A DNA stretch of 37,426 nucleotides from Candidatus Kuenenia stuttgartensis (GTDB taxonomy: Bacteria; Planctomycetota; Planctomycetia; Planctomycetales; Planctomycetaceae), in assembly GCA_945861465.1 (NCBI GenBank), contig CAMAVB010000047.1, forward strand, positions 1 to 37,426. Direction: 5' to 3'. The notes under the pieces were generated by a model. That model had not been told where the DNA came from and made no database searches. It saw only the letters and a program-made list of their open reading frames with translations. The translations under genes were made by a program, and so were the position numbers. Positions 1-37,426 of this stretch are shown here, in pieces; within the stretch, counting starts at the first letter, position 1; each line of letters starts with the position of its first letter.

Positions 1-204
1 GTCCCCATCCTGCTTTACAGCGCCCTGGAAAAGAGTTTCATGGTTTGGCTCGTGCTATCGAACGCGCAGCAACCTTTCGTGAGCGGCTTCTGGATTCCCT
101 TCGTAGTCGATTCCACCGTAGTCATTTATACCATTGGCTACTTCCTGGCTTGTGGATTTCGCAATCAGAGTTCGGAGACGGTGGGGCCACATCCACTGAG
201 TTAG
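1..204 (+). CDS. C-terminal fragment of an unidentified integral membrane protein (5' end outside window)
   Basis: Frame 1 is open from the first base to a TAG at 202-204 and gives 67 residues without an internal start that would make a sensible protein, so this is the tail of a gene that begins before the window. The peptide has two hydrophobic stretches, roughly residues 13-20 and 30-52 (around VVIYTIGYFLACGF), followed by a short polar tail, as expected for the end of a polytopic membrane protein. I do not recognise the family. The next gene, a YqhA-type membrane protein on the same strand, begins about 155 bases later. Confidence 0.5.
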   Translation, partial: VPILLYSALEKSFMVWLVLSNAQQPFVSGFWIPFVVDSTVVIYTIGYFLACGFRNQSSETVGPHPLS

Positions 205-358
205 GTTGTGTTAGTTCGCTTTCGGCGGTAGCCACGTGCACTTTTGTAGGAAGCCTGGAATATCCAAAAACGCTACCAGCGTGGATCAGTTGAGACCGCA
301 CGTCTTCCTTAGGATCTTTCCCTGTCATCATAAAACTCAATACGAAATGGAAGACTCC

Positions 359-835
359 ATGTTCAGAAGAATCCTGTTAGCAAGCCGTTATCTGATGGTT
401 CTCCCGATCATCGGCTCCTTGCTGCTCACGATTAGTGTTGTGATCTCAGGACTAGGCTTGGTTTTTCTCAAGGAGTGGGAGCTATTGCGAAATGGTGAGT
501 ATTCCGCGCGAACATCCAAAGAGTTGACACTTACCGTTATCGATGCAATCGACATGTTTCTTGTCGGGGCGATCAGCTACCTTATTGCCGTCGGCCTCTA
601 CATTCTTTTCCTGAGTCCGGAAGATGACCCATCGTTCAGGCGATTCAGAATCAAAAAGCTCGCCGACTTGGAGAGCAAAGTCGTAGGGCTTGTTGCGGTG
701 ACTTTGGCAGTGGGTTTTGTCGGTAAGGCTGCTGAATCGCCCGGTGCGTTGGCTTTGCTTCAGGGTGGTGCTGGAGTTGCCTTAGTGATTGGTGCCCTCT
801 GTCTGTTTCTCAAGGTTTCTGAGACGACAGAATAG
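359..835 (+). CDS. YqhA family (UPF0114) inner-membrane protein
   Basis: A protein of 158 residues, close to the usual length of about 165 for the YqhA/UPF0114 family. Four hydrophobic segments are visible: near residues 10-35 (starting LMVLPIIGSLLL), 60-85 (IDMFLVGAISYLIAVGLYIL), 105-122 and 130-150. Family-typical features are the early MVLPIIGS stretch, the IDMFLVG stretch and the FLSPEDDP loop. The function of this family is not established. I chose the ATG at 359 because a GGAAG ribosome-binding sequence lies 5 bases upstream; an in-frame ATG at 347 is also possible. The stop is followed at once by a 30-base direct repeat. Confidence 0.8.
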   Translation: MFRRILLASRYLMVLPIIGSLLLTISVVISGLGLVFLKEWELLRNGEYSARTSKELTLTVIDAIDMFLVGAISYLIAVGLYILFLSPEDDPSFRRFRIKKLADLESKVVGLVAVTLAVGFVGKAAESPGALALLQGGAGVALVIGALCLFLKVSETTE

Positions 836-902
836 GGTTCTTCTGGGAATTTAGTGGGTAGAGTAGATTTTTGGGTTCTTCTTGGAATTTAATTGGTGGA
901 GT
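835..902. repeat. Imperfect direct repeat of 30 bases
   Basis: Two copies of a unit beginning GGGTTCTTCTGGGAATTTAG lie at 835-864 and 873-902, 38 bases apart and differing at a few positions. The first copy begins on the last base of the stop codon of the YqhA-type gene. No coding sequence or terminator-like stem is visible here. Confidence 0.6.
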
Positions 903-1012
903 GTCAATTTGCTGTGAATTTGATTTTTGAAAGTCGGGCAAAAACACGGAGTTTTCAATGGTTGGTGTTGCGAGGGTTTGAAAACAACAGGGGAACCCGC
1001 CCGCCGCGCATT

Positions 1013-1180
1013 GGCCCCATCCGGCTTTACGCCGGGTGAGCCAGGGTTTGGAAACTACAGCGAAAACCAAATCGGTGCTTCGTCCCCGCCCGGCTTCATG
1101 CCGGGGGGACGGCGGTTTGAAATCTCTCGCGGCCAAGTGGTCAAACCAGGGCTCTACCGGCGTAAAGCCGGCAGGGGCCG
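1013..1180. repeat. Dispersed repeat family A: 168-bp element with three hairpins, copy 1
   Basis: The element is a chain of three short palindromes of the type CCGGCTTTACGCCGG, CCCGGCTTCATGCCGGG and CCGGCGTAAAGCCGG, separated by stretches containing GGTTTGGAAACTAC or GTTTGACCACTT. Its reverse complement matches 7065-7229 almost along the whole length, so it is a defined dispersed element and not just GC-rich spacer. A decayed further unit (GGTTTGAAAACAACAG) precedes it at about 973-990. The 402-base open frame that spans this region is made of repeat sequence and is unlikely to be a gene. Confidence 0.8.
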
Positions 1181-1202
1181 AGTTATGCGGGATCCGGCTG
1201 TA

Positions 1203-1326
1203 AGGCGAGCGGCAGAAATGAATTTACCGGTACGACGGACTTCCAGTCCGTCGCATGGTGCAACTCGACGGACTGGAAGTCCGTCGTACAAATTGCGGAT
1301 GGTAAGTTCTATCCTGCCGCTCGCCT
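1203..1326. repeat. Palindromic MITE-like element, family M1, copy 1 (124 bp)
   Basis: The ends are 13-base perfect inverted repeats, AGGCGAGCGGCAG and CTGCCGCTCGCCT. Inside are two facing copies of a palindrome with core GACGGACTGGAAGTCCGTC. The same element, shorter by one inner palindrome and in the opposite orientation, lies at 10580-10670, where it breaks an aquaporin gene. There is no coding capacity, so if it moves it needs a transposase supplied elsewhere. Confidence 0.85.
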
Positions 1327-1430
1327 AACGACTCCATCATGTCGCCGCGTTATGGGTGAACGCAATTCTCCGATCCACACATCAAAGATGTGGGTAATGA
1401 CGAGGAATCACGCCCAATGCCACAATCGTC

Positions 1431-1524
1431 TAACCGCGTGGGCAACGCCCCTCGCTTTGTATTTCAAATTTTAAATTTGAAATCTCAAATAGAACAAGCG
1501 CGGCCCGCTGGGCACGTGGTTAAA
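1431..1524. repeat. Dispersed repeat family D (AT-rich core), copy 1
   Basis: The ends are partly complementary (TAACCGCGTGGGCAACGC and GGGCACGTGGTTA) around an AT-rich core, TATTTCAAATTTTAAATTTG. Related copies in other spacers are at 22385-22470 and 33010-33077, where the core is a run of ATTTGAA heptamers. Confidence 0.75.
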
Positions 1525-1548
1525 AGCCTCGCGGTCGAAGACAAGTCC

Positions 1549-1618
1549 GGCGAGCGGAGCGGCGTGAGCCCTCCGGTACCTCGTTTTTGTACCGGCACGC
1601 TCACGCATGCCGCTCGCC
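1549..1618. repeat. Imperfect inverted repeat with GGCGAGCGG ends
   Basis: The arms GGCGAGCGG and CCGCTCGCC enclose further paired sequence (GGCGTGAGC with GCTCACGC, and CGGTAC with GTACCG). Complementary AGACAA and TTGTCT flank it outside. It could fold into a long stem about 85 bases downstream of the OprB-type porin stop (minus strand), but it has no T-run, so I call it a repeat and not a terminator. Confidence 0.6.
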
Positions 1619-1703
1619 AATTGTCTCGCACATGACCGCGCGGAGGATAGGCGACGAATTGCGAACCGTATGAGTACAGTCGCCGGACTCCCCTGCGTCG
1701 GGA

Positions 1704-3107
1704 TCAAATCCTGACGCTGGCCCGCACGCCGTAGACAAATGCATCGTCAGCGATCGCGCCGGCTCCCGGATGGATGTACTGGACGTCCGGAGTGATATTC
1801 ATCCAGGGCGTTACCTGGAAATTATAGAACGCTTCAACACCCTGTCCGTCGCGTGGGCCGAACACAGCTTGCGGAATCGGGCCGAATTGGTTGCTGGCAC
1901 CGACATAGTACCAGCCGACGCCGAACTGATCGCCACGTTTCTGTCCGACCGGGCTGTAACCGCCAATGCCGGCGCTGAGGAAGTACTGAATCGGGGTCGG
2001 ATTTCCATCGCTGATGGAGGCTCGCCCGAATAGACCGTATCCGCGCTGCGGCTTGTCCTTGAATTGGACCAGGTACTGGTCGAAGCCGTAGTAGACCGTG
2101 TAGGAATCGGGGAGAGTCGGAAAGCCGGGAACTGTTGGTTCGGGGTAGACGCCGGGAGGCGGTTCAGCGAAACTCAGATCGGTCAGGTCAACATGCTTCC
2201 ACATACCACCCACATGTTGATCACCTTTCAGGTCGAAGAAATTCGTGTTCACCTTGATTTCACCGCCGACGATGACACCTTTGGAGAACAGGTCGTCCAG
2301 GTTGTTAAAGAAATCCATCGTGCGATCCTGAGGATCATAGACGTACGCGCTCATCATGCCCCAATCTCTCGGCATGACCGCACCCGCTGTGAATGAGGTG
2401 TATGGCAGCCCCAGCAAGAATGCCGGATTGGCGACTAACGCCTGGTTCATGAATTGATCCGTGCCGTCGCCGCCCGCAAATACGTCCTGGTCAGCTCCAC
2501 CCAATACGTCCTTCTTGCCGGCAAAGACGACCAATTCTTTAGAGAGTGGCTGCGTGATTACGAAGTTGGTCAAGTAAAGATCGCCGGGATTGTTTGGCAC
2601 CGGTGGAAGTGCAGCACCAAATACGGCCGGAGCGAACGAGCCTGTGTTGAGCGAGACGTTTCCATATTGACCATACCAGTGCTCCGCACGAACGAGCAAC
2701 GACCCGAATGGCAACCCGCCGAACTTCTCCAGGTCAAAGATCAGGTCGTACTCGCCACGTCCTGTGTATTTGAATGTGTCTCCGGCACCAAGGGCCGGTA
2801 CAGGGGATGTGCGAATTCCGCCGTCGACCCCGAACGCAAAATGCGTCGATCGGCCAGCGAACGTCACTCCGGATTTCTGCATTTCCGGTCGCAGACCGAA
2901 CCAATCGCCCGTCAGAGTTGGCTGTGTCCAGAGGTCGCAAGACTCGGCGAACAACGCGGCGTGGTCGCCGATCAGTTTTGGCGTGCCTGCAGATTCACCG
3001 CAACTCTCGTCGGCACAGCCTGGTGCGTTTCCCTGCGTCAACGCAGCCTGGCAGCACAGATGTGGCACTGCGGCCAGCATCATGCATCTCACAAAAAATC
3101 GAAGCAT
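1704..3107 (-). CDS. OprB-family carbohydrate-selective porin
   Basis: The product is 467 residues with an N-terminal signal peptide (LRFFVRCMMLAAVPHLCCQA). The mature part starts with a region typical of OprB porins: LTGDWFGLRPEMQKSGV near residue 65, then alternating aromatic beta-strand segments such as EYDLIFDLEKFGGLPFGSLL and RAEHWYGQYGN, followed by FVGGEI-like and ITPDVQYIHPGAG segments near the C terminus. ITPDVQYIHPG is the usual last-strand signature. The expected role is diffusion of sugars or other small solutes across the outer membrane. I chose ATG at 3107, which has AGGAG 8 bases upstream; a GTG at 3116 is in frame but lies on that ribosome-binding sequence. The gene stands alone, with repeat-rich spacers on both sides. 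Confidence 0.88.
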   Translation of the reverse strand: MLRFFVRCMMLAAVPHLCCQAALTQGNAPGCADESCGESAGTPKLIGDHAALFAESCDLWTQPTLTGDWFGLRPEMQKSGVTFAGRSTHFAFGVDGGIRTSPVPALGAGDTFKYTGRGEYDLIFDLEKFGGLPFGSLLVRAEHWYGQYGNVSLNTGSFAPAVFGAALPPVPNNPGDLYLTNFVITQPLSKELVVFAGKKDVLGGADQDVFAGGDGTDQFMNQALVANPAFLLGLPYTSFTAGAVMPRDWGMMSAYVYDPQDRTMDFFNNLDDLFSKGVIVGGEIKVNTNFFDLKGDQHVGGMWKHVDLTDLSFAEPPPGVYPEPTVPGFPTLPDSYTVYYGFDQYLVQFKDKPQRGYGLFGRASISDGNPTPIQYFLSAGIGGYSPVGQKRGDQFGVGWYYVGASNQFGPIPQAVFGPRDGQGVEAFYNFQVTPWMNITPDVQYIHPGAGAIADDAFVYGVRASVRI

Positions 3108-3339
3108 CCTGCTCACTCCTGAAGAATTGACAGTCCGTGATAGTGAACATACCGCAGTGCAGGAGATACCTCGAATGCAATCGGCGCAGTTCTACATGGC
3201 AATTCCTTCGGCGCGATCAGCAAATCCGTTTCATCCAAACCAAAAATCCAGTTCGTGGATGGAGAACGAGGATTTCGATTGTGCATACAACCAGTACAAT
3301 CAAACCAGTCATACTTCGAGTCTTCAATTTCGGCATTTT

Positions 3340-3405
3340 CGTTTAACGGCGAGCCGCAGGCGTAGGCGAAACTTCGCACCGACGCCTGCGGCTTGCCGTT
3401 AAACG
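3340..3405. repeat. Palindromic repeat family B, copy 1
   Basis: Inverted repeat with arms CGTTTAACGGCGAGCCGCAG and its complement ending CTTGCCGTTAAACG. A near-identical copy lies at 20631-20696. At both places it is next to, or inside, a family C palindrome. Confidence 0.85.
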
Positions 3406-3424
3406 ATTAAGACGACAGTCCCCT

Positions 3425-3526
3425 TCGATTTCTTCTATCAGCCGGTACGCACTAGCGTCCGGTTTATTCAGAAGTACGGGGGAAACCGGGTGCTGGCGCA
3501 TTGCGGCTAATGCAAGTTGCGATCAA
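3425..3526. repeat. Palindromic repeat family C, copy 1
   Basis: The unit runs from TTCGATTTCTTCT through the palindromic blocks AGCCGGTACGCACTAGCGTC and CCGGGTGCTGGCGCATTGCG to GTTGCGATCAAA. It matches 18008-18113 along its full length. Shorter relatives are at 9738-9814, around 20545-20745 (split) and at 29639-29667. Confidence 0.85.
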
Positions 3527-3659
3527 ATCGAGTGCCATTGGGCATTTTCTGGTTCATCGACAAATAAAGTGCGCAAGAAAAGTTCCGGTGGTCGGAGATC
3601 GAATGAACGTCGAATCGTTCAGTGCGCTCTGGCAAACTGAATAAAGGGAGTGATGACTG

Positions 3660-3880
3660 CGTTTCGCCCCAATCGGGGCGGAGGAAATCAGCCTGGGGCA
3701 CCGCCCCAGGAATCAGACGATGCACGACCAAATGCCCTGAAGGGGCATCGAAAATTTCAATTCCGCGACCCTTTCAGGGTCCATGATTCCATCCGGATTT
3801 CCCTGGGGCGGCGTTCGACCGCATTCGCGGACTCACTTGCCCCAGGCTGGAATCCGCGAGCCCTTTGGGCTCAATCGCAG
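3660..3880. repeat. Cluster of short hairpins between two porin genes
   Basis: Several perfect short palindromes lie in a row: CGCCCCAATCGGGGCG at 3665-3680, CCTGGGGCACCGCCCCAGG at 3692-3710, ATGCCCTGAAGGGGCAT near 3732-3748, GACCCTTTCAGGGTC at 3767-3781, a wider CCTGGGGC/GCCCCAGG pair at about 3803-3845, and GAGCCCTTTGGGCTC at 3859-3873. There is no convincing open frame. The cluster lies just downstream of the OprP-type porin (minus strand) and could stabilise or end its transcript, but no U-tract marks a single terminator. Confidence 0.65.
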
Positions 3881-3974
3881 TGCAAACTTGCCATCCTCTG
3901 GACACCACCCCGTTCGCAGAAATAGAGCGGCGCACTTCATTTGTCGATGAACCCATTTTCTGCCGGATCCAATT

Positions 3975-5372
3975 TCAGAACACGACTTGCCACTGTGCTC
4001 GGACCAGCACTCCGTCGTCTCCGACCAGAACGTCGCTGCCGGGACTGTTCACAGGGCTGCCGTCGATCAAGGTCGCATCAAGGGTCAACTTGAAGTTCTG
4101 AGATTTACGAGGATAGTAGGAGAATCCCGTCGTGTAGCTCGAAGTCGATTTTTGCTTCCCTGTTGCGTACGCAAACTGTGAATTCAGTTCAAATTGCTGC
4201 GGAAGCACAAAAAATCCGCCTTCGATATAGAAACCCTGCTGAAGCCCGACTTCTGGTACAGGAAGGTTGGCCTTGAGATCGGTCACTGACCGCCAGAAGT
4301 ATTCGCCATTGGCACTCCAGCCTCGGTACTTGAATGCCGCATCGATTGCCATCAGCGTGACATCAAAAGCTTCCACCGTGGCACCGGGTGCCAATGCGCC
4401 AGGGGCGGTCAGTCGCGTCCCGTCGGTTAACCGCAAAAAATCCGCCTCCACCGACTGGCGGCCCGGCGTTCCCGCAGTCGCAGAGACCCACGACGTTCCG
4501 ATGCGGACCGCAGGATCGCGGTGGATTTCGAAGTCACTTGGCGTCGCAGCGCCATATTGACCAACCACGTCCCACCACCCCGAGCCAGCCACTGCAAAGT
4601 CATTACCCGTCTCGAACGGGGTTAAACCCTGAGTATTAAATCCCTGCCCGATCATCAGTTCGTAATGCGTGTTTTCCGTGGGATCCCCGACAAACCACAC
4701 CCCCGTCGTACGGGCCGGGCGAAAGAACTCGTTGGAAAAAGCACGATCGGCAAGTCGCGTATCGAAGGCCCCCAACAGCCAGTTGCGACCTACCGGAACC
4801 TTTCGCTGACCCGCTTGAATTTGAAAAGTATCCGAGAACTGCCATGCGGTCCAGGCATCAATGAGGGAGACGGCAGTACCGCTATCGGTGTTTCCGTCCA
4901 TCTGCATAAAGTACCTGCATTGTGGCGTCAACGCATGCCCGGAGAAGACCACGCGGGCCCGTGAAAGCTCGAGATTCTGACGGCCTTCAACGGGTCGCAC
5001 GACTTCGGCATTGTCAGTCCAGGTGTCTTCATTTCGACTGAATGAAACGTAACGGAATTGAGTGCGGAAGTTCGTCCTGAGTTCGAATGAATCATTGTTC
5101 TTCTGCACCCGCAGAAACATGCCGTTGTCGTAACCCGCATCAAATGCGTCACGAGGATTGGTGGGTGAGTAAATGCTGCCCGCAGTCGGGTTATTCCCTG
5201 AGCCATCGTCTGCTTCTGTCGCGATCTCCTCGACTGCCACGATTCCATCGTTGGGGGATTCGTAACTTTGCAAAGTACGTTCAGCGTCCTGAGCCCACAC
5301 CGTTCCGACAAAGCTGATCCAGCCGAAGACAGCGAGCAATGCACAAGCAGTTTTTGCCGATGTGATCTCCAA
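3975..5372 (-). CDS. Phosphate-selective porin O/P family outer-membrane protein
   Basis: A protein of 465 residues with a signal peptide (TACALLAVFGWISFVGTVWAQ) and a C terminus ending QWQVVF, the terminal aromatic residue expected of a BAM-assembled beta-barrel. Segments typical of the OprP/OprO family (Porin_O_P) are present: ELSRARVVFSGHALTPQCRY, then DAWTAWQFSDTFQIQAGQRK and GRNWLLGAFDTRLADRAFSN, where the GQRKVP stretch leads into the first half of the barrel. The likely role is anion or phosphate passage through the outer membrane; the substrate cannot be read from sequence. The start is TTG at 5372, with AGAGG about 8 bases upstream and no in-frame ATG near the signal peptide. It is separated from the OprB-type porin by 867 bases of repeats. 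Confidence 0.85.
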   Translation of the reverse strand: MEITSAKTACALLAVFGWISFVGTVWAQDAERTLQSYESPNDGIVAVEEIATEADDGSGNNPTAGSIYSPTNPRDAFDAGYDNGMFLRVQKNNDSFELRTNFRTQFRYVSFSRNEDTWTDNAEVVRPVEGRQNLELSRARVVFSGHALTPQCRYFMQMDGNTDSGTAVSLIDAWTAWQFSDTFQIQAGQRKVPVGRNWLLGAFDTRLADRAFSNEFFRPARTTGVWFVGDPTENTHYELMIGQGFNTQGLTPFETGNDFAVAGSGWWDVVGQYGAATPSDFEIHRDPAVRIGTSWVSATAGTPGRQSVEADFLRLTDGTRLTAPGALAPGATVEAFDVTLMAIDAAFKYRGWSANGEYFWRSVTDLKANLPVPEVGLQQGFYIEGGFFVLPQQFELNSQFAYATGKQKSTSSYTTGFSYYPRKSQNFKLTLDATLIDGSPVNSPGSDVLVGDDGVLVRAQWQVVF

Positions 5373-5532
5373 CGTCCGACCTCTGATCCGCCATTCGTGA
5401 ATGTGATTACAGAATCGTGCTCATCGGACTTTATCGGTTGTAGCAGTTGTGACGATCAGGAAAAGTGAGGCAGGATGGGAAGAATTTAACGGAACGTCAT
5501 GCCAGTATTGACAATGCGCAAACTGTAGGGCG

Positions 5533-5615
5533 TTGAAAAAGGTGTCTGGAACTTTGGAGGCATCAGAAAACTCCGCAAAAACCTGATGCCGGAGAGTTCC
5601 AGACACCTTTTTCAA
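5533..5615. repeat. Long inverted repeat with GGTGTCTGGAACT arms
   Basis: Arms of 21 bases (TTGAAAAAGGTGTCTGGAAC plus T and its complement) are perfectly paired, and pairing continues inward with GGAG/CTCC and GCATCAG/CTGATGC. It lies between the divergent starts of the porin at 5372 and the beta-barrel gene at 5861. Each arm ends in five A or T residues, so it could act as a terminator in either direction, but its position between two gene starts makes a mobile palindrome more likely. A partial echo, GGTGTCTGGTAC, is at about 32982. Confidence 0.75.
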
Positions 5616-5860
5616 ACAATCCGGGACAGTCGAACTACGAAATTACACTCTCGCTGCCGCCATCATGGACCACGCAGTTTGCCTGATCGGACTTCCAGCG
5701 GCGCACTGAGCGTCAAAATCCACATAATCGCGCTGATGTGTGCTGATTCTTCTGTCGCCCGATCGATTGTTGGGGAACGGGAATTCACCGTATCATGTTG
5801 TCGAATAGCGGGGAAACAGGTCAGGGATGGCTTCGAATTCCACAGACGGGAGATTCACGG

Positions 5861-6865
5861 ATGAGCCGACTTCGTTTCTGCACGCTTACAGCTGTTGCGG
5901 TCCTCAGTTTTGCCAAATCAGGTCAGGCGGATTCGCCCGACTGGTTGCCGGTCGAACAGGACGCTCAGATTTCAAACCAGTCTCTGCTTCCGGATGCGAC
6001 AGCGTCGGTCGCAGTTGATCGATTGCATCCGGATGACCTCTTTTCCGGTTCCCCCGAATCGCTGATTCGAGTGTCGTGTTCCGATGCAGAAGGCCAATGC
6101 TGCGATGGAACGAATGGTCTTGCCGGTTCCGGCCACACTCCCACCTGGGTGCGGTTCACACCCTACGTCTGGGCGACACAAGTGGACGGCGATATTACGG
6201 TCAATGGCCTTACGGCACCGATGAATATCAATCTGAGCGACCTGTGGCAAATGCTCAGAAACGGCGAAGTCCGCGGGGGCTTCATGGGGCACCTCGCCTT
6301 CGGACGTGACAACTGGTCTATCTTCGTCAACGGAGACATTGTCAGCATGGCTCCTGCAGTGCAAGTCCGCCGGGCGAATATCGAGACAGGTTTGACAATG
6401 ACACTCCTGGAGCTGGGAGGGGCCGTCGATCTGTTCAATGCCAATGAAAGCGACCCGGCCAACTCCCCATTTGCCATCCAGCTGCTGGGAGGTGTTCGGT
6501 ATTACGCCGTCGATACCGCCGCAGTCGTCTCGCTGCCAAATGTCAATCCCTTGCTGACGATCGATCAGGGTGCGACCTGGGTCGATCTGTTTGTCGGCAG
6601 CCAGGCAATTGCAAAGATCACTCCCAATACCGACATCTACGTGCGTGGCGATGTGGGTGGATTTGGAATCGGAACTTCTTCACTTCATGCGTGGAACATT
6701 GCCTCCGGGATTTCGACGAACTCAATCTGCGGCTCCAAGCTGTTTCTGGGATATCGTGTGTTCGATGTGGATCAGAGCCTCAACGGCGGTTCGGGATCAC
6801 CACAAGGATTTGGCGTAGATCAAGTGATTCACGGACCAGTGGTGGGACTCACGTTTCAGTTCTGA
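5861..6865 (+). CDS. Predicted outer-membrane beta-barrel protein
   Basis: The product is 334 residues. Residues 1-23 form a signal peptide (MSRLRFCTLTAVAVLSFAKS, then GQA). After a spacer of about 70 residues comes WVRFTPYVWATQVDGDITVN, a start typical of planctomycete and proteobacterial barrel proteins, followed by strands with alternating hydrophobic residues (HLAFGRDNWSIFVNGDIV; FAIQLLGGVRYYAVDT; KLFLGYRVFDVD). The C terminus GLTFQF ends in phenylalanine, the usual barrel assembly signal. The start at 5861 has GGGAG 8 bases upstream; the frame is open further up, but that part is not signal-like. Substrate or function is unknown. It is divergent from the porin at 5372. Confidence 0.78.
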   Translation: MSRLRFCTLTAVAVLSFAKSGQADSPDWLPVEQDAQISNQSLLPDATASVAVDRLHPDDLFSGSPESLIRVSCSDAEGQCCDGTNGLAGSGHTPTWVRFTPYVWATQVDGDITVNGLTAPMNINLSDLWQMLRNGEVRGGFMGHLAFGRDNWSIFVNGDIVSMAPAVQVRRANIETGLTMTLLELGGAVDLFNANESDPANSPFAIQLLGGVRYYAVDTAAVVSLPNVNPLLTIDQGATWVDLFVGSQAIAKITPNTDIYVRGDVGGFGIGTSSLHAWNIASGISTNSICGSKLFLGYRVFDVDQSLNGGSGSPQGFGVDQVIHGPVVGLTFQF

Positions 6866-6993
6866 GTGTTAGTGCAAGCAGAACTTGTCCCGATCAGGGC
6901 AATCCCGACGGAACACCAGAATCTATCCGACGCTGACTTCGAAACACGGCTGCTGCTGACTCAGGGCGAGGACTGCCGAATCCCACTGCGATC

Positions 6994-7229
6994 GGGCCCC
7001 TGCCGGCCCTGTGCCGGTAGAAGCCAGGTTTGACAACTACCACACGCCCCTCCGCGCCACTCGAGCCCCTGCCGGCTTCATGCCGGTAGAGCCCAGGTTT
7101 GACCACTTTGCCGCCCGAGTCTCCAAACCCTTGTTCCCCCGGCATGAAGCCGGGCGGGGACAAAGCACCGTGTTGGTTTCCTGTAGTTTCCAAACCCTGG
7201 CTCACCCGGCGTGAAGCCGGGGTGGGGCC
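6994..7229. repeat. Dispersed repeat family A, copy 2, with an extra partial unit
   Basis: 7065-7229 matches the reverse complement of 1013-1180 and carries the same three palindromes (CCGGCTTCATGCCGG, CCCGGCATGAAGCCGGG, CCGGCGTGAAGCCGG) in the same spacing. A further partial unit precedes it at 6994-7043 (GCCGGCCCTGTGCCGG, then CAGGTTTGACAACTAC), suggesting growth or loss of units. The spacer continues to 7600 with scattered CAGGCCGGAT-like fragments and no credible gene. The 207-codon open frame on the minus strand over this region is an effect of the repeat. Confidence 0.8.
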
Positions 7230-7600
7230 GAGCGAGGCATGGGGGCAGTTGATGACGGAACAAGAACCGGGTGAACAACGATTCGACAAGTCACTTCTCC
7301 CCCGAAATCGAGTGAGCAAGTGGCCGACAGGCCGGATGAGGGGATTGTCGAGTATGGCAACGTGAAAAAAACCCACTCGCCCTGCCGCAGGAGCTCTTGA
7401 GTTTGTAGGCCGGACCGAGCAAACCCAACGAAAGCCGGAGCGGCGTCCGCCAGTCAAATCCAGATCGACACGACAGCGTGTCACAAAGAGGAATCCGGGT
7501 TTGCGCTGTTCCGGCATCGGCGGCGGACTTGATCCGGCCTACACCGTGCGCAAATGCGGGTTATACTCGCAAGGCACAAGGCAACACACAGACTGAAACA

Positions 7601-7640
7601 AAAAAAGGCGAGGCATCTCTCATGAGACGCCTCGCCCTTT
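7601..7640 (-). terminator. Intrinsic terminator of the sulfatase gene
   Basis: On the minus strand a GC-rich stem (GGGCGAGGCGTCTC pairing with GAGATGCCTCGCC, loop around ATGA) is followed directly by a run of seven T residues. It lies 48 bases after the sulfatase stop codon, in the right orientation. Confidence 0.9.
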
Positions 7641-7687
7641 ACGTTGTTGGTCCTGACAAGCTGTCAGCCTGCAGCACACTGGTCAAG

Positions 7688-9451
7688 CTAGTTGCCCGGC
7701 GCACTCAGCGTTTCGAGTTCGTTCAATCGCTTGAGGGCTGCGGCGGCCTTCAGCGTCCCATAATTAATCCCTGCGGCACTCAAGTTTCCACCTTCCTGGA
7801 ACGGAAACTCTGGAATCGTCATCAGGAACTTTTTCACTTGTTGTTGCACCGGTACGAACAACCAGATGTTGTCCCCATACCAACGCATATACATCTCGGA
7901 TTCGTACGGCATTTTCTCGTACGGATCCGCCTTTAGGTGCACAATCATCGGCCAACCCGGCACGTCGCGTGTGGCGGTCGCGATGTTCCCATTCACAACG
8001 GCGAAATGAACTTTCCAGTCATTCCAGCGGACTGCGTTCAACTCACCGCCAGCACCGAAGTAAAGGATCTGTTCGCGCGGCCCGTCTTTCACGTCGCCGT
8101 TAAAATAGGGCAGAAAATTGTAACCGTCGGCGTGAACCTTGAATGTCTTGCCATTGGCCTTGTACCCTTCCTTCAGCTTTTCGACGATGTTGGGTTCGCC
8201 AGCGGCAGCCAGAAAGGTTGGCAGCCAGTCTTCCTGCGAAAAGATCTCGTTGACGAGAGTCCCGGGTTTGATCACGCCAGGCCAGCGAACGAGCATTGGC
8301 ACGCGGAAGCCACCTTCCCAAGTGGTCCCTTTTTCGCCGTGGAACGGAGTGATTCCACCATCAGGCCACGACGCCGTTTCTGCGCCGTTGTCGGTGCCGT
8401 AGACCAGGATGGTGTTTTCGGCCAAACCCAAGTCGTCGAGCTTCTTCAGGACTTGACCGACGAAGCCATCATGCTCCACCATGCCATCGGGATAGAGGCC
8501 GATGCCCGTGACACCTTCGGACTCCTTCTTGAGATGCGTCCAGACGTGCATGCGGGTGCTGTTGTACCACATGAAGAATGGCTTCTTCGCTTTGGCGTTG
8601 CGATCCAGGAAGTCCATTGCCTTGGCGTGGACTTCTTCATCAATCGTTTCCATACGCTTTCTGGTCAGTGGGCCAGTGTCTTCGATGGTCTGGCCACCCT
8701 TACCGTCCGATTTGCAATGGAGTACGCCGCGTGGACCATACTTCTTTTTGAACTCCGGATCTTTCGGGTAGTAGTAAGTTTCCGGCTCTTCTTCGGCATT
8801 CAGATGGTAAAGGTTGCCGAAGAACTCATCGAACCCATGCATCGTGGGCAGATGTTTGTCCTTATCGCCGAGGTGGTTCTTACCGAACTGCCCGGTCGCG
8901 TAACCTTGTTCCTTCATGAGGTCGGCAATGGTCGGTGCCCAATCAGGAATTCCCTGATCGCTACCTGGCATCCCGATGGTCAACAAGCCCGTGCGGAACG
9001 GGTGCTGTCCGAGGATGAACGAAGCCCGACCGGCGGTGCAACTTTGTTGCGCGTAGGCATCCGTGAACAGGGCACCTTCTTTAGCGATCCTGTCGATGTT
9101 CGGTGTGCGATACCCCATGATGCCATGATTGTAGGCACTGATGTTGTGGACGCCGATGTCGTCGCCCCAGAGGACGAGGATGTTCGGTTTTTTGCCGGCC
9201 GTGGCTGCCTGTGCGGAAACAAATTGATTGTGCTGCGCCAGTTTGAGCAGGTCAGACTGCGTCAATTTGTCCTCGCAGCAGCCGACGCATTTCGGTTCGG
9301 TTGACAATTCAGCCGGGATGTGTGCACCAGACTGTTCTGCAAGGACCCCAGCCTTCACGGGCTGCTGAATCTGGAAGGATGCGGTCATGCGCCCGAGCCC
9401 GGCGGCCAGCATCACGACCAAAACGGATTTCCACAGGAAACGACGATTCAT
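7688..9451 (-). CDS. Exported formylglycine-dependent sulfatase (arylsulfatase type)
   Basis: The product is 587 residues with a signal-like N terminus (MNRRFLWKSVLVVMLAAGLG). Sulfatase signatures: metal-binding WGDDIG near residues 96-100; the nucleophile motif CTAGR at 138-142, whose Cys138 is converted to formylglycine by FGE-type enzymes; GQFGKNHLGD; HVWTHLKK; and YGTDNGAE, a second metal site. The expected reaction is hydrolysis of sulfate esters, probably on sulfated polysaccharides, in the periplasm or outside. A CVGCC cluster at residues 55-59 lies before the catalytic domain and is not part of the usual fold. The start at 9451 has GGGAG 6 bases upstream; a frame extension to 9505 lacks this. 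No FGE gene or second sulfatase is in the window. The substrate cannot be told from sequence. A 455-codon antisense frame over this gene is a shadow. Confidence 0.93.
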   Translation of the reverse strand: MNRRFLWKSVLVVMLAAGLGRMTASFQIQQPVKAGVLAEQSGAHIPAELSTEPKCVGCCEDKLTQSDLLKLAQHNQFVSAQAATAGKKPNILVLWGDDIGVHNISAYNHGIMGYRTPNIDRIAKEGALFTDAYAQQSCTAGRASFILGQHPFRTGLLTIGMPGSDQGIPDWAPTIADLMKEQGYATGQFGKNHLGDKDKHLPTMHGFDEFFGNLYHLNAEEEPETYYYPKDPEFKKKYGPRGVLHCKSDGKGGQTIEDTGPLTRKRMETIDEEVHAKAMDFLDRNAKAKKPFFMWYNSTRMHVWTHLKKESEGVTGIGLYPDGMVEHDGFVGQVLKKLDDLGLAENTILVYGTDNGAETASWPDGGITPFHGEKGTTWEGGFRVPMLVRWPGVIKPGTLVNEIFSQEDWLPTFLAAAGEPNIVEKLKEGYKANGKTFKVHADGYNFLPYFNGDVKDGPREQILYFGAGGELNAVRWNDWKVHFAVVNGNIATATRDVPGWPMIVHLKADPYEKMPYESEMYMRWYGDNIWLFVPVQQQVKKFLMTIPEFPFQEGGNLSAAGINYGTLKAAAALKRLNELETLSAPGN

Positions 9452-9711
9452 AAAAAACTCCCGATCAGAGTAACGACAGAAGGCGAACAGCACATTGCTT
9501 TTCACCTGTCACGTCGCGCGGGATGCACTTGAGCCGTAGCCGGATTCATGAGAATTCGGAGCCGCGCGATGATTCAACCCGAAGTCTCACGACTTCGAAT
9601 GCCAGAAAATGCCTCACTCAGACCCGCGCAGAGTATTTCCTGGATTGAGCGCAGAGTCGCGGGTTCCTCTGCGCATCCTACCCCCCCCGCAGCTATTTGC
9701 AACCGTGGCAT

Positions 9712-9849
9712 TATACTGCACGCGGCTGAGAACGAGGTATCAGCCGGAGTGCGTTAGCACCCGGTTCTTGCATAGCATGCGGACCTAACCGGACGCTATC
9801 GCGTTCCGGCTGATAACGCAGGGCATCATTCCTGACCGCGTGCAGTATA
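9712..9849. repeat. Nested 138-bp palindromic element containing family C sequence
   Basis: The outer arms TATACTGCACGCGG (9712-9725) and CCGCGTGCAGTATA (9836-9849) are perfect complements. Nested inside, ATCAGCCGGAGTGCGTTAGC and CGCTATCGCGTTCCGGCTGAT (9738-9814) form a second inverted repeat of family C. The rest of the spacer between the sulfatase start and 10125 has short repeats such as TCCTGCCTGCCCGGCAG (twice, about 9986-10030) and no credible gene. Confidence 0.8.
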
Positions 9850-10124
9850 GTTAACTTTTGAAGCCGACGGCGCCCGGAACAGATACGCGCATCAGAAGCA
9901 GGCCGACGACTGCGGCTGACGGCTCATTCGGCGCGAATAACGTCGTGTACTGTCTGTGAATAGGCTCTTTAAGAGTTCCAACTCCTGCCTGCCCGGCAGC
10001 AGTTGAGGTAGGTCCTGCCTGCCCGGCAGGACTTCGCGGCTCGCCGCGACCCGAGCGGATGAGATCAACCTGAATCAGCCTGACATCTTCAAGACCACGT
10101 CGCACAGGTTCGCCTTGCGGCGAA

Positions 10125-10215
10125 AGTCCTTTCCGGCAGAAAGGACCTATCCAAACGTAGTCCTTTCCGGCAGAAAGGACCTACAAAACGCAGTCCTTTC
10201 CGGCAGAAAAGCGAT
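10125..10215. repeat. Three tandem hairpin units (AGTCCTTTCCGGCAGAAAGG)
   Basis: Units start at 10125, 10159 and 10192, a period of 33-34 bases. Each contains the palindrome CCTTTCCGGCAGAAAGG followed by ACCTA and a short variable spacer; the third unit is cut short. They lie immediately downstream of the aquaporin remnant (minus strand). Too few and too palindromic for a CRISPR array, with spacers of only about 10 bases. Confidence 0.75.
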
Positions 10216-10249
10216 GACGCATGGCAACGACACTTCGACTGTTCTGACG

Positions 10250-10720
10250 TCATTTCGTCTTGTGATCGCCATCTTCAGCAAACACGTTCGAGTAGAAAAG
10301 ACCAGCGGCAGCGGAACCGATCAACGGTGCGACCCAGAACAACCACAATTGTGAAATTGCCCAGCCACCGACAAAAATCGCCGGGCCTGTGCTGCGGGCC
10401 GGGTTGACCGACAAGTTGGTCACCGGAATTCCTATCAGGTGAATCCGTGTCAGTCCAAGGCCAATCGCGATCGGAGCGAATCCTGCGGGTGCCCGACGGT
10501 CGGTTGCTCGCATAATGATCATCAGGAAGCAGAAGGTGAGTACGACTTCCGAAACAAAACCGGCCAGCAGTGAGTACTTAGGCGAGCGGCAGGATAGAAC
10601 TTACCATTCGCAATTTGTACGACGGACTGGAAGTCCGTCGTACCGGTAAATTCATTTCTGCCGCTCGCCTTGTTGGGAGAATGTTCTGCAAAACCATTTG
10701 CCGCGAAACCATGATGCACA
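10250..10720 (-). pseudogene. aqpZ: Aquaporin Z remnant, 5'-deleted and interrupted by element M1
   Basis: On the minus strand, 10671-10720 encodes GFAANGFAEHSPN, matching the loop before helix 5 of AqpZ. The frame is then broken by the element at 10580-10670 and resumes at 10579 as [20 protein letters not shown], continuing through [20 protein letters not shown], the second NPA box ([15 protein letters not shown]) and the last helix to the stop at 10250. The element adds about 92 bases, not a multiple of three, so translation shifts frame and ends after about 65 codons. The first half of aquaporin, with helices 1-3 and the first NPA box, is absent: sequence upstream of 10720 has no similarity and runs into the end of the SecA-like gene. 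The gene is therefore doubly disabled. The symbol marks its ancestor only. Confidence 0.85.
10580..10670. repeat. Palindromic MITE-like element, family M1, copy 2 (91 bp), inserted in aquaporin
   Basis: Same 13-base inverted ends as 1203-1326 (AGGCGAGCGGCAG / CTGCCGCTCGCCT), the same sub-terminal sequence (GATAGAACTTACCAT on one side, GGTAAATTCATTTCTGC on the other), but only one inner palindrome (GACGGACTGGAAGTCCGTC). The two copies are in opposite orientation. The surrounding sequence is a recognisable gene on both sides, so the insertion edges can be read to within about 3 bases. Any target-site duplication must be very short. Confidence 0.9.
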
Positions 10721-10784
10721 TCCAGATGAAGCCATCGGGCCGAGGGATTCGGGCAGAATCAAAAAGACCAGGATTTCCTGTGCC

Positions 10785-12707
10785 CTACTTTGCACTCTTC
10801 AGCAGTGAATTGAAGGCGTTGTCGTGGCGGAGCATGTTGCAGCGGGAAGCAGACTGCTGTCGCTCCGCCGCCGCCTGAATGCGTTTCAATTGCGAAGAAA
10901 AATCCGCATCGACTTCGCCATTTGCATCCGCTTCACGATGCAACTCTTCCATCAGCCACGGGCCGTGCAGAGCAATCAGACTGTCGTCTGCAGACGTGTA
11001 AGCCTGAGCCGAGCCTGGGTCCCCTTGACGAGCACAGCGTCCGATCAACTGTCGATCCATGCGTGACGACGTCCGGCACTCAGCGACAATCACATGCAGG
11101 CCGCCATTGGCCCGCACTTCAGGATGCAGGTGAATGTCCGTCCCGCGTCCTGCGAGATTCGTCGCGATGGTAACGCTTCGTGGGTGTCCGGCACGACTGA
11201 TGAGATCGGCCTCAGCAGCGTCGTGCAGTCCAGACAGCAGTTGGCACTCGATGTTGTGTGAAGCCAGCTTTGCTGCCAGCGCATCACTGTCGGAAATTGA
11301 TCGCGTTCCGATCAGGGCGGCGCGACCGAGCTGTTGCACCAGCACGATGTCTGATGTGATCGCGTGGTACTTTGCCGTGTTGTTCACGAAGAATCGCGTC
11401 GGCAGAACGACACGCTGCGACGGCATGCGCAGCGGAATATCTGCGACCGTCAGATCGTAGACGTCGTTGAATTCACTTTCGCAGCCGATGGCTGTCGCAG
11501 TGATGCCTGAAAGATGTTCATAGAGTCTGAAAAACCTCTGCCTCGTCACCTGCGCGACGGCATGTTTTCCGGCTGTGATCGGCAGGTCCTGTGACGCCTC
11601 AATCGCCTGTGTCAAGCCGTCCTGCCACGCACAATCTTCAAAGACCGGGTCGCCGATTTCATCGACAATGCGTACTTCATCGTTTTGAATAACATAATGG
11701 ACACCGCGTCGAAATAAGTATCTGGCACGCAGTGCCTGTTGCACGTACACCGACCATGGCCGCGCAAGTTGCAGCGTCGGAATTGCCACATCATCCGCAT
11801 GACAGCGCTGCACACCGGCTTCCGTCAATGCAACTCGACCACCGGACGGTTCCAGCACGAATTCCACATCAGGCCGCAATACTTCCGTCAGTGATTTCGC
11901 AGTCAAGTGTGCATCCGCATCCGGCGCGCGGTCGTGGGAACCGAAGCTGAGGACCAGCGGCGAGCCTGCGCCGTCAATCAGAACGCTGTCCGCTTCATCG
12001 ACCACCGCATACGCCAACCCGCGCTGCAACGTCGTCCGACGCAATGTGGCGTCCTGCCTCGGATTGCTCAACAGCCGTGCAGCCGATCCCTGCCGGAGCT
12101 TTTCTCGCAGGGTCAACTGATCGCGGAGATAGTCGAGACCGAATTCCTGTACACTGCCGTACGTCACGTCGGCGTCATACGCCGAAGTCTTCTCCGCGGC
12201 GTCCACTCGTTCTGTCAGAAGAGCTACGGAAATTCCCAGGGGCGCAGCCACCTTTGCGGCAAGTTGATAGTCTCGTTCCGCAAGGCAGGTGTTCGGAGCA
12301 ATCACATGCACACCGCGTCCCGTGAGTGACAAGTGCAGCGCAGCCGCCAGCGCTGCGAACGTCTTTCCTTCTCCTGTCTGCATTTGTGCGATCCAGCGAC
12401 GCGACATGGTCATCGCAGCGAGCAACTGCACGTCGTAGAGGGCCACGTTGACCGTACGCCGCAGGGCTGCAGTTGCCAGCGCCAGTCCTGCAATGAGCAG
12501 ATGCGGTTCGGTTGTTGATTGTGTGCGGGCCATTTCGCGGCGGACGAGACGCGCTTCATGCCGCAGTTGTGCGTCGGACTGTGAATGCAGTGATTCCGCC
12601 AAAGCCCGCACATGGGAAATGAGTTGTGCTGAAGTCGCGCGTGCAAATTTCCTGGACGCTGCCGACTGGCCTTGATGGCGATCTGGTGTCAAAGTGTATT
12701 CGGACAT
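10785..12707 (-). CDS. Reduced SecA-like ATPase (motor and clamp regions only)
   Basis: The product is 640 residues against about 850-900 for housekeeping SecA. Visible in order: Walker A MQTGEGKT (109-116), APNTCLAERDYQ, TYGSVQEFGLDYLRDQ, Walker B VVDEADS (235-241; canonical SecA has DEVD-type), a preprotein-crosslinking-like domain (YLFRRGVHYVIQNDEVRIVD, then WQDGLTQAIEA), FRLYEHLSGITATA, TNLAGRGTDI (516-525) and RQLIGRCARQGDPGS. The sequence stops about 75 residues later, where canonical SecA enters the helical scaffold, so the two-helix finger, wing domain and zinc-binding tail are missing. The start at 12707 has GAGAG within a short repeat 12 bases upstream; the frame is open to 12893, but that part overlaps the preceding gene. 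It follows a TolC-type gene by 28 bases, suggesting co-transcription and an accessory export role (inference). Confidence 0.88.
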   Translation of the reverse strand: MSEYTLTPDRHQGQSAASRKFARATSAQLISHVRALAESLHSQSDAQLRHEARLVRREMARTQSTTEPHLLIAGLALATAALRRTVNVALYDVQLLAAMTMSRRWIAQMQTGEGKTFAALAAALHLSLTGRGVHVIAPNTCLAERDYQLAAKVAAPLGISVALLTERVDAAEKTSAYDADVTYGSVQEFGLDYLRDQLTLREKLRQGSAARLLSNPRQDATLRRTTLQRGLAYAVVDEADSVLIDGAGSPLVLSFGSHDRAPDADAHLTAKSLTEVLRPDVEFVLEPSGGRVALTEAGVQRCHADDVAIPTLQLARPWSVYVQQALRARYLFRRGVHYVIQNDEVRIVDEIGDPVFEDCAWQDGLTQAIEASQDLPITAGKHAVAQVTRQRFFRLYEHLSGITATAIGCESEFNDVYDLTVADIPLRMPSQRVVLPTRFFVNNTAKYHAITSDIVLVQQLGRAALIGTRSISDSDALAAKLASHNIECQLLSGLHDAAEADLISRAGHPRSVTIATNLAGRGTDIHLHPEVRANGGLHVIVAECRTSSRMDRQLIGRCARQGDPGSAQAYTSADDSLIALHGPWLMEELHREADANGEVDADFSSQLKRIQAAAERQQSASRCNMLRHDNAFNSLLKSAK

Positions 12708-12731
12708 AGTAGCTTGACTCTCTGAGCCGAG
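12708..12731 (-). repeat. Short palindromic 5'-leader repeat (family S), copy before the SecA-like gene
   Basis: On the minus strand it reads CTCGGCTCAGAGAGTCAAGC then TACT, immediately followed by the ATG. The palindromic core is GACTC...GAGTC-like. Related copies in the same sense are at 32019-32042 (one base before another start codon) and 20383-20405 (upstream of dcd). The GAGAG inside may serve as ribosome-binding sequence. Confidence 0.7.
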
Positions 12732-12735
12732 ACGG

Positions 12736-15219
12736 TCATTTTCCAAATGAATGTCCGCCAAACGAGACGGGTCGATCAGGATTGAGTCTGGCCGTTGCCG
12801 GTTGATTCGGCTCATGCACCGAATTGGCTTCTCCCGGAGGTGCCGCAGGAGGTTGTGACAACGCTGCAGGTGGATGATCTTGTGCGTGAGCAATTTCCGG
12901 TGTCCGGAAACTGACAGGGCGAGTTGTTCGTTCTGCGAGCTCTGCAGCCGTCTGTTCGGCGCGGGCCGTCATCCATTCGGATTCCTCCGGATCGATGTCC
13001 GGGGCCTCGTGACGCGATCGCATCAGCGTTCCCGTCGCGCGCCGCAGCTGGATGATCGAGAGAGCATAACTGGTCTGAGCCGTGACAAAGGCCGATTCTT
13101 CGTCGGCGAGGCGTTCGTATCCGTCGAGCAGGTCTTCCAGCAGCAACATCGTGGAATCTTCGATCATCGGCAACAAACTGAATTGATCCTGCAGGAAAGT
13201 GACTTCGTGCTGTGCGGCAACCATCGCCTGATATTTGCCCAGCATATCGCGGTACGCCGTATCGACTTCGCGGTTTGAAATTTCTACTTCCGTCAATGAA
13301 GTCTCCACGGTCACACGAAATGCCGCGATCGCCCGCTTGAGTTCCCATTGTCTTTGTTCCATCTTCGCCCTTGCGGCCCGGTTTCCCAGAGGCACTTCGA
13401 ATTCAAGACCCAGGGTATACCCCGGACGGCCAGATGAAAACTGGTCAACAATCGAGCCTCCAATCTGATCGTCGTTGTCCAACCCTGCCACGTAAGAAGT
13501 GACCAGAAAGTCCAGACGCGGCAGTAGTTCGCTTTTACTGACACCGATGCGGACGCTGGATGCTCTCATCTGACGAATGGCTCGTGAAATATCGGGACGA
13601 TTCACAAGAGCTGTTTCCAGTGAATCCCGCAATCCTGCGGGTGACGGCATTGAAGCTGGTGACTCGGACGGAGTGAATTCCAGCGGGCCGCTGTTCAACA
13701 TCGACGGATCATTCACCAGAAGTCGCAGGCGGGATTCTGCATTTCGAATATCCGTTACCGCCCGCTGCATGCGTGATTCCGCTCGCGCCACGGCGGCCCG
13801 CGCCCGCAGAATCTGACGCGGAATTGTGTTAAGGACCGACGCAGAAATAACTGTCGTCTTCCGGACGTCGGGCACGTTTTCAAAGTGCCCGGCACGATGG
13901 AATCGTGTCCCACCTATTTCTGTCTCAGTCGTAACCTGATTTCGTCCAGCAAGGGTCTGCAGGACGCGCTGAGCGGACACGAGCAGTTTCTGACGCTGGA
14001 AATACTCGGCCCGAGCCCGATAAAGACGCCAGTAAGCTTCAGCCACGCCAAAGAGGTGTGTCTGAAGTTCCTGTAAAGTTTCATCACTGACCACGTTGGA
14101 ACTGATGCCCGCCAGCACAATCTGATGCTGGTTATAGACTGTTCCAGCCTTGCTCATCAGTGGCTGCCGGAAGCTGAGTTCCAGGCGTGTCGTGGACTGC
14201 GCATTGGGTTGCAGAAAGATCGAATTGTTGTACTGGTGACCAATCGCCTGGCCGATCTGAAATTCGCCGCCGGATTCGGTGCGACGTCTGAGGCCTCCCA
14301 GCGAATTGACCTTGTTGTCCAAAAAGCGGCTGGCACTGTTTCCAGTCGTCAGTGTGTTGCCGACCGGGTCGTTGAGGTCGCTGTACTCTGTATCAAGGAA
14401 CGTACGCCAGTCGAATGCTGCTGTTTCCTGATGCACGATCGTGTATTGCACTTCCGGATCGGCCTGCAGCACCTGGACCTGCGGTGAGTGAGCCAGGGCC
14501 TGTTGAACCAGTGTGGCGACTTCGACAGGAAAAGTTCCTGACGCCAGCCCTGCACTCTGACGTATCATCGGATCCCACCAGGCGACGAAGTCGGCCGGCA
14601 ACTCCACAGACGGCGTCAATGTGGGTGAATCTTCAATGCCCTGTGGCATTTTCCCCGTGCGACCATAATACGGTCCCATCCACGCCGGGGCGTCGTACTC
14701 CACCGTGGCTCGAAAGCCGGATGTTTCCGGTGCATAACCAGCCTGCGGCGGCGGACCAGCATGTCGATCGCCAGAGTAGTGAGCACCTGGATGCGGCGCG
14801 ACGATTTCCGGCTGATGTCCGGTTGAATGCGTTACCGGAGCTGACTGTTTTTCAGATCGATCACCCGCCGATACCTGGAGAACCGGCCGTTGCAGGACAC
14901 CCCATGGCTGGGCAGAAACAGGAGTATCAGGGCCGCAATGACGGCCGCCAGATTTCAACAATGCCTGACGAACGACCGGTGCCCGAACGACCGGTGCCTG
15001 CCCCACTGGAATCGTTTGCCCCACTGGAATCGTTTCGGCCTGTACCTGGTCCGCGCCGCGCGGCACAATCATCATTCCGGAACTGTCAGCGGGATCGGAT
15101 ACCGTTGGGGCGGCCTGGAGAAGGGATTCCGGCATCAGATTCAGCGTCGCACAGGCGGTGATCAACGTGACCACACTCAGGCAGCGGAATGCTCTGCCGT
15201 CTTGCCGGAACCCACGCAT
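12736..15219 (-). CDS. TolC-family outer-membrane efflux protein with an in-frame repeat insertion
   Basis: The product is 827 residues from ATG 15219, with a signal-like stretch (CLSVVTLITACATLNLMPES). An open frame to ATG 15288 adds 23 residues. Residues about 40-210 are a low-complexity Pro/Gly/Gln-rich extension with two tandem DNA duplications (15 bases at 14969-14998, 18 bases at 14999-15034) that encode APVVR and PVGQTI twice. From about 230 come two outer-membrane-efflux (OEP) repeats: EVATLVQQALAHSPQVQVLQ, RLELSFRQPLMSKAGTVYNQ and a long coiled coil; then IPRQILRARAAVARAESRMQ, RLRLLVNDPSML, LVNRPDISRAIRQMRASSVR and GLEFEVPLGNRAARAK, with a C-terminal tail. Between the halves, residues about 429-464 are encoded by a palindromic element also found outside genes. 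A 28-base gap separates it from the SecA-like gene, so the two are probably one transcript. Confidence 0.88.
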   Translation of the reverse strand: MRGFRQDGRAFRCLSVVTLITACATLNLMPESLLQAAPTVSDPADSSGMMIVPRGADQVQAETIPVGQTIPVGQAPVVRAPVVRQALLKSGGRHCGPDTPVSAQPWGVLQRPVLQVSAGDRSEKQSAPVTHSTGHQPEIVAPHPGAHYSGDRHAGPPPQAGYAPETSGFRATVEYDAPAWMGPYYGRTGKMPQGIEDSPTLTPSVELPADFVAWWDPMIRQSAGLASGTFPVEVATLVQQALAHSPQVQVLQADPEVQYTIVHQETAAFDWRTFLDTEYSDLNDPVGNTLTTGNSASRFLDNKVNSLGGLRRRTESGGEFQIGQAIGHQYNNSIFLQPNAQSTTRLELSFRQPLMSKAGTVYNQHQIVLAGISSNVVSDETLQELQTHLFGVAEAYWRLYRARAEYFQRQKLLVSAQRVLQTLAGRNQVTTETEIGGTRFHRAGHFENVPDVRKTTVISASVLNTIPRQILRARAAVARAESRMQRAVTDIRNAESRLRLLVNDPSMLNSGPLEFTPSESPASMPSPAGLRDSLETALVNRPDISRAIRQMRASSVRIGVSKSELLPRLDFLVTSYVAGLDNDDQIGGSIVDQFSSGRPGYTLGLEFEVPLGNRAARAKMEQRQWELKRAIAAFRVTVETSLTEVEISNREVDTAYRDMLGKYQAMVAAQHEVTFLQDQFSLLPMIEDSTMLLLEDLLDGYERLADEESAFVTAQTSYALSIIQLRRATGTLMRSRHEAPDIDPEESEWMTARAEQTAAELAERTTRPVSFRTPEIAHAQDHPPAALSQPPAAPPGEANSVHEPNQPATARLNPDRPVSFGGHSFGK
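13829..13934. repeat. Palindromic MITE-like element, family M2, inside the TolC-type gene (in frame)
   Basis: 106 bases with ends TTAAGGACC and CAGTCGTAA and an inner palindrome GGGCACGTTTTCAAAGTGCC. It aligns base by base with the reverse complement of the intergenic element at 15364-15468, sharing for example GAGAAATAACTGTCGTCTTC-like sequence (GCAGAAATAACTGTCGTCTT here). On the coding strand it reads through without a stop and gives GGTRFHRAGHFENVPDVRKT within the protein. Homologous TolC-like proteins normally run directly from LAGR-type to IPRQILRARAAVARAES-type sequence here, so this is an insertion into a working gene. Confidence 0.85.
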
Positions 15220-15363
15220 CAACCTGCCAACGCCGCTCGTCCGAGCCGTATTCGACGGTTGTTCAGAGTGTTCGGGAAAGTGATACATGGATGGTCAGAT
15301 AATCGTCATATCCGACAAAGTTGATCCAACCAATCGTCCGCCGGCACACTCGGATTATTGGGA

Positions 15364-15468
15364 TTAGGACTGCGGCAGAATTAAGTGGGGCACGATTCCA
15401 TCGCGCCGGGCACGTTACAAACGTGCCCCACGCCCGGAAGACGACAGTTATTTCTCCGCCAGTCCTTA
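15364..15468. repeat. Palindromic MITE-like element, family M2, intergenic copy
   Basis: About 105 bases with inverted ends TTAGGACTG and CAGTCCTTA, and a central palindrome GGGCACGTTACAAACGTGCCC. It lies 75 bases upstream of the longest frame of the TolC-type gene, which carries the second copy. Its ends are better matched than those of the genic copy, so this copy looks less diverged from the parent element. Confidence 0.85.
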
Positions 15469-15540
15469 GGAGCCGGATTCGGCAGATTTCGGGGCTGGGC
15501 CCGTTCTGCCATCTGCAACCTCGCAATGGCGTGGACTTAA

Positions 15541-15618
15541 TGAGCGGAATGGCGCTAGCCACCGGTCACTGTTCCTGCAAATGCAGCAAAACACCGGCGG
15601 CTAGCGCCGTGCCGCTCA
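15541..15618. repeat. Inverted repeat with TGAGCGG ends
   Basis: The arms TGAGCGGAATGGCGCTAGCC and GGCTAGCGCCGTGCCGCTCA pair almost perfectly around a loop of about 38 bases that itself has ACCGGT/ACCGGC. It lies 65 bases downstream of the protease-fusion stop (minus strand). With the M2 copy at 15364 it fills most of the 394-base spacer between the TolC-type gene and the protease fusion. No T-run follows, so a terminator role is uncertain. Confidence 0.75.
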
Positions 15619-15682
15619 CTGAAATACACTCAGTTCGATGCCATTGGTTGTGCAAATCAGCGGATTGACCCGATCTGTCGCG

Positions 15683-17989
15683 TTAATCTGCACCGGCATC
15701 TTCTGCCTGTTGACGGGCCAGTTCTGATTCCAGCGTCGTTCGCAGTTCGCGAAGCCGTTCCAGGTCAATGCCGTCAGGTTGATGTTCGAGGAACCAGTTT
15801 GCGTCGTCAAGGGCGTTTGTCAGTCGCCCGGTGCGAGCCCGCATTTCCAGCCGCTTCGCGCGATACTCGGGACTCGCAGGAACAAGCATCACCAGTGTCT
15901 CAAGATAGCGTAGAACCGCTGCGTCGTCTTTTTCGCTTTCTGCCAGACCCAGCAGGTTGCCGATCATGCGTTCGCAGATCTGCGCCGACGTTTGAGGGAC
16001 TCGGAACTGAGGCAGATTCGGAAAACGAGCTTCTGTCAGTCTGGTCACCACATCCTCCTCTGAAAGTCGCTTTCCCTGTTCGAACGGATCGATCATCTGT
16101 GAATCCGTCGGCGTCGCGACCGGAGTGAACTGCACGACGAAGTGTCCCGGCAAGCCGATGCCCTGCATGTTGAGATTCAATTGACGAGCGATCTCGATGT
16201 AAAGTACGGCGAGCGTAATCGGAATTCCTTCACGGTCTTCAATCACTTCATTGATGTAACTGTTGGCGCGAGTGTAGTATTCAAATCGACTTCCGCGGAT
16301 TCCCAGTTCTTCGAACAGATATCGATCCATCGCCGCCAGTCGCGTGGCCTCATCGGCATCGTTCGGTAACGACTCACGAACGTCAGCTGCCATCTGCTGG
16401 ACGCGCCCGATGTACGTCTCCACATCCACATCCGGATTATCCATGCGCGCGATCAACAACGCCGCTCGCAGCAATGAGGCGTAGTGCGTGTCTGGCGGGG
16501 CATCTGCATCCCCGGTGCCAGCGATACCTGGTAAATTGGCAAGCTCGGCACGGATCGCGGATTCATGAACTTCAACCCCCAGTTGTCGCAATTGTCGGAC
16601 TTTCTTCTCCATGCGGTCGGCTTCTGCAGATAACCCTGTTTCCGCCTGTTCACTGAATGGCAAGAGCTTCGTCACCGCGTCAGCGCCGGACGGATGATTC
16701 GGACTGATGCTGGAAACGACGTCGGCGATGGCACGTTGAGCGTCATCGGACGGCGGTTTCGGCAGCAGGTCTGCTCCGGTCTGAAATCGGCGAAACTCTG
16801 CCGGCGTGCCTCGAAAGGCCGCCAGTCCGATGGAGCCATGCGGAAGCGCGTTGTCGCGAGATTCGATGACTTTTCTGCCATTCAGAAAACATTCAAAATG
16901 ATTCTCGTGGATTCGCACGATGAGTGTGTTCCAGTCCTGCGGTCGATACGCAGCATGTGGTTCGTTGTGCAGAATCGTCCATGAGCCGACATCGGGGCCA
17001 TCGAAATGCGTAAGCCGCATGTTGCCGGCGCTGGGATAGAAGCCGTAGTGTCGATCACCGCCGTCGGAATGAAAGATCAGCCCTGCTGCGCCTTCTTCGT
17101 CGCCGAGCTTCACGTCAACTTTCAGATCAAATGGAAACTCCGGACGCGGGCTTTTTCGCACGCACAGGGTTCGACCGCCGAACGACGTACCTGCACCGTT
17201 GACAATAATTCTGGCAGAGCGCTGTTTCCATTCCGCCCCGAACACAGGCGTCCAGAGACGAGCATCCAGCGCGCCGATCGTTTTCCAGCGGGCCAACGGC
17301 ACGGGGTTTGGTTTGTCGATCAGTTGCCGAATGAGCTTTGCAGGCAGCGCGTAGCCGACGCTGTCCTGCACAGTCGATTTCATTGTGACCAATCCGACAA
17401 CCTGACCGTCCGTCGTGAGCACGGGACCGCCGCTGTTGCCAGGTTCGATGGGCATCGCCAGTTCCAGCATGCCAATCCCGTCCATCTCATAGACGCCGGA
17501 ATACGAACCGCTGGCCATCTGATTGCGTTTGCCTCGCGGGTGTCCTAACGCAACCAGGAGGCTTTTCTCAACGGTGTCTTCGAGAGCAAGCTGCAACGGT
17601 TGCAGGGATGTATTGTCGATTCGAATAATGGCCAGATCCAGCTGACTGGACGACGCAAAGACCTCCACGACAGGGGCAGTACTGCCATCGGGCAGTTCAA
17701 CCACAAAGTCGCGGCCATCGCCGATCACGTGCCTCGCGGTGGCAATGAGTCCGGGCTGATCGACGGCAAAGCCAGCGCCGAAACCCGACTCATCACCTGA
17801 GCGATTTGTGGCCCGGACGACGACCAGCGATTTGAGAACCCGGTCGGCAAGCGCCCGCTGAGCTTGTTCTGTGTCACGATCCGTATCTTCCGGCGCTGTT
17901 TGCGCGCCACATTTTGTCGCGTGGCTGACGAGGATTGCCAGGAGGAGCAATCGCCCCATGCACGACCGGGATTTCAGTTCAGCACTCAC
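15683..17989 (-). CDS. Exported trypsin-like protease / LamG-like / SirB1 transglutaminase-like fusion
   Basis: The product is 768 residues in three parts. After a signal peptide (MGRLLLLAILVSHATKCGAQ), residues about 45-225 are an HtrA-like serine protease domain: His87 in IATARHVIG, Asp118 in QLDLAII, Ser186 in PGNSGGPV. Residues about 235-405 resemble the LamG/3-keto-disaccharide hydrolase (DUF1080) jelly roll (EGAAGLIFHSDGGDRHYGFY; HFECFLNGRKVIES). Residues about 500-690 are a SirB1/Transglut_core2 domain (RANSYINEVIEDREGIPITL, IGLPGHFVV), and a helical tail follows. HtrA-type PDZ domains are absent. The start is GTG at 17989 with GGAG 7 bases upstream. The combination suggests a periplasmic or surface protein handling peptide- or sugar-bearing substrates, but no target can be named. 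All three catalytic residues of the protease are present. Confidence 0.87.
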   Translation of the reverse strand: MSAELKSRSCMGRLLLLAILVSHATKCGAQTAPEDTDRDTEQAQRALADRVLKSLVVVRATNRSGDESGFGAGFAVDQPGLIATARHVIGDGRDFVVELPDGSTAPVVEVFASSSQLDLAIIRIDNTSLQPLQLALEDTVEKSLLVALGHPRGKRNQMASGSYSGVYEMDGIGMLELAMPIEPGNSGGPVLTTDGQVVGLVTMKSTVQDSVGYALPAKLIRQLIDKPNPVPLARWKTIGALDARLWTPVFGAEWKQRSARIIVNGAGTSFGGRTLCVRKSPRPEFPFDLKVDVKLGDEEGAAGLIFHSDGGDRHYGFYPSAGNMRLTHFDGPDVGSWTILHNEPHAAYRPQDWNTLIVRIHENHFECFLNGRKVIESRDNALPHGSIGLAAFRGTPAEFRRFQTGADLLPKPPSDDAQRAIADVVSSISPNHPSGADAVTKLLPFSEQAETGLSAEADRMEKKVRQLRQLGVEVHESAIRAELANLPGIAGTGDADAPPDTHYASLLRAALLIARMDNPDVDVETYIGRVQQMAADVRESLPNDADEATRLAAMDRYLFEELGIRGSRFEYYTRANSYINEVIEDREGIPITLAVLYIEIARQLNLNMQGIGLPGHFVVQFTPVATPTDSQMIDPFEQGKRLSEEDVVTRLTEARFPNLPQFRVPQTSAQICERMIGNLLGLAESEKDDAAVLRYLETLVMLVPASPEYRAKRLEMRARTGRLTNALDDANWFLEHQPDGIDLERLRELRTTLESELARQQAEDAGAD

Positions 17990-18007
17990 GGGAATTCTCC
18001 GGGTTCT

Positions 18008-18113
18008 CGATTTCTTCTGTCTATCGGCCGGAACGCATTAGCGTCCGGTTTGCTCAAAAATACTTGGAAAACCGGGTGCTAACGCACTGCGGCTGATTCA
18101 GGTTGCGATCAAA
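18008..18113. repeat. Palindromic repeat family C, copy 2, overlapping the end of gatA
   Basis: It matches 3425-3526 along its length: TCGATTTCTTCT, then GGCCGGAACGCATTAGCGTC, then ACCGGGTGCTAACGCACTGC, then GGTTGCGATCAAA. The last block, read on the minus strand as TTTGATCGCAACCTGA, is the final codons and stop of gatA (Leu-Ile-Ala-Thr-stop), so the element overlaps the coding sequence by 16 bases. Confidence 0.85.
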
Positions 18114-19564
18114 GTTATCGGGGTTTCCAGATGCCACGTTGTCAGCAGCTGGTATTGATGAGCAACCTGCAAAAGTCGCGCTTCGTTGAGCGCCGGGGAC
18201 TGCAACTGAAGGCCGACGGGAAGTTTGTTCGCCGTCAGTCCGCAGGGCACCGAGATCCCGGGCAGACCGGCGAGGTTTGTACTGATCGTGTAAATGTCGC
18301 CAAGGTACATCGCGAGCGGATCGTCAAGCTTCTCACCCAGGCGGAATGCGGGTGTCGGAGCGACGGGGCCTGCGATCACATCGACCGTTTTGAATGCAGC
18401 AGCAAAGTCGTCGGCGATGAGACGACGAACTTTCAATGCCTTCAGATAGAACGCATCGTAGTAGCCCGCCGACAACGCATACGTCCCCAGCATGATGCGG
18501 CGTTTGACTTCTGCACCAAAACCTTCGCCCCGACTTTGGCAATACAAATCCACCAGATCATCAAACTTGCCCGCACGATGGCCGTAGTGGATCCCGTCGA
18601 ACCGGGCGAGATTGCTTGAGGCCTCGCTGCACGCAATCAGATAATACGTGGCCACAGCGTACTTTGAGTGCGGCAGTGAAACGGAATGAACTGTGGCACC
18701 TGCGGATTCGAAAACTCGTAAGGCGTCCCGCACGCGCTGTTCAACTTCCGAATCCAGTCCTTCCGCGAAATACTCATCTGCGATCCCGATCCGCACACCT
18801 TTGAGTGGCTGATCAAGAGTCGATGTCCACGCAGGTGTTTCAACATCCAGCGATGTCGAGTCGCGGCGATCGTGTCCGGCGATACATTCCAGCAACAGCG
18901 CGGCCCCGGAGACGTCGCGTGCCAGTGGACCGATCTGATCCAGAGAACTGGCATAGGCGATCAGACCGTATCTGGAAACACGACCAAAAGTGGGCTTCAT
19001 GCCAACGACGCCGCAGAAACTGGCCGGTTGCCGAATCGACCCGCCGGTGTCCGATCCAAGTGCCAGGGGGATGAGTCCCGCCGCAACCGCAACTGCCGAT
19101 CCGCCGCTGGAACCTCCGGCAGACCGCATTTGATCCCACGGATTGCGCGTCGGTCCGAAGATGGATGTTTCCGTCGATGACCCCATCGCGAATTCATCCG
19201 GATTCGTCTTCCCAACGATGACCGCATCTTCCGCCCGCAGTCGTGCCACCACATGGGCGTCATACGGAGGCCGAAAGTTCTGTAACATCCGACTGCCGCA
19301 CGTGGTCGGAAGATCTTTCTGACAGATATTATCCTTGATGCCGATCGGCAGACCTGCCAGGCGTCCAACGGGCTCTCCCGCCATTCGTCGCCGATCAATG
19401 TCGTCGGCCTGCTGCAACGCGCCATCAGCATCGACGAAGATAAAAGCGTTCAATGTACCGTTCAGCGCCGCAATGCGATCAAGGCACGACTGCGTGAGCT
19501 GCCGTGCGGAGAGTTCGCCGGAGGTCAGCTGAATAATAAGGTCATGAGTGGAAGAGAGCGTCAT
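18098..19564 (-). CDS. gatA: Asp-tRNA(Asn)/Glu-tRNA(Gln) amidotransferase subunit A
   Basis: The product is 488 residues, the usual size for GatA. Amidase-signature residues are all present: the catalytic Lys in [14 protein letters not shown], the Gly/Ser-rich loop [16 protein letters not shown] with the cis-Ser, and the nucleophile in [13 protein letters not shown]. GatA releases ammonia from glutamine and passes it to GatB for converting Glu-tRNA(Gln) or Asp-tRNA(Asn). The start at 19564 ([10 protein letters not shown]) fits family N termini; no clear ribosome-binding sequence is seen, and the frame runs to 19630. gatB and gatC are not adjacent, so the complex is encoded at scattered loci. 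The last residues come from a family C repeat. It lies 87 bases after dcd on the same strand. Confidence 0.95.
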
Positions 19565-19588
19565 CGTCGTTCGGTGCTGCTTTTCGTA

Positions 19589-19650
19589 GAACGAGTCTCC
19601 AGACTCGTTCAGCCAACGGGACTGTAACAATCACAAGTCTGGAGACTTGT
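19589..19650. repeat. Two hairpins between dcd and gatA
   Basis: Perfect palindromes GAACGAGTCTCCAGACTCGT plus TC (19589-19610) and ACAAGTCTGGAGACTTGT (19633-19650) share the CAAGTCT/GAGTCT-type core. They fill the gap from the dcd stop to the gatA start, where they may affect the coupling of the two genes. Confidence 0.8.
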
Positions 19651-19651
19651 C

Positions 19652-20221
19652 CTACGGCTTTTCGCCGTTTCCGAAATCCAACTTGCGCTGGCGTTCATCG
19701 CGGGCTGACAATTCGCGATACAACAGGCTGGGCTGAATGTCGGAGTTACGCTGATACTTGCCAGCCGTGTACTCTGAGATCGCACCTTCCACGGTGTGAT
19801 AGAAGATCTGGCAGACCTGAACCCCGGCATAAATTCGAACGGGCTGCACGGCCAGCATTTCCAACGTCCAGAATCCGCAGAATCCGACGTCGCCGAAACC
19901 TGCCGTGATATGCACAAACATCCCCAGCCGACCGATCGACGATCGACCTTCGAGCATCGGCACCAGGTTCCGTGTTTCGGTGTATTCCAATGTGCGACCC
20001 AGATACATCTGATTGGGTTCCAGGACAAGCCCTTCGGGAGGAATCGTAATGCGGCGATAGCGATTGGGGCGCTTCATATCGAGTACGATTTCTTCGTACA
20101 CGAGTAATTCATCGTGCAGCCGCAGGTTGTAGCTGTTGGGATTCAGTTGATCATCATTAAACGGCTCAATCCCGATGTCGCCACCCAGTCGAGTCTTAAT
20201 TTCACTGCCGCTCAGAATCAT
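19652..20221 (-). CDS. dcd: dCTP deaminase (dUTPase-fold family)
   Basis: The product is 189 residues, matching the family. Hallmarks: MILSGSEIKTRL at the start, LNPNSYNLRLHDELLVYE, LEPNQMYLGRTLEYTE, EGRSSIGRLGMFVHITAGFG, then DVGFCGFWTLEM, where the Glu of TLEM corresponds to the catalytic residue of Dcd, and YAGVQVCQIFYHTVEG. It converts dCTP to dUTP for thymidylate synthesis; the form that also hydrolyses dUTP cannot be excluded. The GFGDVGFCG variant occurs in Dcd from several non-proteobacterial phyla. The ATG at 20221 is the only reasonable start. It probably shares a transcript with gatA. Confidence 0.93.
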   Translation of the reverse strand: MILSGSEIKTRLGGDIGIEPFNDDQLNPNSYNLRLHDELLVYEEIVLDMKRPNRYRRITIPPEGLVLEPNQMYLGRTLEYTETRNLVPMLEGRSSIGRLGMFVHITAGFGDVGFCGFWTLEMLAVQPVRIYAGVQVCQIFYHTVEGAISEYTAGKYQRNSDIQPSLLYRELSARDERQRKLDFGNGEKP

Positions 20222-20382
20222 GAAGCACCTGCCGGTTCGAAACGTTCGAAATCGGCCTATCCGTTACGAGGTGGAAATTGAAGGACAACCCGCATCACGA
20301 TCGACATCGACACAATGTCAACTCCGCAGCGTACGTGACGAACGGTTTGGATTCAACTGCGTGGGGGCCCTTCACCGTAGCC

Positions 20383-20405
20383 GTAGCTTGACTCTCTGAG
20401 TCGAG
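20383..20405 (-). repeat. Short palindromic 5'-leader repeat (family S), copy upstream of dcd
   Basis: On the minus strand it reads CTCGACTCAGAGAGTCAAGC then TAC, 162 bases upstream of the dcd start and in the same sense as the copies before the SecA-like and OleB-like genes. Confidence 0.65.
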
Positions 20406-20544
20406 TAGTCCTGCAGGCTCTCCGGGGCAAAGTGGGAACTGAGGCAGGATGAGCATCCGGCGTGGCTTTTGAATTCCGGACCTGCACGCTATAGTCCCTG
20501 TTCAGCAAACGTTCAAGGATTTGTTGTCGTGAGAAGATTCCTGT

Positions 20545-20745
20545 TCATTAGCCGCAGCGTGCTAGCCCCGGTTCCTGCACTACAAACCGGGGCCAGCGGG
20601 GTGTTGAATTAGTCACTCGGATCAGGTTTTCGTTTAACGGCAAGCCGCAGGCGTCTGTTACCATGAACGCCGACGCCTGCGGCTTGCCGTTAAACGATGA
20701 AGTCAACAGACCGCTAGCGCCCTGCGGCTAATTGGGTTGCGGGCC
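20545..20745. repeat. Family C palindrome split by a family B palindrome
   Basis: A family C left half (TTAGCCGCAGCGTGCTAGCC, about 20548-20567, with an inner CCCCGGTT...AACCGGGG stem) is followed by a complete family B element at 20631-20696 (CGTTTAACGGCAAGCCGCAG and complement), and then by a family C right half (CCGCTAGCGCCCTGCGGCTA, GGGTTGCGGG). This reads as one element inserted in another. The rest of the dcd-ricT spacer (20222-20544) shows no gene apart from the family S copy. Confidence 0.7.
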
Positions 20746-20794
20746 AAGCCGGCGTCAAGGTTTGCAGTTTCAGAGAATTAAGGCAGAGGAATCC

Positions 20795-21676
20795 GTGGAA
20801 GACAACATTCAGGAACAACAACCGCAGCGATTTGTCGTCCGATACGGTGCGATGCGACTGCTCGGCGATTTTGAAACGCGTCGAGGGACAGTGTTTCGGC
20901 GCAATGAGGAAGTGGTCGTGCGTTCTGACCGAGGTGTCGAATGGGGGACCGTGCTTTGTCCGGCGACGGAACGCACGAGCGGGTATCTCGGGAACACTCG
21001 TTCGAATTCCGGACGTATCCTGCGGATCACGACCAGTGAAGATCGCCGCACTCGGTCTGAAACCGCTGAACGCGAAAAGCAGTATTTCACGCAGGCTGCT
21101 GCGATGATTTCTGAACGACTCGTCCAGATGCAGCTCATTGACATCGAACAGATTCTTGGCGGCGAACGATTAATCCTGTATTATCTGTCGGAAGGCCGCA
21201 TCGATTTTCGCGAACTTGTCAAAGACATGGCGCGACAATTCAATATGCGGATTGAAATGCGACAGATCGGGATTCGCGACGAAGCCAAGCTGCTGGCCGA
21301 TTACGGCGACTGTGGAAAACCACTGTGCTGCAACACCCACCTGCAGGAAATGCCAGCTGTCTCGATGAAAATGGCGAAACTGCAGAAAGCGACCCTGGAC
21401 CCGAATAAGATTTCAGGTCGGTGCGGGCGTCTGAAATGCTGTCTTCGGTATGAATACGACACTTACGAACAGCATCGCCGCGAACTGCCCCCCATCGGTG
21501 CCATGGTGATCACTAAGAATGGCCAGGGAAGAGTTATCGCGCAGGAACTGCTGGCCCGCAAACTCGTTGTCGTCTTTCAGGATGGCCGACGTGTGATGAC
21601 CGCAGAAAACGATATCGTCACAGTCATATCACGAGGCGGAACAACGCGACAGACAGATGATACTGACAGTGATTAA
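20795..21676 (+). CDS. ricT: RicT/YaaT-type PSP1 domain protein
   Basis: The product is 293 residues with the PSP1 C-terminal domain. The diagnostic cysteine motifs are YGDCGKPLCC and ISGRCGRLKCCLRYEYDTY, followed by PPIGAMVITKNGQGRVI. In Bacillus, YaaT (RicT) with RicA and RicF forms an iron-sulfur complex that affects RNase Y-dependent mRNA maturation; the partner genes are not in this window, so the role in this organism is inferred from family alone. The start is GTG at 20795 with GAGGA 4 bases upstream (MEDNIQEQQPQRFVVRYGA). The frame is open to a TTG at 20732, but that part lies in repeat sequence. It is followed by a Minf_1886-type gene on the same strand. Confidence 0.88.
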   Translation: MEDNIQEQQPQRFVVRYGAMRLLGDFETRRGTVFRRNEEVVVRSDRGVEWGTVLCPATERTSGYLGNTRSNSGRILRITTSEDRRTRSETAEREKQYFTQAAAMISERLVQMQLIDIEQILGGERLILYYLSEGRIDFRELVKDMARQFNMRIEMRQIGIRDEAKLLADYGDCGKPLCCNTHLQEMPAVSMKMAKLQKATLDPNKISGRCGRLKCCLRYEYDTYEQHRRELPPIGAMVITKNGQGRVIAQELLARKLVVVFQDGRRVMTAENDIVTVISRGGTTRQTDDTDSD

Positions 21677-21780
21677 AATTTGTAATAGGCTCTTTTAACT
21701 GTGAGGCAAATGCTTTAGACTCACGGTCAACTGTTAAGAAACGATGATTTTCGGCACCTTTGCCTCTCAGGACGTTTCGA

Positions 21781-22173
21781 ATGGGCTCAACCGCCAGCCA
21801 GACCCGAACAAGTACTTACCACCCCAACGCATTCAAATTCGTATACTCCGCATTAAAGTTTACGCAGGAACAATTGCGTCGTGATCGCAAGCCTGTAATT
21901 TCCAGTCACATCAGCGGACCGGAGTTGCTCGACGGACTGCGAAAACTGGCATTGCAGAATTTTGGAATGCTCAGTATCACAGTCTTGAGGCACTGGGGTG
22001 TCACATCAACCGACGACTTTGGTCACATTGTTTTCGAATTGATCGATGCCGGGGAAATGTGCCGCACTCCTCACGATCACCTGTCCGACTTCTTCGGCGT
22101 CTACGACTTCGACAAAGTTTTCCGCGAAGACTACACGTTGGACACCAGTTCGGCGTTCAACAAATCGTCGTGA
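21781..22173 (+). CDS. Minf_1886 family conserved protein
   Basis: The product is 130 residues with the features of the small conserved family called Minf_1886, found mainly in planctomycetes and verrucomicrobia: YHPNAFKFVYSALKFTQEQL, HISGPELLDGLRKLALQNFG, then VLRHWGVTSTDDFGHIVFEL. The function is unknown. I chose ATG 21781, with AGGA 8 bases upstream; a TTG at 21760 would add 7 residues. It follows ricT by 104 bases on the same strand and may be read with it; the family name is recalled, not searched. Confidence 0.8.
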   Translation: MGSTASQTRTSTYHPNAFKFVYSALKFTQEQLRRDRKPVISSHISGPELLDGLRKLALQNFGMLSITVLRHWGVTSTDDFGHIVFELIDAGEMCRTPHDHLSDFFGVYDFDKVFREDYTLDTSSAFNKSS

Positions 22174-22581
22174 GTGATTCATCATTTCCTGACGCCCCTG
22201 CGCCATCAACGCACATGCGCCTCACTCCGTAAATGCTAAGAGTTTTGTATTCGTGAGACGATTCTGGCACAGCGACAGATGTCCGCCGACTGAGCGGCGG
22301 ACCTGCGCAGGCGAACCGCTCCGTCGGCTCGCGCCAGACACGGAGGCAAAGCCAGTGATACGTCGCTCGGTTGGCACTGACTCGTTTAACCTCGTACCCA
22401 GCGGGCCGTAATTGTTCGTATTTGAAATTTGAAATTTGAAATACAAAGCGCAGGCCGTTGCCCATCGTGGCATCGCTTCACAGCAAGTGGCACACCGGAG
22501 TGTTTCTCGGTACTCTTCGTGACTTCGACTGTTTGACTTTCGACCCCAACGGCCTCCTGTCCCGATTCTGCAAGCCACTTC
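22174..22581. other. Repeat-rich spacer between the Minf_1886-type gene and rlmB-like gene
   Basis: No credible gene. It contains a short hairpin GTCCGCCGACTGAGCGGCGG (from 22281), and a family D repeat at 22385-22470. Minus-strand frames here are extensions of shadows of the methyltransferase gene. Confidence 0.55.
22385..22470. repeat. Dispersed repeat family D, copy 2
   Basis: The ends GTTTAACCTCGTACCCAGCG and GGCCGTTGCCCATCG correspond to those of 1431-1524 in the opposite orientation. The core is three ATTTGAA heptamers (22420-22440) followed by ATACAAAGCG. Confidence 0.75.
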
Positions 22582-23334
22582 ATGCTGGAACTCCGCAATC
22601 CCCATAGTATTAAAGCCGCGCTCGAAGCGCGACCGAAAGCTGTGAAACTCGTCACTGTCCATTCTGAGAACCCCGGCGAACCGTGGGATTCGGTCGTGAA
22701 ACTCGCACAGGAAAACGGCGTTCCGGTGCGTGTCGGCGAACCGGAGCAGCGCGATCACCGAGGGCAAAAGGGCGGCCAGAAAGGCGGACGCGAAACAGAA
22801 CGCACGGGGGCCGGTTCAGCGACTGTCGAACCACCGTCGCCGATTCCCCTGGAATTCCTCTGGAATACGGATGAGGCCACTACCGGATTATGGCTGGCGT
22901 TGGATCAGGTGCAGGATCCTCAGAACCTGGGTGCCATTTTTCGCCTGGCAGGATTCTTCGGCGTCCGCGGCATCGTGCTCACCAAAGATCGCAGTGCTTC
23001 GGTCAATGCGACAGTCTGTGATGTGTCTGCCGGAGGAGCCGAACACGTTCCGTTCGCGGTCATCGCAAATCTGGCGCAGGCGATCGAGAAGGCTCAGCAG
23101 AATCAGATCTGGGTCCTCGGAACGTGTGAACGAGCCGACTCAACAATCCATGCCGTGCAGCGTGATCGTAACTGGATGCTGGTGCTGGGCAATGAAGGCA
23201 CCGGTCTGCGTCGGCTGACCCGCGAACGATGCGACCAGCTGGCGTCGTTGCCTCCACTTGGCCCGATCCCGTCGCTCAATGTCGCGACCGCTGCCGCCGC
23301 GTGCCTTGCCATTCTGACGGCGCGGACGAACTGA
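22582..23334 (+). CDS. TrmH/SpoU-family RNA 2'-O-ribose methyltransferase (RlmB-like)
   Basis: The product is 250 residues. The N-terminal substrate-binding part starts LELRNPHSIKAALEARPKAV. After a low-complexity linker (about residues 50-90, rich in Gly, Lys and Arg) comes the SPOUT knot domain with its three motifs: LDQVQDPQNLGAIFRLAGFF, MLVLGNEGTGLRRLTRE and SLNVATAAAACLAIL. RlmB methylates a 23S rRNA guanosine (G2251 in E. coli); RNA specificity here is not settled. The ATG at 22582 fits the family N terminus. The DUF455 gene starts 15 bases after its stop, so they are probably one operon. Confidence 0.88.
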   Translation: MLELRNPHSIKAALEARPKAVKLVTVHSENPGEPWDSVVKLAQENGVPVRVGEPEQRDHRGQKGGQKGGRETERTGAGSATVEPPSPIPLEFLWNTDEATTGLWLALDQVQDPQNLGAIFRLAGFFGVRGIVLTKDRSASVNATVCDVSAGGAEHVPFAVIANLAQAIEKAQQNQIWVLGTCERADSTIHAVQRDRNWMLVLGNEGTGLRRLTRERCDQLASLPPLGPIPSLNVATAAAACLAILTARTN

Positions 23335-23348
23335 ACGGACAACAAGTC

Positions 23349-24131
23349 ATGGAACTTCGCGCATTCGCTGAACAAGTCCTCGGTTCAGATGAACTGACCA
23401 TCAAAATTACGCGGATCGCCGAATCGTTGACTGATGCCGCGCCGGGCGATGCGGTTCGAGTCACGCAGCCGACGCGGCCCGCGAATCTGCAGTTTGCCGA
23501 GCGCAAGCAGGCACCCGCCATGCCCAAGTCGGATGCATTGAAGGATGTCCGAAAGCGTGCCATCGCACATCATGTGATGGCCAATCATGAATTGCAGGCA
23601 CTGGAAGTCATGGCAATGGTGCTGCTGGCATTTCCCGATGCTCCGGCAGACTTTCGCATGGGACTAGCGCACGTGATGTTCGATGAGCAGCGTCATACGC
23701 GAATGCATGTTCAGCGCTGCGAAGAACTCGGAATCCGTTTTGGCGACTTTCCGGTCAACGGATGGATCTGGAAGAAGGCGCAGGACTACAGCACGACGCT
23801 GGAATATGTCGCTGGCCTGCCGTTGGTATTCGAAGGCGCGAATCTTGATCACACGGCCGAATTTGAACAGTACTTTCGCGCTGCCGGAGATCGCCGCAGT
23901 GCCGCGATCATGCGCGCCATCCATAAAGACGAAATTCGACACGTCGAATTCGGCCTGAACTGGCTGCGACGATTAAAACCAGCCGGTCTTTCCGACTGGG
24001 ATGCATGGACCGGCGCACTCCACTGGCCGATTCGCCCTTCCAAAGCACGCGGAGATTTGTTCCAGCGCGAAGCTCGCCTGGCGGCCGGATTGACGCCGGA
24101 ATTCATCGATCAGCTGGAAGCTTATCGCTGA
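23349..24131 (+). CDS. DUF455 family ferritin-like protein
   Basis: The product is 260 residues. The ferritin-like four-helix core shows paired metal-ligand motifs: NHELQALEVMAMVLLAF, FDEQRHTRMHVQRCEELG, and IHKDEIRHVEFGLNWLR, each with the E and ExxRH ligands expected of a diiron site. WIWKKAQDYSTTLEYVAGLP and LEGANLDHT-like sequence (FEGANLDHTAEF) are usual for DUF455. The biochemical function is unknown. The ATG at 23349 follows the rlmB-like stop by 15 bases; the frame extends upstream to 23229 inside that gene. The last 10 bases overlap the convergent oxidase gene. Confidence 0.88.
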   Translation: MELRAFAEQVLGSDELTIKITRIAESLTDAAPGDAVRVTQPTRPANLQFAERKQAPAMPKSDALKDVRKRAIAHHVMANHELQALEVMAMVLLAFPDAPADFRMGLAHVMFDEQRHTRMHVQRCEELGIRFGDFPVNGWIWKKAQDYSTTLEYVAGLPLVFEGANLDHTAEFEQYFRAAGDRRSAAIMRAIHKDEIRHVEFGLNWLRRLKPAGLSDWDAWTGALHWPIRPSKARGDLFQREARLAAGLTPEFIDQLEAYR

Positions 24132-25372
24132 ATGCGATATGCCTGCAGGTCGATGTGTGGCTTTTGACCGCTGATCATTTCAGCCACCAGCTTGCCCGTG
24201 CCGGTGCCCATTGAAATGCCCAGCATACTGTGTCCAGCGGCGACCCAGACATTTTTGAATCGCGGTGATCGGTCGATGAAAGGAATACCGTCGGTCGTCA
24301 TCGGACGCCAGCCGTACCATTCTTCTTCGACAGGATCAGCGGTCGGTTCAATCAGATATTCAGCCGCCCCGGATCGGAGGTAGTTCAGACGCTGCTGATT
24401 CAGCGTTGTGTCGTAGCCTGCGAATTCCATGGTGCTTCCGACACGATAGCCTTTGTCGAATGGGGTGATGGCAACATGACACTCTTCCAGAATCATCGGA
24501 TATTTTGGACAGATTTTCGGACGCGCCATCGTGATCGAATAACCCTTGCCTGGCTGGATCGGCAGCTTAACGCCCAGTGATTCTTTCAACAGCGGCGTCC
24601 ACGAACCGGTCGCGACCAGCACTTCATCGGCTTCCAGTTCCGCATGACTCGTTTCGACTGCGGTGGCCTGATTGCCGGAACTTTTCAGGCTCTTCATTTC
24701 GCAGTTCTCAATCACGCGCACGCCGCTTTCGTCGAGCAAACGTCGCAGTTCCAGCATCAGCTTGTCCGGGCGCAGATGAGCATCGCAGCGATATAACCAT
24801 GCACCGGCCAGACCGGACTTCAGAGCTGGCTCAAGGTTGGTCAGCGCAGCACCGGCCAGTGGTTCGGCGGACATTTGAAAATGTTTACGCAGCCATTCGT
24901 CCGTCTTTGCATACGCATCGAATTCGTGCTGGTCGCGATAGACAAACAGCAGGCCATCCGTGTGCCATTCGACCTGCATGTTGTGGGTCGCAATCAGCTC
25001 ACGATACAGCGCTGCAGAAGACTGCAGCAGTGGATGACAGGCCAGCCCGGCCTGCATCATGTCACGTTCGTTGCAGCGACCGGCAAACTTCAGCAGCCAC
25101 GGCCACAGACTCAGGATTTTCTTTGGTTCGATCCGCAACGCCGTCTGTCGGCTGAGCATCCCCTTGATACCTTTGCCGATCTGGCCGGGACGCGCCAGAG
25201 GAATCACATGACTGGGGCTGACGTAGCCGCAGTTGCCATGCGAACACGCTTTGCCAAAACGGCCTTTGTCAATGAGCGTGACGTCGCGTCCGGTCTGTCG
25301 CAGATACCATGCGGAGAATCCGCCGATAACTCCACCACCGATGACGACTGTACGAGGCGTTTTATGTGCCAT
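24122..25372 (-). CDS. FAD-dependent D-amino-acid dehydrogenase family enzyme (probable D-hydroxyproline oxidase)
   Basis: The product is 416 residues, a DadA-like (DAO) fold. The N terminus has the dinucleotide-binding GGGVIGGFSAWYLRQTG with the acidic residue in VTLIDKG, and the C-terminal FAD-binding part has WYGWRPMTTDGIPFI followed by VAAGHSMLGISMGTGTGKLV. DadA oxidises D-amino acids to imino acids using the respiratory chain as acceptor. The epimerase of the proline racemase family lies directly upstream on the same strand (44 bases), so cis-4-hydroxy-D-proline is the likely substrate; this is inference from the known order in hydroxyproline catabolism. The deaminase and dehydrogenase that complete that pathway are not in this window. 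It ends tail to tail with the DUF455 gene, overlapping by 10 bases. Confidence 0.87.
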   Translation of the reverse strand: MAHKTPRTVVIGGGVIGGFSAWYLRQTGRDVTLIDKGRFGKACSHGNCGYVSPSHVIPLARPGQIGKGIKGMLSRQTALRIEPKKILSLWPWLLKFAGRCNERDMMQAGLACHPLLQSSAALYRELIATHNMQVEWHTDGLLFVYRDQHEFDAYAKTDEWLRKHFQMSAEPLAGAALTNLEPALKSGLAGAWLYRCDAHLRPDKLMLELRRLLDESGVRVIENCEMKSLKSSGNQATAVETSHAELEADEVLVATGSWTPLLKESLGVKLPIQPGKGYSITMARPKICPKYPMILEECHVAITPFDKGYRVGSTMEFAGYDTTLNQQRLNYLRSGAAEYLIEPTADPVEEEWYGWRPMTTDGIPFIDRSPRFKNVWVAAGHSMLGISMGTGTGKLVAEMISGQKPHIDLQAYRIQR

Positions 25373-25416
25373 GGTTCATTTCAACTTGCAGGCTGAACGC
25401 CTACTTCATTTTTGGT

Positions 25417-26370
25417 TCAGGATCGAATACCGGCGCGGAACGGATCAGAAGCCTGCAGAATCAGCGACGATTCTCCGGTGATCCATGCCGAGCCCGTGAT
25501 TGTCGGAATGATGGCATCTTTGTGAGCAGAATTCTCATCCGGCAGCCAGCTGCCTTCAAAAATGCTGCCGACAATACTTTCCTGACGCCACACGGCACCA
25601 GCCGCCAGCTTTCCATCCGCCGCAAGACACGCCAGCTTCGCACTGGTCCCCGTGCCGCACGGTGAACGATCATAGGCGCCACCCGGACACATGACAAAGT
25701 TGCGACTATCGGAATTTCCATGAATCGATGGGCCAAACAACTCGATGTGATCGATTTCCCCGCCATCCGCTCCTGTGATGCCGTTTTGAGACAGAGCTTC
25801 GCGAATCTTTAGTGTAAATTCAGACAGCTCTTTCCACTTTGCCAGTTGCAGATCCTGACCATGATCACTGACGAGGAAAAACCAGTTACCGCCCCACGAA
25901 ATGTCGCCGGTGACCGATCCGTATCCGGGCACATCGACCGCGACGGACTTTCGGCTGCGATACGATGACACGTTTTGAACAGAAACTCGATGATCATCCA
26001 GCAGCGTCGCCGTGACAACACCTACCGGCGTTTCAATGCGATGCGAACCTGGTCCAAGCTGTTTCATCCAGTGCAGTGTGACCATGAGTCCGATGGTGCC
26101 ATGACCACACATGTGCAGATAGCCGGTGTTGTTAAAGAAAATAATACCAGCCGCGCACGTGGGGTCTGTTGGCTTGCATAACAATCCGCCCACGAGCACA
26201 TCAGAACCGCGCGGCTCGTTAATCACCGCAGAGCGGATGTCGTCAAATCGCTCACGGAAGTTGTTCAGCCGTTCGCGGAATGGCCCTGTGCCAAGTTCCG
26301 GCCCGCCCTCGACGATAATCCGTGTCGGTTCGCCGCCTGTATGAGAATCGATCACTCGGATAGTCTGCAC
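25417..26370 (-). CDS. Proline racemase family, 4-hydroxyproline 2-epimerase type
   Basis: The product is 317 residues. Both catalytic cysteines are present: [15 protein letters not shown] near residue 90 and [15 protein letters not shown] near residue 240. Having Cys at both positions points to an epimerase or racemase, whereas trans-3-hydroxyproline dehydratases have Thr or Ser at the second. Typical family starts [15 protein letters not shown] and [10 protein letters not shown] are seen. It would interconvert trans-4-hydroxy-L-proline and cis-4-hydroxy-D-proline; proline itself cannot be excluded. I chose GTG at 26370 ([12 protein letters not shown]) because the longer frame starts at a TTG in repeat-like sequence. 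Downstream oxidase context supports hydroxyproline breakdown. Confidence 0.85.
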
Positions 26371-26427
26371 GTTGGGATTCGCCTTTCTGATTCGTAGCGT
26401 GGGCTTCGCCCGCAACCGAAACAAGTA

Positions 26428-26473
26428 AGCAGATTTCGCCGAAATCTGCTGTGCCGACTCCGGCGAAGTCGGC
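26428..26473. repeat. Two adjacent hairpins between panD and the epimerase gene
   Basis: Near-perfect palindromes start with AGCAGATTTCGCCGAAATCT (26428-26450) and GCCGACTCCGGCGAAGTCGG (26453-26473). The second motif is repeated in part just after (GAGTCGGCCTA). They lie downstream of panD and upstream of the epimerase on the same strand. Confidence 0.7.
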
Positions 26474-26527
26474 CTACATTGAGTCGGCCTAAAAATGATG
26501 CGTTGTCCTAAATCTTCTCAGGAATAT

Positions 26528-26899
26528 TCAACTCTCAAGGTTTGCTGAGCACTGCGGGATGCGGTTGTTAACATCGACCAGCACGATCCTGGGAACGTGC
26601 TGTTGGCGTTCTTCATCTGAGTACTGTGCATAGCTGCAGATGATCACAAGGTCACCGATCTGGACAAGTCGGGCGGCGGCACCGTTGAGGCACACAATGC
26701 CCGAGCCGCGTTCACCGCTAATGGCATAAGTCGTGAGGCGATTGCCGTTGTTGATGTCGTAGATATCAACTTGCTCCCATTCGACAATGTCGGTCGCTTC
26801 CATCAGCAACGGGTCCAGCGTGATGCTGCCTGCGTAGTGCAGGCTGGCATCTGTGACAGTCGCACGATGGATTTTGGATTTGAGCAGCATTCGGTTCAT
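26528..26899 (-). CDS. panD: Aspartate 1-decarboxylase precursor
   Basis: The product is 123 residues, normal for PanD. The proenzyme cleavage site is visible in [10 protein letters not shown]: self-cleavage between Gly24 and Ser25 gives the pyruvoyl cofactor. Other hallmarks are [15 protein letters not shown] at the start, [20 protein letters not shown], and INLNGAAA-like [18 protein letters not shown]. It makes beta-alanine for pantothenate and CoA. It follows pheT by 6 bases, so the two are translated from one message. There is no other pan gene in the window. Confidence 0.95.
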
Positions 26900-26905
26900 T
26901 CAGCA

Positions 26906-28945
26906 TCACGCTCGCAGTTTCGCAGACAATTGAGTTTCACAGCTGGCTATGATCTGTTGCACGACCGAATCGACTTCTTCAGTCGTTAACGTCCGGTCGG
27001 AAGCCATAAACCGGCAGGTGATCAGATACGACTTCCGATCAACATCGATTTGTTTTCCGCGATACTGTCCACCAAACGACGTCCCCAGCAAAAGTGTGCC
27101 AGCAGACCTCGAGACAGCTTCCGACAACCGAGCCCACGAAACTGATTCCGGAAGTACGAAATTCAGATCTCGGGAAATCGATGGAAAGCGCGGCAACGGA
27201 GTGTAAGTACGTCTCGCTTCAAATAATTCTTCGATGAGGGGAACTCGCAGCTCAGCCACGCAAACAGCGTCCTGCAGGTCGCTGCGATCCAGCACGTCGC
27301 GGTTGAGTTCGCCCAGCCAGCCCCAGAGTTTTCCATTCAGACTCACAGCCGCGCCCCGACCGGCCGCATATTCCGGATGCGATGCGGGCTCCGTCGTCAG
27401 GACTGCGTGTGGTGCCAGCCGCGCCGCCAGCGATTCAACCACGCCCAGGAGTTGAGCGAACGGACGTCCGGAAACAATGCCGATGGTCAATGGTTCGGCC
27501 TGATGTTCAGGCTGTCCCAGTCCAGCCGTCAGGTACACACGAGCCACTTCAAACAATTCCGCGTTCGCACAACCGTGACGTTCGTTCTGGCGACGGCAGG
27601 AGAGCAGGCTGGGAATCAGGCTCTGTCGCAATTGGTCTTCCTGACTGCGGCTGGAATGACTCACGGCCACCGGATGAAGCTCTCCGTGTGGCCGGAGCAG
27701 TTGCCGCTGTTGCGCGCTGACAAACGACATCGTCAGGGCTTCTGAAAGTCCGCTGGCGGCAAGTTGCATCCGAACCGTATCGATCACACGTTCACGCAGA
27801 GTTCGGGCTGTCGCCACGACCGGCAAGGCGGCGTCGATCGGGATGTGTTCGTAACCGTGAATGCGGGCAACTTCTTCGATCAGATCACACTCCCGCAGCA
27901 AGTCAGGACGCCAGCTCGGTGGTTCGAAGGTCGCTGAGTTCGCGCTGCGTTCAAGGCACGCCAATCCCAGTCGCGTTAAAATGTCAACACATTCATCGAC
28001 CGCAATCTCAATTCCCAGTAGTCTCGATATTTGAGCGAAGCGGAGAGTGACAGAATCTCGCTTTGCAGGCACTGATTGTCCGGCGACAACCGAACCCTGC
28101 AGCAGCGTGCCGCCCGCGACCTTTTGAATCAGTTCGCAGCAACGCCGTGATGCCCAGTCGAGCCACTGTCGATCGACTTTTCGCTCAAAGCGATACGATG
28201 AAGGACTATGCAGCTTTAATGATCGCGCCGTCGCACGAACTGACAGCGACGCGAATGACGCCGCTTCGATCAGGACATTTGCTGTGGTCTCTGAAATCTC
28301 CGTGTCAAATCCGCCCATCACGCCTGCGACTGCCACTGGCCGATCAGCGTCGGCAATCACACACATCTCTTCCGTCAATGCATACGGACGCTGATCAATC
28401 GCCGTGATTGTCTCACCCTTCTTCGCGCGGCGGACAACGATTTTCTGTCCGTGCAGGCGATCGAGGTCGAAGGCGTGCAGCGGCTGTCCGCATTCCAGCA
28501 TCACAAAGTTTGTGATATCGACGACGTTGTTGACCGAATTGATGCCGACGGCTGCCAGCCGATCCTTCAGCCACGCGGGACTCTGACCAATTTTGACTCC
28601 GCGAATCACACGCCCATGATACTCAGGGCACAGGTCCGGGCACTCGATTGCAATTGAGGCGACGGTGCTGGCGGTCGGTCCGGATTCTGTCACCGCTGCC
28701 GGAGGAATGGTGAGCGGCTTTCCGAAGAGTACCGACACTTCACGTGCGACCCCGAGATGTCCGAGGCAGTCGGGTCGGTTGCTGGTGACTTCGAGATCAA
28801 TCGCCACGTCAGGCTTTGAGATGCCTGCCGTAACATCGTGGAACTCTTCCAGATTGAGCCCCGACATTGTCAGCCGATGTGTCAATTCTGCAACACTCAT
28901 TGGCAACGACACGTATTCTGCCAGCCAGTTCTTACTTACAATCAT
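26906..28945 (-). CDS. pheT: Phenylalanine-tRNA ligase beta subunit, short form
   Basis: The product is 679 residues, about 115 shorter than the E. coli protein. The N terminus (IVSKNWLAEYVSLPMSVAEL) leads from MSGLNLEEFHDVT straight to VTSNRPDCLGHLGVAREVSV, so the usual tRNA_bind (EMAP-like) domain at about residues 40-150 is missing. Present are the B3/4 domain (NSVNNVVDITNFVMLECGQP), B5 domain, catalytic-like core (RFERKVDRQWL; DLIEEVARIHGYEHIP), and a complete C-terminal anticodon-binding FDX-ACB domain (PRFPSISRDLNFVLPE; RTLTTEEVDSVVQQI). It charges tRNA(Phe) together with PheS, whose gene is not in the window. The missing domain is a clean deletion and has been seen in other planctomycetes as far as I recall. 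Confidence 0.93.
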   Translation of the reverse strand: MIVSKNWLAEYVSLPMSVAELTHRLTMSGLNLEEFHDVTAGISKPDVAIDLEVTSNRPDCLGHLGVAREVSVLFGKPLTIPPAAVTESGPTASTVASIAIECPDLCPEYHGRVIRGVKIGQSPAWLKDRLAAVGINSVNNVVDITNFVMLECGQPLHAFDLDRLHGQKIVVRRAKKGETITAIDQRPYALTEEMCVIADADRPVAVAGVMGGFDTEISETTANVLIEAASFASLSVRATARSLKLHSPSSYRFERKVDRQWLDWASRRCCELIQKVAGGTLLQGSVVAGQSVPAKRDSVTLRFAQISRLLGIEIAVDECVDILTRLGLACLERSANSATFEPPSWRPDLLRECDLIEEVARIHGYEHIPIDAALPVVATARTLRERVIDTVRMQLAASGLSEALTMSFVSAQQRQLLRPHGELHPVAVSHSSRSQEDQLRQSLIPSLLSCRRQNERHGCANAELFEVARVYLTAGLGQPEHQAEPLTIGIVSGRPFAQLLGVVESLAARLAPHAVLTTEPASHPEYAAGRGAAVSLNGKLWGWLGELNRDVLDRSDLQDAVCVAELRVPLIEELFEARRTYTPLPRFPSISRDLNFVLPESVSWARLSEAVSRSAGTLLLGTSFGGQYRGKQIDVDRKSYLITCRFMASDRTLTTEEVDSVVQQIIASCETQLSAKLRA

Positions 28946-29112
28946 GACTCAATGCACAACCGCTAACGTTCAGTTTTCGCCGCCCTTCTCAAGGCAGTCC
29001 AGAATCCGTGGCCAGTGAGACCGCAATCGCGGATTCTAACCGGCGAAACCCGGAAGTGAAGTAGTGTAGCCGAACGTCGCACCAACGTGAAGGATACCGT
29101 GACGTGCTGGAT

Positions 29113-29517
29113 TTATGGGCTTCCTTCGACATGGACTTCGCGAATTTCAATCATGCGGTTGAGTTTTGTAATCGCGAGCACTTCGCGAATATCCGCACTG
29201 GGATTGAATATCTGGACGGTCAATGGGTGGCTGGGAATTCGAGTCAGTGAGACCAAAAGTCCCAGCATTCCACTTGGCACCAGCCGTACGCCGGTCAGGT
29301 CAAACGCCACGACCGACGAATTGTTAATCTTGAGCAGGTCAGAAATCGCGGCCCGGTAGTGGGCCACATTAAACTCGGACGGTACGTCCTTGCCGGAGAA
29401 TCCCAGCACCGTGACAGGGCCGACACTGTAGACTTTCAGCAGCCCATCTTCAGTCAAAGCATATTGCTGCGCAAAATCTTCTGCTGCGAGGTGGTCTTCA
29501 GCGTTTTCATTTGTCAT
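29113..29517 (-). CDS. STAS-domain protein (anti-sigma factor antagonist type)
   Basis: The product is 134 residues. A STAS domain covers about residues 35-130: VYSVGPVTVLGFSGKDV, VVAFDLTGVRLVPSGMLGLL and VQIFNPSADIREVLAITKLN are the usual three blocks. The Ser in VPSGML is at the place of the phosphorylated Ser in SpoIIAA-type antagonists; only one Ser is present where two are common. These proteins bind anti-sigma kinases or act in signalling relays; no partner kinase or phosphatase is nearby. The start at 29517 has GGAGAG 7 bases upstream; the longer frame to 29583 lacks support. Confidence 0.82.
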   Translation of the reverse strand: MTNENAEDHLAAEDFAQQYALTEDGLLKVYSVGPVTVLGFSGKDVPSEFNVAHYRAAISDLLKINNSSVVAFDLTGVRLVPSGMLGLLVSLTRIPSHPLTVQIFNPSADIREVLAITKLNRMIEIREVHVEGSP

Positions 29518-29697
29518 CGAATTCTCTCCGGATAAACCAACAACCCCAGCCATACAGTCTAGCAAATCCGCAAGTGACACCAATCGTCACCTGAGGAAAA
29601 ATGAAAATTGTGGTCAGGTTTGCCTGGTTCGCGCCGTTATCAGCCGGAATGCATTCGCGTCCGCTGAGGTCCGCATTCCGATGAAGTGGGCACACGC

Positions 29698-29850
29698 TCT
29701 TTTTCCACCATCAATCATGCGATTTCGAGCGATCCGAAATACCCAGCCCCGAAAATGCTGACCATCGAACGACGTCGGGCTTGAGATATTTCGGCGATCA
29801 GCAGAGTTGTGTGAAAGCACGTCAGGAACTACACTTCGACCAGACAAGTC
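29698..29850 (-). pseudogene. Decayed ECF sigma factor fragment
   Basis: On the minus strand, 29701-29769 encodes FDGQHFRGWVFRIARNRMID, which matches the end of sigma region 2 in ECF sigma factors (F-RGWLF-IARN-x-x-ID). Upstream in a different frame there is a possible remnant, LIAEISQAR, in the place of the usual DLVQETF-type sequence. Downstream, after GGKR, the frame enters a family C palindrome fragment (29639-29667), and nothing resembling region 4 follows. Region 1 and most of region 2 are unrecognisable. So it is a truncated, frameshifted relic and not a working gene. Remaining spacer from 29518 to 30065 holds no other gene that I can see. Confidence 0.5.
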
Positions 29851-30065
29851 GCTGGATTTAGAGTCTGACTCTGTTTTATGTGCGCACCGTGCGCGCATCA
29901 TTGTTGCTCGTGTCTCCGACGCGAGTCTTCCCGTCACAGAGTGACGGGCAGCTATGGGTTGCGGGCAAAGCCCGCGTTAAGACCAGTGCCTTATACTGCG
30001 GAGGCGTGCAATTTCCGGATTTCGCACCTGTCTGTATTGGCATGGTCTGGAAAAGGGCTCTCACC

Positions 30066-30716
30066 ATGTTTTCGGCGTTGCGGAACCAGACCGCTTTCTT
30101 CCGCCAGTTTCGGCAGCGGTTTGAAACGACCGGTGCCATCGCACCCAGCAGCCGATTTCTCGCGAGATCGATGACCAGTTATCTTGCCTTGCGCGATCCT
30201 GCAGTTCCCGTGCGAGTCCTCGAAATCGGGCCGGGTACTGGTCCTGTGACTAACAGTATCGTACGACTCCTGCGACCGGGCGACGTGTTCGATCTGGTAG
30301 AGCTCAATGCAGAATTCGTGCAAATCCTGCAGCAGCGATTCGAGTCTGAACCTGCATGGGCGAGTGCGAAGACGCAATCGCAGATTCACCAACTCCCGGT
30401 GCAGGAATTTGAGGCGTCGGCTCCGTACGATTTTGTGATCTCCGGATTGCCGCTCAATAACTTTCCGGCAGAACTTGTGAAGTCGATTGCTGAGAATTAC
30501 TTTCGATTACTCAAGCCCGGCGGCGTGTTGAGCTATTTTGAATATATGTACGTGCGGCCGATTCGCAAGGTCGTTTCGCGCGGTGCAGAACGCATGCGGA
30601 TCACTTCCATCGATACGACGCTGCAAAGTCACTGCGACCGCTGCCGCATCCGCCGTGACAACATCTGGCTGAATACTCCGCCCGCCTGGGTTCAGCACCT
30701 CCGCGGTCTGGAATGA
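30066..30716 (+). CDS. Class I SAM-dependent methyltransferase, PmtA-like
   Basis: The product is 216 residues. It opens FFRQFRQRFETTGAIAPSSR, a start characteristic of phospholipid N-methyltransferases (PmtA type) and related proteins. The SAM-binding motif I is VRVLEIGPGTGPVTN, the acidic residue ending strand 2 is in DLVELNAEF, and motif IV-like sequence is YDFVISGLPLNNFP, also typical for PmtA-like enzymes; LLKPGGVLSYFEYMY follows. Substrate phosphatidylethanolamine is possible but not shown. I chose ATG 30066 with AAAGGG 9 bases upstream; ATG 30042 is in frame. The next gene starts 3 bases after the stop, so the two are one operon. Confidence 0.82.
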   Translation: MFSALRNQTAFFRQFRQRFETTGAIAPSSRFLARSMTSYLALRDPAVPVRVLEIGPGTGPVTNSIVRLLRPGDVFDLVELNAEFVQILQQRFESEPAWASAKTQSQIHQLPVQEFEASAPYDFVISGLPLNNFPAELVKSIAENYFRLLKPGGVLSYFEYMYVRPIRKVVSRGAERMRITSIDTTLQSHCDRCRIRRDNIWLNTPPAWVQHLRGLE

Positions 30717-30719
30717 CCC

Positions 30720-31919
30720 GTGAGCGAATCGCCCGACAATGACACTTTGCATCAGCGTCTGACAGCATCGTTGCAGCATCTTGAGGCTTCTCATCAGCGG
30801 CGCGTGCGACGATGCGTGGAGGCCGTCAGCACGACAGAATGTCTCGTCGATGGCCAGCGCTGCCTGAGTTTTTCGACGAATGACTACCTTGGGCTCACGC
30901 GGCATCCTAAAGTTGTCGGTGCGTTTGCCGCTGTGGCCGCAATGCAGGCTGGAGCTGGTGCGAGCGGATTGATTGCCGGGCGTTCGCCATACCATGTTCG
31001 TCTGGAAGAAGTCCTTGCGGAATTTGAGGGGACGGAATCTGCGTTGTTATTTCCGTCCGGCTTCGCTGCCAACGTCGGAACACTCGCGTCGCTGATTGGT
31101 CCGCAGGACGCGGTCTTCTGTGATCGCGAAAACCACGCCAGCCTTATTGATGGCTGCCGCGCGAGTGCCGGAAAATTCTTCGTGTACGATCGCACAGAAC
31201 TCGATCGACTCCATAAGTCGATCGCACGTCGTCGTCACAGCCATGACGCTGTATTCGTCGTCACCGACTCGGTGTTCAGTATGGACGGAACACTGGCAGA
31301 CCTGCCGCAGCTGTGCGACATTGCGGATCGCTTTGGGGCTACAGTCATTGTAGACGAAGCCCATGGAACGGGCGTGTTCGGTGCGACCGGTCGAGGCGTG
31401 TCTGAACTGCAGGATGCAGGAGACCGCATTTCCACGAAGATCGGCACGCTCAGCAAAGCGATCGGCGGCCTCGGCGGCTTTGTAGCGGGCTCGACAACAT
31501 TGTGCGAATGGCTGTGGAACACGGCGCGCAGTCAGTTCTTTTCGACAGCTCTGCCGCCTGCTGTCTGCGCGGCGGCGGCGGCGGCGGTGCAGGTCATCAG
31601 GCACGAGCCTGAGCGACGCAGGACACTGGCAGCACGGTCCGTGTTGGCTCGTCAACTGCTGCAGGATGCGGAACTCGAAGTAATCACTGCTCCGCCCGAC
31701 AGCCCCATCATTGCCGTGCTGCTCCGCGATGACGAACTTGCCGTGCGTGTCGGTCGGCAGTTGACGGCCAATGGGGTTTTTATTCCTGCGGTTCGTCCGC
31801 CGACAGTCCCCAGCGGGACATCGCGGCTGCGAATGTCGCTGTGCTGTGATCATTCCGAAGACCAGATCCGATCCGCTGTGTACCAGCTTCGAGATGTTAT
31901 TCATGCGGGGCGTCGATGA
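30720..31919 (+). CDS. bioF: 8-amino-7-oxononanoate synthase-like (alpha-oxoamine synthase)
   Basis: The product is 399 residues, PLP-dependent fold type I. Hallmarks: [87 protein letters not shown] and the PLP-lysine site [13 protein letters not shown]. BioF joins pimeloyl thioester with alanine in biotin synthesis; related enzymes are glycine C-acetyltransferase and serine palmitoyltransferase, so the exact reaction is not certain. No other bio genes are in the window. The start is GTG at 30720, three bases after the methyltransferase stop. Confidence 0.88.
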
Positions 31920-32018
31920 TACTGGAATCAAAGCGGTTGTCGGCATACTCTCCAGCACCGCCGGTGCGCTGCTGCGTCTTCACGAACAGCGACCGATAAC
32001 GAGCGCCATCTGGCTCAA

Positions 32019-32042
32019 CTCGACTCGGAGAGTCAAGCTACT
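32019..32042 (+). repeat. Short palindromic 5'-leader repeat (family S), copy before the OleB-like gene
   Basis: Reads CTCGACTCGGAGAGTCAAGC then TACT, followed by one base and the ATG at 32044. It differs by two bases from the copy that precedes the SecA-like gene, and in both places GAGAG stands about 11-13 bases before the start codon. Confidence 0.7.
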
Positions 32043-32043
32043 C

Positions 32044-32979
32044 ATGCCTGAACCCATCACCCGTCTGCTCACACTGGAACAAGTCGATCCGGAGCTGCGT
32101 CAACGCGCGGAGCGCCGTGACGGGTTTGAGCAGGAGTATCCGTTTGCGTCGCACTGGTTCGACGTGGGCGGGCATGTGCAGCATTATATCGACGAAGGAC
32201 AGGGGCCAGTGCTGTTGATGGTGCATGGCAATCCCACATGGAGCTTTGCGTGGCGGCGACTTGTGAAAGATCTGAGCCGCGACTATCGCGTCGTCGCGAT
32301 CGATCATCTGGGTTGCGGGTTTTCTGAAAAGCCTCAGGATCGCAATGTCTATACGCTCGAGGCACATATTCAGCGTCTGGCGGCGATTATCAGGCTCCTG
32401 AGTCTGCAACACATCACGTTATTCGCCCATGACTGGGGCGGTGCGATTGGCCTGGGCTGCGCGGGACGAATGGCCGATCGATTCCAGCGCTTCGTGCTGA
32501 TGAATACCGGCGCGTTTCGAAGTCAGGCCATTCCGTTTCGGATCGCGCTCTGTCGCATTCCGCTGCTGGGATCAATCGGAGATCGTGGCCTCAATCTGTT
32601 CGCCCGCGCCGCCCTGACGATGGCCGTTGAAAAACCACTCAGCCCTGCTGCGCGGGCTGGCTTTATCGCCCCGTATGATTCGTGGGCTCATCGGATTGCC
32701 GTGCATGAGTTCGTGCAGGACATACCGCTCAAGCCATCTCATCGCAGCTATGCCACGCTGACGGAAGTCGAGCAGTCGCTGGAAAAATTCCGCGATCATC
32801 CGATGCAGCTGATCTGGGGAATGAAAGACTGGTGCTTCACGCCGCATAATTTCCTCAGCGAATTCCGCCGCCGCTTTCCGAATGCTCGTTCGCTGGAACT
32901 CGCGCAGGCCGGCCACTACGTCTTCGAAGACGCTCCGGACGAACTGCTCAGACAGGCGCGAATTTTTCTTGACGGTTGA
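32044..32979 (+). CDS. Alpha/beta hydrolase of the haloalkane dehalogenase / OleB type
   Basis: The product is 311 residues. The oxyanion-hole region is [18 protein letters not shown], the nucleophile elbow is [11 protein letters not shown] with Asp in place of Ser, and the catalytic His is in [14 protein letters not shown], the set seen in haloalkane dehalogenases. The stretch [19 protein letters not shown] and the ending resemble OleB, the beta-lactone decarboxylase of long-chain olefin synthesis. OleA, OleC and OleD are not in this window, so that role is only possible. The start at 32044 ([13 protein letters not shown]) is supported by the family S leader with GGAGAG. It is 124 bases downstream of the BioF-like gene and may share its transcript. 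Confidence 0.82.
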
Positions 32980-33009
32980 TGGTGTCTGGTACTTGTTCAT
33001 AGAATCAGA

Positions 33010-33077
33010 TTGTTTTATTTGAAATTTGAAATTTGAAATTTGAAATACGAAGCGGGGCGTTGCCCACGCGGTTAAAC
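33010..33077. repeat. Dispersed repeat family D, copy 3
   Basis: Four perfect tandem ATTTGAA heptamers (33017-33044), then ATACGAAGCG and GGGCGTTGCCCACGCGGTTA. The other two copies carry three heptamers (22420-22440) or a degenerate palindrome, so the heptamer count varies between copies. Confidence 0.8.
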
Positions 33078-33144
33078 TTAAGTGCCATCCTCAACCACGT
33101 GCGGCAGATACGCCTGGGGCCATGCCTGGCCGGAACTCTTCCTT

Positions 33145-33747
33145 ATGACCATCGAACACATCCTCGTCATCCCAACGCCCGTCTTTCATCAGGTTGGGCA
33201 CTTTCAGGGCTTTTGCGGCGAGATTGAGCGTTACCTGGAAGTGATCCTGAATCCTCAGCATGCCAGTTATCGGCCTCGGCCTGAGATGGAACAGGATCCA
33301 GGCTTCAAACAATTGATCCCGTACTGCGTGTTTCGCTGCAACGGCGAGGTTTTTTACTACCAGCGTGGGACGGCTCAGGGAGAAGCGCGATTACATGCCA
33401 GGCGATCAGTCGGAGTTGGTGGGCATGTGTCAACACTCGACATGGATGGCGAACTCACGCCTTATCTGGAGGGCATGAAGCGGGAAATCGAGGAAGAAGT
33501 GGAAATCGGGACGGGCTGGCAGGAGAAGTGCGTCGGGTTAATCAACGACGATGAAACGGAAGTTGGGAAAGTTCACCTTGGGATCGTCCATATTTTCGAT
33601 TTGGACAATCCCAAAGTTCGACCCCGTGAAAAGTCGATGATCAACTCAGGATTCGCACGACCGTCAGAATTGGTGTGCCAAATTGATGAATTTGAAACAT
33701 GGTCCCAGATCTGCCTCAAGTACCTTGCAGAGCTGGAAACTCAATGA
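33145..33747 (+). CDS. Nudix-like protein
   Basis: The product is 200 residues. A degenerate Nudix box lies at about residues 90-125: [10 protein letters not shown], a longer than usual insert, then [13 protein letters not shown], which supplies the REUXEEXGU half of the box. The first Gly-rich half is preserved but the spacing is about 5 residues longer than the standard GX5EX7REUXEEXGU. The start [20 protein letters not shown] and the ending with [14 protein letters not shown] fit a family often annotated as phosphoesterase in planctomycetes. Substrate unknown. The start at 33145 has no strong ribosome-binding sequence. Confidence 0.75.
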
Positions 33748-33899
33748 AAAACGCGGATTCCTGTGGATGAGGCGGGCTTCATCAGCGCCAGGACTGCGAC
33801 ATTCGGTCGAATCATGATGGACCATGATGGACTGGGTGGACTCAAAAATTTCAACCGAACTCCGGCTAGAATTGCCGAAGCGTTTCAAGGGAGTGAACG

Positions 33900-34577
33900 A
33901 TGAAAGCTTCAAATGCTGTATTGTTGCCGGCACTGCTCGTGCTGGGTGGCATGTGGTACTCAGCTGCGGCTCAGGACGAAAAACCAGAAGTCCAGCCCGC
34001 GCCCTTGCCGGGGCAGATTTCTGAACCGGAACTGGGAGAAATCCTGGCAGCGATCGGCTTGAAGCCAACCAAGACTGAGCAGCGTTACGACTTCGCATTC
34101 AAGACCAGTTATCGTGGTGAAGAGTGGAAGTTCTCGATGTCTGCTGTGCTCAGCCGCAACGGTCAGTCCATGTGGGTGATGGCATGGCTGGATCAGATTC
34201 CCACAACATCCAACGAAGTTCCTCGGACTGCTCTGCTGCGTCTGTTGGCTGCCAACGATCGGATGGGGGAAGGCAAGTTCTTCGCCTATATTCCGAATAA
34301 CAAGCGCTTCGTATTGCAGCGCGTCGTGGCGAATCGCGACATGAACAACAAGAAGATGATGGAGCTACTCCAGGATCTCGCCGCCAGTGTCGCGGATGAA
34401 TATCCGACATGGTCTGTTGCGAACTGGACCCCGAAGGCGGATCAGCAGGCTGCAGAAGGCGAAGCCAGCGGTCGGGCTGTGCCTGAAAACCCAACTGCTG
34501 CGAGCCGTACCGCTGCACCTGCCAACTTAAAAACGTCCGAAGCCGCAACTAAGTTCAACGGCAAATCCGTGAATTAG
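33900..34577 (+). CDS. Small exported protein, possibly YbjN-like fold
   Basis: The product is 225 residues with a signal peptide (ASNAVLLPALLVLGGMWYSA, then AAQD). The central part, about residues 40-165, has YDFAFKTSYRGEEWKFSMSA, VLSRNGQSMWVMAWLDQIP and KFFAYIPNNKRFVLQRVV, an alternating pattern like the YbjN or type III chaperone-like fold; this similarity is weak and from memory. The last 50 residues are Ala/Pro/Glu-rich and probably disordered. The gene stands alone. The start has GGGAGTGAACG 5 bases upstream, and an intrinsic terminator follows at 34739-34780. No function can be given. Confidence 0.75.
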   Translation: MKASNAVLLPALLVLGGMWYSAAAQDEKPEVQPAPLPGQISEPELGEILAAIGLKPTKTEQRYDFAFKTSYRGEEWKFSMSAVLSRNGQSMWVMAWLDQIPTTSNEVPRTALLRLLAANDRMGEGKFFAYIPNNKRFVLQRVVANRDMNNKKMMELLQDLAASVADEYPTWSVANWTPKADQQAAEGEASGRAVPENPTAASRTAAPANLKTSEAATKFNGKSVN

Positions 34578-34604
34578 TTGCCCCGGCACGCATTCATCAA
34601 TGGT

Positions 34605-34670
34605 TGTGTGCCACTGGCTTGGCCAGTGCTCTCCATTTGCAGGAAGCACTGGCAGAGCCAGTGGCACACA
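34605..34670. repeat. Inverted repeat with TGTGTGCCACTGGC arms
   Basis: The arms TGTGTGCCACTGGCTTGGCC and its counterpart beginning AGAGCCAGTGGCACACA enclose an inner AGTGCT/AGCACT pair, giving a stem of about 26 pairs. It lies 28 bases after the stop of the exported-protein gene. No T-run. Confidence 0.8.
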
Positions 34671-34738
34671 TCAATACACGACTGACCGAGCACTACATCG
34701 ACTCGGCAACGCTTCGGCACTGAACAAATCTGACATCG

Positions 34739-34780
34739 CGCAAGGCCTGACCGTTCAGCAAACGGTGAGGCCTTTTTGCG
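34739..34780 (+). terminator. Intrinsic terminator for the exported-protein gene
   Basis: CAAGGCCTGACCGTT pairs with AACGGTGAGGCCTTTTTGCG around a short loop, ending in TTTTT. It lies 160 bases after the plus-strand stop and 34 bases beyond the stop of the convergent serine hydrolase gene; the stem also works on the minus strand through its 5' A residues, so it may serve both. Confidence 0.75.
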
Positions 34781-34813
34781 TTCACGGAAATGGGTTCATT
34801 GAGCATGTGGGCA

Positions 34814-35920
34814 TTACTTTGTTGCTTCGAGTTTATCGAGGGCTTCTGTCAGTTTTGCGACTCCGGTCTTGTCATCCGGAAGAGGTTCGTCGTGCATGGC
34901 TGGCAGGAGTTTGTTCCAAACCACGTTCAGTTCGGCTTGCATATTGCTTGTATTTGCCGTAATCGCGATGACCGCGTCCAACTTTGGCAAAACGATGCAG
35001 AACTGTCCGTCCTTGCCATCGCCGCGGTAGGCGTCATATCGACAACGCCAAAACTGGAAACCATATCCTTGATCCCAGTCCAGCGTCGGGTCGCTGCCAT
35101 TCGAGACTTGCTTCGAAGTTGCCAGCTCGATCCACTCTGATGGAATGAGCTGTTTTCCCTGCCATTGTCCTTTCTGGAGATAGAGTTGCCCGAATTTGGC
35201 GATGTCCTCGGTCTTGAGATATAACCCATAGCCTCCCAACGAAATGCCCTGCGGATTCATGTCCCACTTCGGATGTTCAATTCCCAATGGCTCAAAGAGT
35301 CGAGGCTGAAGGTATTCCAGTACGGTCTGACCAGTGACTTTCTGGATGATCGCCGACTGCATAAATGTCGCCGGCGTGTTGTACTTGAAGTGTGATCCTG
35401 GTTTGTGTGGCACTGGGTGAGCCAAAAATGCCTTGATCCAATTGGACTCATTGCGGAGATTGACTTCGTCCTGATGGCCGGTCGACATCGTCAACAAATC
35501 CCGAACGCGCATCGCCTTCAGGTTGGCAGATATTTCCGCCGGGGAATCCTCCGGGAAAAACTTAAGTACCGGATCATCGATCGACAATCGACCCTCGGAT
35601 ACAGCGAATCCAACTGCAGTCGAAGTGAAGCTCTTGCTGAGCGACCAGAGGACGTGTGGCTTTTCGGAAGACTCGGGCTTCCACCAGGCTTCTGCGATGA
35701 CATGACCGTGACGGACGAGCATAAAACTGTGCATCGACTTAACTTCACGATTGGCTGTCTCGATAAAGTCGAGGACTGCCGTTGAGGAGACTCCTTGAGC
35801 CTCGGGTGTACTTCGAGGAAGCACTTTTGAAGCCGACAGCTGGGGCTCCTGCGTCAAGCCTTGCGATGAACTCGCGATCAAAATGAAGGCAATGAGACCG
35901 TTGACAAATCGTGTTCGCAT
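34814..35920 (-). CDS. Exported serine hydrolase of the beta-lactamase / penicillin-binding-protein family
   Basis: The product is 368 residues with a signal peptide (RFVNGLIAFILIASSSQGLT). The beta-lactamase class C-like fold has the SxxK motif in WSLSKSFTSTAVGF near residue 95 and the second motif as YNT in FKYNTPATFMQSAI. A third motif of HxG or KTG type is not clear; WDQGYGFQFWRC and YRGDGKDGQFCIVLP occupy that region. Such proteins are esterases or peptidases more often than true beta-lactamases. I chose ATG 35920, which begins the signal peptide; ATG 35962 adds 14 residues. It is transcribed against the preceding exported-protein gene. Confidence 0.88.
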   Translation of the reverse strand: MRTRFVNGLIAFILIASSSQGLTQEPQLSASKVLPRSTPEAQGVSSTAVLDFIETANREVKSMHSFMLVRHGHVIAEAWWKPESSEKPHVLWSLSKSFTSTAVGFAVSEGRLSIDDPVLKFFPEDSPAEISANLKAMRVRDLLTMSTGHQDEVNLRNESNWIKAFLAHPVPHKPGSHFKYNTPATFMQSAIIQKVTGQTVLEYLQPRLFEPLGIEHPKWDMNPQGISLGGYGLYLKTEDIAKFGQLYLQKGQWQGKQLIPSEWIELATSKQVSNGSDPTLDWDQGYGFQFWRCRYDAYRGDGKDGQFCIVLPKLDAVIAITANTSNMQAELNVVWNKLLPAMHDEPLPDDKTGVAKLTEALDKLEATK

Positions 35921-36248
35921 CGATTGAGTCCAAATTGGGAGAAGCAGAATTTCGTCGTCCATAGTTTAGGGTCCTGAGGAATTGCCGTCTACAAAGCCTG
36001 TCGTGCAAACACGGCTGGCCGGTTTATGGAACTAAGTGGTATGTAGGGTGGGACAAGCGCCAGCGCCGGCCCACCATTTTTTCGATCTGGTGGGCCAGCG
36101 CTCCGCTTGTCCCACCCTACGTATTTCCCAATTCCACAAACGACCCGACCGTGATGCATCCGCTTTCCCGCTTCCAATCCTGATCGGCAGAGGTCAGAAT
36201 GCGGACACGTTGATTCCTGTGATTTCGAACTTCGCGTGAGATCTGCCG
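35921..36248. other. Spacer between divergent serine hydrolase and amidohydrolase genes
   Basis: Contains one large inverted repeat (36043-36120) and otherwise no gene; minus-strand frames over it are made of the repeat. Promoters for both flanking genes should lie here, but no clear motif stands out. Confidence 0.5.
36043..36120. repeat. Inverted repeat with GTAGGGTGGGACAAGCG arms
   Basis: 78 bases. The arms GTAGGGTGGGACAAGC and GCTTGTCCCACCCTAC are perfectly paired, and pairing continues with GGCCCACCA/TGGTGGGCC around a loop near TTTTTCGATC. It is typical of the mobile palindromes seen in other spacers of this window. Confidence 0.85.
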
Positions 36249-37426
36249 ATGCGCTGTTTTGTCTTTCTGTTGATTGTTGGTGAGTTGTGCGTCCCTGACA
36301 CGTTGTTGGCGGCGACAATCATTCATGCCGGGCGATTGATCGATGGTCGCAGCGAAGAGTTGCAGTCCGAAATGTCAATCGTGGTCGAGGACGGCAGGAT
36401 CACGAAAGTCGTACCTGGGTTCCTCAAGCCTGCGGAAGGCGACAAGCTGATTGACCTCAGCGCGCTGACCGTCATGCCTGGGCTGATGGACATGCACACG
36501 CATCTGATGGGACAGCATTCGAAGGATTCGTATACCGAAAAATTCTTCATGGAAGAATCCGATTATGCTCTGCGATCCACCATGTTCGCTCGTGCGACTT
36601 TGATGGCGGGCTTCACGACGGTTCGTGATCTGGGTGACAACGGAATCAATTCGGTTTCGCTCCGAAAAGCCATTACGGAAGGCTGGATCATCGGGCCCAG
36701 GATTTACACCGCCGGAAAATCAATCGCGACCACCGGGGGGCATGCGGATCCTACGAACGGACTGAAGGGTGATTATCGTCGGGATGCCGGACCAGTGGAG
36801 GGCGTGATCAATGGGACGGATGACGCCCGCAAAGCCGTTCGCCAGCGGTACAAGGACGGAGCCGATCTGATTAAGCTGACCGCGACCGGAGGCGTACTGA
36901 GTCTGGCCGCCAGTGGACAGAACCCGCAGTTCACGGATGAAGAACTCAAAGCGATTGTCGAGACCGCGAAAGATTACAACATGGTCGTGACTGTTCACGC
37001 TCATGGAGCCGAAGGGATGAAGCGCGCGGTGCTGGCGGGGGTGAATTCGATCGAGCATGGGACCTACATGACCGACGAGATTATGGAGCTGATGAAGGAA
37101 CGCGGCACGTACTGGGTTCCGACGAACATGGCAGGAGAATGGGTGGCGAAAAAGGCTGAGGAGCCTGGTTACTTTCCGGAGATTGTGCGTCCGAAAGCCG
37201 CAGCCATCGGACCTGCCATCCGTCAGACGTTTTCGAAGGCGTACAAGGCCGGAGTCAAAATCGCCTTTGGCACCGACAGCGGCGTGTCACCTCACGGAGA
37301 AAACGCGCATGAGTTCGAGCTGATGGTTGAAGGCGGAATGCCGCCGATGAAAGCCATCCAGTCGGCAACTCTGGAAGGCGCACGATTGCTGCGCGTGGAA
37401 GAGAAACTCGGAACCCTCGAAGCGAC
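36249..37426 (+). CDS. Exported metal-dependent amidohydrolase (3' end outside window)
   Basis: The frame from ATG 36249 is open to the last base, giving 392 residues and two extra bases, so the stop lies beyond the window. The signal peptide is [20 protein letters not shown]. Amidohydrolase-family landmarks follow: [14 protein letters not shown] (HxH metal ligands), [14 protein letters not shown] (the bridging Lys), TVHAHG, IEHGTYM and [12 protein letters not shown] (the final Asp). The set is closest to imidazolonepropionase/prolidase-like secreted amidohydrolases that act on dipeptides or related amides. The substrate cannot be named. Nothing in the N terminus is missing. Confidence 0.9.

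Follow-up and report, generated by a model that had tools for sequence, protein, structure and literature searches.

A 99-nt miniature inverted-repeat element lying in frame in a TolC-family gene of a probable planctomycete, with ends that resemble those of ISAzo13-family transposons

A palindromic stretch lies inside a gene for a TolC/OEP-family outer membrane efflux protein (12736–15288, minus strand; 850 aa), and this locus raises the question of what that stretch is, how it came there and how a coding sequence could take it up with its reading frame kept. The window, the 37,426-nt stretch of DNA analyzed here, is the whole of contig C47 in a draft genome of 8.22 Mb and 474 contigs, probably that of a planctomycete. 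The first-pass annotation had described the host gene as otherwise intact and free of stops in the coding frame, and so it is: the open reading frame (ORF) runs through the insert with no internal stop, and codon-use scores are positive on both sides of it. The protein is 65–71% identical to its orthologues over the aligned parts and has an OEP match at residues 555–753, while its TolC/NodT profile matches are weak and far below the cut-offs. Six orthologues from the same genus lack exactly 102 nt, or 34 residues (453–486), where about 36 had been proposed, and all six rejoin at the same codon into continuous TolC-family sequence, as had been stated for the flanks. The insert does not sit at the junction of the two OEP halves, as first described, but inside the first half, because one OEP match of the insert-free orthologue L062 (residues 323–495) spans the insertion site after residue 455. 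Neither the protein nor its alignment matched the sequence of any solved structure at E 0.01; on a TolC fold, the insert would presumably lie near the turn at the periplasmic side that joins two helices of the tunnel.

The inserted DNA comprises a 99-nt element (13833–13931, minus strand; GGACTGAG... in the orientation of the element) and one copy of a 3-bp target duplication, the two triplets of which (13830–13832 and 13932–13934) read TAA on the plus strand and TTA in the gene. Terminal inverted repeats form the right end of the element (13833–13850, plus strand, GGACCGACGCAGAAATAA) and its left end (13914–13931, minus strand, CGACTGAGACAGAAATAG), and 92 of the 99 positions equal the family consensus. 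A second copy occupies 15367–15465 on the plus strand, in the opposite orientation, about 76 nt upstream of the host gene start and between its own TTA triplets (15364–15366 and 15466–15468). The alignment of a 106-bp element with this intergenic stretch, proposed in the first-pass annotation, stands as far as the repeat is concerned and fails in its orientation: 13830–13934 and 15364–15468 are 86% complementary over 105 nt, and their same-strand alignment is poor. The suggestion that the spacer copy could encode the same peptide was borne out by RTAAELSGARFHRAGHVTNVPHARKTTVISPPVL on the plus strand, the copy itself being intergenic. The end motif occurs four times in the window, where shuffled sequence has it 0.01 times on average, and as a single strand the window copy folds far below its shuffles (z −5.2, with 0 of 200 shuffles as low).

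The element belongs to a large family. The further genomic copies that the first-pass annotation had looked to number in the hundreds, with 277 genome-wide matches (145 forward and 132 reverse) to a 32-nt core pattern at ≤3 mismatches and none to the reversed control pattern; a BLAST search of the same genome placed 40 of the 41 matches listed at E 8e-35 or better (40 of 400 candidates scored). No match to the core was present in 17 other genomes of the genus, a search that a diverged relative could escape because it covered the 32-nt core at ≤3 mismatches only. Rfam at gathering scores, a phage collection and viral contigs likewise held no match to the element. The extracted loci supplied 139 non-overlapping copies (205 before the removal of overlaps, including opposite-strand partial matches of the palindrome), copies close to the end of a locus having been excluded beforehand. 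Alignment reached both ends in 119 of these, and the 20 with an unaligned end were excluded from the duplication count. Length is strongly conserved among the 119 (110 of 99 nt, four of 98, three of 100 and one each of 97 and 80), and the 110 copies of 99 nt have a mean identity of 95% to the consensus, a figure that favours well-kept copies, exact core matches having guided the retrieval of most loci. At its two ends (GGACTGAGACAGAAATAA and GGACCGGCGCAGAAATAA) the element has inverted repeats that are imperfect: in 88 of the 98 distinct copies, the 18-nt ends of one copy match each other at 11–14 of 18 positions. The interior consists of two hairpins; across the 98 distinct copies, pairing is lost in 16 of 1862 pair cells, and one pair changes from G-C to A-T in 42 copies. 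The features of a miniature inverted-repeat element (MITE) are all present, in that the element is short, in high copy, without a transposase, bounded by terminal inverted repeats and flanked by a target duplication; 13833–13931 is a non-autonomous MITE.

Other repeats surround it. Two stretches of the window, 1201–1328 and 10578–10670, belong to a second MITE-like family whose ends are related (TAAGGCGAGCGGCAGAAATGAATTTACCGG...). One of these copies is flanked TAA/TAA; the interior hairpin of the family is ACGGACTTCCAGTCCGT, its inner ACCGG resembles ISAzo13 ends, and L180 contains another copy. At L083 (1410–1530), ends of the MITE type enclose different interior hairpins (GGATGCTGCCAGCATCC and GACGCTGCCAGCGTCC), which suggests from the sequence that ends and interior hairpins may be exchanged between elements. 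The interior double hairpin is found with different ends, among the matches listed, at 7776–7830 of L182, from a Pirellulaceae bacterium metagenome-assembled genome (JADHUC010000134.1). Further families of hairpin repeats lie in the window at 996–1180 and 6992–7245 and at 3330–3530, 9739–9818, 18020–18113 and 20627–20715, and short ATTTGAAATTTGAAATTTGAAATAC-like repeats at 22420–22450, 33010–33054 and 1468–1498.

The flanking triplets record how the MITE inserts. Left and right triplets are identical in 83 of the 119 full copies, whereas 5000 shuffled pairings average 36.7 and never exceed 55, and 78 of the 83 are TTA or TAA (the other five being ATA, CAG, AAA, TTG and GAA). Agreement between the flanks is 0.84–0.90 at the three triplet positions, drops to 0.44 and 0.55 at the positions next to them and is lower farther out. 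A gene for a PD-(D/E)XK nuclease (L128), which we take to be AddB-like, offers a clean empty site: the genome's own sequence reads CCG-TAA-[99 nt]-TAA-GTGAC, the corresponding site reads CCG-TCA-GTGAC in G014 and CCG-TGA-GTGAC in G011, and the element is in none of the seven aligned relatives. The target has here simply been duplicated over 3 bp. At the insertion site of the TolC-family gene, the orthologues have a triplet other than TTA, so that one substitution must be assumed. Comparison with relatives resolves a clean net insertion of 102 nt in these two genes only. In a third, encoding an Lhr helicase, the query and subject coordinates of the orthologue alignment fit about 33–34 extra residues, and the gene was not counted as an empty site because the flanking linker is too variable.

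The ends of the MITE and its 3-bp duplication resemble those of ISAzo13-family transposons, in likeness and not in identity. Among relatives, ISAzo13 ends (e.g., GGGCCCGGGCAAAAATAAC, GGGCTTGCGCAAAAAYAAC and GGAGTTGCACGACAATAA) were fixed by comparing the copies of multi-copy elements in G131 (5 copies), G191 (4) and G165 (2 and 2), and identical triplets flank 13 of 13 copies in these groups, 12 of them TNA and one TAG; the element at L187, read directly, is flanked TAA/TAA. Of the 18 ISAzo13 ends compared, 12 agree with one or other end of the MITE at ≥12 of 18 positions (11 of 14 without G279 and L187), a level reached in the window by 25–28 of 74,834 18-mers, the MITE ends themselves included. 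Six ends fall below that level: the two ends of G165b, the two of G279 and a single end each of G165a and L187. In G279, identical triplets flank three of six copies and the ends match the MITE at 10–11 of 18 positions. The genome itself carries one intact ISAzo13 transposase (C75, 421 aa; NCBIfam E 2.5e-170) at a locus with ends GGAGCCGCGCCAAAATAA and a second locus on C36 with ends GGATCCGCGCGACAATAA and two in-frame stops, and the ends of both agree with the better MITE end at only 12–14 of 18 positions. Triplets are inverted, not direct, at the genome's own L183 and L184 and at L186 of G042 (TAA/TTA, TTA/TAA and TTA/TAA, respectively). ISAzo13 is sparse in the genus, with matches in 4 of 18 genomes, this one included, and three of them over the cut-off. 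A genome search for the exact ends without the MITE interior returned no autonomous element, its 13 places consisting of 12 MITE variants and L083. Because the search of the draft found no partner with the same ends, "ISAzo13-type" describes a reading of the mechanism and not a filing of the element, and the master transposon is probably either missing from the draft or extinct.

That some other DDE family with a 3-bp TNA duplication moves the element, the likeness to ISAzo13 ends being convergence, is improbable. DDE transposases of this kind exist, the IS5-type group being an example, and both the failure to find the exact master and the presence of 12 DDE_Tnp_1 matches would suit such a mover; however, at ≤3 mismatches the DDE_Tnp_1 loci give only a MITE copy (L171) and an end of the second family (L180), and ISAzo13 ends and the MITE have in common both the GG...C..AAATAA pattern and the 3-bp duplication. 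DDE_Tnp_1 was set aside as a candidate partner: leaving the MITE copy out of account, its 12 loci contain no pair of matching ends.

The insertion keeps the reading frame because 99 nt and the 3-bp duplication make 102 nt, or 34 codons. Among the 110 copies with both triplets, stop-free frames are most frequent in F2 (107 copies), R2 (102) and R1 (71), with 2–7 copies in each of the others; over all frames 45% are open, and two to three of the six lack stops. The window copy reads in F2 as TTETEIGGTRFHRAGHFENVPDVRKTTVISASVL, its frame open despite 7 of 99 positions being off the consensus, and the consensus of the polar-peptide frame is RTETEISGARFHRAGHVKNVPHVRKTTVISAPVL. ORFs running across the empty site were scored for the 134 copies whose flanks were long enough, and 10 copies fall in an ORF that is coding-like on both sides and 124 outside such ORFs. 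This count rests on limits that were relaxed once stricter codon-score limits had given 6 of 134 and missed known cases. Nine of the 10 are read through, eight on the F strand in frame F2 and one on the R strand, and the copy at L147 meets a stop. The numbers are small, and selection enters this list as well: the window copy, L167 and L164 came to notice through their ORFs, the end-variant search supplied L093, and of five further places chosen for an open frame in a protein match, L164 and L167 are among the ten and three are below the limits. In a less selected list of 102 copies evaluated from core-pattern matches, six are in coding-like ORFs, of which five are open, all in F2, and one is stopped (P 0.07 for openness in any frame and 0.0006 for F2, copies taken as independent). 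By Pfam or NCBIfam the hosts include, besides the PDDEXK nuclease (L128), Lhr helicase (L059), FkbH (L114), Wzy_C (L164), CHAT (L024), NB-ARC/TPR (L109) and AAA_21 (L167) proteins, and the host ORF of L093 has no Pfam or NCBIfam match. The frame of the element is read through in several unrelated coding-like ORFs, that of the OEP protein among them. Neither of the two conditions that the first-pass annotation had named as refuting its reading was fulfilled by the data: the residues are absent from all six close orthologues, and the element has hundreds more copies, several of them in frame in other coding-like ORFs.

That the TolC-family gene is a decaying pseudogene in which the insertion happens to be open and the protein is no longer used is an account to which we assign a small probability. 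The assembly is a draft, and at equal limits the OEP profile matches the window protein in three stretches and the four orthologues scanned in two, as decay might predict. Against this stand the intact frame of 850 aa, the level of identity to the orthologues, the copy that departs from its consensus and is still open, and the positive codon-use scores around it. The protein with its insert is presumably made and working.

Movement of the element, as a REPIN-like or TIR repeat, by a tyrosine (Y1) transposase of the RAYT type is very unlikely. Such transposases insert without target duplication. The element is palindromic and in high copy, and its genome contains 19 Y1_Tnp matches (L284–L302), much as would be expected of a RAYT system; in addition, REPs are reported in Planctomycetes, with many tyrosine transposase genes and flanking repeats in R. 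baltica, in the part of the source available (PMC3733652). Both the direct repeats around 83 of 119 copies and the clean duplication at the nuclease-gene empty site speak against it, as does the finding of a MITE copy at one of the 19 Y1 loci (56 kb in all; L295) where the density of 277 copies in 8.22 Mb predicts about 1.9. The Y1 locus L292 has one end-like match with two mismatches. With the target duplication present and no enrichment at Y1 genes, the element was not assigned to the REPIN/RAYT group. An ancestral origin of the inserted residues, with loss by the orthologues, has next to no probability, as the residues are a mobile element and its duplication and are absent from all six orthologues, which rejoin at the same codon.

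Taken together, it is very probable that an ISAzo13-type DDE transposase moved the 99-nt MITE into the TolC-family gene in a frame-neutral insertion that left a tolerated peptide. Such a transposase would cut TNA-like targets with a 3-nt stagger, and each insertion would add 99 and 3 nt, that is 34 codons, and leave the frame unshifted. One stop-free frame of the element would yield a polar peptide that proteins seem to tolerate. Insertions in this frame at a tolerant place would survive as protein insertions, and others would be lost or kept in spacers; the bias toward F2 would then likely reflect selection and not targeting. A more speculative extension, for which the odds appear poor, is that the family is shaped to live in proteins, its frame-neutral length and tolerated polar frame fitting it to loops and linkers so that coding genes would be its habitat, and that ISAzo13 may seed like insertions in related bacteria. 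Should this be true, ISAzo13 elements would be a standing source of new protein segments in those bacteria. The 34-residue peptide, which recurs in several proteins of the species, is not a domain. Protein-embedded repeats are best known from Rickettsia, and here a genome with hundreds of copies allows the target duplication, the frame-neutral length and the candidate transposase family to be read from sequence, which makes the in-frame entry of selfish DNA into proteins directly testable.

A literature search on ISAzo13 and MITE returned PMC9208149 only, and no such element is described in the part of that paper retrieved; among the matches listed from the planctomycete literature on MITEs, target sites and palindromic repeats, the 99-nt family appears in no title or start of an abstract, and no report of its link to a transposase came up. 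The family has several points of contact with known systems. ISAzo13 elements (PF07592, NF033519) have the GG...C..AAATAA ends and a 3-bp duplication that is mostly TNA, but the compared copies are 1.3–1.4 kb long with a transposase, and no interior similarity to the MITE was seen. REP and REPIN-RAYT systems also consist of many short palindromic copies, with REPs described in planctomycetes in the available text of PMC3733652, whereas the MITE has a target duplication and is not enriched at Y1 genes. ERIC, the 107-bp NEMIS/Correia element and YPAL are also non-autonomous folded MITEs with open frames that fuse to genes, as far as the available text of their sources goes (PMC2229807, PMC10969869); ERIC and NEMIS termini carry TA (table in PMC2229807), unlike the TNA duplication and other ends of the 99-nt MITE. 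The Rickettsia palindromic elements (RPE), the parallel drawn in the first-pass annotation, are alike in behaviour: palindromic repeats of 100–150 bp with terminal inverted repeats, in spacers and in frame in unrelated genes, according to the portions of PMC10969869 and PMC2229807 drawn on here. The likeness drawn is one of behaviour, and the difference lies in the 3-bp duplication and suggested transposase family of the 99-nt MITE, the target duplication of RPE being marked as unknown in table 1 of the review (PMC2229807). Protein-embedded MITEs are a known kind, to which RPE, ERIC and NEMIS belong, and the 99-nt MITE is a new family.
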